A stretch of DNA of 64,000 nucleotides, taken from the NCBI GenBank assembly GCA_905233985.1, contig CAJOFA010000017.1, positions 61,112 through 125,111 on the forward strand, in the 5' to 3' direction. Within the stretch, counting starts at the first letter, position 1. Each line of letters begins with the position of its first letter. A model generated the notes under the pieces. The model was not told the DNA's origin. It saw nothing but the letters and a program-made list of their open reading frames with translations, and searched no databases. Both the position numbers and the translations under genes were made by a program. Shown piece after piece: positions 1 through 64,000 of this stretch. This stretch comes from an uncultured Prevotella sp. (GTDB lineage: Bacteria > Bacteroidota > Bacteroidia > Bacteroidales > Bacteroidaceae).

Positions 1-1317
1 CTGATGCTAACAATATCGATGATGGCACAGGAACCCTGGAAAAAGGGAGGTTTCGAAACCGGACAATATCGGAATCTCTTTGTAGAAATGGGCTATTCCC
101 AAGCCGAAGTTGACGCCAAGGTGCAGGAAGTATTCAATGACGTATTCCGTGGTCCCAACAAGGTCTATTTTGAAGTAGGCGACACGCTGGGCTATATATC
201 CGACGTGAAGAACCACGATGCCCGCACCGAGGGCATGTCGTATGGCATGATGATTGCCGTGCAGTTCGGCGAGAAGGATATCTTTGACCGCCTGTGGCGC
301 TGGAGCAAGAAATATATGCAGCATCAGGATGGGCCACGCAAGGGCTACTTCGCATGGAGTTGTAAGACCGACGGCACACGCAATGCAGACGGGGCAGCAT
401 CCGATGGAGAGCTATACTATATCACAGCTCTTATCTTCGCCTCCAACCGCTGGGGCAATGACACAGGTATCAACTACAAGGCAGAGGCACAACATATACT
501 CGACTGCATACAGCCGAAAGAGTATGAGCCGGAAGCCCGACCGGGTTTCGGTAGATTCGGCCCACAGCCGACAGGCCCGCAGAAGATGTACCTCATTGAC
601 CCCGACACGAAACTTATCACATTCACTCCAGATGGATTCGGACAGCGTTTCACCGACCCCAGTTACCATATCCCTGCCTTTTACGAGGTATGGGCTCGCT
701 GGGCGGACGACGGACGCAGCGACTATTGGACGGAATGTGCCGCAAAGAGCCGTGAGTTCCTGCACAAGGCCATTAATGAGAAGACAGGACTGAACGCAGA
801 CATGTGCCAGTATGACGGCAGTGAGATGCAGATGCCGCGCTTCCCAGGAAGGCCAGATCGTCCGCAGGGTGCTCCCCGTCGTAACGGCAGCAACAACTTC
901 CGCTACGACTCATGGCGCGTACCTATGAACATCACCCTCGACTACGAGTGGAGCTGTGCAGACCACGAATGGCAGCAGAAATATGGTGAAACCATCCAGA
1001 ACTTCTTTTATGCACAAGGAGTAGATAAGTTTTTTGACCAGTATCGTGTTGACGGCACGCTGCCTGAGGGTGACGAGATTCTACAGGCAGGCGGTTTTCG
1101 CAAGCTGCGTCACAGCATCGGCCTGGTAGCCACCACAGCAGCAGCTTCGATGATGTGTTCACACAGCAAGAGCAAGGAGTTCGTTGATGCCCTGTGGAAT
1201 GCTAAGCACGAGCCCTTCGAGGACGGCTACTTCGATGCCTACTATGACGGACTGTTACGTCTCTTTGCTTTCATGCACCTCAGCGGACGTTATCAAGTGA
1301 TAACTCCTAATTCATAA
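1..1317 (+). CDS. Glycoside hydrolase family 8 protein, 5' end cut by window edge
   Basis: The sequence resembles GH8 enzymes, in particular the reducing-end xylose-releasing exo-oligoxylanase (Rex) type that trims xylo-oligosaccharides. The segment RTEGMSYGMM holds the glutamate expected to be the general acid (about residue 76 of the visible ORF), and a DGELYY block and a DPSYH block follow as in the family. The first visible ATG is at base 4, but base 1-3 is an in-frame CTG and the visible N-terminus (LTISMMAQEP) looks like the end of a signal peptide, so the true start is probably upstream of the window. The protein is then secreted to the periplasm or beyond. Two uronate reductases follow on the same strand, which suits breakdown of glucuronoxylan. 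Family is confident; exact substrate is inferred. Confidence 0.85.
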   Translation: MMLTISMMAQEPWKKGGFETGQYRNLFVEMGYSQAEVDAKVQEVFNDVFRGPNKVYFEVGDTLGYISDVKNHDARTEGMSYGMMIAVQFGEKDIFDRLWRWSKKYMQHQDGPRKGYFAWSCKTDGTRNADGAASDGELYYITALIFASNRWGNDTGINYKAEAQHILDCIQPKEYEPEARPGFGRFGPQPTGPQKMYLIDPDTKLITFTPDGFGQRFTDPSYHIPAFYEVWARWADDGRSDYWTECAAKSREFLHKAINEKTGLNADMCQYDGSEMQMPRFPGRPDRPQGAPRRNGSNNFRYDSWRVPMNITLDYEWSCADHEWQQKYGETIQNFFYAQGVDKFFDQYRVDGTLPEGDEILQAGGFRKLRHSIGLVATTAAASMMCSHSKSKEFVDALWNAKHEPFEDGYFDAYYDGLLRLFAFMHLSGRYQVITPNS

Positions 1318-1344
1318 TTCGTAATCATAATTCATAATTATAAT
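1307..1344. repeat. Imperfect 7-bp-period array ending at the uxuB-like start codon
   Basis: Units CTAATTC, ATAATTC, GTAATC (6 bp), ATAATTC, ATAATTA cover the GH8 stop codon and run to within four bases of the ATG at 1345. It is AT-rich and imperfect, so it is one of the weaker examples of the heptad arrays reported in Findings. Confidence 0.5.
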
Positions 1345-2934
1345 ATGATGAAACTGAATGACATACTGAGCGGCCAGTTGAATGCTGCAGAATGGGAAGC
1401 CAAGGGCTATCAGCTTCCCAAGTTCGACATTGCTACAATACGCAAGAAGACACATGAACAGCCTACATGGGTACACTTCGGCGGAGGTAACATCTTCCGC
1501 GCCTTCCCTGCCGCTATCCTCAACGACGCATTAAACACAGGAAAGTACGACCGTGGTGTCATCGTCGCCGAGACCTTTGACTTCGAGGTGATTGACAAAG
1601 CATATACACCATATAATAATCTATCGCTGTTGGTAAGCCTCCAGTCAACAGGAACCATCGAGAAGAAAGTCATTGCCAGCGTCACAGAAGCGCTGAAGGC
1701 CGACCCACAGTTTCCCGACTGGCAGTGTCTGATGGAGATTTTCCGTAACCCCTCGTTGCAGATGATTTCATTCACCATCACCGAGAAAGGCTACACCTTT
1801 AATGAGGCTGACTTGGCACGCGGACTCCAGCCCGTCTTCGCTATGGGTAAGGTCTGCGCACTTCTCTTGGAACGTTTCAATGCCGGACAACTGCCATTAA
1901 CGGTACAGAGTATGGACAACTGCTCTCATAATGGTGACAAAGTCAAAGCAGGCGTCTTCGCATACGCAGAGCGCTGGGTCAGCGACGGACTGGTGCCACA
2001 GGGATTCCTTGACTATCTCAAGGATGAGACGAAGATTACCTTCCCCTGGTCGATGATTGACAAGATAACTCCCCGTCCTCACGAGAAAGTGAAGGAACTG
2101 CTGGCCGCCGATGGCTTCGAGGACAACAACTACATTGAAACGGAGAAGCATACATTTACCGCACCCTTCGTGAACGCTGAGGAAGTGCAGTACCTTGTCA
2201 TCGAGGACAACTACACCAACGGCCGTCCCCCACTCGACCTCGGCGGTGCGCTCTACACCACCCGTGAGACGGTGGACAAAGTTGAGACGATGAAAGTGAC
2301 CACCTGTCTGAACCCCCTCCATACGGCGATGTCCATCTATGGCTGTATGTTGGGCTATACGCTCATCAGCGCAGAGATGAAGGACGAAGACCTGCGTGCC
2401 TTTATCCAGAAGATTGGTTATATGGAGGCAATGCCCGTTGTTGTTGACCCGGGTGTGCTGAACCCCTACGAGTTTATTGGCGCCGTCATCAACCGCCGTC
2501 TTCCCAACCCGTTCATGCCTGATGCTCCACAGCGCATCGCCATGGACACCTCGCAGAAACTGCCTATTCGATTTGGTGAGACACTGAAGAAATATATTGC
2601 CCGTGGTCTTGACAAGAGTAACCTCGTATTGATTCCCCTGACACTGGCTGGCTATGCCCGCTACTTGAAAGGCATCAAGGACGACGGGACTCCGTTCGAA
2701 CCTTCCCCCGACCCCATGTTGGCAGAGCTACAGGCCATTGTCGCCCCGCTGGAGATTGGTAAGCCCGATCAGGACTGGAGTTGCCTCAAAACCCTATACA
2801 GCCGTGCTGATGTATTCGGTCTCGACCTCTATGAGGCGGAACTTGGCGAACAGATAGAGGGTATGGTAAAGGAATTGTATGCAGGCACGGGTGCTGTACG
2901 TGCCACATTGCACAAGTACGTCTCAGAGAGATAA
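1345..2934 (+). CDS. uxuB: Mannitol dehydrogenase family oxidoreductase, probable fructuronate reductase (UxuB-like)
   Basis: This is a 529-residue NAD(P)-dependent polyol/uronate reductase. The N-terminal Rossmann motif VHFGGGNIFRAF (about residues 43-54) is diagnostic of the mannitol dehydrogenase superfamily. Within it, the closest role is reduction of D-fructuronate to D-mannonate in glucuronate catabolism; mannitol dehydrogenase is the alternative. The protein is cytoplasmic, with no signal peptide. It starts 27 bp after the GH8 gene, so it is probably co-transcribed with it, and it is followed by a strong terminator. A UxaB-like paralogue comes next, so both glucuronate and galacturonate branches are represented. 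The start is the first of two adjacent ATG codons. Confidence 0.75.
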   Translation: MMKLNDILSGQLNAAEWEAKGYQLPKFDIATIRKKTHEQPTWVHFGGGNIFRAFPAAILNDALNTGKYDRGVIVAETFDFEVIDKAYTPYNNLSLLVSLQSTGTIEKKVIASVTEALKADPQFPDWQCLMEIFRNPSLQMISFTITEKGYTFNEADLARGLQPVFAMGKVCALLLERFNAGQLPLTVQSMDNCSHNGDKVKAGVFAYAERWVSDGLVPQGFLDYLKDETKITFPWSMIDKITPRPHEKVKELLAADGFEDNNYIETEKHTFTAPFVNAEEVQYLVIEDNYTNGRPPLDLGGALYTTRETVDKVETMKVTTCLNPLHTAMSIYGCMLGYTLISAEMKDEDLRAFIQKIGYMEAMPVVVDPGVLNPYEFIGAVINRRLPNPFMPDAPQRIAMDTSQKLPIRFGETLKKYIARGLDKSNLVLIPLTLAGYARYLKGIKDDGTPFEPSPDPMLAELQAIVAPLEIGKPDQDWSCLKTLYSRADVFGLDLYEAELGEQIEGMVKELYAGTGAVRATLHKYVSER

Positions 2935-2981
2935 AAAACCATTCTCTTTTCCGCAAACCTTTACGCAAATAAACAAGATTT

Positions 2982-3015
2982 CGGAGCGTCATAATTTGGC
3001 GCTCCGTTTTTTTTT
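2982..3015 (+). terminator. Rho-independent terminator after uxuB
   Basis: Perfect 7-bp stem CGGAGCG / CGCTCCG, 11-base loop, then nine T residues. The loop also carries the TTTG (-33) box of the next promoter. Confidence 0.85.
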
Positions 3016-3026
3016 ATATAATTTTG
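2995..3026 (+). promoter_or_regulatory. Bacteroidota-type promoter for uxaB
   Basis: TTTG at 2995-2998, 20-bp spacer, TAATTTTG at 3019-3026, matching the TTTG-N19/20-TAnnTTTG consensus of the Bacteroidota primary sigma factor. The predicted start is about 28 nt ahead of the uxaB ATG. The -33 box lies in the loop of the upstream terminator. Confidence 0.75.
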
Positions 3027-3059
3027 CATCATCAAAAAGAATAAACACAAACATACCAT

Positions 3060-4499
3060 ATGAAACCTTTAAACAAACAGTTCGCTCCAAAGAGCGTGAT
3101 GCCAGAGAAAGTGATTCAGTTCGGAGAAGGTAATTTCCTCCGTGCGTTCGTAGATTGGATTATCTGGAACATGGACCAGAAGACCGACTTCAACGGCTCT
3201 GTCGTCGTCGTACAGCCCATTGAGAAAGGTATGGTTGAATGGCTCAACGGCCAGGACTGCCTCTATCATGTAAACCTGCAAGGACGTGAGAACGGCAAGC
3301 CCGTCAATACATTGGACCGTATTGATGTCATCAGCCGTGCGCTGAACCCATACACACAGAATGCCGCATTCATGGCACTGGCCGACCAGCCTGAGATGCG
3401 TTTTGTCATCTCTAACACTACCGAGGCCGGTATCGCCTTCGACCCCGCATGCAAACTGGAAGATGCACCCGCCAGCAGTTATCCTGGCAAATTGGTGCAA
3501 CTGCTCTATCGTCGTTACCAAACCTTCAATGGTGACCCCGCGAAGGGACTTATCATCTTTCCCTGCGAGCTCATTTTCCTGAATGGTCACGTACTCAAGG
3601 ACTGTATCTATAAGTATATTGAGCTGTGGCAGCTTGGCGAAGGCTTCAAGAAGTGGTTTGACGAGTCTTGCGGCGTATATGCTACCCTCGTTGACCGCAT
3701 CGTGCCTGGTTTCCCGCGCAATGAAATCAAGGAGATTCAAGAGAAGATCTGCTACCGCGACAACCTCGTGGTACAGGCTGAGACATTCCACCTCTGGGTT
3801 ATTGAGGCTCCAAAAGAAGTAGAAAAGGAATTCCCTGCAGACAAGGCCGGCCTGCACGTGCTGTTCGTTCCCTCAGAAGAGCCCTACCACAAGCGTAAGG
3901 TGACACTACTCAATGGTCCGCACACTGTACTCTCACCTGTAGCATTCCTCAGCGGCGTGAATATCGTACGAGACGCCTGTCAGCACGAAGTCATCGGTAA
4001 GTATATACACAAAGTACAGTTCGACGAACTGATGCATACTCTTGACTTGCCAATGAACGAGCTCGAGAAGTTTGCCGGCGACGTCTTGGAGCGTTTCGAT
4101 AACCCGTTCATTGACCATCAGGTCACAAGCATCATGCTTAATTCATTCCCGAAGTTCCAGACACGTGACCTGCCCGGTCTAAAAACATATTTGGAGCGTA
4201 AGGGTGAACTGCCCAAGGGTCTTGTCTTTGGACTTGCTGCTATTATTTCCTATTACAAAGGTGGTAAACGTGCAGATGGTGTGGAAATCGTTCCCAACGA
4301 TGACCAGAAGATTCTGGACCTGTTGAAGAACCTCTGGGTTACTGGCGACACGCAGAAGGTAGCTGACGGTGTTCTCGGTGCTGAGTTCATCTGGCAAGAA
4401 GACCTCAACAAAATAAAGGGTCTCAATGCTCTCGTAAAGCAGTATCTCGACCTTATTCAGCAGGAGGGTATGCTCGAGGCAGTCAAGACTATTCTGTAA
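3060..4499 (+). CDS. uxaB: Tagaturonate reductase (altronate oxidoreductase)
   Basis: A 479-residue member of the mannitol dehydrogenase superfamily. It interconverts D-tagaturonate and D-altronate with NAD(H) in galacturonate catabolism. The motif IQFGEGNFLRAFVDW near residue 20 is the nucleotide-binding signature of the UxaB branch and differs from the GGGN form of the preceding paralogue. Length agrees with UxaB of other bacteria. It has its own promoter between the uxuB terminator and its ATG, so it can be expressed separately. No uronate isomerase, altronate dehydratase or aldolase lies in the window; the rest of the pathway must be elsewhere. The protein is cytoplasmic. Confidence 0.85.
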   Translation: MKPLNKQFAPKSVMPEKVIQFGEGNFLRAFVDWIIWNMDQKTDFNGSVVVVQPIEKGMVEWLNGQDCLYHVNLQGRENGKPVNTLDRIDVISRALNPYTQNAAFMALADQPEMRFVISNTTEAGIAFDPACKLEDAPASSYPGKLVQLLYRRYQTFNGDPAKGLIIFPCELIFLNGHVLKDCIYKYIELWQLGEGFKKWFDESCGVYATLVDRIVPGFPRNEIKEIQEKICYRDNLVVQAETFHLWVIEAPKEVEKEFPADKAGLHVLFVPSEEPYHKRKVTLLNGPHTVLSPVAFLSGVNIVRDACQHEVIGKYIHKVQFDELMHTLDLPMNELEKFAGDVLERFDNPFIDHQVTSIMLNSFPKFQTRDLPGLKTYLERKGELPKGLVFGLAAIISYYKGGKRADGVEIVPNDDQKILDLLKNLWVTGDTQKVADGVLGAEFIWQEDLNKIKGLNALVKQYLDLIQQEGMLEAVKTIL

Positions 4500-4649
4500 C
4501 ACATAGTCATCCCCCAATGTGGGAAACCGACTCTACGTTCAAGAATGCAAAAGATACTTTTTTGTCTGTTGCATTTCTACTGTTTTTATATAACTTGGTC
4601 AACTCTTCGCGGAAATTACTCTCGCTCAATAAAAAAATGAAACATTTTC

Positions 4650-4680
4650 TTTGTATTACCCTCGTTTATTCGTAACTTTG
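4650..4680 (+). promoter_or_regulatory. Promoter of the phoH-purC operon
   Basis: TTTG at 4650-4653, 19-bp spacer, TAACTTTG at 4673-4680. The predicted transcription start lies about 20 nt before the TTG start codon of phoH, which supports that start. The rest of the 207-bp gap (4500-4706) shows nothing else I can name. Confidence 0.75.
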
Positions 4681-4706
4681 CAAGCAAATTTTAAATTTCA
4701 GATCAA

Positions 4707-5717
4707 TTGATAGAGAAACATATTGTATTAGAAGACATTGACTGCGTAGTATTCTATGGGGCGAATAACGTACACTTACAGATGCTCAAGTCATTCTACC
4801 CCAAGTTGCGGATAGTGGCGCGTGACAACGTGTTGCGCGTATTGGGCGACGAGGAACAGATGGCTTCATTTGAGGAAAACATCGAGAAACTGCGCAAACA
4901 TATCCTGAAATTCAACTCGCTGGGCGAGGAAGACCTCATCGATATTGTGAAAGGACACCGTACGAAAGACGACATTCCCGAAGGAGTGCTTGTCTATTCT
5001 ATGTCGGGGCGCCCCATCAAGGCGCGCACAGAAAACCAGCAGCGGCTGATTGAATTCTACGAAGCCAACGACATGGTGTTTGCCGTAGGCCCTGCAGGAA
5101 CAGGTAAGACCTACTTGAGTATTGCCCTCGCTGTGAAAGCGCTCAAAGAGAAAACCGCCAAGAAAATCATCCTTTCCCGTCCTGCCGTTGAAGCAGGAGA
5201 GAAACTCGGATTCCTGCCTGGCGACATGAAGGATAAGATAGACCCTTATCTGCAACCACTCTATGACGCATTAGAGGATATGCTGCCTCAAGTCAAATTG
5301 CAGGACATGATGGAGAAGCACGTCATACAGATTGCTCCGTTGGCATTCATGCGCGGCCGAACGCTGAGTGATGCCGTCGTCATCCTTGACGAAGCACAGA
5401 ACACGACACCTCAGCAGATTCGCATGTTCCTTACCCGTATGGGATGGAATACGAAAATGATTATCACAGGCGACACCTCACAGATTGACTTGCCGCGACC
5501 ACAGCAAAGCGGACTGGTAGAGGCCCTGCATATATTAAAGGACGTGGACGGCATCGGTATTGTCGAACTGACAAAGAAAGACATCGTACGTCATAAACTC
5601 GTTACGCGCATTGTCAATGCATACGAGCATCACGACAAGGAACGCGAAGAAAAATCAAAAACAGGAAACCAACAAATAGATAATACAAAAGATGGTGAAA
5701 GCATTAACAAAGACTGA
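4707..5717 (+). CDS. phoH: PhoH family ATPase
   Basis: A 336-residue cytoplasmic P-loop protein. Walker A is [11 protein letters not shown] (about residues 129-139) and Walker B is VVILDEAQN, in the spacing typical of PhoH/YbeZ ATPases. These are thought to act in RNA metabolism with YbeY; the biochemical role is not settled. The start is a TTG; the next in-frame ATG is more than 20 codons inside the conserved part, and the promoter places the mRNA 5' end just upstream of the TTG. The 3' end overlaps purC by 26 bp, so the two are translationally linked. The C-terminus is a low-complexity, charged tail. Confidence 0.88.
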
Positions 5718-6642
5718 TTTCAACTTCAAAGGACAGAAGAGCGTGTACCACGGAAAGGTACGCGATGTGTATAACATCAACGACGACCTGATGGTGATGG
5801 TTGCCACAGACCGCATCTCGGCTTTTGACGTTATCCTGCCCAAAGGTATTCCCTACAAGGGCCAGGTTCTCAACCAGATTGCCGCAAAGTTCCTGGATGC
5901 CACCAGCGACATCTGCCCTAACTGGAAACTGGCTACTCCAGACCCTATGGTGACCGTAGGACTGAAGTGCGAGGGATTCCGTGTAGAAATGATTATCCGT
6001 TCTATTCTCACGGGCTCTGCCTGGCGTGAATACAAGAATGGCTGCCGTGAATTATGTGGGGTGCGCCTGCCTGACGGTATGAAGGAGAACGAGCGCTTCC
6101 CTGAGCCTATCATCACCCCGACGACAAAGGCTGACGAAGGCCATGACCTCAATATTTCACGCGAGGAAATCCTTGTGCAGGGTATCGTCAGCCCTGAAGA
6201 CTATGCCGTGATGGAAGACTACACCCGCAAGCTCTTTGCCCGTGGTCAGGAGATTGCCGCCCGTCAGGGACTCATCCTCGTTGATACGAAGTATGAGTTT
6301 GGTAAGCGCGACGGCAAGGTGTTTCTCATCGACGAGATTCACACTCCCGACTCCTCCCGTTACTTCTACGCCGACGGCTACGAAGAGAAGCTGGCCAAGG
6401 GTGAGCCCCAGAAACAGCTCTCAAAGGAGTTCGTCCGCCAGTGGCTCATTGAGCACAACTTCATGAACGAGCCGGGACAGGTGATGCCTGAGATTACCGA
6501 CGAATATGCTGAAAGTGTCAGCGAACGCTATATCGAGCTGTACGAGCACATCACCGGTGAGCAGTTCCAGAAGGCATCTGCCGACGACGACATCGCCGCA
6601 CGCATCGAGCAGAACGTCAGTCAGTGGCTGAAAGAAAGATAA
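5692..6642 (+). CDS. purC: Phosphoribosylaminoimidazole-succinocarboxamide synthase
   Basis: SAICAR synthetase of purine biosynthesis joins CAIR and aspartate using ATP. The N-terminal block [12 protein letters not shown] and the later VDTKYEFG and [11 protein letters not shown] motifs are classical for the family. At 316 residues it is longer than the ~237-residue E. coli enzyme and resembles the longer Bacteroidota/fungal form. It overlaps phoH by 26 bp and is followed six bases later by the menaquinone methyltransferase, so it sits in a multi-gene operon with purM further downstream. Cytoplasmic. Confidence 0.95.
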
Positions 6643-6648
6643 CAGGAA

Positions 6649-7383
6649 ATGTACGAGCAGGAACAGGTCAAGCCCTACAGTCAGACAGGGGAGAAAGGTC
6701 AGCAGGTGGAACAGATGTTCGACAACATCGCCCCAACCTACGATCAGCTGAACCATCGTCTCTCATGGGACATTGACAAACGCTGGCGGCGCAAGGCCAT
6801 ACAACAGCTGGCCCCATACAAACCCCAGCGCATGCTCGATATCGCAACAGGAACGGGTGACTTTGCCATTCTTGCCGCTCAAATGCTACGCCCGCAACAA
6901 CTGATAGGCGTTGACATCAGCGAGGGCATGATGGAAGTCGGCAGGAAGAAAGTGGCAGAAAAGAAACTCGACGGTATCATCTCCTTTGCCAAAGAGGACT
7001 GTCTCGCCCTGTCGTATGACGACAATGCGTTCGATGCTGTAACTGCTGCTTTTGGCATCCGGAACTTCGCCGACCTCGACAAAGGACTGCACGAGATGTG
7101 CAGGGTACTGAAAAAAGACGGACACCTCTGCATCGTAGAACTGACGACACCCGTCACCTTTCCCATGAAGCAGTTGTTCAAGATCTATTCGCACGCCATC
7201 CTGCCCGTCTATGGCCGCCTGATTTCCAAGGACACCAGCGCCTACAGCTACCTGACACGTAGCATAGAGGCCTTCCCACAAGGCGAGCGGATGATGACTA
7301 TTCTGAAGAATGCCGGCTTTCGTGAAGCCCGATTCCAGCGGCTCACCTTCGGCATCTGCACCATGTATTTTGCAACTAAGTAA
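6649..7383 (+). CDS. menG: Demethylmenaquinone methyltransferase
   Basis: A 244-residue SAM-dependent methyltransferase of the UbiE/MenG family. It shows the SAM-binding block [13 protein letters not shown] (about residues 63-75), the acidic motif VDISEGMM, and the C-terminal [10 protein letters not shown] typical of UbiE/MenG. In Bacteroidota, which make menaquinone rather than ubiquinone, it performs the last methylation of menaquinone. The start six bases after purC and the aroE start 12 bases downstream suggest one transcript. It acts at the inner membrane face on a lipid substrate. Confidence 0.92.
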
Positions 7384-7395
7384 CATTCAACGAAT

Positions 7396-8139
7396 ATGGA
7401 CAAATACGGACTTATCGGTTACCCCCTGGGGCATTCTTTCTCCATCAGCTACTTCAACCAGAAGTTTGCTGACGAGGGCATTGACGCTGTCTATGAGAAT
7501 TTCGAGATTGCCAGCATCGACCTCTTGCCCGAAGTGCTTGATATGAACCCTAACCTGAAAGGGCTCAACGTCACCATACCCTACAAGCAAAAGGTGATGC
7601 AGTTCCTCGACAACATCAGTCCTGAGGCACGCGCCATCGGTGCCGTCAACGTCATCAAGGTGAAACACGAGGGAAAGAATATCAAACTCACCGGTTATAA
7701 CTCAGATGTCATCGGCTTCACCAAGAGCATCGAGCCCATGCTGGAGCGTTTCCACAAGAAAGCACTCATCCTGGGCACAGGCGGTGCATCAAAAGCCATC
7801 GACTACGGTTTGAAGTCGTTGGGACTTGAGACCGTATTCGTCAGCCGGTACGAACGCCCTGACACCATCCAGTTTGAAAAGATTACGCCCGAGGTGGTTC
7901 AGGAGTACAACGTCATTGTCAACTGCACACCGTTAGGCATGTACCCCCATACAGATGAATGTCCGCTCCTGCCCTATGAGGCAATGGATAATCGCACCAT
8001 TCTCTACGACCTCATCTATAATCCTGATGAGACACTCTTCATGAAACGTGGTGCAGCAAAAGGTGCCAACGTCAAGAACGGACTGGAAATGCTGCTTCTA
8101 CAAGCCTTCGCCAGTTGGGAGTTCTGGCATGAGAAATAA
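7396..8139 (+). CDS. aroE: Shikimate dehydrogenase
   Basis: A 247-residue NADP-dependent enzyme that reduces 3-dehydroshikimate to shikimate in aromatic amino acid synthesis. The N-terminal substrate-binding pattern GYPLGHSFS and LNVTIPYK (with the catalytic lysine), and the nucleotide-binding motif LGTGGASKA (about residues 125-133), are all present. The NCTPLGMYP motif is also conserved. It lies between menG and purM in the operon. It is somewhat shorter than the E. coli enzyme (272 residues), as usual for Bacteroidota. Cytoplasmic. Confidence 0.93.
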   Translation: MDKYGLIGYPLGHSFSISYFNQKFADEGIDAVYENFEIASIDLLPEVLDMNPNLKGLNVTIPYKQKVMQFLDNISPEARAIGAVNVIKVKHEGKNIKLTGYNSDVIGFTKSIEPMLERFHKKALILGTGGASKAIDYGLKSLGLETVFVSRYERPDTIQFEKITPEVVQEYNVIVNCTPLGMYPHTDECPLLPYEAMDNRTILYDLIYNPDETLFMKRGAAKGANVKNGLEMLLLQAFASWEFWHEK

Positions 8140-8172
8140 AAATAAATCGATAATCCGTAAAACTGAAAATCA

Positions 8173-9360
8173 ATGAACAACAGATATATGATGCGTGGCG
8201 TGAGTGCTGCCAAGGAAGATGTACACAATGCCATAAAGAATATAGACAAAGGAATCTTTCCACAGGCTTTCTGCAAAATCATTCCCGACATCTTGGGAGA
8301 CGACCCGGAGTATTGCAATATCATGCACGCCGACGGTGCCGGCACCAAGTCAAGCCTCGCCTATATGTATTGGAAAGAGACGGGCGACCTCTCCGTCTGG
8401 AAAGGCATTGCCCAGGATGCTATCGTCATGAATACCGACGACCTGCTCTGTGTGGGTGCCGTTGACAACATCCTTGTCAGTTCCACCATCGGACGTAACA
8501 AGATGCTGATTCCCGGTGAGGTAATCTCTGCCATCATCAACGGGACAGACGAGCTTTTGACAGAGCTTCGTGAGATGGGCATCGGCATTTACCCCACAGG
8601 TGGCGAAACTGCTGATGTGGGCGACCTCGTGCGCACCATCATCGTCGATTCCACCGTCACCTGTCGCATGAAACGAAGCGATGTCATTGACAATGCCAAC
8701 ATTCGTCCGGGCGATGTCATCGTAGGTCTCTCCTCCACAGGACAAGCCACCTACGAGAAGCGTTATAACGGCGGCATGGGTTCCAACGGCCTGACCTCTG
8801 CCCGTCATGATGTTTTCGCCAAGTATCTGGCAGAGAACTATCCTGAGAGCTATGACCACGCCGTTCCCAACGAACTCGTCTATAGCGGCAAGTACTGTTT
8901 GACCGACAGCGTTCCGTATGCAGCGACAGAGTCACAGCAAACAGAACTCCCCGACATGGGCCAGCTCGTGCTCTCTCCTACCCGCACCTATGCACCTGTC
9001 ATCAAGAAACTCCTCGACGAGTTGCGTCCTCTAATTCATGGCATGGTACATTGTACGGGTGGAGCCCAGACAAAGGTGCTACACTTTGTCAGCGACAACT
9101 GCCGTGTCATCAAGGACAACATGTTCCCTGTTCCCCCACTCTTCCGCGCCATCCATGAGTGCTCCGGCACCGACTGGAAGGAGATGTACCAGGTGTTCAA
9201 CATGGGGCACCGCATGGAAATCTACGTCCGTCCTGAAGTGGCAGAGCAGGTCATCGCCATCAGCAAGAGCTTTGATATCGACGCCCAGGTCGTTGGTCAC
9301 ATCGAGGAAGGTCCAAAGAGCCTGACCATCCAAAGCGAATTCGGCGAATTCCGTTATTAA
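8173..9360 (+). CDS. purM: Phosphoribosylformylglycinamidine cyclo-ligase (AIR synthase), Bacteroidota form
   Basis: A 395-residue AIR synthase-related protein that closes the imidazole ring of AIR from FGAM with ATP. The segment HADGAGTKSSLAYMYWK and the later YPTGGETADVGDLV are typical of the PurM fold. It is about 50 residues longer than E. coli PurM, as in other Bacteroidota. It follows aroE by 33 bp on the same strand and complements purC in the operon. The final gene of the tight cluster; a small lipoprotein follows after 41 bp. Confidence 0.88.
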   Translation: MNNRYMMRGVSAAKEDVHNAIKNIDKGIFPQAFCKIIPDILGDDPEYCNIMHADGAGTKSSLAYMYWKETGDLSVWKGIAQDAIVMNTDDLLCVGAVDNILVSSTIGRNKMLIPGEVISAIINGTDELLTELREMGIGIYPTGGETADVGDLVRTIIVDSTVTCRMKRSDVIDNANIRPGDVIVGLSSTGQATYEKRYNGGMGSNGLTSARHDVFAKYLAENYPESYDHAVPNELVYSGKYCLTDSVPYAATESQQTELPDMGQLVLSPTRTYAPVIKKLLDELRPLIHGMVHCTGGAQTKVLHFVSDNCRVIKDNMFPVPPLFRAIHECSGTDWKEMYQVFNMGHRMEIYVRPEVAEQVIAISKSFDIDAQVVGHIEEGPKSLTIQSEFGEFRY

Positions 9361-9401
9361 GAATCTATTTTTGACAATATACATTTAAATAAAATAAGCA
9401 T

Positions 9402-9875
9402 ATGAAAAAACAAATCAAACTGATGAGCTTGTTTCTGAGCATCATGGTATCAATTTTCGCATTGTCAGCATGTGGCGATGATGACAATAACAAAGATGAA
9501 GAAGAAGGTGGCATCAAGGACCGTATTGTCGGTATTTGGGTGTGGGGAGAATCAACTGCATTTAGTCCTTCTGCTCACCACGCAGCACGCTACATCTTCC
9601 GTAGTAATGGCAAATGTGAGTATGAGGAGCATTGGAATGACAGCGATTATTCCTCTCACACAAAAAAATCGGGAACCTTCAGCATTAATAACATCAAACT
9701 GATTATGAACTGGACTTCTGTTACCGTGGACGGAAAAGAACAGGGAACCGAGTTGGATGAAGCAGATATCATGTATCCAGAGTCTGGTGATACAGGGATG
9801 TTCCTGAAACGCTATTATACTGTTGACGGGCGTACCGGTTGGTCAGAAGAGGGTCCTTTCACAAAAGCTAAATAA
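9402..9875 (+). CDS. Small lipoprotein, lipocalin-like fold suspected
   Basis: A 157-residue protein with a lipoprotein signal ending in LSAC (lipidated Cys about residue 24). It is followed by an acidic stretch (GDDDNNKDEEE) of the kind that acts as a surface-export signal for Bacteroidota lipoproteins, so it may be displayed outside the outer membrane. The body has an alternating Trp/Tyr-rich pattern starting IVGIWVWGES, reminiscent of small lipocalin-like or DUF5004-type lipoproteins, but I do not recognise a specific family. It lies between purM and prfA. A weak TATTTTTG box at 9366-9373 may be its own -7 element, without a matching -33. Confidence 0.7.
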   Translation: MKKQIKLMSLFLSIMVSIFALSACGDDDNNKDEEEGGIKDRIVGIWVWGESTAFSPSAHHAARYIFRSNGKCEYEEHWNDSDYSSHTKKSGTFSINNIKLIMNWTSVTVDGKEQGTELDEADIMYPESGDTGMFLKRYYTVDGRTGWSEEGPFTKAK

Positions 9876-9904
9876 CACCTTTCTTCGTACCTGTTAACAA
9901 TTAT

Positions 9905-11014
9905 ATGGAGAATAACAGCATATTACAGAAGCTCGACGGGCTGGAGGCTCGTTTCGAGGAGGTATCGACGCTTATCAGCGACCCGAATGTCATCGGCGAC
10001 CAACAGCGTTTCGTCAAGCTGACAAAGGAATATAAGGACCTGGGCGACATCATGGATGCCCGCAAGCGCTACATTGCCTGCCTGAACAGCATCAAGGAGG
10101 CAAAGGACATTTTGGCCAACGAGGACGATCCCGAGATGAAGGAGATGGCCCGTGAAGAACTGGCCGAGAACGAGGCGTTGCAACCCAAACTGGAGGAGGA
10201 AATCAAGATTGCCCTCATTCCGAAAGACCCTGAGGATGCGAAGAACGTCCAGATGGAAATACGTGCCGGAACGGGTGGTGACGAGGCCTGCCTCTTTGCC
10301 GGCGACCTGTTTAAAATGTATAAGAGCTACTGCGACTCCAAGGACTGGCAGCTCTCTGTAACCAGCGTGTCCGAGGGTGCTGTCGGCGGCTATAAGGAGA
10401 TTGACTTCGCCGTCAGCGGCGCCGATGTCTATGGCACGCTGAAGTATGAGTCGGGCGTGCATCGTGTACAGCGTGTACCCGCCACCGAGACACAGGGGCG
10501 CATGCACACCTCAGCAGCCACCGTCGCCGTACTGCCTGAGGCAGATAAGTTCGAGGTACACATCAACGAGGGAGAAATCAAGTGGGACACCTTCCGCTCC
10601 AGCGGCGCTGGTGGTCAGAACGTCAACAAGGTGGAATCGGGTGTTCGCCTGCGTTATATGTGGAAGAACCCCAACACGGGCGAGACCGAGGAAATCCTCA
10701 TAGAGTGTACAGAGACGCGTGACCAGCCGAAGAACAAGGAACGTGCCCTCTCGCGCCTCTATACCTTTATCTATGATAAGGAACACCAGAAGTATATGGA
10801 CGACATCGCCTCACGCCGTAAGACACTTGTCAGTACGGGCGACCGAAGCGCAAAGATTCGCACCTACAACTTCCCCCAGGGACGCGTTACCGACCATCGC
10901 ATCGGCTATACCACTCACGACCTACAGGGATTCCTCGGCGGCGACATTCAGGCGATGATTGATGCCCTGACTGTGGCCGAGAATGCAGAACGCATGAAAG
11001 AAACAGAATTATGA
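9905..11014 (+). CDS. prfA: Peptide chain release factor 1
   Basis: A 369-residue class I release factor that recognises UAA and UAG and triggers peptide release on the ribosome. The catalytic GGQ is in [14 protein letters not shown] (about residue 237), and the preceding codon-recognition domain contains the RF1-type block [14 protein letters not shown]. Length agrees with the family. Its TGA stop overlaps the pyrF ATG (ATGA), indicating translational coupling. No sign of programmed frameshifting, which belongs to RF2. Confidence 0.95.
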
Positions 11015-11841
11015 CCAGACAAGAACTGATACAACAAATCAAGCAGAAGAAGAGTTTTCTCTGCGTGGGTCTTGATAGTGACCCCAAGAAGATGCCCAAG
11101 TGTGTCTTTGACCTGCACGACCCCATCTTTGAATTCAACCGCTCCATCATCGATGCCACAGCCCCCTACTGTGTGGCCTACAAGCCCAACCTGGCTTTCT
11201 ATGAGGCTTACGGCATCAAGGGAATGGAGGCGTTCGTCAACACATGCAACTACATCAAGGAGAACCACCCGCATCACCTGATTATTGCTGATGCGAAGCG
11301 CGGCGACATCGGAAACACCAGTCAGATGTATGCCCGCACATTCTTCGAGGAATACGACATCGACGCCCTTACTGTCGCCCCCTATATGGGCGAGGACTCC
11401 GTCACTCCTTTTCTGCAATACGAAGGCAAGTGGGTCATCCTGTTGGCGCTGACTTCTAACAAGGGCTCGCACGACTTCCAGTTAACGGAAGATGCACAGG
11501 GTGAGCGTTTGTTTGAGAAGGTGCTGAAGACATCCCAGCAATGGGGCACCACCGAGAACATGATGTATGTCGTAGGCGCTACACAAGGCCGCATGTTTGA
11601 GGACATTCGTCGCCTTGCACCTGACCATTTCCTCCTCGTTCCAGGTGTTGGCGCTCAGGGTGGAAGCCTGCAAGAGGTCTGCCAATACGGAATGACGAAG
11701 GATTGTGGCCTGCTCGTCAATTCCTCACGCGGCATTATCTACGCCTGCAACGACGACCACTTCGCTGAGGTGGCAGGCAACAAAGCCCGCGAGTTGCAGC
11801 AGGAAATGGCAGTCGAATTAGAGAAGGCCGGCATCATTTAG
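11011..11841 (+). CDS. pyrF: Orotidine 5'-phosphate decarboxylase, long type
   Basis: A 276-residue enzyme making UMP from OMP, the last step of pyrimidine synthesis. The active-site motif [12 protein letters not shown] is of the type found in the longer PyrF subfamily (about 270-280 residues), unlike the short E. coli enzyme. N-terminal [14 protein letters not shown] binds phosphate/substrate. The four-base ATGA overlap couples it to prfA; ruvC follows 33 bp later. Confidence 0.95.
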
Positions 11842-11874
11842 GGACCCCGAGGACATCGTTAGGACAACAGCGGC

Positions 11875-12429
11875 ATGGAGAAAATCATCTTAGGCATCGA
11901 CCCAGGCACGAACATCATGGGCTACGGACTCATCAAAGTGCAGGACGGCAAGGCACAGATGCTGACGATGGGCGTCATCGACCTGCGTAAGTTCGGCGAC
12001 GGCTACCTGAAGCTCGGTCATATCTTCGAGCGCGTGACGGGTATCATCGATGCCTATCTGCCCGACGAGATGGCCATCGAAGCCCCGTTCTTCGGCAAGA
12101 ACGTGCAATCCATGCTCAAGCTCGGACGTGCCCAGGGCACTGCCATTGCCGCCGCCATCCATCACGGCGTGCCCATTCATGAGTATGCACCCATGAAAAT
12201 CAAGATGGCCATCACGGGCAACGGCAACGCCTCGAAAGAACAGGTGGCAGGCATGCTGCAACGCTTGCTCAAACTCACCAAGGACGACGTCAACACCTTC
12301 ATGGACGCCACCGACGCCCTCGGTGCCGCCTACTGCCACTATATGCAGATGAACCGTCCGGAGTCGCCTGCCCACTATCGCGGCTGGAAGGACTACGTCA
12401 ACAAGAACAAAGACAAAGTGAAGGGTTGA
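11875..12429 (+). CDS. ruvC: Crossover junction endodeoxyribonuclease RuvC
   Basis: A 184-residue Holliday junction resolvase of the RNase H fold. Acidic catalytic residues are visible in the first strand ([12 protein letters not shown]), in [11 protein letters not shown], and in the C-terminal [11 protein letters not shown] block. Works with the RuvAB branch-migration complex, which is not in this window. It ends in a lysine-rich tail. A 35-bp heptad repeat array fills the gap between its stop codon and the next gene. Confidence 0.93.
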
Positions 12430-12431
12430 AA

Positions 12432-12466
12432 CATCAAACGTCAAATTTCAAACTTCAAACTTCAAA
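12432..12466. repeat. Five-unit 7-bp tandem array abutting an ATG
   Basis: Units CATCAAA, CGTCAAA, TTTCAAA, CTTCAAA, CTTCAAA (consensus NNTCAAA) occupy the space from two bases after the ruvC stop to the last base before the ATG at 12467. The array before recR (20775-20809) has the same consensus, the same orientation relative to transcription and the same stop-to-start position. Confidence 0.85.
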
Positions 12467-13762
12467 ATGATCACCGCCATCATCGGCCGCAATGCCAGCG
12501 GCAAAACCCAGTGGGTGGAACAGTTCCGCCGTCAGACGGCCAGCGACACGCTGCGTTACGTCGCCTTCCGCGATACCTACGGCACCACCGTTGACAGCCA
12601 GTACTACCTGCAGCTGCGCTGGAACCAGCACGACATCGACGCCGAGATGCCTACGGTCAGGGACAAGCTGTTCCTTTACCTGCCCCCCGATGGAACGGTC
12701 AGTCCGTCCTCCCACTTAGCGGAACTTCTCCGGCTCTTCCACCTCGAAGACGCGCTTGACAAATACATCATCACCCTCTCCAGCGGAGAGCTTCGTAAGT
12801 TCCAGCTGGTCAAGACGCTGATGAGCCATCCGAAGATACTCATTCTCGATAATCCCTTCATCGGACTGGATGCAGAGACACGCCAGCAACTGCGTGATCT
12901 ACTGCCCGTCATCGCCCGAGAGCAGCACATCGACCTCTACCTCGTGCTCGCCAAGACCGACGACCTGCCGGAGTATGTGGATAGGACTCTCCCCCAGCCC
13001 CTCCCTATGAGGGAGGGGGGCAATATGTCCAATCCCACCAACTTGCCCTTGAGTGTAATTCCTCCCCTCCCTAACAGGGAGGGGACGGAGGAGGGTCTCT
13101 CTTCCCCCGTCATCCGCATGCGCAACGTCAGCATCCGCTATGGCGAGCGCACCATTCTGAAAGATCTCAACTGGACGGTTCGCAACGGCGAGCGCTGGGC
13201 GCTGTCGGGCAAGAACGGCTCGGGAAAGTCAACGTTGCTGTCGCTGATATGTGCCGACAACCCACAGGGCTATGCCTGCGACATAGAACTCTTCGGACAC
13301 CAATGGGGTGAGAGCGGCATCAGCATCTGGGACATCAAGCGTCACATCGGCTATGTGTCACCAGAGCTTGCCCGCTCCTACCACCGCGACATCCCCGCCA
13401 TCCGCATCGTCGCCAGCGGACTCAAGGACACCGTGGGTCTCTACGTCCGTCCCACCGCCGACGAGCTGGAGCAATGCCGCGCGTGGATGCGCGTCTTCGG
13501 CATCGAACATCTTGCCGAGCGTTCCTTCCTGCATATGTCCAGCGGAGAACAGCGCCTCGTGCTCGTCGCCCGAGCCTTCGTCAAAGACCCCGAGCTGCTC
13601 ATCCTCGACGAGCCCCTGCACGGCCTCGACAACGAAAACCGTCAACTGGTAAAGGACGTCATCGAAGCCTTCTGCCAGCGCCCCAACAAGACACTCATCA
13701 TGGTCACCCACTACGAAGAGGAACTCCCCCCTTGCATCACCCATCACCTCCGCCTCCAATAA
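12467..13762 (+). CDS. Tandem-domain ABC ATPase (ModF-like), with an inserted palindromic element
   Basis: A 431-residue soluble protein with two ABC domains and no membrane segment. Domain 1 has Walker A GRNASGKTQ (residues 7-15), signature LSSGELRK and Walker B ILILDNPFIGLD; the histidine expected in its H-loop is not evident (LVLAKTDD). Domain 2 has Walker A GKNGSGKST, signature MSSGEQRLVLVARA, Walker B LLILDEPLHGLD and an H-loop MVTHYEEE. This arrangement resembles E. coli ModF, whose role is unclear. Residues about 173-211 (LPQPLPMREGG ... PPLPNREGTEEG) are not ABC sequence: they are the translation of a double-hairpin DNA element inserted in frame at the domain junction. The gene ends 14 bp from the convergent Maf gene. 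Confidence 0.8.
   Translation: MITAIIGRNASGKTQWVEQFRRQTASDTLRYVAFRDTYGTTVDSQYYLQLRWNQHDIDAEMPTVRDKLFLYLPPDGTVSPSSHLAELLRLFHLEDALDKYIITLSSGELRKFQLVKTLMSHPKILILDNPFIGLDAETRQQLRDLLPVIAREQHIDLYLVLAKTDDLPEYVDRTLPQPLPMREGGNMSNPTNLPLSVIPPLPNREGTEEGLSSPVIRMRNVSIRYGERTILKDLNWTVRNGERWALSGKNGSGKSTLLSLICADNPQGYACDIELFGHQWGESGISIWDIKRHIGYVSPELARSYHRDIPAIRIVASGLKDTVGLYVRPTADELEQCRAWMRVFGIEHLAERSFLHMSSGEQRLVLVARAFVKDPELLILDEPLHGLDNENRQLVKDVIEAFCQRPNKTLIMVTHYEEELPPCITHHLRLQ
12984..13099. repeat. In-frame 116-bp palindromic element inside the ABC ATPase gene
   Basis: Each end is a small hairpin (CCCTCCCTATGAGGGAGGG and CCCTCCCTGTTAGGGAGGG as read inward), and the two ends are also inverted repeats of each other: 18 of 22 bases match around the left GACTCTCCCCCAG and the inverted right arm. 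About 40 bp of unrelated sequence separates them. The reading frame stays open through the whole element. G-rich double-hairpin repeats like this resemble small non-autonomous mobile elements that usually lie between genes. Confidence 0.75.
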
Positions 13763-13776
13763 CATCAATTTATGTG

Positions 13777-14367
13777 TTATGCTTCATGCCAGCGTTTCAG
13801 CTCTTCATAGATGCGCTGGACGGGAAGTCCCATGACATTAAAGTAGCTGCCTTTTAATCCTGTCACACCGATGTAGCCAATCCATTCCTGAATGCCATAA
13901 GCACCGGCTTTGTCCATCGGACGATAGTTCTCCACGTAGTAACAGATTTCATCGTCATCAAGTACCTTGAACGTGACATCGGTACAGACGCTGAAATGAG
14001 TTGTATGGTTCCTGGTCATCATACAAACACCCGTGATGACCTGATGAGTGCGTCCACTCAACAATCGAAGCATACGACAGGCATCAGCAGCATCATGCGG
14101 TTTGCCTAACACTTCTTGTCCGCAGATAACCACCGTGTCAGCAGTAATAACAAGGTCGTTGTCTGCCATCAGCGTGCGATAGGCTTCTGCCTTCTCGGTG
14201 GCTATATACTCCGCCGTCTGACTGACGGGCAAGTCTGCTGGATAGGACTCGCTGACATCAGGCAACACACGTACCTCGAAAGGGATGCCAAGTCCTGCCA
14301 GCAGTTCACGACGACGTGGCGACTGGCTGGCAAGGATAATGTGATATTTACTCAAGTTGTCTAACAT
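13777..14367 (-). CDS. maf: Maf family nucleoside triphosphate pyrophosphatase
   Basis: A 196-residue cytoplasmic enzyme. The N-terminal ILASQSPRRRELLAGLGIPFEV motif is the Maf signature, and ADTVVICGQEVLGKP supplies the catalytic aspartate region. Maf proteins hydrolyse dTTP/UTP or modified nucleotides and are linked to septum formation. It is the last gene of a minus-strand run (nitroreductase, DUF2520, KdsC, Maf) and is convergent with the ABC ATPase. Confidence 0.92.
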   Translation of the reverse strand: MLDNLSKYHIILASQSPRRRELLAGLGIPFEVRVLPDVSESYPADLPVSQTAEYIATEKAEAYRTLMADNDLVITADTVVICGQEVLGKPHDAADACRMLRLLSGRTHQVITGVCMMTRNHTTHFSVCTDVTFKVLDDDEICYYVENYRPMDKAGAYGIQEWIGYIGVTGLKGSYFNVMGLPVQRIYEELKRWHEA

Positions 14368-14391
14368 ATCGGAAGAGGGTTTATGAAGCTT

Positions 14392-14910
14392 TTACCAGCC
14401 GAAGGCCTTGCTGTCTTTGAGCCACTGACCCTGAGCTCGCAGCACCTGCTCAATGACATCGCGGCCACAGCCCTCACCTCCGCGCTTGTCGCTGACATAA
14501 CGGCAAATCTCTTTGATGTCAGAACAAGCGTCTGCAGGACATACAGGACAACCCACACGCATCATAATCTCATAGTCGGGAATATCGTCACCCATATACA
14601 TCACCTCTTCGTCGGTCAGACCGTAATTAGCTAGAAACTCATCGTAGGTCCTCAACTTTACCGTGCAACCCATGAAAATGTTTTCCACCCCGAGACGCTC
14701 ATAGCGCATACGCACGCTCTCGGTAGTGCCGCCTGTCAGGATGACAATGCGCAGGCCTAACTTCATCGCCAACTGTATGGCATATCCGTCCTTGATGTTC
14801 ACGGTACGCATAGGTTCGCCGTTGGGATGCAGCGAGATGGTTTCCTTACTCAATACGCCGTCAACATCAAAGATGATAGCGCGTATCTTACTTAAATCAT
14901 AGTTAATCAT
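14392..14910 (-). CDS. kdsC: HAD-type 3-deoxy-D-manno-octulosonate 8-phosphate phosphatase
   Basis: A 172-residue HAD phosphatase. Motif I is [10 protein letters not shown] with both aspartates, motif II is the threonine of ILTGG, and motif IV is MGDDIPD. This compact form without a large cap domain is characteristic of KdsC, which makes Kdo for lipopolysaccharide. The neighbouring DUF2520 and Maf genes are co-oriented, with a 24-bp gap to Maf and 31 bp from the upstream gene. Cytoplasmic. Confidence 0.85.
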
Positions 14911-14941
14911 TGCTTATCTTTTATTCTTTGATTCTCTGGAA

Positions 14942-15721
14942 TTACTTCTCCTGCGCCCTCTCGTGTATGCTTTCCGACATCAGCTCATAAATTTCCTGCA
15001 TACGGGGCCACTCCGCCAATAGCTGTTGTTGGGCGCTGATGACATTCTCGTCATAACGCACGGCAGGTCCTGTCTGGGCGTCACGTGGCGCCAGCGAATG
15101 AACCTTTCTGGCGGTCTCGTCAATGAGTGGCAGCAACACGTCAAAGGGAAGTCCGTTATCTTCCAGTAGTGTTCCGGCCATATCATAGCAGTGGTTGGCG
15201 AAGTTACACGCAAACACTGCCGAGAGATGAAGGTATTTACGTTGCTCAGACGAGAGGCACCTGACGTTGGTACTGATGCTTCGTGCCAATGTAGTTATGG
15301 TCGCCAATGTTGCATCGCTATTGGCTTCTACAAAACAAGGAATGATGCTGAAATCAACCTCACGATTCTTCGAGAAGGTTTGCATGGGATAAAGTACACC
15401 GTAGTGGCGAGCATAACCCTCAAATACGCTCATGGGTAACGAACCTGCCGTGTGAAGGAAAATGCCTTCTTCCCTACCCTTGCAAATCTGTGTTAACAAT
15501 TGCGGCAGCACGGCATCCTTTAAGGCACAAATATAGATATCTGCATCTGTACGAAGCCTGTCGATATCCGTTATGGCTTCGCCCCCTACCCTCGTTGCTA
15601 ACACATCAGACGACTCTTGCGTTCGGCTGAACACCTGTAGTATCTCATGTCCTGCCTGACGGAGCGCCACCCCTAAGTGCGTCGCCAAATTACCAGCTCC
15701 TATGAGTACGATGCGCATCAT
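14942..15721 (-). CDS. Rossmann-like DUF2520 oxidoreductase
   Basis: About 260 residues. The N-terminus MRIVLIGAGNLATHLGVALRQAGH is a classic dinucleotide-binding fold, and the C-terminal helical half (ACNFANHCYDMA ...) matches the DUF2520 domain found with it. The family is related to ketopantoate and pyrroline-5-carboxylate reductases, but the substrate is unknown. The ORF track begins 11 codons earlier (at 15754); I prefer the ATG pair at 15716-15721 because the Rossmann strand begins directly after it. It lies between the nitroreductase and kdsC on one strand. Confidence 0.8.
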   Translation of the reverse strand: MMRIVLIGAGNLATHLGVALRQAGHEILQVFSRTQESSDVLATRVGGEAITDIDRLRTDADIYICALKDAVLPQLLTQICKGREEGIFLHTAGSLPMSVFEGYARHYGVLYPMQTFSKNREVDFSIIPCFVEANSDATLATITTLARSISTNVRCLSSEQRKYLHLSAVFACNFANHCYDMAGTLLEDNGLPFDVLLPLIDETARKVHSLAPRDAQTGPAVRYDENVISAQQQLLAEWPRMQEIYELMSESIHERAQEK

Positions 15722-15737
15722 ATCAGGTCTTTTAGTC

Positions 15738-16265
15738 TCACCACTTTGATGCATGTACTTGTTCCCATTTCAGCCGGTCTTCATTTTGTGGTTTGCGCTC
15801 GTCGGCCTTGTGTCCGAAAGCTACAATGCACAATACATGAAAATTCTCAGGGATGTCAAGGATGCCGCGAATGACGGTGTCAGCACTTGTTCCGTCAGCC
15901 AATCCACGTCCTCGCATCTGTACCCAGCATGAGCCAAGCCCCAGTTCCTCTGCCTGATACTGCATAGCGACAGCGGCGAGTGAACCATCCTCTACCCAAC
16001 AGTCGTTCTGTACAGGGTCACCCAGTACGACAACAGCCAGCGGAGCGCCTTTCATGAACTGTGAGCCCATATCCTTAGCATCGCTAAGTTTCTCTATGTC
16101 CATGGGGTCGTCAACCACGACGAACTGCCACGCACGTTGTCCTTTCGACGTGGGAGACATCAGCGCGGCACGCATAATCAGTCTCACGTCTTCAGCGTCT
16201 ATCTCTTCTGTGGTAAACTTACGATGCGAACGGCGCAGGCTTACTAAATCCTTAAAATCTGTCAT
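15738..16265 (-). CDS. Nitroreductase family protein
   Basis: A 175-residue flavoprotein of the nitroreductase superfamily. SLRRSHRKFTTEEI near the N-terminus and GSCWVQMRGRG plus a C-terminal FGHKADE are family features for FMN and NAD(P)H binding. The natural substrate cannot be told from sequence. It is the first gene of the minus-strand run leading to maf. Cytoplasmic. Confidence 0.87.
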   Translation of the reverse strand: MTDFKDLVSLRRSHRKFTTEEIDAEDVRLIMRAALMSPTSKGQRAWQFVVVDDPMDIEKLSDAKDMGSQFMKGAPLAVVVLGDPVQNDCWVEDGSLAAVAMQYQAEELGLGSCWVQMRGRGLADGTSADTVIRGILDIPENFHVLCIVAFGHKADERKPQNEDRLKWEQVHASKW

Positions 16266-16286
16266 AGTGTTTCTTTTATTCGTTTT

Positions 16287-17378
16287 TTATGTTAGTTCCA
16301 AAAGTATTCTCACGATGCGTTCAGCCGTGCGTCCGTCCCAACGGTCGGGCAATGAAGCACTCTTCCATTGATTGGAGGTCAGCATGTCAAGAGCCTCACG
16401 CAAACGACCGGCATCTTCTCCCACTAGGACATTCGTACCCTGCTTCACCGTCTCTATGTGTTCCGTGTAGCTGTTAAGCGTGATACACGGCACACCATTG
16501 AAGGTGGCTTCCTCGGCTACGTTGCCAGAATCTGTGATGATACCTTTGGCATAAGCCGTCAGCCATCCGAACTCCAGATAAGGCAAGGGAGAGATAAGGG
16601 TAAACTGACCAGTGGCAGTTGACGGGAGTAATTCTGTTACAATCTTAGCTGCCTCACCGCGCAAGGGTGCCAACACGGGTACGCCGGCATTGCTGATGAC
16701 AGAGAGCATGCGACTGAGATTCTCCTTGTCTGACATCAACGCACGGCGATTCAATGTGAACACAACGTATTCGCCTGCCGAAAGATGCAGTTCATCAAGC
16801 ACATTAGGACGCTGCAAACGGCTATGTGCCTGACGTAAGGTGTCCATGAGGATGTTTCCTACCATGTAAATCTTGTGCATCTCGGCTCCTTCACGCGTGG
16901 CGTTGCTGTTCGATGAAACACCTGCCGTAAACAACAAGTCGCTCAAACCGTCAATGACCAGACGGTTTATTTCCTTAGGCATATTGATGTCAAACGAGCG
17001 AGTACCAGCCACGAGGTGTGCCAATCGCAGTCCGTGTTTCTTCGTCACAATAGCCACAGCCATCGTAGAGGCAAGGTCATCGACGACAATGACGACATCT
17101 GTGGTGTGTGTGTCAAGATAATGTTCAAAAGCACTCATCACACGACCCGTCAGTTCGTTTAGGCTTGCACAGTCAACTCCCAAGAACACGTCGGGACGCG
17201 GCATCTGTAAGTCATCAAAGAGAGACTGCTCCAGTGTCGGGTCGTTCTCAGTTCCGGCATAGACTAACTGATAAGATACGCTGGCTCCGTGTGCTGAAGC
17301 CTGCTGAAGAGCCCGCACGAGAGGGGCAACTTTCACGAAGTTGGGCCTTGCGCCCGTAACGATACAAATGTTACGCAT
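16287..17378 (-). CDS. Divergent UDP-N-acetylglucosamine 2-epimerase homologue
   Basis: A 363-residue protein with the whole-length pattern of non-hydrolysing WecB-type epimerases: N-terminal GARPNFVKVAPLV, central NMPKEINRLVIDGLSDLLFT, VGNILMDTL, and C-terminal DSGNVAEEATFNGVP. Two catalytic positions differ. The family motif HVEAGLR reads HLVAGTR (catalytic Glu replaced by Val), and the histidine of the HRR motif reads as Asn (TLNRRA). The first Asp (VVDDLAST) and the Glu of PKEINR are kept. It may bind UDP-sugar without standard epimerase activity. It lies 18 bp after the SGNH hydrolase gene on the same strand. Confidence 0.75.
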   Translation of the reverse strand: MRNICIVTGARPNFVKVAPLVRALQQASAHGASVSYQLVYAGTENDPTLEQSLFDDLQMPRPDVFLGVDCASLNELTGRVMSAFEHYLDTHTTDVVIVVDDLASTMAVAIVTKKHGLRLAHLVAGTRSFDINMPKEINRLVIDGLSDLLFTAGVSSNSNATREGAEMHKIYMVGNILMDTLRQAHSRLQRPNVLDELHLSAGEYVVFTLNRRALMSDKENLSRMLSVISNAGVPVLAPLRGEAAKIVTELLPSTATGQFTLISPLPYLEFGWLTAYAKGIITDSGNVAEEATFNGVPCITLNSYTEHIETVKQGTNVLVGEDAGRLREALDMLTSNQWKSASLPDRWDGRTAERIVRILLELT

Positions 17379-17395
17379 ATATGATGGGGATGATG

Positions 17396-18100
17396 TTACT
17401 CGATGACTTTTTTAACCTGTTCAGCAATCTGCTTCATGCCGAGCACATTGGGATGTCCGCATTGCTTGTCTATGTTGTGCAGACGGACAACAGGTATGCC
17501 GTAGTGTCCGCAGATGTTCAGCACGGAGGTATTGATATTATCAGACAGGATGTCATTTAAGATGAAATAGATGCGGACATTGGGGTAATGGTCTATAAGA
17601 TGCTCCAGCATGTAAGCCATTGCGGGACGGAAACTATACATGTCCTGACGTGTCCAGCCCTCATACTGGTAATTGCCGATAGGAGCATGAGCCCACTCGT
17701 CGTTCGTGGCACCGAAGATCAGGATGATGTCAGGAGAGCCCAGCCTGTTGAGTCGCGTACAGAACGAACGGTCGCTGTAGTCAGCCTTGTCGTAACCCGT
17801 GTAGCTGATGGTCGCCCCTGAGAAGGAGTTGTTGACACAGAGGAGCATCCCCGTTTCGCGAATGAGCTGGTGCCACCATGTCTGACGCACAGAGGTGACA
17901 TCGGTACACTCCCACTTGCGGTCCCAATACCACACGGCGTTGGTGTCGGGTGTCAGGTATCCCTCGTAGGTACTGTAGCTGTCACCGAGAATGGAGACGC
18001 GTTGACCGTTGAGCGTTGAGCGTGAGAGGTTGAGGTCTTGGCCGCAGATGCTCATGGTGAGCAAGGTAACGGCAAAGGTCAGGAGTATGCGCTTTATCAT
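17396..18100 (-). CDS. Secreted SGNH/GDSL-type hydrolase
   Basis: A 234-residue protein with an N-terminal signal peptide ending near SICGQ. Block I is ILGDSYSTYEGY (nucleophile Ser), an Asn block is FGATNDEW, and the C-terminal GHPNVLGMKQ has the catalytic His. Such enzymes deacylate or deacetylate polysaccharides, and the periplasmic location fits that. The 35 bases coding for residues just after the signal peptide are a 7-bp tandem repeat, so the N-terminal linker may be a repeat-derived insertion. Co-oriented with the WecB-like gene. Confidence 0.8.
   Translation of the reverse strand: MIKRILLTFAVTLLTMSICGQDLNLSRSTLNGQRVSILGDSYSTYEGYLTPDTNAVWYWDRKWECTDVTSVRQTWWHQLIRETGMLLCVNNSFSGATISYTGYDKADYSDRSFCTRLNRLGSPDIILIFGATNDEWAHAPIGNYQYEGWTRQDMYSFRPAMAYMLEHLIDHYPNVRIYFILNDILSDNINTSVLNICGHYGIPVVRLHNIDKQCGHPNVLGMKQIAEQVKKVIE
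18001..18035. repeat. Five-unit heptad repeat inside the SGNH hydrolase gene
   Basis: Plus-strand units GTTGACC, GTTGAGC, GTTGAGC, GTGAGAG, GTTGAGG. They encode the low-complexity stretch LNLSRSTLNGQR just ahead of the conserved GDSYS block. Confidence 0.65.
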
Positions 18101-18144
18101 ATCTTCTATTATATATTTGGGCAGTTAAACATTCTGTTCTTTCA

Positions 18145-18179
18145 ACAAAAGAGCCCATCAGACTGGAATCTAATGGGCT
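18145..18179 (-). terminator. Terminator of the tRNA-Asp pair
   Basis: Minus-strand stem AGCCCATTAGA / TCTGATGGGCT (11 bp with one G-U pair), six-base loop, followed by CTTTTGTTG. It lies just after the second tRNA in the direction of transcription. Confidence 0.8.
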
Positions 18180-18190
18180 TCGCTTGCTTG

Positions 18191-18264
18191 CGGTGCGTAC
18201 GAGGCTCGAACTCGTGACCTCCTGCGTGACAGGCAGGCATTCTAACCTACTGAACTAACGCACC
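18191..18264 (-). tRNA. tRNA-Asp (GTC)
   Basis: Minus-strand cloverleaf of 74 nt. The acceptor GGTGCGT pairs with ACGCACC, discriminator G; the anticodon arm is CCTGC-CTGTCAC-GCAGG with anticodon GTC; the T arm is ACGAG-TTCGAGC-CTCGT. CCA is not encoded. It is nearly identical to the copy 100 bp away, differing at one base in the T loop. Confidence 0.96.
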
Positions 18265-18290
18265 CTGTTGCAAGGGTTCCACATCGTCGG

Positions 18291-18364
18291 CGGTGCGTAC
18301 GAGACTCGAACTCGTGACCTCCTGCGTGACAGGCAGGCATTCTAACCTACTGAACTAACGCACC
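18291..18364 (-). tRNA. tRNA-Asp (GTC), second copy
   Basis: Same cloverleaf and GTC anticodon as the neighbouring copy, with TTCGAGT instead of TTCGAGC in the T loop. It is the promoter-proximal member of the two-gene transcript; only 26 bp separate the copies. CCA is not encoded. Confidence 0.96.
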
Positions 18365-18394
18365 AGATAGTCGATGTTTCACGTTTTGCGGGTG

Positions 18395-18425
18395 CAAAGG
18401 TATATATATTTTTCGAATATACAAA
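18395..18425 (-). promoter_or_regulatory. Promoter of the tRNA-Asp operon
   Basis: On the minus strand: TTTG, 19-bp spacer, TACCTTTG, an excellent match to the Bacteroidota consensus. It lies about 30 bp before the first tRNA. Confidence 0.85.
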
Positions 18426-18443
18426 ACTTTTTGCCCAAAAACT

Positions 18444-18944
18444 TCAAAAAAACTTTTGCATCAATACGGCGTCGTCATACTCATGTCCTTCGTAGAGCCA
18501 ATCGTGCAATACAGCAGAGTTACTGAAGCCTGCCTTGACGAACAACTGCACAGCAGCAACGTTCTTCTTGGCGATGATAACATAGAGCTGATGCAGGTGC
18601 AGCACTTCGGTGGTATAATGACACAACTCCGTGACAACTGCCGATGCATAACCCTGCCTACGGTAGGAAGGCTGGATGACCAGTCCTATCTCTGCACGCA
18701 AGTGACGCGGGTCGAAATTCACTAAGTCAACGATGCCTACGACACGGGCATTGTCATCCTCTATCATCAGGCGCAACTGCCGGTCGGCATAGATGTCGTT
18801 TGACGTATTGGCAATATAGTCGTGAAGTACATAGCGGGAGTAAGGAACATTGGTGGTTCCTGCCTGCCACAGTTCCCTGTCGTTCTCTATGCGGTAGAGC
18901 ACGTCAAGGTCTTCGGGTTCAAGTGCACGCAGATGGATGTTCAT
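18444..18944 (-). CDS. GNAT family N-acetyltransferase
   Basis: A 166-residue acetyl-CoA-dependent transferase of the RimJ/SpeG-like group. The acetyl-CoA loop is in IQPSYRRQGYASAVVTELCHY (about residues 92-112), preceded by a VGIVDLVNFDPRHLRAEIG strand pattern. Substrate (ribosomal protein, polyamine or other amine) cannot be assigned. It is the last gene of the long minus-strand cluster, and a heptad array runs exactly up to its ATG. Cytoplasmic. Confidence 0.85.
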   Translation of the reverse strand: MNIHLRALEPEDLDVLYRIENDRELWQAGTTNVPYSRYVLHDYIANTSNDIYADRQLRLMIEDDNARVVGIVDLVNFDPRHLRAEIGLVIQPSYRRQGYASAVVTELCHYTTEVLHLHQLYVIIAKKNVAAVQLFVKAGFSNSAVLHDWLYEGHEYDDAVLMQKFF

Positions 18945-18972
18945 ATTGGTGATTGGTATTTGGTGAGTGGTG
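18945..18972. repeat. Four-unit heptad array between GT2 and GNAT genes
   Basis: Plus-strand units ATTGGTG, ATTGGTA, TTTGGTG, AGTGGTG lie between the GT2 stop and the GNAT ATG and touch the ATG directly. On the coding strand they read as CACCAAT-type heptads. Confidence 0.75.
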
Positions 18973-18976
18973 AACG

Positions 18977-19729
18977 TTATTTCCAGAACATCAGGTAATG
19001 TTTGACAAAGAAGATAAGCATGGCCTTGTAGAACACATAGGCATAGCGGAAGCTGGTCTTGATGGTGCTGCGACCTTTGAAATGCGTGATGTCAAGCGGC
19101 AGGTACCAGTTGACATAGCCGTGTTGCAACAACTGATAGCTGAGGTCGATGTCCTCGCCATACATGAAGTAGTCTTCGTCGAGCAGTCCTACTTGGAAGA
19201 GAGCCTGACGACGAAGAAAGCAGAACGCTCCGCTGACCACCTCAATGCGACAGGGTTTGTCCCAAGGCAGCCAACTCATATAGTACTTATGGCTGTTTCC
19301 CAAGTATTTGCTAACAGCTATCCAAGGCGTAGGCACGGAACGGCGCGACTCAGGGGCGATGGTTCCGTCCTCGTTGTGCATACGGACACCGATGGCCCCT
19401 GTCCCTGCATGGGCATCGGCAAAGGCAATGCACTCACTCAGCACATTCTCGCTGATGACCGTGTCAGGATTCAACAGCAGTACATAGTCGCCCTTACTTT
19501 CCTTGATAGCGATGTTGTTAGCCCGCGAGAAGCCGAGGTTCTGCTTGTTCTCGATGTAGTTCACGTCAGGGAAACGCTCACGCAGGTAAGCCACGGAGTC
19601 ATCGCGTGACGCATTGTCAACCACAAAGACCTCCATGTCTATATCCTTACCAGCGACATAGACGCTCTCCAGGCATTTCTCTACATACTGCTTGACGTTA
19701 TAGTTAACGATGATAACAGATAGTTTCAT
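18977..19729 (-). CDS. Glycosyltransferase family 2
   Basis: A 250-residue GT-A glycosyltransferase. It begins MKLSVIIVNYNVKQYVEKCLESV, has VFVVDNASRDDS for nucleotide-sugar binding and the DXD-like LLLNPDTVIS. The C-terminal part (EDIDLSYQLLQHGYVNWYLP) resembles rhamnosyltransferase-like GT2 enzymes of cell-surface polysaccharide synthesis. A C-terminal hydrophobic stretch (VFYKAMLIFFVKHYLMF) may associate with the membrane. It starts seven bases after the small membrane protein gene. Confidence 0.87.
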   Translation of the reverse strand: MKLSVIIVNYNVKQYVEKCLESVYVAGKDIDMEVFVVDNASRDDSVAYLRERFPDVNYIENKQNLGFSRANNIAIKESKGDYVLLLNPDTVISENVLSECIAFADAHAGTGAIGVRMHNEDGTIAPESRRSVPTPWIAVSKYLGNSHKYYMSWLPWDKPCRIEVVSGAFCFLRRQALFQVGLLDEDYFMYGEDIDLSYQLLQHGYVNWYLPLDITHFKGRSTIKTSFRYAYVFYKAMLIFFVKHYLMFWK

Positions 19730-19735
19730 TGCATT

Positions 19736-20155
19736 TTATTCTTCGGTGTCAGCCTTGCAGCGTCCCAACGATGGATACACGAAGGGCAGACAGATGAGCA
19801 GGATGATGGCCATGTAGCCATACGTCGTCTGCATAAACATATAATATAATAAGGTATTCATAATCATCGGCACCAACAGCATGAGCAGTCGCAGCACGCC
19901 CCAGAGGTTCAGGGCCTTTTCCTTGCGCTTCAGCAGGTCGGCATGAACATGTCCGAACTTGAACAGGTATAGCGACAGGGGAATCATGGCCAGCGTCACC
20001 AGCTCCATTATCATCCGCGTCATCACCTCCTGTGAGGCATAGTCCTGCCACACAGCCTTGGGCATCAACCCTGTCTCAAACAGCACGGCCAACAGCACTG
20101 CCAACACAATGCTTCCCCAGAACAGGGACATCAGTATATTTCTTGTCTTCTTCAT
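19736..20155 (-). CDS. Small multi-pass membrane protein
   Basis: A 139-residue hydrophobic protein with about four membrane segments (near residues 11-31, 49-66, 87-106 and 112-130). I do not recognise a family. It lies between recR and the GT2 gene with gaps of five and six bases, so it is part of the same transcript. Function unknown. Confidence 0.7.
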   Translation of the reverse strand: MKKTRNILMSLFWGSIVLAVLLAVLFETGLMPKAVWQDYASQEVMTRMIMELVTLAMIPLSLYLFKFGHVHADLLKRKEKALNLWGVLRLLMLLVPMIMNTLLYYMFMQTTYGYMAIILLICLPFVYPSLGRCKADTEE

Positions 20156-20160
20156 AACTT

Positions 20161-20775
20161 TTAACTTTTAAACGGCGTCCGGTTCAGGATGGACCGTCCC
20201 AGCGTCACCTCGTCAGCATATTCCAGTTCGTCACCCACAGCGATGCCTCGTGCTATCACACTGATGCGCACATCGTAAGGTGCCAGCTTGCGGAAGATAT
20301 AGAAGTTCGTGGTGTCGCCCTCCATTGTCGAACTGAGCGCCAGAATGACCTCCTTCACCCCACCCTCTGCCACACGGCTCACCAGCGAGTCAATCTCCAG
20401 ATCACTCGGTCCAATGCCGTCCATCGGAGAGATGATGCCACCCAGCACATGGTAGAGTCCCTTGAACTGTCCCGTGTTCTCTACAGCCAGCACGTCACGC
20501 ACATTCTCAACCACACAGATAAGCGATGCGTCACGCTGCGGATTGGCACAGATGGGACACAGGTCGCTGTCGCTGATATTATGGCACACGCGACAGTACT
20601 TCACCTCACGCTTCATGCGGCTGATGGCAGCGGCAAACTGCTCCACGTCCTCCGTGTTCTGCCGCAACAGGTAAAGCACCAACCGCAAGGCTGTCTTGCG
20701 TCCGATGCCCGGGAGCTTTGCAAACTCCTCAACGGCCTTCTCCAATAGTTGTGACGGATATTGTTGTTGTATCAT
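20161..20775 (-). CDS. recR: Recombination protein RecR
   Basis: About 204 residues from the ATG giving [18 protein letters not shown]. The helix-hairpin-helix ([17 protein letters not shown]), the zinc finger [16 protein letters not shown] and the Toprim part ([17 protein letters not shown] ...) are all present. RecR loads RecA with RecO/RecF at gaps. The ORF track starts 19 codons earlier, but those codons are the translation of a heptad repeat array, so I place the start at 20775. Confidence 0.93.
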
Positions 20776-20809
20776 TGAATTTTGATGTTTGACATTTGAA
20801 GTTTGAAAT
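20775..20809. repeat. Five-unit heptad array abutting the recR start
   Basis: Plus-strand units TTGAATT, TTGATGT, TTGACAT, TTGAAGT, TTGAAAT. On the coding strand these are NNTCAAA-type heptads, as before the ABC ATPase at 12432-12466. They fill the gap from the ABC-F stop to the recR ATG. Confidence 0.85.
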
Positions 20810-20815
20810 TTATGA

Positions 20816-22627
20816 TTACCCTTCAATTTCACTTAATTCCAGCCAGCGCATGGACTTCTCGTCGAGTTCATCCTTCAGCTGGGGCAGACGCTTGCTCTTC
20901 TCCGTCAGTTCGTCAACAGAGAGCTTTCCGCTGCACAACGCCTCTTCCAGCGCCTTCTGCTCAACCTCCAACTCATCGATGTCATGCTCCAGCTGTTCCA
21001 TCTCACGCTTCTCCTTAAAAGAGAGCTTGCGCTTCGTATCTCGTACCTCGCGCTTCGTATCTCGTACCTCGCGCTTCGTATCTTGTACCTCACACCTCGC
21101 ACCTCGTACTTTTTCCTTCGCTCCTCGTACCTCGCACCTCGTATCTCGAAGCTTCTCCCACTCCCTATACTGTGTGTAGTTGCCCGGGAAGTCTTTGATG
21201 TTGCCGTCTCCGCGGAACACGAGCAGGTGGTCCACCACCTTGTCCATGAAGTAACGATCATGGCTCACTACGATGACGCAGCCTGGGAAGTCCTGCAAGT
21301 ATTCTTCCAGAATCTGCAGCGTCACAATGTCGAGGTCGTTCGTCGGCTCGTCGAGCACGAGGAAGTTAGGGTTACGCATCAGCACCGTACAGAGATAGAG
21401 CTTGCGACGCTCGCCTCCGCTGAGCTTATACACGTAGTTGTACTGCTGCTCGGGCGTGAAGAGGAAATACTGAAGCAACTGCGAAGCAGTCAGCTTGCGT
21501 CCCCCTAAGTCAATATACTCGGCAATATCACGCACAATATCAATAACCTTCTGCTGCTCATTGAATTGCAGTCCTTCCTGCGAGTAATACCCAAAGCGTA
21601 CAGTGTCGCCCACGATGATGCGTCCTTCATCGGGTTGCACCTCACCGAGCAGCATCTTCACGAACGTTGACTTGCCCGTGCCGTTGTTGCCCACGATGCC
21701 CATCTTCTCAAAGCGAGAGAAGTTATAATAGAAGTCCTTGAGCAGCACGAGGTCGTCATAGCGTTTCGAGATGTACTGGCACTCGAATATCTTGCTGCCG
21801 ATATAGACGTTGTTCGACTTTAGGCGCAACTGCCGTTCTTCCAGGCGTTGCTTCGCTACACGCTCCAGCTCATAGAACGCGTCTTCCCTGTACTTCGCCT
21901 TGTGACCGCGCGCCTGCGGCATGCGGCGCATCCATTCCAGCTCCGTGCGGTAGAGATTATTGGCGCGTGCTATCTCAGCACGGCGTATGTCCAGACGCTC
22001 CTGGCGCTTTTCCAAATAGTAGGCGTAGTTGCCGCGATAGGTATATAGCTGGCGGTCGTCCAGCTCAATGATGATGTTACACACACGGTCAAGGAAGTAA
22101 CGGTCGTGCGTCACCATGAGCAGCGTCTTGTTGCCGCGCTGCAGGAAACCCTCCAGCCACTCAATCATCTCCAGGTCAAGATGGTTCGTCGGCTCGTCGA
22201 GTATCAGCAGGTCAGGCTCAGTGATGAGCACGTTGGCCAGTGCCACACGCTTCTGCTGACCGCCCGAGAGCTGTCCTATGGGCTGCTGCAGGTCACGGAT
22301 TTTCAGCTGCGTGAGGATCTGTTTCGCCTTCAACACCTTTTCGGGGTTCCCCTCATGATTGAAACACGCATCGAGCACGCTCTCCTCGGGGTCGAATTTC
22401 GGCTCCTGCTCTAGCATACCGACACGCAGGTCACGGCGAAACACGATGTCGCCCGAGTCGTAACCCTCATGCCCCGCCAACACCTGTAGCAGCGTCGATT
22501 TGCCCGTACCGTTCTTGGCAATGAGCCCGACGTGCTGTCCCTCGGCTATTGAGAAGCTGATGTCCTCGAAGAGCACCAGCGCCCCGAATGACTTGCTGAG
22601 ATGTTGTACGTCTAAGTAGGGAACCAT
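20816..22627 (-). CDS. ABC-F family ATPase (Uup/EttA type)
   Basis: About 603 residues with two ABC domains and no membrane segment. Domain 1: Walker [13 protein letters not shown]-like ([14 protein letters not shown]), signature [12 protein letters not shown], Walker [13 protein letters not shown]. Domain 2: [12 protein letters not shown], signature [27 protein letters not shown] proteins act on the ribosome or in DNA recombination (Uup); the C-terminal coiled coil ([21 protein letters not shown]) suits Uup. Between domain 2 and this coil is a repeat-derived linker (KREVRDT repeated). The ORF track start at 22651 would be read from heptad repeats; the ATG at 22627 ([15 protein letters not shown]) is the family start. 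Confidence 0.88.
21035..21146. repeat. Sixteen-unit heptad array inside the ABC-F gene
   Basis: Plus-strand heptads such as CGTATCT, CGTACCT, CGCGCTT and CGCACCT run in perfect 7-bp register for 112 bp. Three heptads make 21 bp, so the protein shows a seven-residue repeat (REVRDTK) between the second ABC domain and the C-terminal coiled coil. Confidence 0.88.
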
Positions 22628-22635
22628 ATTATTAC

Positions 22636-22792
22636 AACGTTCAATGTTCAACGTTCAATGTTCAACGTTCAATGTTCAACGTTCAATGTTCAACGTTCAA
22701 TGTTCAACGTTCAATGTTCAACGTTCAATGTTCGTTCAATGTTCAACGTTCAATGTTCAACGTTCAATGTTCAACGTTCATCGTTCAACGTC
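22636..22792. repeat. 14-bp (2 x 7) tandem repeat array between engB and the ABC-F gene
   Basis: About eleven copies of AACGTTCAATGTTC, itself two near-identical heptads (AAYGTTC). Seven perfect copies run from 22636 to 22733, one copy is shortened, and three more follow. The array fills the whole space from the engB stop codon to the ABC-F start. It has no spacer-repeat structure, so it is not CRISPR. Confidence 0.95.
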
Positions 22793-23388
22793 TAGAGTTC
22801 CTTGTTGATTTTCTCGATGTAGTCGAGCACTTCGTCCCTACCCTCTTTCTTCTCGGCAGAGGTAATGAAGATGGGCGGCAACTCCTCCCATGTCTGCAGT
22901 AGTGTCTGCTTATAGGCTTCCACGCTGGCAGTTTTCTTGGCAGTCGAGAGCTTGTCGGCCTTGGTGAACACGATGGAGAACGGTATGGACGAGAGCCCCA
23001 GCCACTCCATGAATTCCAAGTCAATCTTCTGCGGCTCCAGCCTGATATCTACCAGCACGAACACGTTGACCAGCTGCTCACGCTGCAGGATGTAGCCCCG
23101 AATCATCTGGTCGAGCTTCTGCACCTCCTGCTTCGATCGCTTCGCATAGCCGTAGCCGGGCAGGTCCACCAGATACCACTCGTTGTTGATGATGAAGTGG
23201 TTGATGAGCAGCGTCTTGCCGGGCGTGGCCGAAGTCTTGGCCAGTTTTCTGTTGTTCGTCAGCATATTGATGAGGCTCGACTTGCCCACATTCGAGCGCC
23301 CGATGAACGCATACTCAGGCTTCGTGTCCTTTGGACACATCGCCACCGTCGGCGCACTGAGCGTAAATTCAGCTTTCTTAATAACCAT
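22792..23388 (-). CDS. engB: Ribosome biogenesis GTP-binding protein YsxC/EngB
   Basis: A 198-residue GTPase needed for large ribosomal subunit assembly. G1 is [13 protein letters not shown]2 region [10 protein letters not shown]3 [12 protein letters not shown]4 TKADK. Length is standard. It starts seven bases downstream of the secreted-protein gene and is followed by the 14-bp repeat array before the ABC-F gene. Cytoplasmic. Confidence 0.95.
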
Positions 23389-23395
23389 TGTCTTC

Positions 23396-24727
23396 CTACT
23401 TAACTACCTTTTTCCCATTCAGGATATAAACGCCCTTGGTGGGATTATTGACGCGGCGGCCCTGCAGGTCGTAATATTCATCAATTGTCAATTGTCCATG
23501 ATCTATTAACTTCATCCCTGAAGGATCATCACCGATGACAACGAGCATCTGATGGAGTGCCAGAATGGTGGAACCTGTCGATATGAATTTTGCAGTAATA
23601 TCGCCATCAGGGATGACAGAGATATAGACATCTAACGAACTACTGGTTCCCCACCATACATCTTCATAGAGACTGCCGTTAATCTCCATATTGCCCTCCC
23701 CTGCCTGGGCACCGGCAGCAAACACATACAGTTTGGCGTGATCTCCCACAGCAACATTCTCGAATTTCGAGGTGAAGCTGGCTTCCATGTTCTTATTGTA
23801 GGTTTTGGCCAGCAAATCAGCCTCTTCGTGGATGTAAACATGCATCAGGTCACCTGTAGGATCGTTGACCATGACAGTCAGTTCGCTGGGATAGACAGAG
23901 GCATTGCCAGCGGCCTTTTCCAAGACAAACGTGTTGTTACCGTCAGCAACGAGATCCGTAACGTCATAAACCACCAGACCGTATCCATAGCCGCCATAGG
24001 TACCGAGGTTCATCTGGTCGCGATAGTTGGCAATAGGCGCAATCGTAGTACCGTTGAAGGTCGTCGTCCAGTCGTTGTAATCGCCAGCAGCCACCTTGTC
24101 CCAGTTGTATGCCACATAGAGGAATGCCTTGTTGACGCTGCCGCCTTTGAACTCCACCGTGAAGGCATCTTCTCTGGAGGTTGCATTATTATTCATGAAG
24201 GTTTCTGCCTCTTGGACCATCACCTTCACCTCACCAGTGAAAGTAAACTGCCTCATCCCCGGATTGGCGATAGGATATTCATAATCCTTGCCGAGATTAC
24301 CATTATACAGGATAACGAATGGGAACTCTTGTGATACTTTCTCTACTCCGCCTTCCTTGATCACCACCTTGTAAATGATATACTCATTATTATCATTGCT
24401 GAGAACTGTATTCTCCGTGACGGGTCGAATCGTCCAGTCAACGACTGGCAAAATCTTCTTCTCACCACCCATAAAGTTGCCCATCTCTATCGTCTCAACA
24501 ATCTCTTCACCGATAAAGACCTGCGCAACAACATCCGCAGCGTCAACTTCGCTGTAAACCTCTAACGACAGGTAGTTTGGACTTCCTGCGTAAATAGTCG
24601 GAACATTTTTGAACTCTGAAATCAGGTTCACGGTGTAGTTGTCTGCCCACGCCGTTGCCGAGGTGAGCAGCACGAGCAACGTCATAGCTGCACGTACCAT
24701 CAAGTTAGTTTTCATTGTTTTCATCAT
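23396..24727 (-). CDS. Secreted protein with Bacteroidota C-terminal tail
   Basis: About 443 residues. It has an N-terminal signal peptide (ending LLTSATAWA) and a C-terminal tail [26 protein letters not shown], which resembles the short Prevotella-type secretion/sorting tail (related to type IX secretion type A domains). The middle is beta-rich with no catalytic motif I recognise. The track begins at a TTG; I use the ATG at 24727. The DNA for its tail is almost the same as that of the upstream gene's tail. Probably outside the cell or on the surface. Function unknown. Confidence 0.7.
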
Positions 24728-24771
24728 CAATTATTTTTAAGTTTTGTATTTACAGCGGCTATCTACCTCTA

Positions 24772-26226
24772 TCAGTTCACTACGACCTTATTGCCATTCT
24801 GGATATAAACGCCCTTGGTGGGTTTATTGACGCGGCGTCCGTTCAGGTCGTACCACACCTGCGTGTCGGCATCTGCCTCGACTGCCTGGATGTCAGCCAG
24901 CGGCTCAATGGTGAAGTCCATCGTGCTCGTCCAGCCGTTCCAGATGACACGACCCGTCTCGTCCTTCACTTCAGCGACAACGGCCAGCACCGTATAGTCG
25001 CCTGATGCAGTGGGCTGTTCGGTGGTATAGGTGTCATCGTCGGCACCCTTCTCCTTATACAGGTAGGTGACAGGTGCATCGCCGTTGTTGCCATAGACGG
25101 TGGGCTGGTTAGGTGAGCCCCACGTCCACCCGACAATATCGACATACTTGGCAAAGGTCTTCAGATAGACGGTGTCGTTGTGTGCTATCCATGCTTTGCT
25201 GTCTTCCTCTGCTCCGGTATTGAGTGCTTCTACAGTCTCGGCAGCGGTGGCAGGAGCCTCCTTGTCTGTTCCCTGGTTCTCCAGTGCAGTTATGAGTCCT
25301 GTGAAGTCCTCAGGGAATTTATAGTAACTATTGGGGGTGGTAATGCTAGGGGTTCCTGTATAGACATTGGAAAATGGATAGAAAGTATTGAATCTATTAT
25401 CCACCTCTTGCGGATGAACATAAGAGTTTGAAATATTTAATTTACTATTATTTATCCTGCCCATAAATCCGCCATTTAATGGGTGTGAGGCTTCCTCTTC
25501 ACCCGTATATCCGGATGTAAATCGCCCATCAACCAGACAGTTTTTGATAATTATGCTATGATTACTACCATCAGAGCCACCTATCATACCTCCAGTGAAA
25601 GATCCTCCTTTGATGGTCTTAATAATCACCACGCTGGATTGACAATTGTATAGAATGGTGTTTAATCCATCAGCATTCTGGATAAAGGTGCCACAGTCAT
25701 ATCTATTATTCCAAATGGTTCCTGCCAACCTCAGATTCCTAATGGAAAGATTATTACCAATGTGGAAAACTAACCCTCCCCATGAGCCATTAGGGTCGGC
25801 ATAAGGGTAATTAATACATTCCACTACATCACTTTGATGAAACGTGATGGTGTGTCCCTGTCCGTCAATATTTCCAGCAAATCGTTGAGGCTGTGCATGA
25901 TTATTAATGAAGGTGATATCGGCAGTAATTTTCACATGAGATTGCTTGTAGCTTGTTCTATTATTGACAAGCCATGCAAAAGCATTCCATTCATCGACAC
26001 TGCCAATCAGAAAAGGCATATCCGCCGTACCGATACCTGGAACGATGACGGTTATATATGCCGGAGAGCCCTCAGGCATGTTCGTAGTATTAGTGGGCAT
26101 GTTTTCTACTGTTACACTCTCATCGCCCTGAATGATGGTCGTTGTCTGTGCTGCGGCTCCCATAGCGCATGCGGCGAGGCAGAATACCGCCAAAAGCCTG
26201 CTGACTGTTTGCTGAATTGTTCTCAT
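24772..26226 (-). CDS. Secreted beta-helix-like surface protein with C-terminal tail
   Basis: A 484-residue protein. A signal peptide ends near CAMGAAAQ. Residues about 70-260 contain repeating strand/turn pieces (FAGNIDGQGHTITF, GGLVFHIGNNLSIRNLRLAGTI, GSFTGGMIGGSDG), as in GLUG/right-handed beta-helix surface proteins. The C-terminus WYDLNGRRVNKPTKGVYIQNGNKVVVN matches the tail of the next gene. It is likely an adhesin or polysaccharide-interacting surface protein, but function is not shown. It leads the long minus-strand cluster and is divergent from the TonB-like gene. Confidence 0.7.
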   Translation of the reverse strand: MRTIQQTVSRLLAVFCLAACAMGAAAQTTTIIQGDESVTVENMPTNTTNMPEGSPAYITVIVPGIGTADMPFLIGSVDEWNAFAWLVNNRTSYKQSHVKITADITFINNHAQPQRFAGNIDGQGHTITFHQSDVVECINYPYADPNGSWGGLVFHIGNNLSIRNLRLAGTIWNNRYDCGTFIQNADGLNTILYNCQSSVVIIKTIKGGSFTGGMIGGSDGSNHSIIIKNCLVDGRFTSGYTGEEEASHPLNGGFMGRINNSKLNISNSYVHPQEVDNRFNTFYPFSNVYTGTPSITTPNSYYKFPEDFTGLITALENQGTDKEAPATAAETVEALNTGAEEDSKAWIAHNDTVYLKTFAKYVDIVGWTWGSPNQPTVYGNNGDAPVTYLYKEKGADDDTYTTEQPTASGDYTVLAVVAEVKDETGRVIWNGWTSTMDFTIEPLADIQAVEADADTQVWYDLNGRRVNKPTKGVYIQNGNKVVVN

Positions 26227-26278
26227 TCTCCTTGTGATTTTTTATTGTGAATAATAGATTGTCTAGCTTTATCAGCGG

Positions 26279-26310
26279 CAAAAATACAAAAATAATATCA
26301 AACGTGCAAG
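26279..26310 (-). promoter_or_regulatory. Weak promoter for the minus-strand cluster
   Basis: Minus-strand TATTTTTG (26279-26286) with a CTTG at the right distance (20 bp) instead of TTTG. The -7 is good and the -33 is imperfect, so this is tentative. Confidence 0.4.
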
Positions 26311-26325
26311 AAAAACTATTTTTAT

Positions 26326-26356
26326 TTTGTATTGTGCTCACTTATTTGTACCTTTG
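26326..26356 (+). promoter_or_regulatory. Promoter of the TonB-like gene
   Basis: TTTG at 26326-26329, 19-bp spacer, TACCTTTG at 26349-26356. The predicted transcript starts downstream of the ORF track's first ATG (26247), which rules that start out and supports 26394. Confidence 0.8.
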
Positions 26357-26393
26357 TGGCGTTCTATACGGAGTCAAACTTAAAACAAATAGC

Positions 26394-27164
26394 ATGATGA
26401 AAACAAACGCATTTCGATTGATAACCCTGCTGATGCTGCTCGTCGTTTGCGGTATTCAGAATCCTGCGCAAGCGCAGAAGGACAAAATTTACACAGAAGA
26501 TGATGTAAAGAAAGGTTCTGTTAAAGCTCCTTTCTTCAAAAAGTCTGGAGATATGGAACAAAGTATAAAAAAATACCTTGATGATAATTACAGGGCGCCC
26601 TATAGTGCATCCCAAAGAGAAACTTTTGTAATTAGGTTTGTCGTTGAAAAGGACGGGACTCTGTCAAACTTCGATTTCAAAGAAGATAGTGATGACTTTC
26701 ATGGATTTATTCCTGTTGACTACTTGGTGACTAATGAATTACAGCGTGTTTTAGAAGCAATGCCTAAAATGACCCCTGCAAAAAAGAATGGTAAATCCGT
26801 TCGCTATGAAGCATATTTTTATGTTGAATTAACAGACAAACTAAGAGTTTATGATGTTGCTGATGAAATGCCACAGTTCCCTGGTGGGATAAATGCAATG
26901 TTTGATTGGCTCAATAAGAACATACAATATCCTTCCGAAGCCAAGAAAAAAGGCATACAAGGTAGATTCAATGTTCTATTCATTGTAGAGAAGGATGGCA
27001 GTCTTTCGAATGTAGAGGTAGTGAAAAGAGAGAACTCTTCAATTTTTGAGCCAGAGATACATCGCTTGATGAAGACAATGCCCAAGTGGAAACCTGGTAA
27101 AATAGCAGGTGAAGCGGTTCGAGTCAATTTTACGCTTCCTATAATGTTCAGAATTACAGATTAA
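26394..27164 (+). CDS. Secreted protein with two TonB C-terminal-like domains
   Basis: About 256 residues from MMKTNAFRLITLLMLLVV. It has a signal peptide (ending NPAQAQ) rather than a membrane anchor. Two TonB_C-like domains follow: one around residues 55-150 (FVIRFVVEKDGTLSNFDFKED) and one around 170-255 (FNVLFIVEKDGSLSNVEVVKR ... MPKWKPGKIAGEAVRVNFTLP), each with the EKDGxLSN pattern. The proline-rich linker and N-terminal anchor of true TonB are missing, so it probably does not transduce energy in the usual way. A periplasmic or outer-membrane partner role is possible. It has its own promoter. Confidence 0.75.
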   Translation: MMKTNAFRLITLLMLLVVCGIQNPAQAQKDKIYTEDDVKKGSVKAPFFKKSGDMEQSIKKYLDDNYRAPYSASQRETFVIRFVVEKDGTLSNFDFKEDSDDFHGFIPVDYLVTNELQRVLEAMPKMTPAKKNGKSVRYEAYFYVELTDKLRVYDVADEMPQFPGGINAMFDWLNKNIQYPSEAKKKGIQGRFNVLFIVEKDGSLSNVEVVKRENSSIFEPEIHRLMKTMPKWKPGKIAGEAVRVNFTLPIMFRITD

Positions 27165-27198
27165 CAGAACTCCCCAAAAAAAGTGTGCAATTGTGGTA

Positions 27199-27392
27199 AT
27201 GGGGTAAAGTGGTAAAGTGGTAAACACACCGAGAAACAGGTAGAAGACATAAGAATGTAGAAATAATAATGAATAAATAAATAGTATAATATTAATGTAT
27301 ATAATATTAATGTATATAATATACTCTTTCCATACTCTCTCTGCCTGCTCTCGACGTCCGTTGAACTTTACCACTTTACCACTTTACCCCAT
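27199..27392. mobile_element. MITE-like element with 26-bp perfect terminal inverted repeats
   Basis: Left arm 27199-27224 and right arm 27367-27392 are exact reverse complements over 26 bp (core GGGGTAAAGTGGTAAAGTGG). Each arm is itself built of GGTAAAGT 8-mers. The 142-bp interior is AT-rich and holds a direct repeat of ATATAATATTAATGT. No ORF is inside. It could be a non-autonomous element or a remnant of a mobile cassette end. Confidence 0.6.
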
Positions 27393-27620
27393 ATCATCAG
27401 CTCAGGTAATCGCCCTGCGCTGCCACCATGCCACACCCATCGACCCGATGGCTCCCTGGGGTTGACGCAATGGTTGCTTCGGGCGGAGGGAATGGTTGTA
27501 TCAAGGGCAGGAGATGAGGAGATGTAGCGCAGGAGATGGGCAGCTCGGACGCAGGCGATAATCGACTGAAGAAGAGAAAGAAAAATATAAAATATTCAAG
27601 AAAAAAGTAAATAAAAGACT
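27393..27620. other. Non-coding stretch between inverted repeat and HU-like remnant
   Basis: Part of the 673-bp gap 27165-27837. It holds a GC-richer block (27400-27540) with repeated GGAGATG pieces and then an A-rich run. I see no ORF, promoter or RNA that I can support. It may be decayed coding sequence or the leader of the HU-like gene. Confidence 0.4.
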
Positions 27621-27680
27621 ATGGCACAGATGTATGTTAAGTCACAGAACAAGAACTCGAAGTCGGAGGCGTACAACACT
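27621..27680 (+). pseudogene. Truncated HU-related gene (N-terminus only)
   Basis: An ATG at 27621 reads MAQMYVKSQNKNSKSEAY, which matches from memory the start of Bacteroidota HU-related DNA-binding proteins. After about 18 residues the similarity stops, and the frame runs through a low-complexity region containing a heptad array to a stop at 27789-27791, inside the next promoter. The normal family length is well over 100 residues, so this is a 5' fragment. It was too short for the ORF track. Together with the inverted repeat it suggests a decayed mobile cassette. Confidence 0.5.
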
Positions 27681-27713
27681 CCGAGGCTTCGAGAGCTCCC
27701 CGCCCCCTTTTTC

Positions 27714-27741
27714 TTGCCCCATGCCCCTTGCTCCTTGCCCC
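27714..27741. repeat. Four-unit heptad array upstream of the histidine phosphatase promoter
   Basis: Units TTGCCCC, ATGCCCC, TTGCTCC, TTGCCCC in exact 7-bp register, lying 19 bp ahead of the -33 box of the phosphatase promoter. Confidence 0.7.
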
Positions 27742-27759
27742 TTCTTTTTTCTTTAAAGT

Positions 27760-27790
27760 TTTGTGCTTTCAAAAATTTTTTGTACCTTTG
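27760..27790 (+). promoter_or_regulatory. Promoter of the histidine phosphatase gene
   Basis: TTTG at 27760-27763, 19-bp spacer, TACCTTTG at 27783-27790. The predicted start leaves a leader of about 40 nt before the ATG at 27838, and excludes the ORF track start at 27763. Confidence 0.82.
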
Positions 27791-27837
27791 ACGCCGCAAT
27801 TATAAACTATATTAGAAATAACCAAAAACAATACAAG

Positions 27838-29193
27838 ATGAGAACTGTTTTTATTACGCTGAGCTTAGCGTTTTCGCTCACCATTCATGCACAGAGCCGG
27901 CAGGCCTATGAGAAAAGCGCACTGGAGGAAATCACCGCCGACAAGTTCCTGGCGGGCGGCAATGCCGTTGACTACGACCGACTGCCACGTAAGGCGCTGA
28001 CACCCGCGCCCAAGGGCTATGAGCCGTTCTACCTGAGTCACTACGGGCGACACGGTGCACGCTGGCTGCTGAGCGACCGCGACTACAGCGCACCCGTCAA
28101 CACGCTGAAGGACGCGAAGAAGGCCGGCAAGCTGACTGAGGTCGGCGAGCGTGCGCTGGCGAAGCTGGAGCAGATACAGAAGACGTCGAAGGGACACCTG
28201 GGCGACCTCACCCCCGTGGGCGAGCAACAGCACCACGGCATTGCCAAACGCATGGCCGCGAACTTCCCCGAGATATTCAAGACGCCGGGCCTGCACATCG
28301 ATGCCCGCAGCACCACGTCGGTACGCAGCATCCTGTCGATGATGGCTGAGTGCGAGGAGCTGGCTGCCGCCAATCCGTCGGCCACCATCCACAACGAGGC
28401 AAACGAGGCAAACATGTCGTACATGAACGCCCCGAAGGAGGGCCTGCAGCGCATGAACGAGGCCAAGGCACGCCCGATACAGAGCGAATGGGGTGCCCGC
28501 ATGAGAGACCCCCGACGGCTGATGAAGGTGCTCTTCAACGACCAGGACTGGGTGTATATGAACGTCATGCCCACACAGCTCATGGGAAGCATCTACGACA
28601 TCGCCACCAACCAGCAGAGTCACGACGGCGACACGGAGCTGCTTGACCTCTTCACCCCCGAGGAGCTGCACCGCCTGTGGAACGGCAACAACCTCTACTG
28701 GTACCTGAACTACGCCAACGCGCCGCAGACGGACAACGTGATGCCCTGGATGCACGCCAACCTGCTGCGTAACATCATCGAGACCGCCGATACCATCACA
28801 CAGAAGAAGGCCACGCTGCGCTTCGGTCACGACACCGTCGTGCTGCCCATCGTGGCGCTGATGGAGTTGGGTGGCATGGGCTGCTCCATCGACAACCTCG
28901 AGGAGCTGGACACCTACTTCCGCAGCTATCAGGTCATCCCCACCGCCTGCAACATTCAGCTGATATTCTACCGTCCCAAGAAGGGCAAGACGGGCGGCAT
29001 CCTAGTCAAGGCGCTGCTCAATGAGAACGAGGTGACGCTGCCCGTCGAGACCGACATGTTCCCCTACTACAAGTGGAGCAACGTCAGGGAGTTCTATCTC
29101 GAGAAGCTGAAGAAGCAGCCGAAAAACCCGTTCCCCAACATGCCGCAGCAGAACCAGCAGAACCCGTACATGATTATGATGAATTATAATTAA
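27838..29193 (+). CDS. Secreted histidine-type (clade 2) phosphatase
   Basis: About 451 residues with a signal peptide (MRTVFITLSLAFSLTIHAQ). The catalytic RHGxR motif is HYGRHGARWL and the proton-donor HD is in FGHDTVVLPI, as in histidine acid phosphatases. Bacteroidota homologues include MINPP-like inositol polyphosphate phosphatases, so phytate or a phosphate ester is a possible substrate; the sequence alone does not decide this. The end is Gln/Asn/Pro-rich (MPQQNQQNPYM). It acts in the periplasm or outside. The preferred start is supported by the promoter. Confidence 0.85.
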   Translation: MRTVFITLSLAFSLTIHAQSRQAYEKSALEEITADKFLAGGNAVDYDRLPRKALTPAPKGYEPFYLSHYGRHGARWLLSDRDYSAPVNTLKDAKKAGKLTEVGERALAKLEQIQKTSKGHLGDLTPVGEQQHHGIAKRMAANFPEIFKTPGLHIDARSTTSVRSILSMMAECEELAAANPSATIHNEANEANMSYMNAPKEGLQRMNEAKARPIQSEWGARMRDPRRLMKVLFNDQDWVYMNVMPTQLMGSIYDIATNQQSHDGDTELLDLFTPEELHRLWNGNNLYWYLNYANAPQTDNVMPWMHANLLRNIIETADTITQKKATLRFGHDTVVLPIVALMELGGMGCSIDNLEELDTYFRSYQVIPTACNIQLIFYRPKKGKTGGILVKALLNENEVTLPVETDMFPYYKWSNVREFYLEKLKKQPKNPFPNMPQQNQQNPYMIMMNYN

Positions 29194-29248
29194 TAATTTT
29201 TAACTCAAAAAAGTTGACTTCGGAAGAACAACGTATCGTTATTTTTAG

Positions 29249-29256
29249 TAATTTTG
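29249..29256 (+). promoter_or_regulatory. Probable -7 box ahead of the primary sigma gene
   Basis: TAATTTTG about 85 bp before rpoD. No TTTG is found at the right distance, so the promoter is incomplete. A small hairpin (TACCTG ATTTT CAGGTA, 29287-29303) is in the leader. Confidence 0.4.
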
Positions 29257-29340
29257 CATCGTTTTAGGATGTAATTTTTGAATAGTTACCTGATTTTCAG
29301 GTAGTTAACGTGCGTTAAAGAAAGGAAGAGTTAAAGTAAG

Positions 29341-30213
29341 ATGAGACAGTTAAAGATCCAAAAGAGTATTACCAACCGTTCAAGCGAGGCACTGGATAAG
29401 TATCTCGTAGAGATAGGTCGTGCACCCCTGATTTCGATTGACGAAGAAATAGAACTAGCACAGAAAATCCGTCGAGGCGGTCCCGAGGGCGAACGCGCCA
29501 AGGACAAGCTCGTCACGGCCAACCTGCGCTTCGTCGTTTCCGTTGCCAAGCAGTATCAGCACCAGGGACTGACGCTCACCGACCTCATTGACGAGGGTAA
29601 TATCGGACTAATCAAGGCTGCCCAGAAGTTTGACGAGACCCGCGGCTTCAAGTTTATCTCGTATGCTGTGTGGTGGATTCGTCAGTCAATCCTGCAGGCT
29701 ATTGCCGAGCAGAGCCGCATTGTTCGTCTTCCGCTCAACCAGGTAGGTTCGCTGAGCAAAATCAACCACGAAATCAACAAGTTCGAGCAGGAGAACCAGC
29801 GCCACCCCTCGGTGGCCGAGCTGAGCGCCGCCACCAATCTCGACGAGGAGAAAATCGGCCAGAGCCTGATGGCAGACGGTCACCACGTCTCCATCGACGC
29901 CCCGTTCCAGGACGGTGAGGACAACTGCATGCTTGACGTGATGGCCAGTGGCGACGACAGTCGTACTGACCGCTATGTGGATCATGAGTCGATGGCTCAG
30001 GAGCTGAATACCGTACTGCGTAAGGTGCTCAAGGAGCGCGAGATACAGATATTAACCCAGTGCTTTGGCATCGGTTGCCACGAGAAAGGTCTCGAGGAAA
30101 TCGGCGACCAGCTGGGACTGACACGCGAGCGTGTACGTCAAATTCGCGAGAAAAGCATCGCCAAGCTGCGCGACAGCGGCAATGCCAGAATACTCATGAA
30201 ATATCTAGGGTAG
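29341..30213 (+). CDS. rpoD: RNA polymerase primary sigma factor
   Basis: A 290-residue sigma-70 protein of the Bacteroidota primary type, which lacks region 1.1. Region 1.2 starts EALDKYLVEIGRAPLIS; region 2 includes NLRFVVSVAKQYQHQGLTL and FKFISYAVWWIRQSI; region 4 has LGLTRERVRQIREKSI. It directs transcription from TTTG/TAnnTTTG promoters, which are found repeatedly in this window. It is followed by a strong terminator. Confidence 0.95.
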   Translation: MRQLKIQKSITNRSSEALDKYLVEIGRAPLISIDEEIELAQKIRRGGPEGERAKDKLVTANLRFVVSVAKQYQHQGLTLTDLIDEGNIGLIKAAQKFDETRGFKFISYAVWWIRQSILQAIAEQSRIVRLPLNQVGSLSKINHEINKFEQENQRHPSVAELSAATNLDEEKIGQSLMADGHHVSIDAPFQDGEDNCMLDVMASGDDSRTDRYVDHESMAQELNTVLRKVLKEREIQILTQCFGIGCHEKGLEEIGDQLGLTRERVRQIREKSIAKLRDSGNARILMKYLG

Positions 30214-30279
30214 TAAGAATGCTTGTGACAAGCGAACTTATCACCCTCATAGTTTTATATTAGTTATTGATTATTAACT

Positions 30280-30305
30280 GCCGGCAAGCGTGCCGGCTTT
30301 TTTTT
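30280..30305 (+). terminator. Rho-independent terminator after rpoD
   Basis: Perfect 7-bp stem GCCGGCA / TGCCGGC, AGCG loop, then eight T residues. Confidence 0.93.
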
Positions 30306-30315
30306 GCCCTTTTCT

Positions 30316-30347
30316 TTTGGTAGTCTCCCCGCTAATTACTATCTTTG
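30316..30347 (+). promoter_or_regulatory. Promoter of the DUF5686 gene
   Basis: TTTG at 30316-30319, 20-bp spacer, TATCTTTG at 30340-30347, immediately after the rpoD terminator. Start codon is about 20 nt after the expected transcript start. Confidence 0.8.
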
Positions 30348-30374
30348 TAGGCTGTAAGAAGAAGCACAAGCCAG

Positions 30375-32396
30375 ATGGCCGACAGGTTGTCATTCAAGAT
30401 ATTCCTCACGTCCCTGTTCGTACTGCTGACGACAGGCCTGACGCATGCACAGAATCCGACGGACTCCGTGCTCCTGGAGCGTGTGCTGGACTACCGCAGC
30501 AACTTCCAGCAGCAGAACGACGGCCAGCAGCAGAACGCCTACATGAAATACACGTTCCGTACCGAGCGGCGCAACGTCATGCTCAACCTCGTGCCCACCA
30601 TGTACACACTGGCCAAGGGCGAACGCCTCCGCGTGGGAGAGTCCTACTGCCGACTGACCTGTTCCAACCCTCAGCACATAGACTTCAGGCGGCAGGTGAG
30701 CGCCGGCAACATCGCACACTACAAGAAGGCCATGCCCACCGTCCTCGAGCTCGTCATACCCTTCATCTACGAGGAATGTCTCTTCGACCGCCACATCCTC
30801 TCCCCCTTCTACCGCGGCAACAAGAGGCTCTACCGCTACACCACGGCCAACGCCACAGACGGGATGGCCGTCATCACCTTCACACCTAGGCTGACCAACA
30901 CCCAGCTCATCTCGGGCAAAGCCTACGTGGAGACAGCCACAGGCAGGATTACCGAAGTGATGTTCGAAGGCGAATATGACATGATTGACTTCAAGGTTGA
31001 CGTCATCCAGAGCGACGAGGTCAACCGCACGCAGTTGCCCCGCAGCTGTCATGTGGACGCTGACTTCCATTTCGTGGGCAACAAGGTACACGCACAGTAC
31101 GATGCCGTCTTCGGGTGTGCCACCACCCTGCCCGACTCCATCGAGGACAAGACCGACCACCTGCTGATGGAGCGTCTGCGCCCCATAGCCCTCCGCGACG
31201 AGGAGCGCCAGCTGTATGAGAACTACTACGCCCCCGAGCCCGACAGCATCGCCAACGACACGACGGAGCACAGCAGGGAATGGTGGAGAGACGTCGGCAA
31301 CGCCCTCAGCGACAACCTCTTCAGCAGCATAGGCACCGAGAGCGACAACGCCTACTTCAAGCTCTCGCCTATCATCAACCCGCAGTATATCAGCTACAGC
31401 CACCGCCGCGGACTGTCGTACAAGATGCGCATCGGCGCACGCTACAACTTCTCGCCCCGCCGATACCTCACGCTCAACCCCGAGCTGGGCTACAACTTCA
31501 AGTTCCGGCAGTTCTATTTCACCGCACCCCTGCGCATGACCTACAACCCGAAGCGCAACGGATATGCCGAAATCGTCGTGCAGAACGGTAACCGCATCAC
31601 CAATTCGAGCGTGCTCGACATCATAGAAAAGGAGAACATGGACATTGCCGACCTCGACAACATGGCGCTCGACTACTTCAGGGACACCCACATCGAAGTG
31701 AGCAACAACATCGAGGCCTTCGACTGGCTCACCCTCAAGACAGCACTCTCCTACCACCGCCGCAAGGCCATCAACAGCGCGAAGATGATAGAGATGGGCA
31801 AGCCCGACGTTTACCGCAGCTTTGCACCCGTGCTGACCTTCCAGTTCCTCCCCTGGCACGACGGGCCCCTCTTCACACTCGACTACGAGCGCGGCATCGC
31901 CAACGTGCTGAAGTCTGACCTGCGCTACGAGCGCTGGGAGATGGATGCCGTGTGGAAGATTCCCCTGCGCCGCATGAGCCTGCTGAACCTGCGGGCAGGA
32001 AGCGGTTTCTACACCAACAAGCACACCAGCTACTTCGTGGACTTCGAAAACTTCCGCGACAACAACATCCCGGGCGGATGGAACGACGACTGGACAGGAC
32101 AGTTCCAGCTGCTGGACAGCAAGTGGTACAACGCCTCCAACTATTATATCCGTGCCAACGCCAGCTTTGAGTCGCCCCTGCTCTTCGCCACGTGGCTACC
32201 GCTGGTGGGCAGGTACATCGAGAGTGAGCGCCTCTATGCCGGCGTGGTATTCATGGAGCACACACGACCCTACTATGAGATAGGCTACGGGCTGACCAAC
32301 CGTTACTTCTCGGGAGGACTGTTCATGAGTTTCCTCAACGGCAAGATGCAGGAGTTCGGCGGGAAAATCACCCTTGAGATCTTCCGCAGATGGTAG
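30375..32396 (+). CDS. DUF5686 family outer-membrane protein
   Basis: A 673-residue protein with a signal peptide (cleaved near THAQ). The N-terminal half has a DUF5686-type soluble domain; the C-terminal half alternates aromatic beta strands (LSYKMRIGARYNFSPRRYLTLNPELGYNF) and ends in GKITLEIFRRW, with a final aromatic residue typical of outer-membrane barrels. It lacks an obvious CarboxypepD_reg-like domain at the N-terminus that many relatives carry. The family's function is unknown. Expressed from its own promoter; the AddA-like gene follows after 45 bp. Confidence 0.82.
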   Translation: MADRLSFKIFLTSLFVLLTTGLTHAQNPTDSVLLERVLDYRSNFQQQNDGQQQNAYMKYTFRTERRNVMLNLVPTMYTLAKGERLRVGESYCRLTCSNPQHIDFRRQVSAGNIAHYKKAMPTVLELVIPFIYEECLFDRHILSPFYRGNKRLYRYTTANATDGMAVITFTPRLTNTQLISGKAYVETATGRITEVMFEGEYDMIDFKVDVIQSDEVNRTQLPRSCHVDADFHFVGNKVHAQYDAVFGCATTLPDSIEDKTDHLLMERLRPIALRDEERQLYENYYAPEPDSIANDTTEHSREWWRDVGNALSDNLFSSIGTESDNAYFKLSPIINPQYISYSHRRGLSYKMRIGARYNFSPRRYLTLNPELGYNFKFRQFYFTAPLRMTYNPKRNGYAEIVVQNGNRITNSSVLDIIEKENMDIADLDNMALDYFRDTHIEVSNNIEAFDWLTLKTALSYHRRKAINSAKMIEMGKPDVYRSFAPVLTFQFLPWHDGPLFTLDYERGIANVLKSDLRYERWEMDAVWKIPLRRMSLLNLRAGSGFYTNKHTSYFVDFENFRDNNIPGGWNDDWTGQFQLLDSKWYNASNYYIRANASFESPLLFATWLPLVGRYIESERLYAGVVFMEHTRPYYEIGYGLTNRYFSGGLFMSFLNGKMQEFGGKITLEIFRRW

Positions 32397-32441
32397 TGAA
32401 GGACGGAACGTAAACGGAACAAAGAAAGAAAAGACAACAGC

Positions 32442-35400
32442 ATGATGCAAAACAGGAATCGCCCCTTGATGGTATATAAAGCGAGTGCCGGCAGCGGAAA
32501 GACCTTCACGCTGGCGACGGAGTATATCAAGCATGTCATCAACGACCCGCAGTGTTACCGCAACATCCTCGCCGTGACCTTCACCAACAAAGCGACGGAG
32601 GAGATGAAGATGCGCATACTCAGCCAGCTCTACGGCATCTGGAAGCAGCTGCCCGACTCGAATGACTATACCGACGCCATCATCGAGAAGACTGGACTAC
32701 CCGAAGCGGAAGTCAGCAGACGTGCCGAGACAGCACTCCGTAACCTGCTGCACCACTACAGCTATTTCCGGGTCAACACCATCGACACTTTCTTCCAGAG
32801 CGTGCTGCGCAACCTCGCTCGTGAGTTGGAACTGACGCCCAACCTGCGCGTGGAGCTCAACGACCCGCAGGTGGAGGACCTCGCCGTTGACGAGCTGATA
32901 CAGGACCTGCGGACAAGCGACAAGATTCTGAAGTGGATTCTGAAGTATATCATGGACAACATCAGCGAAGACCGTTCGTGGAACGTCATCAGCAGCATCA
33001 AGACCTTCGGGCTCAACATCTTCAAGGACTTCTACAAGGACAACCGTGAGGCGCTGAACGAGAAAGTCAGCCAGGAGGGTTTCTTCGAGTCCTTCACGAA
33101 GAAACTGCAGGAACAGGCAGCGATAGCTGAAAAGCGCCTGAAGGAGATTGGCACCGAAGGACTGAAGGCCTTTGCCGACGAAGGCATCAGCACGGAGGAC
33201 ATCAAGAACGGAAAATACATTCTCTCGTTCTTCACGAAGCTGCAGAACGGCTACTACGACGAGGGCATCGTCACCAAGACCGTCGAGAAGTGCAGCAACG
33301 ACACCGAGGCGTGGATCAAAAAAGGCACTCCTGCCGAGCTGCAACCCCTCATCGACAACCGGCTGCGCCCCATGCTCAACACCGCATTGGAGGAACGGCG
33401 CCGGCAATACCGGCTCTATAAGTCGGCAACCGCCACGCTGCACCACCTCAGCCAAATACGCCTGCTCGACAGCATCGAACAGAAAGTGAAAGACCTGAAC
33501 CGCGCTGCCAACCGGTTCCTGCTCAGCGACACCCAGCACCTGCTCCACGCACTCATCAACGACAACGACTCGCCCTTCATCTTCGAGAAGATAGGCTCAC
33601 AGCTGGAGCACATCATGATTGACGAGTTCCAGGACACGAGCACCGTGCAATGGAAAAACTTCAAGGTGCTGCTGGAAGAGTGCATGAGCCACGAGGGAGC
33701 CGACAACCTCATTGTGGGCGACGTGAAACAGAGCATCTACCGCTGGCGCTCGGGCGACTGGCGACTGCTCAGCAACATACAGCAGGAATTCGAACACCCC
33801 GAACTGATGTTGAAGACCGAGAGGCTCGACGTCAACTACCGCTCCAAGCGGAATATCATCGACTTCAACAACACCTTCTTCCGGCTGGCCGCACAGCAGG
33901 AGTACAACACCGCCTGCCAGAAAGTGGGTGATGCTGCTGCAAAGCAGATACTCGACGCCTATGCCGACGTTCGGCAGGAAATACCCGGACACCGCGAACC
34001 TACGGGCTTGGTCCGTGTCTCGCTACTCCCTGCTGCCAACTATGAACAGCAGAGCATGGAACAGCTGGAGGAAATCATCCGACACCTGCTCGACAACGGG
34101 GTGACACAGAACCGCATCGCCATCCTGCTGCGCTCCAAGAGAAACATCCCGACCATCATCAGCTACATGTCTGAGCACATGCCTGACGTCAACTTCGTTT
34201 CCGACGAGGCCTTCCGCCTCGACGCCTCCCTTGCCGTCCGCATCATGGTGCAGGCGATGTACCTGCTGCTGCATCCCGAAGACAGTCTCATGAAAGCTGT
34301 CGTAGCCAAGGGATATCAGAGCGGCACACAACGGGAAACAGCCGACAGCCAATGGGTCGATGGCGACTTGGATGCGCTGTTGCCCGAGGGGTTCCTCTCC
34401 GAACGTGACCAACTGCTGCGCCTGCCCCTGACAGAACTCACAGAACGCCTCTACGTACTCTTCCGCCTGGAGCAGTATGACGAGGAGGGTGCCTATGTGT
34501 GCGCGTTCTATGACTATATGAACAGCTACGTCAATGACAACTCCACAGACATCGAGTCGTTCGTCAGCTACTGGGAGGACACCCTGTGCAAGAAAACCAT
34601 CTTCAGCGACTCAACCAACGGCATACGTATCATCACCATCCATAAGAGCAAGGGACTGGAGTTTGACAACATCATCATCCCCTTCTGCGACTGGAGACTG
34701 GAGATGCCCAACGAAACCTTCTGGTGCACGGCCGACGAAGCTCCTTACAACGAGCTGTCACTCGTACCCGTTGACTACAGCTCCAAACTGATGGGCACGA
34801 CCTACGAGGCAGCTTACAAGGAAGAGTATCTGCAGAAGGTCGTTGACAACCTCAACCTGCTCTATGTCGCCTTCACCCGTGCACGTAACAACCTGTTTGT
34901 CATCGGCAAGCACGCAACAGAGCGCGCAAAATTGATTCAAGACATACTGCCCGCCGTCAGTCAGGAACTCACCGGTGCCGTACTCACAGAGGATATGTCC
35001 TTCGAATACGGTACGCTGGACACCTCCCTGAAGCAGGAACGCCAGACGGACAATGTCTTCCTGCAGCCCTCGATGCCCCACGAAGTACACATCCGCACCT
35101 TTGAGAACAAGACTAAATTCAGGCAAAGCAACAAAAGTCGCGATTTCATCGAAGGTGAGACGGAAGGCGACAACGCCAATTATATCCAGATGGGTAACGT
35201 GTTACACAGCGTCTTCTCCCAAATCAATACAGCAGAGGACATCGACCGCGTGCTGCAGCAGATGCAGGCCGACGGCATCCTGTACGATGCCAATCTCTCC
35301 TACGAACGGGTGCGCAAAATGCTTCACGAAAGACTTGAAGATTCTCGCGTTGCCGACTGGTTATCAGGACATTGGAAACTCTTTAACGAATGTTCCATCC

Positions 35401-35621
35401 TCAGTGTTGATGCAGAGACGGACGAGGTTGTCTCCCGACGTCCTGACCGTGTCATGACAGACGGAAAACAGATGATTGTCGTGGACTTCAAGTTCGGACG
35501 TCAGCACGAGGAATACCGTGAACAGGTGGAAACCTACAAATCGCTGCTGCGTCGCATGGGCTATGAGGATGTGCGCGGCTATCTGTGGTATGTGTATCAT
35601 AACAGAATAGAAGAAGTATAA
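32442..35621 (+). CDS. addA: UvrD-type helicase/nuclease, AddA/RecB-like
   Basis: A 1059-residue protein. Motif I is ASAGSGKTFTLATEY (about residues 14-28), motif Ia LAVTFTNKATEEMK, motif II IMIDEFQDTS, motif V/VI HKSKGLEF and YVAFTRARN. The C-terminal RecB-type nuclease part contains DFKFGRQ (catalytic Asp and Lys). It pairs with the next gene to form an AddAB-type double-strand break resection enzyme. The partner starts 17 bp downstream. Cytoplasmic. Confidence 0.9.
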   Translation: MMQNRNRPLMVYKASAGSGKTFTLATEYIKHVINDPQCYRNILAVTFTNKATEEMKMRILSQLYGIWKQLPDSNDYTDAIIEKTGLPEAEVSRRAETALRNLLHHYSYFRVNTIDTFFQSVLRNLARELELTPNLRVELNDPQVEDLAVDELIQDLRTSDKILKWILKYIMDNISEDRSWNVISSIKTFGLNIFKDFYKDNREALNEKVSQEGFFESFTKKLQEQAAIAEKRLKEIGTEGLKAFADEGISTEDIKNGKYILSFFTKLQNGYYDEGIVTKTVEKCSNDTEAWIKKGTPAELQPLIDNRLRPMLNTALEERRRQYRLYKSATATLHHLSQIRLLDSIEQKVKDLNRAANRFLLSDTQHLLHALINDNDSPFIFEKIGSQLEHIMIDEFQDTSTVQWKNFKVLLEECMSHEGADNLIVGDVKQSIYRWRSGDWRLLSNIQQEFEHPELMLKTERLDVNYRSKRNIIDFNNTFFRLAAQQEYNTACQKVGDAAAKQILDAYADVRQEIPGHREPTGLVRVSLLPAANYEQQSMEQLEEIIRHLLDNGVTQNRIAILLRSKRNIPTIISYMSEHMPDVNFVSDEAFRLDASLAVRIMVQAMYLLLHPEDSLMKAVVAKGYQSGTQRETADSQWVDGDLDALLPEGFLSERDQLLRLPLTELTERLYVLFRLEQYDEEGAYVCAFYDYMNSYVNDNSTDIESFVSYWEDTLCKKTIFSDSTNGIRIITIHKSKGLEFDNIIIPFCDWRLEMPNETFWCTADEAPYNELSLVPVDYSSKLMGTTYEAAYKEEYLQKVVDNLNLLYVAFTRARNNLFVIGKHATERAKLIQDILPAVSQELTGAVLTEDMSFEYGTLDTSLKQERQTDNVFLQPSMPHEVHIRTFENKTKFRQSNKSRDFIEGETEGDNANYIQMGNVLHSVFSQINTAEDIDRVLQQMQADGILYDANLSYERVRKMLHERLEDSRVADWLSGHWKLFNECSILSVDAETDEVVSRRPDRVMTDGKQMIVVDFKFGRQHEEYREQVETYKSLLRRMGYEDVRGYLWYVYHNRIEEV

Positions 35622-35637
35622 AAACAAGACCGAGGAT

Positions 35638-38529
35638 ATGAAAACTTTTCTGCAATATGTCGCCGAGGACATCATCCGAAAGCACGGCACCGACCTGTCG
35701 CACATGGCTGTGGTGTTTCCCAACAAACGTGCCTCCCTGTTCTTCAACGAATATCTGGCACGCATAGCCGGCAAACCGATTTGGAGTCCTGCCTACATCA
35801 CCATCAGCGAACTCTTCCGACAGCACTCCACGCTGCAGGTGGCCGATTCCATCAAGCTCGTCTGTGACCTGCACAAGTGCTTCACGGCATGTACCGGCAC
35901 AAAAGAGACACTTGACCAGTTCTTCGGGTGGGGACAGGTGCTGCTGGCCGACTTCGATGATATCGACAAAAACATGGCCGATGCCGACAAAGTCTTTGCC
36001 AATCTGCGTGACATCCATGAGCTGGACGACGTCTCTTACCTCACGCCGGAACAAAAACAGATTCTCCGCCAGTTCTTCGGAAACTTTGCAGAGGACCAGC
36101 AGACGGAGATTAAGAAGCGCTTTTTGAATCTTTGGAGCCATTTCATCGACATATATCACCATTACAACGATTCTCTGCAACAACAGCAGTTAGCTTACGA
36201 AGGATCTCTCTATCGGCAGGTCGCCCTCGATGAAACGGTAGATTTTGAATACGACACGTATGTCTTCGTGGGCTTCAACCTGCTGCAACAGGTAGAGCAG
36301 AGACTCTTCGAGCGCCTGAAGAAAGCAGGAAAAGCCCGATTCTATTGGGATTTCGACCACTACTATATGCCTGGGAAGGATGCCAGGAAGGAAAACGAAG
36401 CGGGCTACTACATCGCACAGCATCTGCAGCAGTTCCCCAACAAACTGGACATCAACGCCGATGAAATCTACCGTAATTTCCTCCGTGACAAGCAGCTGAC
36501 CTACATGGCAGCCACTACCGAGAACATCCAGGCGCGTTACATTGCCGACTGGCTGAAAGAGCAGGACCGCATTGCCGACGGCAAGCGTACTGCCATCGTG
36601 CTCTGTGACGAGGGACTGTTACCCTCGGTCATCCACTGTCTGCCTGACGAGATAGAGAAAGTAAACATCACGACAGGCTATCCGCTCATACAGTCGCCCG
36701 TGACCTCATTCGTCCTCCAGCTGCTTACCCTGCAGACCATTGGCAAGACGGCCAACGGACGCTACCGGCTGAAGTACGTCAACCGCGTACTGCGGCATCC
36801 CTATGCCTGCTACCTCTCAGACAACGTTCAGGAACTGCTTGACGAGCTGAACACAAACCACATCTACTATGTCGCACCAGAACAGCTCACGCCTCTCGCC
36901 CTTCATTCCTCATCACTCACCCCTCACCAGCTCTTCCGTTGGCTGACAGACCTGCTCAGCGTGGTTGCCTGCAGCGTCAGGGAAAGAACAGAAGCGGCAG
37001 ACAGAGACCCATTGTTCACCGAATCGCTCTTCCGCATGTACACCCTGCTCAACCGGCTCTGTGACCTGATGAACAGCGGCGACCTGAATGTGGAAGTGCC
37101 TACCCTGCAACGACTGCTGACACAACTCATCCAGTCAACGACCGTGCCCTTCCACGGTGAGCCCGCTGAGGGACTTCAGGTGATGGGCGTGCTGGAGACG
37201 CGCAACCTCGACTTCGACCATGTGCTCATGCTCTCATGCAATGAGGGCAACATGCCGCGTGGCGTCAACGACACCTCATTCATCCCCTATAGCATCCGCA
37301 AGGCATACGGACTGACCACCATCGACCACAAAGTAGCTATCTACTCCTATTATTTCCACCGGCTGCTTCAACGGGCCAAGGATGTGACGTTTATCTACAA
37401 CAATGCGACGGAGGACGGCAAGACAGGCGAGATGAGCCGTTTCATGCTCCAGATGATGGTGGAAAGCGGCCTTTCCATTGGACATCAGACGCTACAGGCA
37501 AACAAGACTCCGTCAGCCAACCAACTCCCGACAGCCGTTCCCAAGACACCCGAGGTCATGGGCCAACTGCTGAAGAGGTTTGCTTTGTCGCCTAAGAATG
37601 AAGACAAGTCCCCGCTCCTCACTCCGTCGGCCATCAACCGTTACATGCGTTGCCAGTTGCAGTTCTATTACAACTATGTCTGCGGTCTGCGTGAGACATT
37701 GTACGACGAAGAGGATGCTATTGACGGACGCACCTTCGGAAACATCTTCCATGAGGCAGCCCATCGCATCTATGAACAGCTGGGCTTCCACATCACCGCT
37801 GCCCCACTCGACTACCTGCTGAAGCAGCGAAAGAACATCGAAGACGCTGTTGACAATGCCATCAAGAGGGAACTGCTGAAGATGAAGAAATCCGACAAGA
37901 TGCCCGACCTGAACGGACTTCAGATTATCAACCGCGCCGTCATCATCCGTTACTTGCGTCAGCTGCTCGAGACAGACAAGACGCTCGCTCCCTTCACTAT
38001 CCTCGGACTGGAGAAGACCGTCAGTCGCTCGTGGCAGGTAAACAGCGGCAAAACATCATTCCAGACCACCATCGGCGGCACCATCGACAGACTGGATAAT
38101 CCTCCGCTGGGCCCTGAAGATAGCGTGATTCGCGTCGTGGACTACAAGACAGGAGGTGGAAAGGTTGACAGTCTGCCCGACGTGGCAGCCATCTTCGACC
38201 CGGAGAATATCGGCAAGAAGCACAGCGAATACTATCTGCAGACATTCATCTACGGGCTCATTGTGAGTGAGTCAAAGGAATACAACAGCAATCAGAAACC
38301 CGTCATCCCTGCCCTGTTCTTTGTCCAGCATGCAGCTCAGGAAAACTATTCGCCCGTGCTGAAAATGGCTGACGAGGACATCGCCAACGTGGAGAGATTC
38401 CGTCAGGAGTTTGAAGAACACCTGTCGTCACTCATCAACGAAATCTTCAATGCCGACATACCGTTCCACCCCACTGCCAACACGAAAGACTGCGCAAACT
38501 GTCCCTACGCACAGCTCTGTCGACAATAA
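35638..38529 (+). CDS. addB: AddB-like PD-(D/E)XK exonuclease subunit
   Basis: A 963-residue partner of the preceding helicase. The N-terminal half is helicase-like with a degenerate P-loop region (VVFPNKRASLFFNEYLA). The C-terminal nuclease has VVDYKTGGGK, and the CxxC...C cluster DCANCPYAQLC at the end plus an upstream Cys (MRCQLQFYYNYV) fits the iron-sulfur cluster of AddB-type nucleases. A heptad repeat interrupts the coding sequence near residue 420-431. It ends just before the SRP RNA promoter. Confidence 0.85.
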   Translation: MKTFLQYVAEDIIRKHGTDLSHMAVVFPNKRASLFFNEYLARIAGKPIWSPAYITISELFRQHSTLQVADSIKLVCDLHKCFTACTGTKETLDQFFGWGQVLLADFDDIDKNMADADKVFANLRDIHELDDVSYLTPEQKQILRQFFGNFAEDQQTEIKKRFLNLWSHFIDIYHHYNDSLQQQQLAYEGSLYRQVALDETVDFEYDTYVFVGFNLLQQVEQRLFERLKKAGKARFYWDFDHYYMPGKDARKENEAGYYIAQHLQQFPNKLDINADEIYRNFLRDKQLTYMAATTENIQARYIADWLKEQDRIADGKRTAIVLCDEGLLPSVIHCLPDEIEKVNITTGYPLIQSPVTSFVLQLLTLQTIGKTANGRYRLKYVNRVLRHPYACYLSDNVQELLDELNTNHIYYVAPEQLTPLALHSSSLTPHQLFRWLTDLLSVVACSVRERTEAADRDPLFTESLFRMYTLLNRLCDLMNSGDLNVEVPTLQRLLTQLIQSTTVPFHGEPAEGLQVMGVLETRNLDFDHVLMLSCNEGNMPRGVNDTSFIPYSIRKAYGLTTIDHKVAIYSYYFHRLLQRAKDVTFIYNNATEDGKTGEMSRFMLQMMVESGLSIGHQTLQANKTPSANQLPTAVPKTPEVMGQLLKRFALSPKNEDKSPLLTPSAINRYMRCQLQFYYNYVCGLRETLYDEEDAIDGRTFGNIFHEAAHRIYEQLGFHITAAPLDYLLKQRKNIEDAVDNAIKRELLKMKKSDKMPDLNGLQIINRAVIIRYLRQLLETDKTLAPFTILGLEKTVSRSWQVNSGKTSFQTTIGGTIDRLDNPPLGPEDSVIRVVDYKTGGGKVDSLPDVAAIFDPENIGKKHSEYYLQTFIYGLIVSESKEYNSNQKPVIPALFFVQHAAQENYSPVLKMADEDIANVERFRQEFEEHLSSLINEIFNADIPFHPTANTKDCANCPYAQLCRQ
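36896..36930. repeat. Five-unit heptad repeat inside addB
   Basis: Units TCGCCCT, TCATTCC, TCATCAC, TCACCCC, TCACCAG in 7-bp register, encoding ALHSSSLTPHQ between two conserved helical segments. Probably an insertion of repeat DNA into a tolerant loop. Confidence 0.55.
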
Positions 38530-38544
38530 ATTTTGTTAAATAAT

Positions 38545-38575
38545 TTTGAATTCTGCTCAGTTTGTATTATCTTTG
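38545..38575 (+). promoter_or_regulatory. Promoter of the SRP RNA
   Basis: TTTG at 38545-38548, 19-bp spacer, TATCTTTG at 38568-38575. Transcription is expected from about 38582. Confidence 0.8.
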
Positions 38576-38620
38576 CAACGTGGATCGTGCTGAATAGATC
38601 GGGATACTCATCAAATGAAA

Positions 38621-38740
38621 TCGAAAACCGAGTCAGCTCCTTCAGTCCATGGCGGGCCACAGGCTCTCACAAGGAGCAGCAGTAATGCCGGTGGATTACA
38701 ACGATTGGAGGGCACTCAAATCTTAGAAATAGGAGTTTTC
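38621..38740 (+). ncRNA. ffs: Probable signal recognition particle RNA (4.5S)
   Basis: A long interrupted hairpin around the conserved domain IV: the 5' strand has GGGCCACAGG, the tip is CTCTCACAAG, and the 3' strand is GAGCAGCAGTAATGCC, which matches the CAGG / GAGCAG symmetric loop and the AGTAA element of SRP RNAs. Supporting pairs further out are AGTCC/GGATT, CTCC/GGAG and GAGT/ACTC (38630-38633 with 38714-38717), and possibly GAAAAC/GTTTTC. Its promoter is strong. The RNA binds Ffh and targets nascent membrane proteins. The ends are estimates; the core is 38630-38717. Confidence 0.7.
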
Positions 38741-38804
38741 ATCACATCATTGGCACGACCCACTTTTTTCTAAATGGAAAGTTAGAAATTAAAACCAGAT
38801 TACC

Positions 38805-39404
38805 ATGTTTTCCGGAATAGTAGAAGAGATGGCTACCGTTGTAGCCTTGCATCAGGACAGGGAGAATATCGACTTTACCCTGAGTTGTCCATTTACCAGC
38901 GAACTGAAGATTGACCAAAGCGTTGCCCACAACGGGGTGTGCCTCACGGTGGTTGACATTCAGGGCGACACCTATACGGTGACGGCCATGCGCGAGACGC
39001 TACAGCGCTCGAACCTTGGACTGCTTAAAGTAGGCGACCATGTGAATGTGGAGCGCTCCATGCTGATGAACGGACGTCTGGACGGGCACATCGTTCAGGG
39101 ACATGTGGACGGTAAGGCGACGTGTACGTCTGTTGAGGATGCCGACGGCAGCAAAATATTCACTTTTGAATATGAGGCAGACCGTGAGATGGCTAAGCGA
39201 GGCTACTTCACGGTGGACAAAGGTTCTGTGACGGTTAACGGTGTGTCACTCACCGTGTGCAATCCTACTGTTAACAGCTTCCAGGTGTCCATCATCCCTT
39301 ACACGCTGGGGCATACGAACTTCTGCGATATCCGTGTAGGAACGGTGGTGAACATTGAATTTGATATTCTCGGGAAATACATCGCAAGACTTCAGGCTCT
39401 CTGA
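38805..39404 (+). CDS. ribE: Riboflavin synthase alpha chain
   Basis: A 199-residue enzyme that dismutates two lumazine molecules to riboflavin. It starts MFSGIVEEMATV, contains the typical VAHNGVCLTVV in the first half and a matching VTVNGVSLTVCN in the second half, reflecting its two-fold repeated barrel. It lies after the SRP RNA; I found no FMN riboswitch in the leader. It is convergent with radA (38 bp between the stops). Cytoplasmic. Confidence 0.95.
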   Translation: MFSGIVEEMATVVALHQDRENIDFTLSCPFTSELKIDQSVAHNGVCLTVVDIQGDTYTVTAMRETLQRSNLGLLKVGDHVNVERSMLMNGRLDGHIVQGHVDGKATCTSVEDADGSKIFTFEYEADREMAKRGYFTVDKGSVTVNGVSLTVCNPTVNSFQVSIIPYTLGHTNFCDIRVGTVVNIEFDILGKYIARLQAL

Positions 39405-39442
39405 AGTCCCTTGAAGGTAGGTTGAGGTTGGTGTGAAGGAGC

Positions 39443-40828
39443 TTACCCGAACAGGGCACGAAGCGCTTCCTCAACCTTACGGACAGGTACCAGTTCTATA
39501 CTGAACATCTTACGTTCCAGCGCGCTAAGGTTGTGACGCGGAATAATGATATGGGTAAAGCCGAGCTTCTCTGCCTCGGCAATGCGCTGTTCTATGCGCG
39601 CAACAGGACGCACCTCGCCACTCAGACCGACTTCACCACACATGCACCAGTCGCTGTCAATAGGGGTGTCAACGTTGGATGACAACACGGCAGCAATCAC
39701 GCTGAGGTCCATAGCCATGTCGGTCACACGCAGTCCACCGGCGATATTCAGAAACACATCTTTCTGCATCAGCTTAAAGCCCACACGTTTCTCAAGCACA
39801 GCCAGCAACATGTTCAGACGTCGCTGGTCGAATCCTGTAGCAGAACGCTGCGGAGTGCCGTAGGCTGCCGTAGAAACCAATGCTTGTGTCTCCACCAGGA
39901 AGGGACGAACACCCTCAATGGCGGAACTGATGGCAACACCCGAAAGCCCGTCACGGTCTTGTGTCAGTAACAGCTCTGACGGATTGCTCACCTGTCGGAG
40001 ACCTGTCTGCTGCATCTCATAGATACCCAACTCCGATGTGCTGCCAAAGCGGTTCTTCATGCTTCGCAGGATTCGATACATATAATGCTGGTCACCCTCA
40101 AACTGGATGACGGTATCAACGATATGCTCCAGAATCTTCGGACCTGCCAGCGTTCCCTCTTTCGTGATGTGACCGATGAGGATGACGGGAACTCCTGCTG
40201 TCTTGGCAAAGCGCAGTAATGCCGAAGCACATTCACGTACCTGGGCAATGCTTCCTGCACTGGACTCCACGTCCTCGGTGGAAATGGTCTGAATGGAGTC
40301 TATCACTACGAGTTCAGGCGTCGTCTCCTTGATGTGCTCGAAGATGGTCTCTAACGAGTTCTCGCAGAGGATGAGGAAATTGTCATCGGATGGTTTTGCG
40401 TTCAGCCGTTCTGCCCTCATCTTCAACTGATGGGCACTCTCCTCACCGCTGACATAGAGAATACGCTTCTCGTGCATGTTGAGCATGGTCTGCAACAGAA
40501 GTGTGGACTTGCCTATGCCTGGTTCGCCTCCCAGCAACACGATGGAGCCAGGAACAAGACCACCTCCCAGCACACGGTTCAGTTCTGCGTCGTGCATATC
40601 AATGCGAGGGTCATCATGAGCGCTGATGTCACTTAACTTGAGTACTTTGTTACTTCTCAATGCATGACCTGCCGTAGCAGCGGCACTGGAGGCGACTTGC
40701 TGACGTGTGTCTGCCACACGGATTTCCTTAAACGTGTTCCATTGGCCGCAAGCAGGACACTTGCCAACCCACTTCGGAGACTCCTGCCCGCAATTCGAGC
40801 AAACGTATGCTATCTTATCCTTTGCCAT
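39443..40828 (-). CDS. radA: DNA repair protein RadA
   Basis: A 461-residue RecA-like helicase for branch migration. The N-terminal zinc motif YVCSNCGQESPKWVGKCPACGQW, the Walker A LGGEPGIGKSTLLLQ (about residues 97-111), the KNRFGS motif of RadA and the C-terminal Lon-like domain (ITHIIIPRHN) are all visible. It begins eight bases after the regulator gene's stop codon, so it is likely co-transcribed with it. Confidence 0.95.
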   Translation of the reverse strand: MAKDKIAYVCSNCGQESPKWVGKCPACGQWNTFKEIRVADTRQQVASSAAATAGHALRSNKVLKLSDISAHDDPRIDMHDAELNRVLGGGLVPGSIVLLGGEPGIGKSTLLLQTMLNMHEKRILYVSGEESAHQLKMRAERLNAKPSDDNFLILCENSLETIFEHIKETTPELVVIDSIQTISTEDVESSAGSIAQVRECASALLRFAKTAGVPVILIGHITKEGTLAGPKILEHIVDTVIQFEGDQHYMYRILRSMKNRFGSTSELGIYEMQQTGLRQVSNPSELLLTQDRDGLSGVAISSAIEGVRPFLVETQALVSTAAYGTPQRSATGFDQRRLNMLLAVLEKRVGFKLMQKDVFLNIAGGLRVTDMAMDLSVIAAVLSSNVDTPIDSDWCMCGEVGLSGEVRPVARIEQRIAEAEKLGFTHIIIPRHNLSALERKMFSIELVPVRKVEEALRALFG

Positions 40829-40836
40829 GTTTTTTG

Positions 40837-43800
40837 TTAGGTGTTTGGTGTATTCACCGTCATTTTCATCCTACGGTATTCAGTGGGAGACATGCTGGTC
40901 ATGCTCTTGAAAGAATGGGCGAAATAGATGGGATCGTTGAAGCCGGTGCTTTTGACAACATCGGGTACGCTAATACCTATATGACTATCAAACAACAATA
41001 TGGCTTTCTTGATGCGGAACTCTGTGATGAACTCCTTGGGCGACTTCTTGGTCAGCGTTTCTATTTGACTGACGTAAGCCGCACGTCCTAACGAGGACTG
41101 CGCCACCAAGTCATCAATAGTCAGATTGGAATCGGCATAATTGTCTTCAAGCCAGTTCATCATACGCTCAACCAACTGGTAGTCGTCCTTCTTCTCGAAT
41201 GTCATAGAGTCCGCCCCTATCTTCAGCGTACGACGGCGTAAGTTCCGTTTCTTGCGTACTTGCAATACAAAGACGAGAACCAAAAGGAGGACAGTTATCA
41301 CGATAAGATAGCACCATAATGCTGCAGGTGACAGGAACCAATATGGCGGTACCCTGACTTCAATGGTACGCATATCGAACTGGTCAGGGGACTCCAGCAG
41401 GAATGCCTTGACACGGAAGTGGTACACCCCTACCGGCAAATCTTCATAAGTAGCCGTCAGTTGGTTATCGGCATTATGCCAATCCTCGTCGTAACCCTCC
41501 AGCATATACTGATAGAGCACACGATGCTGAAGCTGGTAGTTCAGCGAAGCAAAGCGGAAGGTAAAGCTACTGCTGCGACTGGGCAACTCCACGCTGCTGC
41601 TCTCTGGAACATAATAGTCATACAGATTGTTGAGACGAGGACTGACCAACTGGTCGTTTATCCAGAAATCAGTAATGCGCAGCATGAGTTGAGATGCCGA
41701 GGAATTAACCAGTTTCTTACGGTCAACGAAATAGTAACCGTCAAGTGTACCGAAGAAGATATTGTTGTCAGGCATCGCAAGGGCGGCACACTCTGAGCAC
41801 AAGGTGTCATCGACGCCATCCTGTGTGGAGAAGATGCAGAAAAAACGCTTCTCGGTATCAAACGACACCAGTTCATCCTCCGTAGCAATCCACGCATTAC
41901 CTTGATTGTCAAACGTAAGACTTCTGATTTCGGCCGATGGAAGTCCGTCCTTGGTATCAAAGTTCTCAAACATCCAGTTGCCGTCATCATCGCGGCCAAT
42001 AGTATGAGACAGTCCCCCACCATTAGTACCGACCCACACAGAACCTTTTGCGTCGCAGGCAAGGCAGATGATGTCGGTGCTGCTGATAACATGCTCCGGA
42101 TTGCTGCAAGGCTTGACCTCTTCTATTTGGAATTGACCGTCGTGGCAGGACATCATCAGCAGGCCGTCTGTCGTACCAGCCCATACCTGGTCATCCTTGT
42201 CAATCGTCAGCGTACGAACCTTCAAATAGGAATCCTTCGGATAATTCAGCCCATTGTCCTTATGCTTAAGTCGGAACGTACCGTCCTTCTGCTTCATCAA
42301 CAAATTCACGCCACCGTCATAGGTCGCAATCCAGATGTTGCCCGACTTGTCCTCTACCGTACAATAGGTGTTATTGTTATTCAAACAGTTGGGATCATCG
42401 TCCTTATGCACGTAGGAGTTGAAGGCGTAGCCACCATCGTCGAGCGGTGTAATTACTGTCACTCCGTCACCATTTGAGGATATCCAGTAGTTACCGGCTC
42501 TGTCCACGCTGATGCCGTAGATACTTCCAAAGGGGCGACCATTGTTGTCGCAGTTCAAATCTATGCGTTTCTTATCCTTCGTCATGATGCACAATGTGCT
42601 CATCTTGTTGCCAATGAGCACCAAATCACGTTTCTTGTCGTAACAGAAGGCACGCACTTCATTGATGTTTGAGTCGCTTGCGTCATTGAAGAGTCGCTCA
42701 CGTCCAATGATGCTTTGCAGGATTTCAAGTCTCTCCAGTCCCTTGCGGGCTGTTGATTCCCACAAAACGCCCTCGGACAGTGGGGCAAAAGCATTAACGG
42801 TGTTCAGCAGGTTCCAAATGTTCGACGGGTCGTTATGGAAAAACTCCACCTCATCAGTTTCCCGGTTGTAGTAGCCAAATCCTCCAAGATTCATTGCTAT
42901 CCATAGGATACCGTTTGTTTCCATCATAACGGCCCCATTTACGTCATGCTGGGGAACCAGAACTTTCTGTGTGAAACTCTTGACTTGTCCTGTTGCAGGA
43001 TTCAAGCGCGACACTCCTTGTGCTTCCTGCGAGAACCATACAAGATTCTGACTGTCAACAAACAACGAGGAAATGGGTGTTTGCAAAACAGCTAATGTCT
43101 TAGGCTCCTGCTCAGAGCCGAAGGAGATGAGTTTACCCGAGTCGGTGCCAACATAGACCCGGCCATTGTGGAAGAACAGGTGTCTTGTTATTTCGTCCTC
43201 GCAGACACCGTTTGACTCTAATGTTCCCTCAGAAAGATTCAAGCAGTGAACACCCTTGTCAGTTCCTACCCAAAAGATGTTTTGACTTCCCTCGACAACA
43301 GACAAAGGCTGAAGACCATCAGTCTTAATCAATTGATTGATAACCTTACCGTTCTTATCCAGGTGCATGACATAAATGCCTTGATTGCGGATGAGGGCAA
43401 TAACTTCGCCTGTCGATGTCACGGTAAGGTCATTGTTGGTCTTGAAATTCTCACCGCCCTGGACATCCTCAAAAGCGCTTTGAATCTTATCCGTCCGGCG
43501 GTTCAGCACAAACACGCGGTCGTCATGCATCCGGAGCCAGACATTCTGTTGACGGTCAATCTGTATGGACGAGATACGATTATGAAGCAACGGGACGCCA
43601 CTACGGTTACCCGTTACATAATTATAGAAGTGGTAACCGTCAAAACGTGACAGACCATTCCACGTAGCAAGCCAGATATAGCCATAATCATCACGCTTAA
43701 TGCATGAAATAGCATTGCTGGCCATTCCGTCGTAGGTGGAATAGTGTGACAGCGTAGCCCTCAGTTCCTGTGCACAAACAGTCTGGGAACACATAGTGCT

Positions 43801-43854
43801 CACAGACACAGCAAACAGTAGCTTGAACAACAGACGGTTACACTTCATGGACAT
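40837..43854 (-). CDS. Membrane-spanning propeller regulator with AraC-type DNA-binding domain, no kinase
   Basis: A 1005-residue protein. A signal peptide (about residues 1-28) is followed by periplasmic two-component-regulator propeller repeats (YGYIWLATWNGLSRFDG, GNIWIATYDGGVNLL, GSVWVGTNGGGLSHT), a Y_Y_Y-like domain (YEDLPVGVYHFRVKA), one membrane helix at about 842-864 and a cytoplasmic AraC-type helix-turn-helix (about 900-1000; TIDDLVAQSSLGRAAYVSQIETLTKKSP). Hybrid two-component systems of Bacteroidota have the same sensor and DNA-binding ends, but here the histidine kinase and receiver domains are missing: only about 35 residues separate the helix and the DNA-binding part. It seems to be a one-component transmembrane regulator. 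The ligand is unknown. Confidence 0.88.
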   Translation of the reverse strand: MSMKCNRLLFKLLFAVSVSTMCSQTVCAQELRATLSHYSTYDGMASNAISCIKRDDYGYIWLATWNGLSRFDGYHFYNYVTGNRSGVPLLHNRISSIQIDRQQNVWLRMHDDRVFVLNRRTDKIQSAFEDVQGGENFKTNNDLTVTSTGEVIALIRNQGIYVMHLDKNGKVINQLIKTDGLQPLSVVEGSQNIFWVGTDKGVHCLNLSEGTLESNGVCEDEITRHLFFHNGRVYVGTDSGKLISFGSEQEPKTLAVLQTPISSLFVDSQNLVWFSQEAQGVSRLNPATGQVKSFTQKVLVPQHDVNGAVMMETNGILWIAMNLGGFGYYNRETDEVEFFHNDPSNIWNLLNTVNAFAPLSEGVLWESTARKGLERLEILQSIIGRERLFNDASDSNINEVRAFCYDKKRDLVLIGNKMSTLCIMTKDKKRIDLNCDNNGRPFGSIYGISVDRAGNYWISSNGDGVTVITPLDDGGYAFNSYVHKDDDPNCLNNNNTYCTVEDKSGNIWIATYDGGVNLLMKQKDGTFRLKHKDNGLNYPKDSYLKVRTLTIDKDDQVWAGTTDGLLMMSCHDGQFQIEEVKPCSNPEHVISSTDIICLACDAKGSVWVGTNGGGLSHTIGRDDDGNWMFENFDTKDGLPSAEIRSLTFDNQGNAWIATEDELVSFDTEKRFFCIFSTQDGVDDTLCSECAALAMPDNNIFFGTLDGYYFVDRKKLVNSSASQLMLRITDFWINDQLVSPRLNNLYDYYVPESSSVELPSRSSSFTFRFASLNYQLQHRVLYQYMLEGYDEDWHNADNQLTATYEDLPVGVYHFRVKAFLLESPDQFDMRTIEVRVPPYWFLSPAALWCYLIVITVLLLVLVFVLQVRKKRNLRRRTLKIGADSMTFEKKDDYQLVERMMNWLEDNYADSNLTIDDLVAQSSLGRAAYVSQIETLTKKSPKEFITEFRIKKAILLFDSHIGISVPDVVKSTGFNDPIYFAHSFKSMTSMSPTEYRRMKMTVNTPNT

Positions 43855-43863
43855 TCCGGTGGA

Positions 43864-44715
43864 TTAATGTTTCTTGACCATTCTGCGGGCAGAGACGTTG
43901 AGAAAGGGCATGATTTTATCATAGCCCACCACAAACGTAGGCATACCTGCTGCATAAGCTGCAATCTCGTAGGGCTGATAGACAAATTCCACTCCCTTCT
44001 CCGTCATATAAGGCTCTGCACGGGGATGTGACAGATGGTCAATATCGTCCTCGGTCATTACGCAGCTTTTCAGGTCCTCGTCAGTTATATCAACATGTCC
44101 ATCTTCGCTGAAGTAGTCTTTCAACCCTTCCTTGGTGAGTTGATAGAAACCTTCCTTGTAAAGGTTATGCATCATGGCATAGCCGAAGCGACGACCGTCG
44201 CTCTTGCGGAAAGTGACTCCTTCAGCATACTGCATTCCATGAGCACCGCCTAAATAAGTGTCATTGAACGACATGAATGTAACCACGAGGTCTGTCTCAT
44301 AAACCTTGCGTATCTCGAACGACTCATAGAAATCAATGGACATCATGAACTCGCTGTCCATTTCTGACATCATATTTTTATATTCGTCTCTCAGTTCGGT
44401 CCAAGTCTTATGGGCATAGAAGTTTACCATCTTCTGACCGTCTAAGAGTTCCCCCTCATAGGTACCACCCAGTTTTTCATCAATATACTCTGCAACGGCA
44501 TTCCTCAGCAAAAGGCTGCCATCCGTCGGAAAGTCAATGTGAATATTCACCTGAGCGTGCTGTTTGTCTTGATGAACAACAATACTATCCACAGAAAGAC
44601 TGTCTGCATCGGCTCCCATACCTTGCAAGGGCAGTAACTTCTTTGAAATGGCATTGCAGGAGCAGATGAAAACCATTAACAGAACAAGGATTGAAAGTTT
44701 CTTCATACGCTTCAT
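43864..44715 (-). CDS. DUF3298/RsiV-like lipoprotein
   Basis: A 283-residue protein with a lipoprotein signal ending in FICSC (Cys about residue 20). The central YLGGAHGMQYAEGVTFRKSDGRRFGY is the DUF3298 signature, as in RsiV C-terminal domains. Some of these bind lysozyme or sense the envelope, but no anti-sigma part is present here. It lies just upstream of the membrane regulator gene (nine bases apart), so both may belong to one signalling unit. Confidence 0.8.
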   Translation of the reverse strand: MKRMKKLSILVLLMVFICSCNAISKKLLPLQGMGADADSLSVDSIVVHQDKQHAQVNIHIDFPTDGSLLLRNAVAEYIDEKLGGTYEGELLDGQKMVNFYAHKTWTELRDEYKNMMSEMDSEFMMSIDFYESFEIRKVYETDLVVTFMSFNDTYLGGAHGMQYAEGVTFRKSDGRRFGYAMMHNLYKEGFYQLTKEGLKDYFSEDGHVDITDEDLKSCVMTEDDIDHLSHPRAEPYMTEKGVEFVYQPYEIAAYAAGMPTFVVGYDKIMPFLNVSARRMVKKH

Positions 44716-44728
44716 TTTAATGATAATA

Positions 44729-44761
44729 AGGAGTATAGGAGTGAAACACTCCCGTACTCCT
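44729..44761 (-). terminator. Terminator after pgk
   Basis: A 15-bp stem with two mismatches, AGGAGTACGGGAGTG / CACTCCTATACTCCT on the minus strand, TTT loop, then TATTATCATT. It separates pgk from the DUF3298 gene. Confidence 0.75.
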
Positions 44762-44789
44762 AAAATCTAATCTTTTACTATTAAAGTTC

Positions 44790-46058
44790 TTATCCCTTGA
44801 TGGCAGCAACACCGGGGAGCACCTTACCCTCGATAGCCTCGAGCAGAGCACCACCACCAGTAGAGATATAGCTCACCTTGTCGGCCAAGCCAAACTTATT
44901 GACGCAGGCAACGGAGTCGCCACCACCGATCAATGAGAAAGCACCCTCGGCAGTAGCCTCGGCAATAGCTTCACCGATGGCGCGGCTGCCAGCTGTGAAG
45001 TCGTCGCATTCGAACACACCTGCAGGACCGTTCCAAAGAATGGTCTTCGCACCCTTGATAGCCTTACGAAAGTCCTCCTGAGAAGCAGGACCGGCGTCAA
45101 CACCCTCGAAACCGGCGGGAACGTTGTTGGCAGGGCATGTGATAATCTCTGAGCCGGGCTTGACGGTCATCGTACCGAAGTCCAGACCGTTTGTTGCTGT
45201 GCAGTCGCTACCCAGAACCAGCTCCACGCCGTTCTTCTTGGCCAGCTCCTCAACACCCAGAGCAACATCCAGTTTGTCGAGCTCAACGATAGAGTTACCA
45301 ATCTCACCGTTGTGAGCCTTGGCAAAAGTATAGGTCATACCACCGCAGAGGATAAGCTTATCCACCTTGCCGAGCAGGTTTTCGATGATACCGATCTTGG
45401 AGCTGACCTTCGAGCCACCCATGATGGCAACGAAGGGACGCTTGATGTTAGAGAGCACGGCATCAACAGCCTGAACCTCCTTCTCCATCAGCAGACCCAG
45501 CATCTTGTTGTCAGCGTCGAAGTAGTCGGCGATAACAGCGGTAGAAGCGTGCTTGCGGTGTGCAGTTCCGAAAGCGTCCATCACGTAGCAGTCAGCATAG
45601 GAAGCCAGTGTCTTGGCAAACTCTTTCTGGCTGGCCTTCATAGCCTTCTTGGCATCGTCGTAAGCGGGATCTTCCTTGTCGATACCAACGGGCTTACCCT
45701 CTTCCTCGGGATAGAAACGCAGGTTCTCCAGCAGCAGAGCCTCTCCCATCTTCAGGGCTGCAGCCTGTTCCTGAGCCTTGGCGCAGTCAGGAGCAAAAGC
45801 CACAGGAACGCCGAGAGCCTTCTCTACAGCCTCACGAATCTGACCCAGTGACTTCTTCGCGTCAACCTTTCCTTTGGGCTTACCCATGTGACTCATGATG
45901 ATGACAGCACCACCGTCAGCCAGAATCTTCTTCAGCGTGGGCAACGCACCGCGGATACGGGTGTCGTCGGTTATCTTACCATTCTCATCTAAGGGCACGT
46001 TGAAGTCAACGCGCACAATTGCCTTCTTACCGGCAAAGTTCATCTCGTTAATTGTCAT
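44790..46058 (-). CDS. pgk: Phosphoglycerate kinase
   Basis: A 422-residue glycolytic enzyme transferring phosphate from 1,3-bisphosphoglycerate to ADP. Typical motifs are [18 protein letters not shown] at the N-terminus, [23 protein letters not shown] in the hinge area, and the C-terminal [17 protein letters not shown] nucleotide loop. Slightly longer than the E. coli enzyme (387), as in other Bacteroidota. It has its own promoter and terminator, and a heptad array sits directly before its ATG. Confidence 0.96.
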
Positions 46059-46093
46059 AACTTTTTACGATTTACAAATTACTATTTATGAAT
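46059..46093. repeat. Heptad-period array directly before the pgk start
   Basis: Units TACGATT, TACAAAT, TACTATT, TATGAAT (plus strand, 46066-46093) preceded by AACTTTT touching the ATG. It forms most of the pgk 5' leader. Copies are imperfect. Confidence 0.55.
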
Positions 46094-46117
46094 TGTTGTT
46101 ACTTGATTTTTCGCGTG

Positions 46118-46149
46118 CAAAGGTACAAATAAGCAAGCAGAATACCAAA
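46118..46149 (-). promoter_or_regulatory. Promoter of pgk
   Basis: Minus strand: TTTG (46146-46149), 20-bp spacer, TACCTTTG (46118-46125). Leader of about 50 nt, much of it heptad repeat. Confidence 0.82.
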
Positions 46150-46165
46150 AGAAACACCACATTTT

Positions 46166-48499
46166 TTAACCCTGCACAGAGAAGTAGTGTTCGCGAAGGG
46201 GCTTGTTGACCGCGTCACCCTTCAGCGTCACGTCGGACTGCAGACGGATGTCAGCAGATGAGGCCCCCACCTTGACAACATAAGTGCCGGGAGCGATGTT
46301 CCACTGCCGATGCCCCTCATGGCTGTAATAGCCGAACTGCTCCGTATAAAGCTTCACCTTTACGGTCTTCGTCTCACCGGGTTGGAGCGTCACACGGGCA
46401 AAGCCCTGCAAGGTTTGAGGTTTCAGCATTTTCGAACCATCGGCAGGAGACAGGTATATTTGTGCAATCTCATCGGCTGCCATCTTACCCGTATTCTTTA
46501 CCTCAAACGACAGATTCAAACTCTCGTCGGTTGTTATCAATTCACTATCTACCTGCAGGTTACTATATTCAAATGAAGTATAGCTTAAGCCATAGCCGAA
46601 AGGCCATTGGATGTCAGATGACGAGGAACAGGTATTGTAACAGATGGGCTCATAGAGTTCCTTGTTTGGATAACTGACAGAGAGTTTTGCCGAGGGAGAC
46701 ACCTTGCCGAAGAGAATATCTGCCACAGCATTGCCACCCTCTTCACCTGGATACCATGCTTGAATAACAGCAGCACAACGTTCTGCAAGACCCGAGATAA
46801 CCTGTGCACGCCCTCCAAAGACAACGAGCACGACAGGCTTACCTGTTGCCAATAGTTCATTGACAAACTGTTCCTGTTTACCAGGCAGACGCAACCCTTG
46901 ACGGTCACGGTTCTCTCCACATAGCATCACGTTCTCACCCACAGCAGCGACAATGACGTCACACTCTTTTGCCATGCGAAGTGCCTCACTTTTATCTGCC
47001 TTTTCACCAGAATCTACTTTACGATGCAAGATCTCATACTCCCATGCACGTTCATCACCCAGTTCAGAGTACTTTGTCTCAACATCCTCGGTCCAATCGC
47101 ATCCATGCGAGTACATGATTTCAAAATTCTCAGGCTTACAAGACTGCATTCCCTCCAGTAACTTCACGATATGGGGATGCTCAAGGTCTTTCTCCATTTT
47201 CTTCCAGAAGAACGTCATAGAAGGAAACGAATAGTCACCACACATAGCCCACATGGAATTGGCGTTGGGTCCCGTGAGAAGGATTTTGGGCTTTGAACTG
47301 TCAAGCGGCAGGATGCCGTTGTTCTCTAACAGTACCACCGACTGCGTAGCAATGGTATAGGCAGTCTGTCGTTCCTCGGAGGTGTCAAGCACAATCTGCT
47401 CTTTGCTATAGAGATACGCATCCTTGTCGAACAGTCCGGCGCGAAACTTATAACGCAGCACATCCTTCACGGCACGTTCAAAAGCTTCCGGTTTTACCAC
47501 GCCCTTGTCAAGTGCCTCCTGCAGATGTTCATAGTTAGAGCCTCTGGGGAAATCCACATCGTTACCGGCATTAATAGCGGCAGCAGTCTTTTCCACTACG
47601 TCAGCATAAGGCAACTGGTCAATGGCAGTATAGTCACTAACCACCATACCGTCAAAGCCTAAGTAGTCACGTAGGATATCCAACAGTATCTTACCATTGG
47701 CGACGCAATTGACTTTTTCGCCAGTAGTATCGGCCATAGCATGATAGCCTGGCATAACGGCAAGACTGCCACTCAGACGTATCATCGTCTCATGAGGCAT
47801 GAGAATCTCCTCCATCAATTCTTTCTCTTCGGCATCGCCACCACCGCCATAGCCGAGATAATGCTTTGAACAGGCTCCTACCCCCTTCTTCAAATCTCCC
47901 TGCTGCAGACCATGGACAAATGCCGTACCCATTACTGCTGACAAATAAGCATCTTCGCCGTAGGATTCTTCCAGACGATTGAAGCTGGGAACACGACAGA
48001 CATCTACCATTGGTGAGAGCGACAGCACCCCACCCATCTTTCGCATGGTAGTACCGGTCTGCTTTGTCTTTAATTCAGCCAGCTCAGGGTTGAACGAACA
48101 GGCCTGCCCTATCTGCTGCGGATAGATGGTGGCTCCACGGGTGTTGATGCCCGACAACACCTCCTCATGGAAGAGTGCTGGTATGCCGTTGGGCGTATGA
48201 TGTATCAGCCAATCCTGCACAGCTGCCACGCGGTCACGCAACTCATTCGGGTCACAAGGTTTCTGACTGGCATATTGTGAGAAGTGTCCAATACCGTTGG
48301 GTATCAGCTGTCGACATTTCGCAGTATCCAACTGACCCTGTTCGTCAAACAACTCGTCCATATACATACTGCGCAACTGAGCAATTCGCTCTTCCTGCGA
48401 CATCTTGCCGTAGAGTTCATCCACTTGCTGTTCTACGTTGCTGACTTCATTACAGCCAGCCAACATTGCTGCCATGCACATCATTGCTATTTTTTTCAT
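46166..48499 (-). CDS. Glycoside hydrolase family 3 beta-glycosidase, lipoprotein
   Basis: A 777-residue protein with a lipoprotein signal (AMLAGCNEVSN). The GH3 catalytic domain includes the nucleophile region GFDGMVVSDYTAI and the KHYLGYGGGGDAEE block; the C-terminal half has the GH3_C domain (VVLLENNGILPLD, GENRDRQGLRLPGKQ) and ends in a fibronectin III-like module (VEVKNTGKMAADEIAQIYLSP-type sequence). Likely beta-glucosidase or beta-xylosidase. It lies between pgk and mutB; a terminator before it ends the mut operon. Confidence 0.92.
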   Translation of the reverse strand: MKKIAMMCMAAMLAGCNEVSNVEQQVDELYGKMSQEERIAQLRSMYMDELFDEQGQLDTAKCRQLIPNGIGHFSQYASQKPCDPNELRDRVAAVQDWLIHHTPNGIPALFHEEVLSGINTRGATIYPQQIGQACSFNPELAELKTKQTGTTMRKMGGVLSLSPMVDVCRVPSFNRLEESYGEDAYLSAVMGTAFVHGLQQGDLKKGVGACSKHYLGYGGGGDAEEKELMEEILMPHETMIRLSGSLAVMPGYHAMADTTGEKVNCVANGKILLDILRDYLGFDGMVVSDYTAIDQLPYADVVEKTAAAINAGNDVDFPRGSNYEHLQEALDKGVVKPEAFERAVKDVLRYKFRAGLFDKDAYLYSKEQIVLDTSEERQTAYTIATQSVVLLENNGILPLDSSKPKILLTGPNANSMWAMCGDYSFPSMTFFWKKMEKDLEHPHIVKLLEGMQSCKPENFEIMYSHGCDWTEDVETKYSELGDERAWEYEILHRKVDSGEKADKSEALRMAKECDVIVAAVGENVMLCGENRDRQGLRLPGKQEQFVNELLATGKPVVLVVFGGRAQVISGLAERCAAVIQAWYPGEEGGNAVADILFGKVSPSAKLSVSYPNKELYEPICYNTCSSSSDIQWPFGYGLSYTSFEYSNLQVDSELITTDESLNLSFEVKNTGKMAADEIAQIYLSPADGSKMLKPQTLQGFARVTLQPGETKTVKVKLYTEQFGYYSHEGHRQWNIAPGTYVVKVGASSADIRLQSDVTLKGDAVNKPLREHYFSVQG

Positions 48500-48530
48500 T
48501 ACTTATATATTTGCTTTCTGTTTAGTCGAA

Positions 48531-48567
48531 AACAGCGGCGCAACCATTATATAGGTGCGTCGCTGTT
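48531..48567 (-). terminator. Terminator of the mutAB operon
   Basis: Minus-strand stem AACAGCGACGCAC / TTGCGCCGCTGTT with two mismatches, followed by TTTTCG. It lies 19 bp after the mutB stop. Confidence 0.7.
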
Positions 48568-48585
48568 GTAGAAGAATAGAGACGA

Positions 48586-50748
48586 TTACTCATCGAGCAG
48601 AATCTTCATCATCTCGATAGCAGAATAAGGAATCGGTGTGCCAGGACCGAAGATGGCAGCAACGCCAGCCTTGTAGAGGAAGTCATAGTCCTGTGCCGGT
48701 ATGACACCACCGGCTGTCACCATGATATCCTCACGACCCAGCTTCTTGAGTTCCTCAATGAGCTGCGGGATGAGCGTCTTGTGACCGGCAGCCAACGACG
48801 ATGCACCAACAATGTGTACGTCGTTCTCGACAGCCATGCGGGCAGCCTCTTCTGGCGTCTGGAACAGCGGTCCCATATCCACGTCGAAGCCACAGTCGGC
48901 ATAACCTGTTGCCACTACCTTTGCACCACGGTCGTGACCGTCCTGACCCATCTTGGCAACGAAGATACGGGGACGACGACCTTCTTTCTTAGCGAACTCA
49001 TCGGTCATTTTCTTGGCCAACTCGAAATCGCTATCGTTCTTGGATTCTGAACTATACACACCTGAAATTGTTCTGATTACTGCTTTATAACGACCTACGA
49101 TCTCCTCGCAGGCATCTGAAATCTCACCTAAGGTACAACGCAGCTGAGCAGCCTTCACAGCCAGGTCAAGCAAGTTATTCTCGCTCTTGCGGCCTTCCTT
49201 GAAGTCACGCACGCACTCGGTAATAGCCTTGAGCGCTTCCTGACAAGCTGCCTCGTCGCGAGTAGAGCGCACCTGAGCCAGACTTTCCTCCTGCTGCTTA
49301 CGTACAGCGGTGTTGTCAACCTCGAGGATGTCGATAGGATCCTCATGCTCAAGGCGATACTTGTTGATACCAACGATGGTCTGAGTACCAGAGTCGATAC
49401 GCGCCTGGGTACGGGCTGCAGCCTCCTCGATACGCATCTTGGGCAGACCTGTCTCAATAGCCTTGGCCATACCGCCCAGCTTCTCAATCTCCTGAATGTG
49501 CTCCCAAGCCTTGTGAACTAGCTCGTTAGTCAGTGTCTCCACGTAGTAAGAACCTGCCCACGGGTCAATCTGCTTGCAGACCTTCGTCTCATTCTGGATG
49601 TAAATCTGGGTGTTACGTGCGATACGGGCAGAGAAGTCGGTAGGCAGGGCGATAGCCTCGTCAAGGGCATTGGTATGCAGCGACTGGGTGTGACCCAACA
49701 CAGCAGCCATAGCCTCGATACAAGTACGACCTACGTTGTTGAACGGATCCTGCTCGGTGAGCGACCAACCAGAAGTCTGGGAGTGGGTACGCAGGGCCAG
49801 CGACTTAGGATTCTTAGCGCCAAAGCTCTTCACGATCTTTGCCCACAACAGACGACCGGCACGCATCTTGGCAATCTCCATAAAGTGGTTCATACCAATA
49901 GCCCAGAAGAAGCTCAAGCGTGGAGCGAAGGCATCCACATCGATACCAGCATTCACACCTGTACGCAGGTAGTCCATACCATCGGCCAGGGTGTAAGCCA
50001 ACTCGATATCAGCCGTAGCACCAGCCTCCTGCATGTGGTAACCAGAGATAGAGATGCTATTGAACTTCGGCATCTTCTGTGAGGTATATTCGAAGATGTC
50101 GGCGATAATCTTCATGGAGAATGCGGGCGGATAGATATAGGTGTTACGCACCATAAACTCCTTCAGAATATCGTTCTGGATGGTTCCTGCCATCTCCTCG
50201 AGCTGAGCGCCCTGCTCCAAACCTGCTACGATGTAGAATGCCAGGATAGGCAGCACGGCACCGTTCATGGTCATCGACACAGACATCTTGTTCAAGGGGA
50301 TACCCGAGAAGAGCACCTTCATGTTCTCCTCGTTACAGATACTTACGCCAGCCTTACCCACGTCGCCTACCACACGGGCGTTATCGGGGTCGTAACCACG
50401 GTGTGTAGGAAGGTCGAAGGCAACGGATAATCCCTTCTGACCGGAAGCCAGGTTACGACGATAGAAAGCGTTTGACTCTTCAGCGGTAGAGAATCCGGCA
50501 TACTGACGGATAGTCCATGGGCGGAAGGGGTACATCATGGAATACGGACCACGCAGATAAGGGGGAATACCGGCGGTGAAGTCGAGGTGCTCCATACCTT
50601 CGAGGTCTTCTTTCGTATAAACCGGGCGAACCTCGATATGCTCGGGGGTCTTCCAGTCCTCTACGATTCCATTGTCTTTAATCCACTTGGCACCATCTTG
50701 AGCCTTGATGCCTGCATAGATATCAATATCTTTAAATTGTTTACGCAT
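48586..50748 (-). CDS. mutB: Methylmalonyl-CoA mutase large subunit
   Basis: A 720-residue B12-dependent enzyme that interconverts succinyl-CoA and (R)-methylmalonyl-CoA. The substrate domain has [19 protein letters not shown], and the C-terminal B12 domain has [19 protein letters not shown] with the DxHxxG lower-ligand motif. It overlaps the end of mutA by eight bases. In Prevotella-type metabolism it leads succinate toward propionate. The Na+-pumping decarboxylase subunits at 57.3-60 kb would act on its product. Confidence 0.96.
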
Positions 50749-52600
50749 AATTCAAGTCTCCTATTCTATTATATTCTTTCAAAGTCTCAAGTACGTTGCA
50801 CTTCACGTGAACGAAGTTCTCGATGCCGGCAGCCTTCAGGTCTTCCATGCAAGCAGGAGCACCGGCCACCACGAACATAGCGCGACCGTTCAAATACTTG
50901 AAGGCAGGAATAGCATACTCAGCATACTCATCGTCGGAAGAGCAAATCACTACGATGTCAGCCTTAGCCTCGAGTGCAGCATCAACACCCTCTTCAACAG
51001 TCTTGAATCCGAGGTTGTCAATCACCTTGTAACCGGCACAGGCGAGGAAGTTGCAAGAGAACTGGGCACGGGCCTGACGCATAGCCAGATTACCGATGGT
51101 CAACATAAAGGCAACAGGCACCTTGGTCTCTTCGGTGTGGATACGCAGGTCCTCGAAGTCGGCAGCCAGACGTGTTGTCTCCAGCTTCTTGAAGGGAGCC
51201 TCACACTGGCCACCATGACAGCATGCCTTAGCTGCAACGGCGCGCTTGCCCTCACTTTTCTCGGTGAAGTTCGGGAATTGGTTGGTACCGAGCATGAACT
51301 CCTTACGCTTGGCAGCATCACCGTGGCGCTTCACGTTCGTAGCATTGATATCGTCCTGAACGATACCTTTCTTGCAGGCCTCCAGGAATCCACCCTCGTC
51401 CTCGATCTTCAGGAACAGCTTCCAACCTTCCTGAGCCAGAGCGTCCGTCAGGTGTTCAATATAGTAGGAGCCAGCCGACGGGTCAACGATACGGTCGAAA
51501 TGAGCCTCTTCCTTGATGAGCAGCTGCTGGTTGCGGGCAATACGCTCGCTGAAGTCAGTAGCCTTCTCGTAAGGTGCGTCAAACGGCATCACCACCATCG
51601 AGTGAACACCACCCAGGGCGGCACTCATGGCCTCCGTCTGAGAACGGAGCAGGTTGACGTAGCTATCGAACAGCGTCTGGTTATACGTTGACGTAGTGGC
51701 ATTTATCGTCATCTTGCAAGCGCAGTCGCATTTCGGCTCATACTGCTTTACAATCTGAGCCCACAACAGACGAGCGGCACGGAACTTGGCAATCTCCATG
51801 AAGTAGTTCTCGCTAACGCCCATGTAGAACTTCATCTGACGAGCGGCCAAATCTACATCCACACCGGCATCCACCAACTGCTGCAGGTACTCGTTACCCC
51901 AAGCCAGAGCGTAGCCCAGCTCCTGGACGATATAGGCACCGGCATTGTTCAGCGTCTCTGTGTGTACCGTCATCACGTGAGCCTTCGGATAGTCCTTCAG
52001 TACTTCAACAATCTTCGGACCGTCAGCCAGCAGTTCTGTCACATCCTTGCCCTTGGTAAGGATGCTCTCGATGGGGTCGAAGCCCACGGTGAACGACAGT
52101 TTCTCCTTGTCAAAGCCCTTCTTCGTGAAGTAGGCGTCAATAATCTTTGCCAGCTCCAGGGCATGGCGCGGACAAGTGCGGAAGTTCAAGTCCACGATCT
52201 CACAGAAGATGTCCTGCAAGAGTGTCTCGATGAACTCTGCGCTCACGTCGGAGCCCTTGATGCGGAAGCCCAGCGAGTCAATACCCTTGTTCAGGATGTC
52301 GAGAGCCTTCTTGTTTGCTTCCTTGACGTCGTCCACCGCAATGTTCTGGCGTACATACCACTCGTTGGAGTCTTTCTTGTTGCCACGCACGAACGGGAAC
52401 TCACCCGGCAGAGAGTCGGGTGTCTTCAAATTCTTCAAGTCCTCGCGGCGGTAGAAAGGCTGTACGTTAAAACCTTCATTGGTTCTCCACACAAGCCGCT
52501 TCTGGAAGTCGGCCCCTTTCAGGTCCACTTCAATCTTGTCCAGCCACTCTTGAGTGGTTGGTGCGGTAAACTCGGTGAAGAGTTTTTCTTTATTAGCCAT
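50741..52600 (-). CDS. mutA: Methylmalonyl-CoA mutase small subunit
   Basis: A 619-residue partner subunit of MutB. It begins with [20 protein letters not shown], a typical start for this subunit, and its C-terminal B12-like domain lacks the DxHxxG histidine motif, as expected of the non-catalytic chain. Translation is coupled to mutB by an eight-base overlap. The promoter region upstream has a clear -7 (TATCTTTG). Confidence 0.95.
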
Positions 52601-52663
52601 AAATATAAAACGTTTGTATTATTATAATAAGTATAGTCTATAATTATTAGCGTTTTCAATCTG

Positions 52664-52691
52664 CAAAGATAATAACTTATTTCGGAACAAA
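52664..52691 (-). promoter_or_regulatory. Promoter region of mutAB
   Basis: Minus-strand -7 box TATCTTTG (52664-52671). The nearest TTTG is only 16 bp away; at the normal 20 bp there is TTCG. The -7 is well supported, the -33 is imperfect. Confidence 0.5.
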
Positions 52692-52776
52692 CGAACTTTT
52701 TAATAATTATTTCATCTTTATGCAAAGATTATGTGCTGTTTCCTGATTGTATTCGAATATACGTGAAATTATTGAC

Positions 52777-52804
52777 AAAAAAAGCCCCTCGCCGAGACGA
52801 GGGG
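52777..52804 (-). terminator. Terminator after the 315-residue secreted protein gene
   Basis: Minus-strand perfect stem CCCCTCG / CGAGGGG, six-base loop, then C and seven T residues. Confidence 0.9.
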
Positions 52805-52828
52805 AAATAATCAAAACCGGAAAGTCGA

Positions 52829-53776
52829 TTACAGTTCTTCTGTCTGGTTTTTCTTCTTCATAGTGAAGTGTTGCTCGCCATCGCTAATCAGCCACCCATG
52901 ATTAGTGGTCTTGCGTAGCTGCAGGGAACCTTGTGGGCTGTCAGCACCGCTACTTTCCACGTAGAGGTAGGCATAGTCAATGCCGCCCTCAGTGCGGAAT
53001 GTCTCAGCAGCATGTTCGATGACGACAACCTGATAAGGTTCTGTAGGAGTATATAGGTTTTCAGGGCTGCTACCTGCAAAGTAGCTGCGGAGTCCGTTAA
53101 CCACGGGGAAACCGTTGTCATCATAACCCACGAGATTACTCTGTACGATGTTCTGCATAACGAGGTTAGAAACCTTCTGAATACCGTTTTTACCAACGGT
53201 AGCAGTATGTGTACGGAGGTAGTTGATCATCTCCCAGGCATCTGCACTATTATCTGCAAGGCGGTTGAGGCAGCAGATAAAGAGTGCAGTGACGAAGTGA
53301 GGTGACTCGAAATAGGCACGGTTGTTAACCTCCAGCGTCTTCAGCTCCTCAATGTTACGAGGCAGCGCGTTAAACGTATAGGTATAAGTCTTCTTACCTT
53401 CAAAACGCGTTGAAGTACCCTCCTGTGAGGTGACTGTTATGGTCTGCACAGGCTGTGAATAAGCTGACACTTTCTTGATGGCGATAGTGCCGTCTGTCTT
53501 AGCCAATGTGAACTTTGTACGGTCTGAAGGAGAGTTGCCAATGTAATAGTAGGCATTGGCATCGACATTGCCCGAGAAATTGCCATGAGTGAACGGCAGC
53601 GAGCCTTTAAAGTCGATGTAGTCGTAAGCGGGGTTGAAGAACGTCACGCCATCGGCGGCATACTGTTTGACCTGTTCCAGGTTCTCGGAGAACTGCACAC
53701 GGAAATAGGTCACGCTTTGTGCTGACGCTGTGAGCACTGCCACGAGCATAGTCAGCATGGTGATAGTCTTTTTCAT
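52829..53776 (-). CDS. Secreted protein of unknown function
   Basis: A 315-residue protein with a signal peptide (cleaved near LTASAQ). The middle portion includes YYIGNSPSDRTKFTLAKTDGTIAIKKV, and a helical stretch (FVTALFICCLNRLADNSADAWEMINYLRTHTA) resembles an uncharacterised domain seen in other secreted proteins; I cannot name it with certainty. It lacks a type IX tail and ends in a charged KKKNQTEEL. Located after the repeat protein in the same direction, so likely co-transcribed. Confidence 0.75.
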   Translation of the reverse strand: MKKTITMLTMLVAVLTASAQSVTYFRVQFSENLEQVKQYAADGVTFFNPAYDYIDFKGSLPFTHGNFSGNVDANAYYYIGNSPSDRTKFTLAKTDGTIAIKKVSAYSQPVQTITVTSQEGTSTRFEGKKTYTYTFNALPRNIEELKTLEVNNRAYFESPHFVTALFICCLNRLADNSADAWEMINYLRTHTATVGKNGIQKVSNLVMQNIVQSNLVGYDDNGFPVVNGLRSYFAGSSPENLYTPTEPYQVVVIEHAAETFRTEGGIDYAYLYVESSGADSPQGSLQLRKTTNHGWLISDGEQHFTMKKKNQTEEL

Positions 53777-53807
53777 TTTGTCTTAATATTTTTAGTTATT
53801 CTGTTTA

Positions 53808-55394
53808 TTATCTTTTGGTAAATTTCAGCGACTTGTTGCCCACCTTCACGATGTAAAGAGCTGCAGGCAAATGAGCCACAGAGATGGTGGTGGTTCCATT
53901 GGAAACAGGGGCTGAAGCAACTTTGACGCCCCGCAGGTCATAGACCACGGCAGACGTGGCATCACCACATCCAGAGAGTTTCAATTCGAAATGAACAGGT
54001 GTCATGAGATTCAGCATGTCGGGTTCACGGGGCGTAGTGATGGCCACATTACCATTCTTGACAAAGAAGGTAACGTAACTGACGCCTGTGCAGTTGATTC
54101 CGGCATGAAGCACGACTTCGAACTTACCATTGTCATCAACATTGGCCAACATCGCCACATTGCTCAACGGCTGCTCCTCGCCTGTATCGGTAACCATATA
54201 CAGTTCTCCATCAAGTGTACCGGGCTCTTCGGACTGGTCGTCAATAGGATAGAAACCACCAGAATTATAACTCAGTCCGCGGGCAAAGCGCACACTACGC
54301 ACCCCGACAGCATTCTGACCGTCACGTGTCAGAACTTCAAAATGTCCATTCTGGTCAACATTGGCCAATAGCTGTACACGGCTGACGGCGATGGAATCTC
54401 CCTGATCGGTAATCATACACCAAGGGCCTTCGCCTTCAGGATAGGCAGGTTGCTCGCCGTTGATGATTTTCTGGAATCCACCCGACGTCATCGTATTACC
54501 GTGGGCAAAGCGCACATAATTGACGCCGGCGACGTTGGCACCATCGGAAGTGATAACTTCAAAGGTTTTGTCGCCATCGACATTGGCAACCATCTGCACA
54601 CGACTCATGGCAATGGAGTCGTTGCGGTCGGTAATCATACACCAAGGATTAGCGGCGTTTGGATCAGCTGGCGTTGAGCCTCCGACAATCGGCTTAAAAC
54701 CTCCTGAAGTTTTCGTATTACCATGAGCAAAGCGCACGAAGGAGACATCGACACGATTATCACCGTCGGAGGTGACAATTTCAAAACGTCCCTGGCCATC
54801 AACATTAGCCAACAACTGCACGCGGCTCATGGCAATAGAGTCATTACGGTCGGTAATCATACACCAAGGATTGGCCCAGTTGGGGTCAGAGGATGACGAG
54901 CCGCCAGTGATAGGTTCGAAACCACCACTATTTTCCGAAGTGCCGCGACCGAAACGAACATTGGTCACACCAACACGGTTGGCTCCGTCGCTGGTAACAA
55001 TCTCGAACTGGTTAGTGCCGTCAACATTCGCCAACAACTGTACACGACTCATGGCAATGGAGTCTCCCTGGTCGGTAATCATACACCACGGCCCTGTTTC
55101 TGTGGAGACAGGCAACTCACCGTCATCAAGAGCCACATAGGAGGACTCATGCTGTTCAAAGGTAATACTGCTCACCCCTACAGCGCCCTGCCCTTCTCTG
55201 ACAACAACCTCAAAGGTTGACTGACCATCAACAGCAACGAGCATACTGACACGTGCCATCTCAATATACTGTCCTTGATCAGTTTTGAGACACCATTGCA
55301 AGTCCTGTCCCCTCGCCTCAAACGAGACAACAAAAAGCATGAATACAGCCCATGCGAAGGAAACAGCCCATACTTTTGGTTTGAAAGTTCCCAT
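53808..55394 (-). CDS. Secreted protein with six ~74-residue tandem repeats and type IX-like sorting tail
   Basis: About 528 residues. After a signal peptide (ending SFEARGQ) come six repeats, each with WCMITDxxDSIAMSRVQLLANVD, FEIVTSDGAN, and VRFAHG elements. Repeats 2 to 5 are nearly identical; the first and sixth are divergent. The C-terminus VYDLRGVKVASAP ... LPAALYIVKVGNKSLKFTKR is a type A sorting domain used for type IX secretion. No known enzyme motif. The ORF track start at a TTG (55400) is replaced by the ATG at 55394. A surface adhesive or cargo role is possible but unproven. Confidence 0.82.
   Translation of the reverse strand: MGTFKPKVWAVSFAWAVFMLFVVSFEARGQDLQWCLKTDQGQYIEMARVSMLVAVDGQSTFEVVVREGQGAVGVSSITFEQHESSYVALDDGELPVSTETGPWCMITDQGDSIAMSRVQLLANVDGTNQFEIVTSDGANRVGVTNVRFGRGTSENSGGFEPITGGSSSSDPNWANPWCMITDRNDSIAMSRVQLLANVDGQGRFEIVTSDGDNRVDVSFVRFAHGNTKTSGGFKPIVGGSTPADPNAANPWCMITDRNDSIAMSRVQMVANVDGDKTFEVITSDGANVAGVNYVRFAHGNTMTSGGFQKIINGEQPAYPEGEGPWCMITDQGDSIAVSRVQLLANVDQNGHFEVLTRDGQNAVGVRSVRFARGLSYNSGGFYPIDDQSEEPGTLDGELYMVTDTGEEQPLSNVAMLANVDDNGKFEVVLHAGINCTGVSYVTFFVKNGNVAITTPREPDMLNLMTPVHFELKLSGCGDATSAVVYDLRGVKVASAPVSNGTTTISVAHLPAALYIVKVGNKSLKFTKR
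54411..55087. repeat. Exact 222-bp period tandem repeats in the secreted protein gene
   Basis: The string AATCATACAC recurs at 54411, 54633, 54855 and 55077, each exactly 222 bp (74 codons) apart. Flanking bases are also largely conserved, so these are recent or gene-converted repeat units. Confidence 0.9.
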
Positions 55395-55428
55395 AAGCAA
55401 ATGGTTTAATTAATACAATAAGATGTTG

Positions 55429-55436
55429 CAAAGATA
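55429..55436 (-). promoter_or_regulatory. Possible -7 box of the repeat protein gene
   Basis: Minus-strand TATCTTTG about 35 bp before the ATG at 55394. I find no TTTG at the right distance. Confidence 0.45.
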
Positions 55437-55538
55437 AGCAATATTTTTTAATTATCCTCCCTTTTTCAACAAAAATATTATAAAAATCTCCATAAAAAAA
55501 AGAAAAAGTAAGATTACGGCAAAAATTTATGGCTAATT

Positions 55539-55571
55539 ATTGCTCATTTCAATGAAAAATGTGTAATTTTG
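55539..55571 (+). promoter_or_regulatory. Promoter of the AspT/YidE-type transporter gene
   Basis: TAATTTTG (55564-55571) with ATTG in place of TTTG at a 21-bp distance (55539-55542). It lies about 34 bp before the ATG. Confidence 0.5.
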
Positions 55572-55604
55572 CAGCGCTTTTATAAAAGTTAGTATTTTAT
55601 ATCA

Positions 55605-57299
55605 ATGATGGAAATATTTAATTGGTTGGCACCCTTGTTCACATCTACTGACTCGGTGGCGCATATTGCTTTGTTGTATGCCATCGTGATTGCCGTAGGT
55701 GTCTATTTGGGCAAAATCAAGATTTTCGGCATCTCATTAGGTGTCACCTTTGTGCTGTTCGCAGGTATTGTGGCAGGTCACATCGGCTTTACAGCTCCCA
55801 CACCCATCCTCACCTTTATTCAGGATTTCGGCCTCATTCTGTTTGTCTTTATGATAGGTATGCAGGTGGGTCCGGGCTTCTTCGAGAGCTTCGGCAAGGC
55901 AGGCATCAAGCTCAACGGTCTTGCCGCGACAGGCATTCTGCTAAACATCCTTGTCATGTTTGCCTGTTACTTCATCTTCTTCGACTCAGCAGACAAGAAC
56001 GCTTTACCCATGATGGTAGGTACACTCTATGGTGCTGTAACGAATACGCCAGGTCTCGGTGCTGCCAACGAAGCGCTGACCTCAGTATTCGGACAGGATG
56101 CGCCCCAGATTGCCTCGGCTTACGCCTGTGCCTATCCGCTCGGTGTGCTGGGCATCATCGGTGCCACTATATTAATAAGGTATATCTGCAAGGTTCGTTT
56201 GGAAGAGGAAGAGAACCGGTTGAAAGCAATGGAAGAGGCAGACATCAACAAGAAGCCTTACAAGATGCACTTGGAGGTGACGAACAAATACTTGGAGGGC
56301 AAGACGCTGCTTCAGGTACATAACTTCCTCAACCGCGACTTCGTGGTGTCACGCCTTGTTCACGACGGCGAGCTGTCCATACCTAACCGCGATACGGTGT
56401 TCCACATGGGCGACCAGATGCTCATTGTCTGTGCCGAGGCAGACCAGGAGGCTATCATGGCCTTCATCGGTCCCAAGTTAGACATTGACTTCGAGCAGCA
56501 GGACCAGCCTCTGGTATCTAAGCGAATCCTCATCACCAATCCGAAGATGAACGGAAAGACATTAGGCGCCATGCACTTCTCAAGCATGCACGGCGTCAAT
56601 GTCACCCGTATCACCCGTCACGGCATGGACCTCTTTGCCTCGGCCAGCCTGCCCATGCAGGTGGGTGACCGCATCATGGTCGTTGGTCCCGAAGATGCTG
56701 TTGACCGTGTAGCCAATAAGATGGGTAACAGTATTAAACGACTGAATGCCCCCAACATTGCCACCATCTTCGTCGGCATCATGCTGGGCATCATCTTCGG
56801 TTCCATTCCCGTTTCCATTCCAGGCATGCCCGTAGCGCTCAAGCTCGGTATTGCAGGCGGACCGCTCATCATTGCCATTCTCATCGGACGCTATGGCTAC
56901 AAGATCAAGCTGGTCACCTACACCACGACATCAGCAAACATGATGCTTCGCGAGATAGGACTGGTGCTCTTCCTGGCCAGCGTAGGCATCAGGGCCGGAG
57001 CAGGATTCTGGGACACGGTGATACAGGGCGGCGGACTCTACTATGTGCTCACCGGCTTCCTCATCACCATCATTCCGATCCTGATCATGGGCCCCATCGC
57101 ACGGATGAAGTTCAAGTTCGACTATTTCACCATCATGGGTATGATAGCCGGTACCTACACCGACCCGCCTGCCTTGGCTTACGCCAACAGCGTGTGCTCA
57201 AAGGACGCGCCTGCCGTGGGCTACTCCACCGTCTATCCGCTATCCATGTTCCTACGCATCTTGACGGCACAGATACTGGTACTCTTCTTCTGCGGATAA
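55605..57299 (+). CDS. AspT/YidE/YbjL-type transporter with two TrkA-C-like domains
   Basis: A 564-residue inner-membrane protein. Two blocks of membrane segments (about residues 5-195 and 385-560) flank a cytoplasmic section with two RCK_C/TrkA-C-like domains ([23 protein letters not shown] and [23 protein letters not shown]). This is the architecture of the aspartate:alanine exchanger family. The repeated [20 protein letters not shown] and [13 protein letters not shown] mark the two halves. The substrate may be aspartate, succinate or another dicarboxylate; not shown by sequence. It is followed 39 bp later by the decarboxylase genes, which might link anion transport with decarboxylation. 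Confidence 0.88.
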
Positions 57300-57338
57300 T
57301 TCGAAATTAATATCAACTTATAATAATACACAACGACA

Positions 57339-58367
57339 ATGACTAAATTCGCACTACTGCTAAGCGGCATGCTCACCCTCGGGGTTTCTTCGATGCAGGC
57401 TCAGATGGACCAAAGCATCAAGATCAACGAGGTGCTGACGCATAATACCCAAAGCCTGCAAGACGAATACGGCGAACATGAGGCATGGGTGGAGCTGGCC
57501 AACATCTCCTACTCCACTTACAACATTCGTGGCATGTACCTCACCACCGATCGCGCCGTACTTCAGCCCATGAGTGCCCCCGAGCGAATGAAACGGATGA
57601 GCATCATCCCCAGTGGCGATGAACGGACGAACCTGTCCGGCCGTCAGCACCTGCTGCTCTTCTGTAACAGTAACCCGACGAAAGGCTCTCTTCATCTCAC
57701 CGTCAAGATTGACCCTGCGAAACCGACATGGATTGCCCTTTACAACGGTAATGCAACGGAACTGATAGACTCCGTGACCATTCCCGTGCTGGCAGAGAAC
57801 CAGTCGTATGCCCGTCGCAATGACGGTGCTGCGGAATGGCAGGTGAAAGCCCCTGACGCCGTCACGCCAGGCATTGAGAACTTCATCAAGGCCAACGAGT
57901 CAAAGACCGACCTGTTCAAGCGTGAAGACCCGCACGGTTTTGCCATGACCCTCATGGCTATGGGCATCGTGTTCTTCTGCCTTGCCCTGCTGTGGCTGTT
58001 CTTCACCGTCTTCGGAGCCATCATGAAACATCAGGAAACCGCCAAGAAGGTGGCTCACCAGCAACCCATCAAGCCCATCACCAAGACTGTTGAGAAGACG
58101 ATGGAAGTGGGACACAAGACCGGTGTCATCCTTCAGGAAGGACTCAAGACGAAGGGTATCGACAAGGAAATATACATCGCCGTCATCGGCATGGCCCTCA
58201 AACAATACGAGGACAATGTACACGACGTGGAGAGCGGCATCATCACCATCAAGCCGAAGGACACGGAATGGGATGACGAGTATTCACAGATGACACAGTT
58301 CCACGACCCCGTCTTCCCCACAACCCACACAGCACCGAAGATTCCCACAGGGCCGGAGCTGAGATAA
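57339..58367 (+). CDS. Lamin-tail domain fused to a decarboxylase gamma-like (OadG) subunit
   Basis: A 342-residue protein. After a signal peptide (ending SMQAQ) comes a lamin-tail-like domain (INEVLTHNTQ ... RTNLSGRQHLLLFCNSNP ... SYARRNDGAAEWQ, about residues 25-185). A membrane helix at about 202-224 (MTLMAMGIVFFCLALLWLFFTVF) is followed by a cytoplasmic tail as in OadG gamma subunits. In Bacteroidota this fusion is known next to biotin carrier and beta subunits. It likely anchors the Na+-pumping methylmalonyl-CoA or oxaloacetate decarboxylase, while the lamin-tail part sits on the outer face of the inner membrane. Confidence 0.8.
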   Translation: MTKFALLLSGMLTLGVSSMQAQMDQSIKINEVLTHNTQSLQDEYGEHEAWVELANISYSTYNIRGMYLTTDRAVLQPMSAPERMKRMSIIPSGDERTNLSGRQHLLLFCNSNPTKGSLHLTVKIDPAKPTWIALYNGNATELIDSVTIPVLAENQSYARRNDGAAEWQVKAPDAVTPGIENFIKANESKTDLFKREDPHGFAMTLMAMGIVFFCLALLWLFFTVFGAIMKHQETAKKVAHQQPIKPITKTVEKTMEVGHKTGVILQEGLKTKGIDKEIYIAVIGMALKQYEDNVHDVESGIITIKPKDTEWDDEYSQMTQFHDPVFPTTHTAPKIPTGPELR

Positions 58368-58369
58368 AG

Positions 58370-58410
58370 GTAAAAAGTAAAAAGGTAAAAAAATAATAAA
58401 GTAAAAAGGT
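58370..58410. repeat. 7-8-bp period GTAAAAAG filler before the biotin carrier gene
   Basis: Repeats of GTAAAAA/GTAAAAAG fill the gap from the OadG-like stop to the biotin carrier start. The period is mixed (7 and 8 bp), so it is a weaker example of the stop-to-start arrays. Confidence 0.5.
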
Positions 58411-58417
58411 AAATCAC

Positions 58418-58876
58418 ATGAGCAAATATCAATATAAAGTACAAGGCGTCGATTACGAAGTCGAGATTGAAGAAGTAGAAGGCAACATTGCCAAAGTGAA
58501 TGTCAACGGCATACCTTTCGAGGTTGAACTGCAGCAGCCCATCAATGCTGCCAAGCACCCCACCCTGACCAAACCCAAGGTAGAGCCCGTCGCACCGGCA
58601 GCAGCTCCCGCAGCAGCACCGAAACCAGCCGCCAGCGCCCAACCCCAGGGTGCAGCCGCTTCAGGCACACCCGTCAAGGCTCCTCTGCCTGGAACCGTTA
58701 CAGATATTCTCGTTGCCGTTGGACAGAAAGTCAACATCGGCGACACCGTACTCGTGCTCGAAGCCATGAAGATGCAGAACAACATCGAGGCAGAATATGC
58801 AGGAACCATTACGTCCATCACGGTCAACAAAGGCGACACGGTGATGGAAGGTAGCGTACTTTTAACCATTGGATAA
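58418..58876 (+). CDS. Biotin carboxyl carrier protein of the sodium-pumping decarboxylase
   Basis: A 152-residue acyl carrier. The C-terminal biotinyl domain has the VLEAMKMQNN attachment site (Lys at about 118). An Ala/Pro-rich linker (AAAPAAAPKPAASAQPQ) joins it to an N-terminal domain that starts YQYKVQGVDYEVEI. It ferries CO2 from the carboxyltransferase subunit to OadB/MmdB. Located between the gamma-like and beta subunits. No carboxyltransferase gene is next to it in this window. Confidence 0.9.
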   Translation: MSKYQYKVQGVDYEVEIEEVEGNIAKVNVNGIPFEVELQQPINAAKHPTLTKPKVEPVAPAAAPAAAPKPAASAQPQGAAASGTPVKAPLPGTVTDILVAVGQKVNIGDTVLVLEAMKMQNNIEAEYAGTITSITVNKGDTVMEGSVLLTIG

Positions 58877-58885
58877 AGAAGCAAC

Positions 58886-60043
58886 ATGGGATTCATCAAC
58901 TTCATAACAGAAAACTTCAATGAGTTCTTGACCTACACAGGCTTTGCCAATGCCTCTGTGGGCAACCTCATTATGATTGTCGTCGGAGTGGTGCTGATCT
59001 ATCTGGCCATCAAGAAAGACTTTGAGCCACTCCTCCTCGTACCCATCGGACTGGGCATCATCCTCGGCAACATCCCCTTCCGCGGCGATGCAGGTCTCGA
59101 GATAGGTCTCTACGAGGACAACTCCGTGCTAAACTTCTTCTATCAGGGCGTCCGTCTCGGATGGTATCCGCCACTTGTCTTCCTGGGCATCGGCGCCATG
59201 ACCGACTTCTCGGCACTCATCGCCAACCCGAAGCTGGTGCTCATCGGCGCAGCAGCACAGTTCGGAATCTTTGGTGCCTACATGACCGCTCTGGCACTCG
59301 GCTTCGAGCCCAACCAGGCAGCAGGTATCGCCATCATCGGCGGTGCCGACGGCCCCACAGCAATTTTCCTGTCGTCGAAGCTCTCGCCCAACCTCATGGG
59401 AGCCATCGCCGTGTGTGCCTACAGCTACATGGCCCTCGTGCCACTCATCCAGCCACCCCTCATGCGTCTGCTCACCACCAAGAAAGAGCGCGTCATCAAG
59501 ATGAAGCCCGCCCGTCAGGTCAGCCAGACCGAGCGCATCCTCTTCCCCATCATCGGACTGCTCCTCACCACGTTCATCGTACCCTCGGGACTGCCCCTGC
59601 TCGGTATGCTCTTCTTCGGCAACCTGCTCAAGGAAAGCGGCAAGACCACCCGACTGGCCAAGACTGCCGGCTCAGCCCTCAACGACATCGTCGTCATGCT
59701 CCTGGGCCTTACCGTCGGCTGCTCCACACAGGCATCGGAGTTCCTGACGCTGAACACCATCTTCATCTTCATCATCGGAGCCTGTGCCTTCATCGTAGCC
59801 ACCATGAGCGGCGTCTGCTTCGTCAAGCTGATGAACCTCTTCCTGCCGAAGGACAAGAAGCTCAATCCGCTGATTGGTAATGCCGGTGTGAGTGCCGTTC
59901 CTATGGCAGCACGCATCTCCAACAACCTCGGTTTGGAGTACGACCGCCACAACTTCCTGCTCATGCACGCCATGGGCCCCAACGTTGCCGGCGTCATCGG
60001 CTCTGCCGTGGCAGCAGGTGCCCTGCTCGGATTCCTTACGTAA
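58886..60043 (+). CDS. oadB: Sodium-translocating decarboxylase beta subunit (OadB/MmdB)
   Basis: A 385-residue inner-membrane protein with about ten hydrophobic segments. Characteristic motifs are IGAMTDFSALIANPKL, IGGADGPTAIFLSSKL (the conserved aspartate region that binds Na+) and the C-terminal NAGVSAVPMAARISNN. It decarboxylates carboxybiotin and pumps Na+ out. Nearby mutAB makes methylmalonyl-CoA the favoured substrate over oxaloacetate, by context only. Confidence 0.93.
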   Translation: MGFINFITENFNEFLTYTGFANASVGNLIMIVVGVVLIYLAIKKDFEPLLLVPIGLGIILGNIPFRGDAGLEIGLYEDNSVLNFFYQGVRLGWYPPLVFLGIGAMTDFSALIANPKLVLIGAAAQFGIFGAYMTALALGFEPNQAAGIAIIGGADGPTAIFLSSKLSPNLMGAIAVCAYSYMALVPLIQPPLMRLLTTKKERVIKMKPARQVSQTERILFPIIGLLLTTFIVPSGLPLLGMLFFGNLLKESGKTTRLAKTAGSALNDIVVMLLGLTVGCSTQASEFLTLNTIFIFIIGACAFIVATMSGVCFVKLMNLFLPKDKKLNPLIGNAGVSAVPMAARISNNLGLEYDRHNFLLMHAMGPNVAGVIGSAVAAGALLGFLT

Positions 60044-60049
60044 CACCTC

Positions 60050-60646
60050 ATGAACGAAAGGCCACACATAGCCATCATAGACCCCAATACCCTCTCGGCA
60101 TTGGGGCTTCGGCAGGTGTTGCAGAACGTCATGCCTATCATGACCGTCGATGCCTACGGCTCCTTCAGCGAGCTGGTGGCCAACCATCCCGAACGCTATT
60201 TCCACTATTTCGTGTCGTTAGACATCATGCTGCAGCAACGAGACTTCTTCACGGCCCACAACCGTAAGACCATCGTGCTCTCTCCCACCCCCACGCCGGT
60301 GGCAGGCTACCACTCACTCTGCATCAACCAGCCCGAGCCCCTGCTCATCCGTGAGCTGCTCATGCTCGTGCAACATGCCCACAGCCATGGGCGCAACCTG
60401 CCCCCCATCCCCGCCATCCTTCAACAGAAAGTGCTCACCGACCGTGAGACGGAAGTGATGGCGCTCATCGTGCAGGGCTATATCAACAAGGAGATAGCCG
60501 ACCGGCTCCACATCGGACTTTCCACCGTCGTCACCCATCGCAAGAACATCATGGACAAGCTCGGCTTCCGTAGCGTCTCAGCCCTCACCATCTATGCCGT
60601 CATGCACGGCTATGTTGACATCAACACCATCAGCACACCGGAATAA
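60050..60646 (+). CDS. LuxR-type regulator with degenerate receiver domain
   Basis: A 198-residue protein. The C-terminal LuxR/FixJ helix-turn-helix is LTDRETEVMALIVQGYINKEIADRLHIGLSTVVTHRKNIMDKLG (about residues 128-171). The N-terminal part resembles a receiver (HIAIIDPNTLSALGLRQVL, and SLDIML in the phosphorylation strand), but the paired acidic residues of strand 1 are reduced to one and the late conserved lysine is not evident. It starts six bases after oadB, which suggests a link to the decarboxylase operon. Its signal may not be phosphorylation. Confidence 0.82.
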   Translation: MNERPHIAIIDPNTLSALGLRQVLQNVMPIMTVDAYGSFSELVANHPERYFHYFVSLDIMLQQRDFFTAHNRKTIVLSPTPTPVAGYHSLCINQPEPLLIRELLMLVQHAHSHGRNLPPIPAILQQKVLTDRETEVMALIVQGYINKEIADRLHIGLSTVVTHRKNIMDKLGFRSVSALTIYAVMHGYVDINTISTPE

Positions 60647-60685
60647 AACATAAATTATTATTAACCAATAAACAAAAAACAACTT

Positions 60686-62218
60686 ATGAAAAGGCTTTTA
60701 TTACCACTTCTGCTATTTGTAACAGCATCTGTACAGGCTGCAGAAAACCCCGTGTTAACCATCGAAGGCGGTCAAATTCAGGGCGTATTAGCCGATGATC
60801 ATCCTGATGTCTTTGTCTATCGTGGCATCCCCTATGCTGCGCCTCCCATCAAGGAGAACCGCTGGAAGGCACCCCAGCCCGTCGTGCCCTGGAAGGGTGT
60901 GAAGATCTGTGACACCTTCGGCCACCCCAGCTATCAGGCCATTCAGTATCCTGGCGGCTACTATACCGAGTGGGGTTATGGTGACGAGGCCCCCTTCAGC
61001 GAGGACTGCCTCTATCTGAACGTATGGACCAAGGCACCTGGCCAGGTCGGCAAGAAGCTCCCCGTAGCCCTGTGGATTCATGGCGGCGGCTATCGTGAGG
61101 GATGGGGCTCAGAGCCCGAGTTTGACGGACAGGAATGGGGTGCCAAGGACGTGGTACTCGTTTCTATTAACTACCGTCTCGGTGTGTTTGGCTTCCTCGT
61201 TCATCCCGCTCTGTCGGCAGAAAATCCGAATCATGTATCAGGCAACTATGGCATACTCGACCAGATTGAAGCCCTGAAGTGGATTCAGAAGAACATTGAG
61301 CAGTTTGGTGGCGACCCCAACAACGTGACCATCTTCGGACAGAGTGCCGGTGGCGGTAGCGTGCGCACCCTCTGCGAGAGTCCGCTGGCCCGTGGCCTGT
61401 TCCACAAGGCAGTCATCATGAGCGCCCAGGGCCTCACCATCCCCGATGCCAACGGCAACATGATGGGAGGTCGCTATAGCGGTGGCTCCTTTGCTGATGC
61501 CGAAGCCAATGCCAAGAAAGTCTTTGACTGGGCAGGACTCACCGACCTCGAGAAGATGCGTGCAGCATCTACCGAGACCATCTTCGCCCTCAACACCATC
61601 TACCACCAAATCAACAACGACGGACAGCCTGCTAACGGGTTCGCAGCCATGTTCAGAGGTCTGCCCTTCATGCCGATGATTGACGGCTATGTCAGCAAGC
61701 TGAGCTTCGACGATGCCACCCGTGGCGGCACGCTGGCCGACGTTCCCTATATGATAGGCTTCACCCTCAACGACATGGGCAATATGGCACCCAACATTGC
61801 CGAGTTCTGCAAGGTTCGTGAACAGAAAGGCGGCAAGGCCTGGGCTTACGAGTTCGCCCGTCCGCTGCCCGATGACGGTTCACATCCTGAGGTGACTGTA
61901 CGACTGAAGGGAGCCTTCCACAGCAGCGACCTCTGGTTTGTGTTCAAGTCATTGAAGCATTGCTGGCGTCCCTGGACACAGGGTGACTGGGATCTCTCAG
62001 AGAAGATGCTCACCGCCTGGACCAACTTCGTGAAGTACAGCGACCCCAACGGTCCTCAGGGTGGTGTCTGGAAGCCCTGCACGGCCAAGAACACCAAGTT
62101 CATGGTCTTCAAGCTGAACGACCAGGATGTAGAAGCCTCGTTCTTCGGTGAGCCCGAGATAGCCCCCCAGCCTCAGGGATTCCCATTCGGCGGCCCCGGC
62201 GCTTCCAACAGAAGATAA
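60686..62218 (+). CDS. Secreted type B carboxylesterase, first of two
   Basis: A 510-residue alpha/beta hydrolase with a signal peptide (ending SVQAAE). The oxyanion segment is LWIHGGGYREG and the nucleophile elbow is FGQSAGGGSV. The catalytic His is probably in KGAFHSSDLWFVF. The acid position usually seen as GxTxDEG reads GFTLNDMG, so the canonical Glu is missing. It resembles para-nitrobenzyl esterases; the likely physiological substrates are ester-linked side groups of plant polysaccharides, not proven. The second paralogue starts five bases downstream. Confidence 0.85.
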   Translation: MKRLLLPLLLFVTASVQAAENPVLTIEGGQIQGVLADDHPDVFVYRGIPYAAPPIKENRWKAPQPVVPWKGVKICDTFGHPSYQAIQYPGGYYTEWGYGDEAPFSEDCLYLNVWTKAPGQVGKKLPVALWIHGGGYREGWGSEPEFDGQEWGAKDVVLVSINYRLGVFGFLVHPALSAENPNHVSGNYGILDQIEALKWIQKNIEQFGGDPNNVTIFGQSAGGGSVRTLCESPLARGLFHKAVIMSAQGLTIPDANGNMMGGRYSGGSFADAEANAKKVFDWAGLTDLEKMRAASTETIFALNTIYHQINNDGQPANGFAAMFRGLPFMPMIDGYVSKLSFDDATRGGTLADVPYMIGFTLNDMGNMAPNIAEFCKVREQKGGKAWAYEFARPLPDDGSHPEVTVRLKGAFHSSDLWFVFKSLKHCWRPWTQGDWDLSEKMLTAWTNFVKYSDPNGPQGGVWKPCTAKNTKFMVFKLNDQDVEASFFGEPEIAPQPQGFPFGGPGASNRR

Positions 62219-62223
62219 TCAGT

Positions 62224-63756
62224 ATGAAGAAACAACTATTCATGGTGGTCTGCGGACTCATGGCGATGGTGGCTGCCGAAGCACAACCCCTGCTAAGAAC
62301 ACATGTGGAAACAGGTGACGTAGAAGGCACGCCCGATGGAACAGATCTTGCCGTGTATAAAGCCATTCCATACGCAGCGCCCCCTGTGGGCGACCTGCGT
62401 TGGAAGGCGCCTCAGCCTGCCCTGCCATGGGAAGGCGTGCTGAAGGCAGAGGATGTCGCCAAGTGGCCTCCACAGCCGGAAAAGAGCTATGTGAGCTATG
62501 ACATGATGAGTGAGGACTGCCTGTACCTGAGTGTTGCCACACCAGCCAAGAGTGTTGATGAAGGCCTGCCCGTAATGGTGTTCATCCATGGTGGCGGATT
62601 CCAGACGGAACATTATGGCGGAGACCTGTGGCAGAGCCTGGCCCGCAAGGGAGTGGTGGCCGTTTCCATCGAGTATCGCGCCGGCTCCTTGGGATTCCTG
62701 GCACACAGCGAACTGGCCAAGGAGTCGCCTGATGGACATACAGGCAACTACGGCATACTCGACCAGATATTCGCCCTGCAGTGGGTACAGCGTAACATCA
62801 GGAACTTCGGCGGCGACCCTGCGAAGGTGACCATCTTCGGAGAGTCGGCAGGAGCCATGAGTTGTCATATCCTCTGCGCCTCGCCGCTGGCCAAGGGGCT
62901 GTTCCGTGCCTGCATCAGCCAGAGCGGAGCCTTCATGTCGGCCACGAATGTGGTCAACCAGGAACTGGCCCAGGTGTTGGGACAGATGTTCATGAGTCAG
63001 CTGCAGAAGAGTTCCATTGCCGAGATGCGCCAGATGGACGCCAAGGAACTGACGGGCAACGGCGTGAACTTCCAGGGCTGTGTGCCCATCGTTGATGGTT
63101 ACGTCATCCCAGAACCCATCTACAACCTCTATGAGAAGGGCAACTACAACGACGTGCCTGTGCTCATCATGCACAACAGCGACGAAGGAGCGGTGTCTTA
63201 CGCTTCGGTCAGTCCTGAGCAGTACGAACAGATGATGAAGCAGCTGCCTGGGCAATGGGCTGACAGCGCAAGGGTTTACTATCCTGGCACCACTGACGAG
63301 GAACGTCTCTTCAGCCTGCGTGACCTGACACGCGACGTGGGCTTCGGATGGGGATCCTATGCATGGGCGACCCTGCAGAAGCAGACGGGAAGAAGTGCCG
63401 TCTATGTGGCTTACCTCGCTCAGAAGTCAGACACCACCGTCTATGCCCAAGGAAATCGTCGAGGTGCAGCCCATGCCGATGACATGCTCTATCTGAAAGG
63501 AGCCTTCGACAAGGAGCCCCTGAAATATCCGCAAGAGAAGAAGGTGAGCGACCTGATGCAGCAGTATTGGGTGAACTTCGCCAAGACGGGTGGCAATCCA
63601 AATGGAGAGGGACTGCCCCTCTGGCCAGTTTTCGAAGAAGACAAGGAAACCGTCATGCAGTTCAACAACGGTGCCTCGCTGATATCCCTGCCAAACAAGG
63701 AGAGAATAAGCCTCATCGACGGCTTCATGCGATACGTACGCCAACTAAGGCAATAG
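62224..63756 (+). CDS. Secreted type B carboxylesterase, second of two
   Basis: A 510-residue paralogue with a signal peptide (ending AAEAQ). Motifs are VFIHGGGFQTE, FGESAGAMSC (Ser nucleophile), MHNSDEGAVSY (catalytic Glu) and GAAHADDMLYLKG (His), so the triad is complete, unlike the first copy. The two proteins are of the same length and share overall layout (IPYAAPPVGDLRWKAPQPALPW), which indicates tandem duplication followed by divergence. Terminator follows. Confidence 0.88.
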   Translation: MKKQLFMVVCGLMAMVAAEAQPLLRTHVETGDVEGTPDGTDLAVYKAIPYAAPPVGDLRWKAPQPALPWEGVLKAEDVAKWPPQPEKSYVSYDMMSEDCLYLSVATPAKSVDEGLPVMVFIHGGGFQTEHYGGDLWQSLARKGVVAVSIEYRAGSLGFLAHSELAKESPDGHTGNYGILDQIFALQWVQRNIRNFGGDPAKVTIFGESAGAMSCHILCASPLAKGLFRACISQSGAFMSATNVVNQELAQVLGQMFMSQLQKSSIAEMRQMDAKELTGNGVNFQGCVPIVDGYVIPEPIYNLYEKGNYNDVPVLIMHNSDEGAVSYASVSPEQYEQMMKQLPGQWADSARVYYPGTTDEERLFSLRDLTRDVGFGWGSYAWATLQKQTGRSAVYVAYLAQKSDTTVYAQGNRRGAAHADDMLYLKGAFDKEPLKYPQEKKVSDLMQQYWVNFAKTGGNPNGEGLPLWPVFEEDKETVMQFNNGASLISLPNKERISLIDGFMRYVRQLRQ

Positions 63757-63779
63757 AAACAACAAAGAAGCTTTCTACC

Positions 63780-63824
63780 AAAGACTGCCGACGCTCTGCA
63801 TCAAGCAAAGTATCGGCAGTCCTT
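63780..63824 (+). terminator. Terminator after the esterase pair
   Basis: AAGACTGCCGA pairs with TCGGCAGTCCTT over about 11 bp, 19-base loop, followed by CTTCTTATATCTT. Confidence 0.7.
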
Positions 63825-63835
63825 CTTATATCTTA

Positions 63836-63898
63836 CATCAGCCATCAACCATCATCCATCAGACATCAACCATCTTCCATCATCCCTCAGCCATCATC
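63836..63898. repeat. Nine-unit CATCARC heptad array
   Basis: Units CATCAGC, CATCAAC, CATCATC, CATCAGA, CATCAAC, CATCTTC, CATCATC, CCTCAGC, CATCATC, in exact 7-bp register between the esterase terminator and the window end. Confidence 0.88.
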
Positions 63899-63951
63899 AA
63901 TGTAAGCATTCGATAAACTACAGGTAGTAATACCTATATACTATAGCAATA

Positions 63952-63981
63952 GCAGCTACAATCACATTCGACTGTAGCTGC
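63952..63981. terminator. Hairpin near the window end
   Basis: GCAGCTACA / TGTAGCTGC perfect 9-bp stem, 12-base loop, followed by ATTTGTTATTTG on the plus strand. It may end transcription on the plus strand, or on the minus strand for a gene beyond the window. Confidence 0.5.
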
Positions 63982-64000
63982 ATTTGTTATTTGTTGTATC

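Follow-up and report, generated by a model that had tools for sequence, protein, structure and literature searches.

Introduction

Does a membrane protein that has the periplasmic sensor of a hybrid two-component system, an AraC-type domain at its cytoplasmic end and no kinase between them regulate transcription from the membrane? The question is raised by a gene in the window, by which we mean the whole analysed stretch of 64,000 nucleotides from an uncultured Prevotella sp. The original prediction was that its protein passes a signal across the membrane mechanically, in the manner of ToxR/CadC-like regulators, and binds DNA at the membrane.

Hybrid two-component sensors have the same periplasmic part (PMC3243724). 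The transmembrane one-component regulators form an already known class that is abundant in Bacteroidota and has the Y_Y_Y domain in 7.7% (PMC10269533); SusR-like proteins are its example in Bacteroides, and the DNA-binding domain of SusR was reported to have no similarity to other known ones (PMC3878776). In co-component systems (ToxR/ToxS, VtrA/VtrC) a membrane partner devoid of a DNA-binding domain works together with a DNA-binding one (PMC9214523). In open-licence papers, to which our search was confined, we met no account of a family of this kind losing its DNA-binding domain repeatedly, or of the acidic tail described below.

Results

Architecture of the protein in the window

The gene codes for a true inner-membrane sensor that has no kinase. 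The predicted combination of a propeller, a Y_Y_Y domain, a membrane helix and an AraC domain with neither kinase nor receiver was borne out by Pfam, hydropathy and an AlphaFold model (Table 1). The Pfam search gave no match to HATPase_c, HisKA or Response_reg in this protein at E 0.01, as had been expected, and HTH_18 was matched at residues 931-995 above the cut-off. The model (mean pLDDT 80.6, built on a 19-sequence alignment) includes the propeller strands, the Y_Y_Y domain, a continuous helix over residues 843-877 and seven AraC helices over 889-1000, the latter predicted with fair confidence. By the model and the HTH_18 match, the seven-helix double HTH fold of AraC/XylS is present in the window copy. 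Foldseek placed the hybrid system BT4663 first, with a match to its periplasmic domains over about 835 columns. The link between the membrane and the AraC domain, put at about 35 residues in the original prediction, is slightly shorter, about 21-25.

Table 1. Features of the sensor gene and its protein in the window (positions are those of the window)
Feature	Position	Strand	Evidence
Sensor gene: kinase-less propeller-Y_Y_Y-TM-AraC, 1005 aa	40837..43854	(-)	intact ORF with ATG and stop; domains; fold
N-terminus, signal peptide-like, residues 1-28, MSMKCNRLLFKLLFAVSVSTMCSQTVCAQ	43771..43854	(-)	sequence, hydropathy; helix 4-22 in model
Double beta-propeller, residues about 47-720	41695..43716	(-)	Reg_prop 3.4e-35; model strands; BT4663 match
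Y_Y_Y domain, residues 772-835	41350..41541	(-)	Pfam 1e-11
Single membrane helix, residues about 846-867	41254..41319	(-)	hydropathy 3.11 over 846-864; helix 843-877 in model
Short basic linker, residues 868-888	41191..41253	(-)	sequence; low pLDDT 867-878
AraC-fold domain, partly decayed, residues 889-1000	40855..41190	(-)	HTH_18 4.1e-11; seven helices; 84.6 bits
Recognition helix 1, residues 923-936, GRAAYVSQIETLTK	41047..41088	(-)	net charge +1 vs +3 to +5 in outgroup
Recognition helix 2, residues 974-987, DPIYFAHSFKSMTS	40894..40935	(-)	net charge 0 vs +1 to +3 in outgroup

Genomic context

The sensor gene is separated by 9 nt from the DUF3298 gene upstream of it and by 8 nt from radA downstream; farther upstream are pgk and a GH3 gene. 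All three adjacent genes are on the minus strand (DUF3298 gene 43864-44715, sensor 40837-43854, radA 39443-40828), and their spacing of 8-9 nt suggests that they form one operon in the window genome. In the other loci examined radA is not adjacent to the sensor gene, and no constant linked partner gene was found at the orthologue loci. There is no glycan-utilisation locus beside the sensor gene of the window.

The genome from which the window comes (2.53 Mb, 83% complete) has four Y_Y_Y matches, the window sensor gene included. The others are a full hybrid two-component protein, a propeller-HATPase protein without HisKA and receiver, which ends in EEEIAEAELIED, and a second propeller-AraC protein. 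The latter (L191:2081-4546, contig C25 of genome G000; 821 aa, TTG start) is also one-component; its recognition helices are likewise poor in basic residues, yet its HTH_18 match reaches 58.7 bits.

Orthologues with and without the AraC domain

Among 398 genomes of the genus, 118 matched at 1e-60 or better, mostly with orthologues at 42-55% identity. Further Prevotella records, P. communis E15-14 and Prevotella sp. tc2-28 among them, came from a scan of named genomes, and the removal of duplicates left 112 distinct orthologues; the genomes are a sample, and most of them are metagenome-assembled. Nearly all the genomes that hold an orthologue have a single copy.

The AraC domain is present in 44 orthologues, 67 have no DNA-binding domain, and one (L095) holds only the second half of the domain; the residues aligned to the domain number 108-121 in the 44 and 0-51 in the 67. 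Thus, a membrane helix and a recognisable DNA-binding domain stand in one chain in the window copy and not in 67 of the 112 orthologues. Both states occur in the named genomes: the isolate Prevotella sp. tc2-28 has the AraC-less form and Prevotella communis E15-14 the AraC form. No kinase was found in the 112 orthologues, as judged by length and layout. All frames close with a stop codon and not at a contig edge, and each of the 112 proteins has one late membrane helix and no other. The domain-less orthologues retain the signal peptide, the sensor and the membrane helix; what remains of their cytoplasmic part is 6-23 residues in some and a tail of 31-78 residues in others.

Repeated loss of the domain

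On the maximum likelihood tree of the sensor (815 columns, quick search, SH-aLRT support only) the AraC state changes 12-13 times, and well-supported branches require 8-10 of these changes. The domain is present throughout the outgroup and the basal clade. Sister pairs of unlike state are well supported in four cases (L039/L060, L065/L094, L054/L089 and L045/L114). The arrangement of the domain-less forms in one clade was rejected by the AU test on a 47-row subset (lnL difference 712, p 5.3e-53).

In a tree of AraC domains, those of the family group together in a single clade, separate from 20 domains of paralogues and hybrid systems (support 100/99); hence the domain was inherited and then lost, and its repeated gain from paralogues is ruled out by this tree. 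A close relocated copy was not found in 16 domain-less genomes (best 34-43% identity); the comparison in three AraC-bearing genomes gave 61-77%. We also rejected the splitting of the domain into a neighbouring or distant gene: apart from the half domain of L095 the flanks contain no remnant, and the AraC gene that lies near L108 is unrelated.

The domain was lost many separate times, about ten, while the sensor was retained. Members of the orthologous group can do without the AraC output; what is conserved is the periplasmic sensor with its anchor.

Selection

For the sensor, dN/dS is 0.03-0.10 across 13 pairs of closely related domain-less forms; these forms are under strong purifying selection and hence are not pseudogenes. 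The AraC domain of the basal clade is constrained at least as much as the sensor (dN/dS 0.02-0.06). Judged by identity, the domain falls behind the sensor in conservation in 376 of 378 pairs from the derived clade and in 9 of 10 from the window's clade; this holds for 1 of 27 pairs in the basal clade and for 8 of 78 pairs of paralogues. The pairs share ancestry, and these counts are descriptive and do not represent independent tests. The window copy follows its clade in that its AraC domain has diverged more than its sensor, whereas the other one-component paralogues show the opposite.

Recognition helices

The AraC domains were scored with a profile built from paralogue and hybrid-system (outgroup) domains, so that the scores are informative only as a ranking inside the family: 152-204 bits for the outgroup, 112-128 for the basal members, 84.6 for the window copy and about 69 for the lowest members. 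Both recognition helices of the window copy carry less net positive charge than those of the outgroup (Table 1). Basic residues have likewise disappeared from the recognition helices of most AraC-bearing relatives. In helix 3 of MarA, Trp42, Gln45 and Arg46 contact bases, and functional selected variants retain Arg or Lys at position 46 (PMC3315485). In our alignment the equivalent of Arg46 in the window copy is Ser929; the basal members also have Thr or Asn there. In helix 6, the window copy has His980 at a position occupied by Lys or Arg in 20 of 20 outgroup and 34 of 44 family domains.

Thus, the basic contact residues of helices 3 and 6 are largely lost in the window copy according to its sequence, and loss of charge is an indirect indication. 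Considering this loss, DNA binding by the window copy is doubtful and is probably weak or absent. A ToxR/CadC-like mode is possible, most plausibly for the basal members.

An acidic tail common to two propeller families

A C-terminal end similar to TDEYEIIE is present in 43 of the 112 orthologues (22 with AraC, 20 without, and the half-domain form). Elsewhere, the motif was found in two others among 1659 distinct ends of long ORFs in the DNA collected. The DNA pattern for D[DE]YEIIE occurs at four places in 200 genomes, all of them orthologues, so the acidic motif is typical of this sensor family. Those domain-less forms that carry it are most simply explained as internal deletions that stay in frame. 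The acidic tail is absent from the window copy and its clade.

We rejected the idea that the tail is a general C-terminal tag of Prevotella after searching 120-200 genomes with three DNA patterns. Matches to D[DE]YEIIE and EAVLMD were confined to two sensor families; EAE[ILV]IE also matched unrelated proteins, internally or out of frame.

The second of these families includes the propeller-HATPase protein of the window genome and consists of propeller proteins whose output is a HATPase, nothing or AraC. In the compared set, the HATPase-bearing proteins and 6 of 6 output-less ones end in or near a motif similar to EEAVLMDD; the two AraC-bearing proteins do not have it. Genome-wide, 9 of 9 matches to EAVLMD are at C-termini of this family. 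In five loci an output-less protein adjoins a HATPase-bearing paralogue, and one AraC-bearing protein adjoins a HATPase paralogue. Proteins with the propeller, Y_Y_Y and HATPase_c and without HisKA and receiver (L189:1880-5014 and L216-L225) have an acidic end and are often in tandem with an output-less paralogue; genes resembling a LacI-type regulator and transporters lie near them.

A sensor of the second family is only 22% identical to that of the window protein, and hence the tail common to both families is convergent or was exchanged. Both propeller families thus follow one pattern, in which the output on the cytoplasmic side can be lost and the acidic tail is kept. Strict co-occurrence of the two families, as checked by eye, fails in some of the motif-bearing genomes.

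Discussion

Relation to known systems

The protein resembles hybrid two-component systems such as BT4663 and BT4673 in its periplasmic double propeller and Y_Y_Y domain, one membrane helix and C-terminal AraC fold; it differs from them in that the family has no HisKA, HATPase, receiver or phosphorelay, and most orthologues have a decayed AraC domain or none. With the transmembrane one-component regulators of the ToxR and CadC class it shares the membrane-tethered one-component layout. However, most orthologues do not have the DNA-binding domain that defines this class, and in our family AraC is C-terminal. SusR-like proteins are similar by description (a single membrane protein with a periplasmic sensor and a cytoplasmic DNA-binding part, and no kinase), but the window protein has AraC and no glycan locus adjoins its gene. 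The co-component systems are a possible model for the AraC-less forms; nevertheless, their folds are unrelated and their partner is linked in an operon, whereas in our family the forms with and without AraC are orthologous to each other and have no linked partner.

Thus, what stands of the ToxR/CadC-like reading is that the protein is related to hybrid two-component sensors, is anchored in the membrane without a kinase and has an AraC-type domain on the cytoplasmic side. Binding of DNA at the membrane as its output is not established, given the number of orthologues that have no AraC domain and the reduced charge of the recognition helices in the window copy.

Proposed function and alternatives

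We presume that the orthologous group began as a one-component regulator composed of a double propeller with Y_Y_Y, a membrane helix and AraC. Its AraC output is relaxed in most lineages and was deleted outright on many occasions. By analogy with hybrid two-component sensors, the sensor would bind a periplasmic ligand, probably an oligosaccharide. The signal would be passed through another protein, possibly through association with a further propeller sensor within the membrane; in the relatives with an acidic tail, the tail may instead dock a cytoplasmic partner. The window copy would represent a stage with the AraC domain folded but decayed and with no acidic tail. That the selected function is mainly that of sensor and anchor, the AraC output being vestigial or relaxed and the signal going through another protein, is in our judgement midway between doubt and acceptance.

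The main alternative is a working transmembrane one-component regulator of the ToxR/CadC kind: the ligand would alter the sensor dimer, and its two AraC domains would together bind promoter DNA from the membrane. Such regulators are known as a class (PMC10269533), the AraC fold of the window copy is intact and above the Pfam cut-off, and in the basal members the domain has basic helices and is more conserved than the sensor, with the low dN/dS given above. Against these points, most basic residues are gone from the recognition helices of the window copy, its AraC domain evolves faster than its sensor, and more than half of the orthologues have no such domain; we regard this reading as a serious possibility that we are inclined to doubt. 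The tail suggests a further proposal, which we advance tentatively and consider unlikely as it stands: some propeller sensors of Bacteroidota would signal through an acidic C-terminal peptide of the TDEYEIIE or EEAVLMDD type that docks a shared putative cytoplasmic partner, and the AraC domain of the window would be a vestige of the one-component stage. If true, it would explain the repeated deletion of the AraC or HATPase domain ahead of the tail without loss of the sensor. Tail docking is not a general or sole mechanism, since about 26 domain-less orthologues have almost no cytoplasmic part (only 6-23 residues past the membrane helix, and no acidic tail).

The AraC-less forms could also be co-receptors or brakes that tune propeller proteins bearing AraC, HATPase or a kinase, as ToxS and VtrC do for their partners, with the window protein as a full subunit. 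Co-component systems are known elsewhere (PMC9214523), and the tandems of output-less and HATPase proteins in the second family, like its AraC protein beside a HATPase paralogue, would agree with this; but the absence of a linked partner in the window's family and the nearly universal single copy make it improbable. A component of type IX secretion of the PorZ type, and not a sensor, is hardly credible: the NCBIfam model gives 117 bits for the window protein and 104 for an AraC-less orthologue, and PorZ is among the Foldseek matches, but both scores are far below the 260-bit cut-off (on which we rejected this identity), the family-2 propeller sensors also reach 66 bits, a membrane helix is present, the secretion C-terminal domain is absent, and the sensors of hybrid systems are much better structural matches. 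It is equally hard to believe in an artefact, that is, a hybrid gene that has lost its kinase by error, or in functionless decaying copies. Many of the sequences do come from metagenome-assembled genomes. However, a kinase lost by frameshift or misassembly, which the original prediction had named as the finding that would refute it, does not agree with 43 further orthologues of the same layout and no kinase among them; the stops that end the frames, the low dN/dS of the sensor and the two named genomes (the isolate tc2-28 with the AraC-less form and E15-14 with the AraC form) also contradict it, and for the family it is refuted.

Annotation pipelines label such proteins as transcription regulators by their domains, and the repeated losses in this family warn that the presence of AraC is an unsafe basis for this. 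The family makes it testable how propeller sensors signal with neither a kinase nor a DNA-binding output, and the common acidic tail is a concrete handle (as a bait peptide) toward the partner.

Additional observations

A Bacteroidales-1 RNA (RF01693, a suggested 6S RNA) is found in the window at 38583-38766 on the plus strand (122 bits), directly upstream of ribE (38805-39404), and was present in 8 of 8 orthologue loci scanned. At 78 of 112 loci ribE lies close to the sensor gene. In one domain-less clade (L074, L075, L077, L080, L082, L083, L085 and L138) the sensor gene overlaps the convergent ribE by about 128 nt, and in place of the acidic motif these proteins have a C-terminal tail of the DVDDTPYADVTEVG type read from the antisense strand of the 3' end of ribE, apparently a natural overprint.

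Elsewhere in the window, a 530-aa protein with a TTG start is encoded at 53808-55400 on the minus strand; its only clear domain is a C-terminal sorting signal of type IX secretion.
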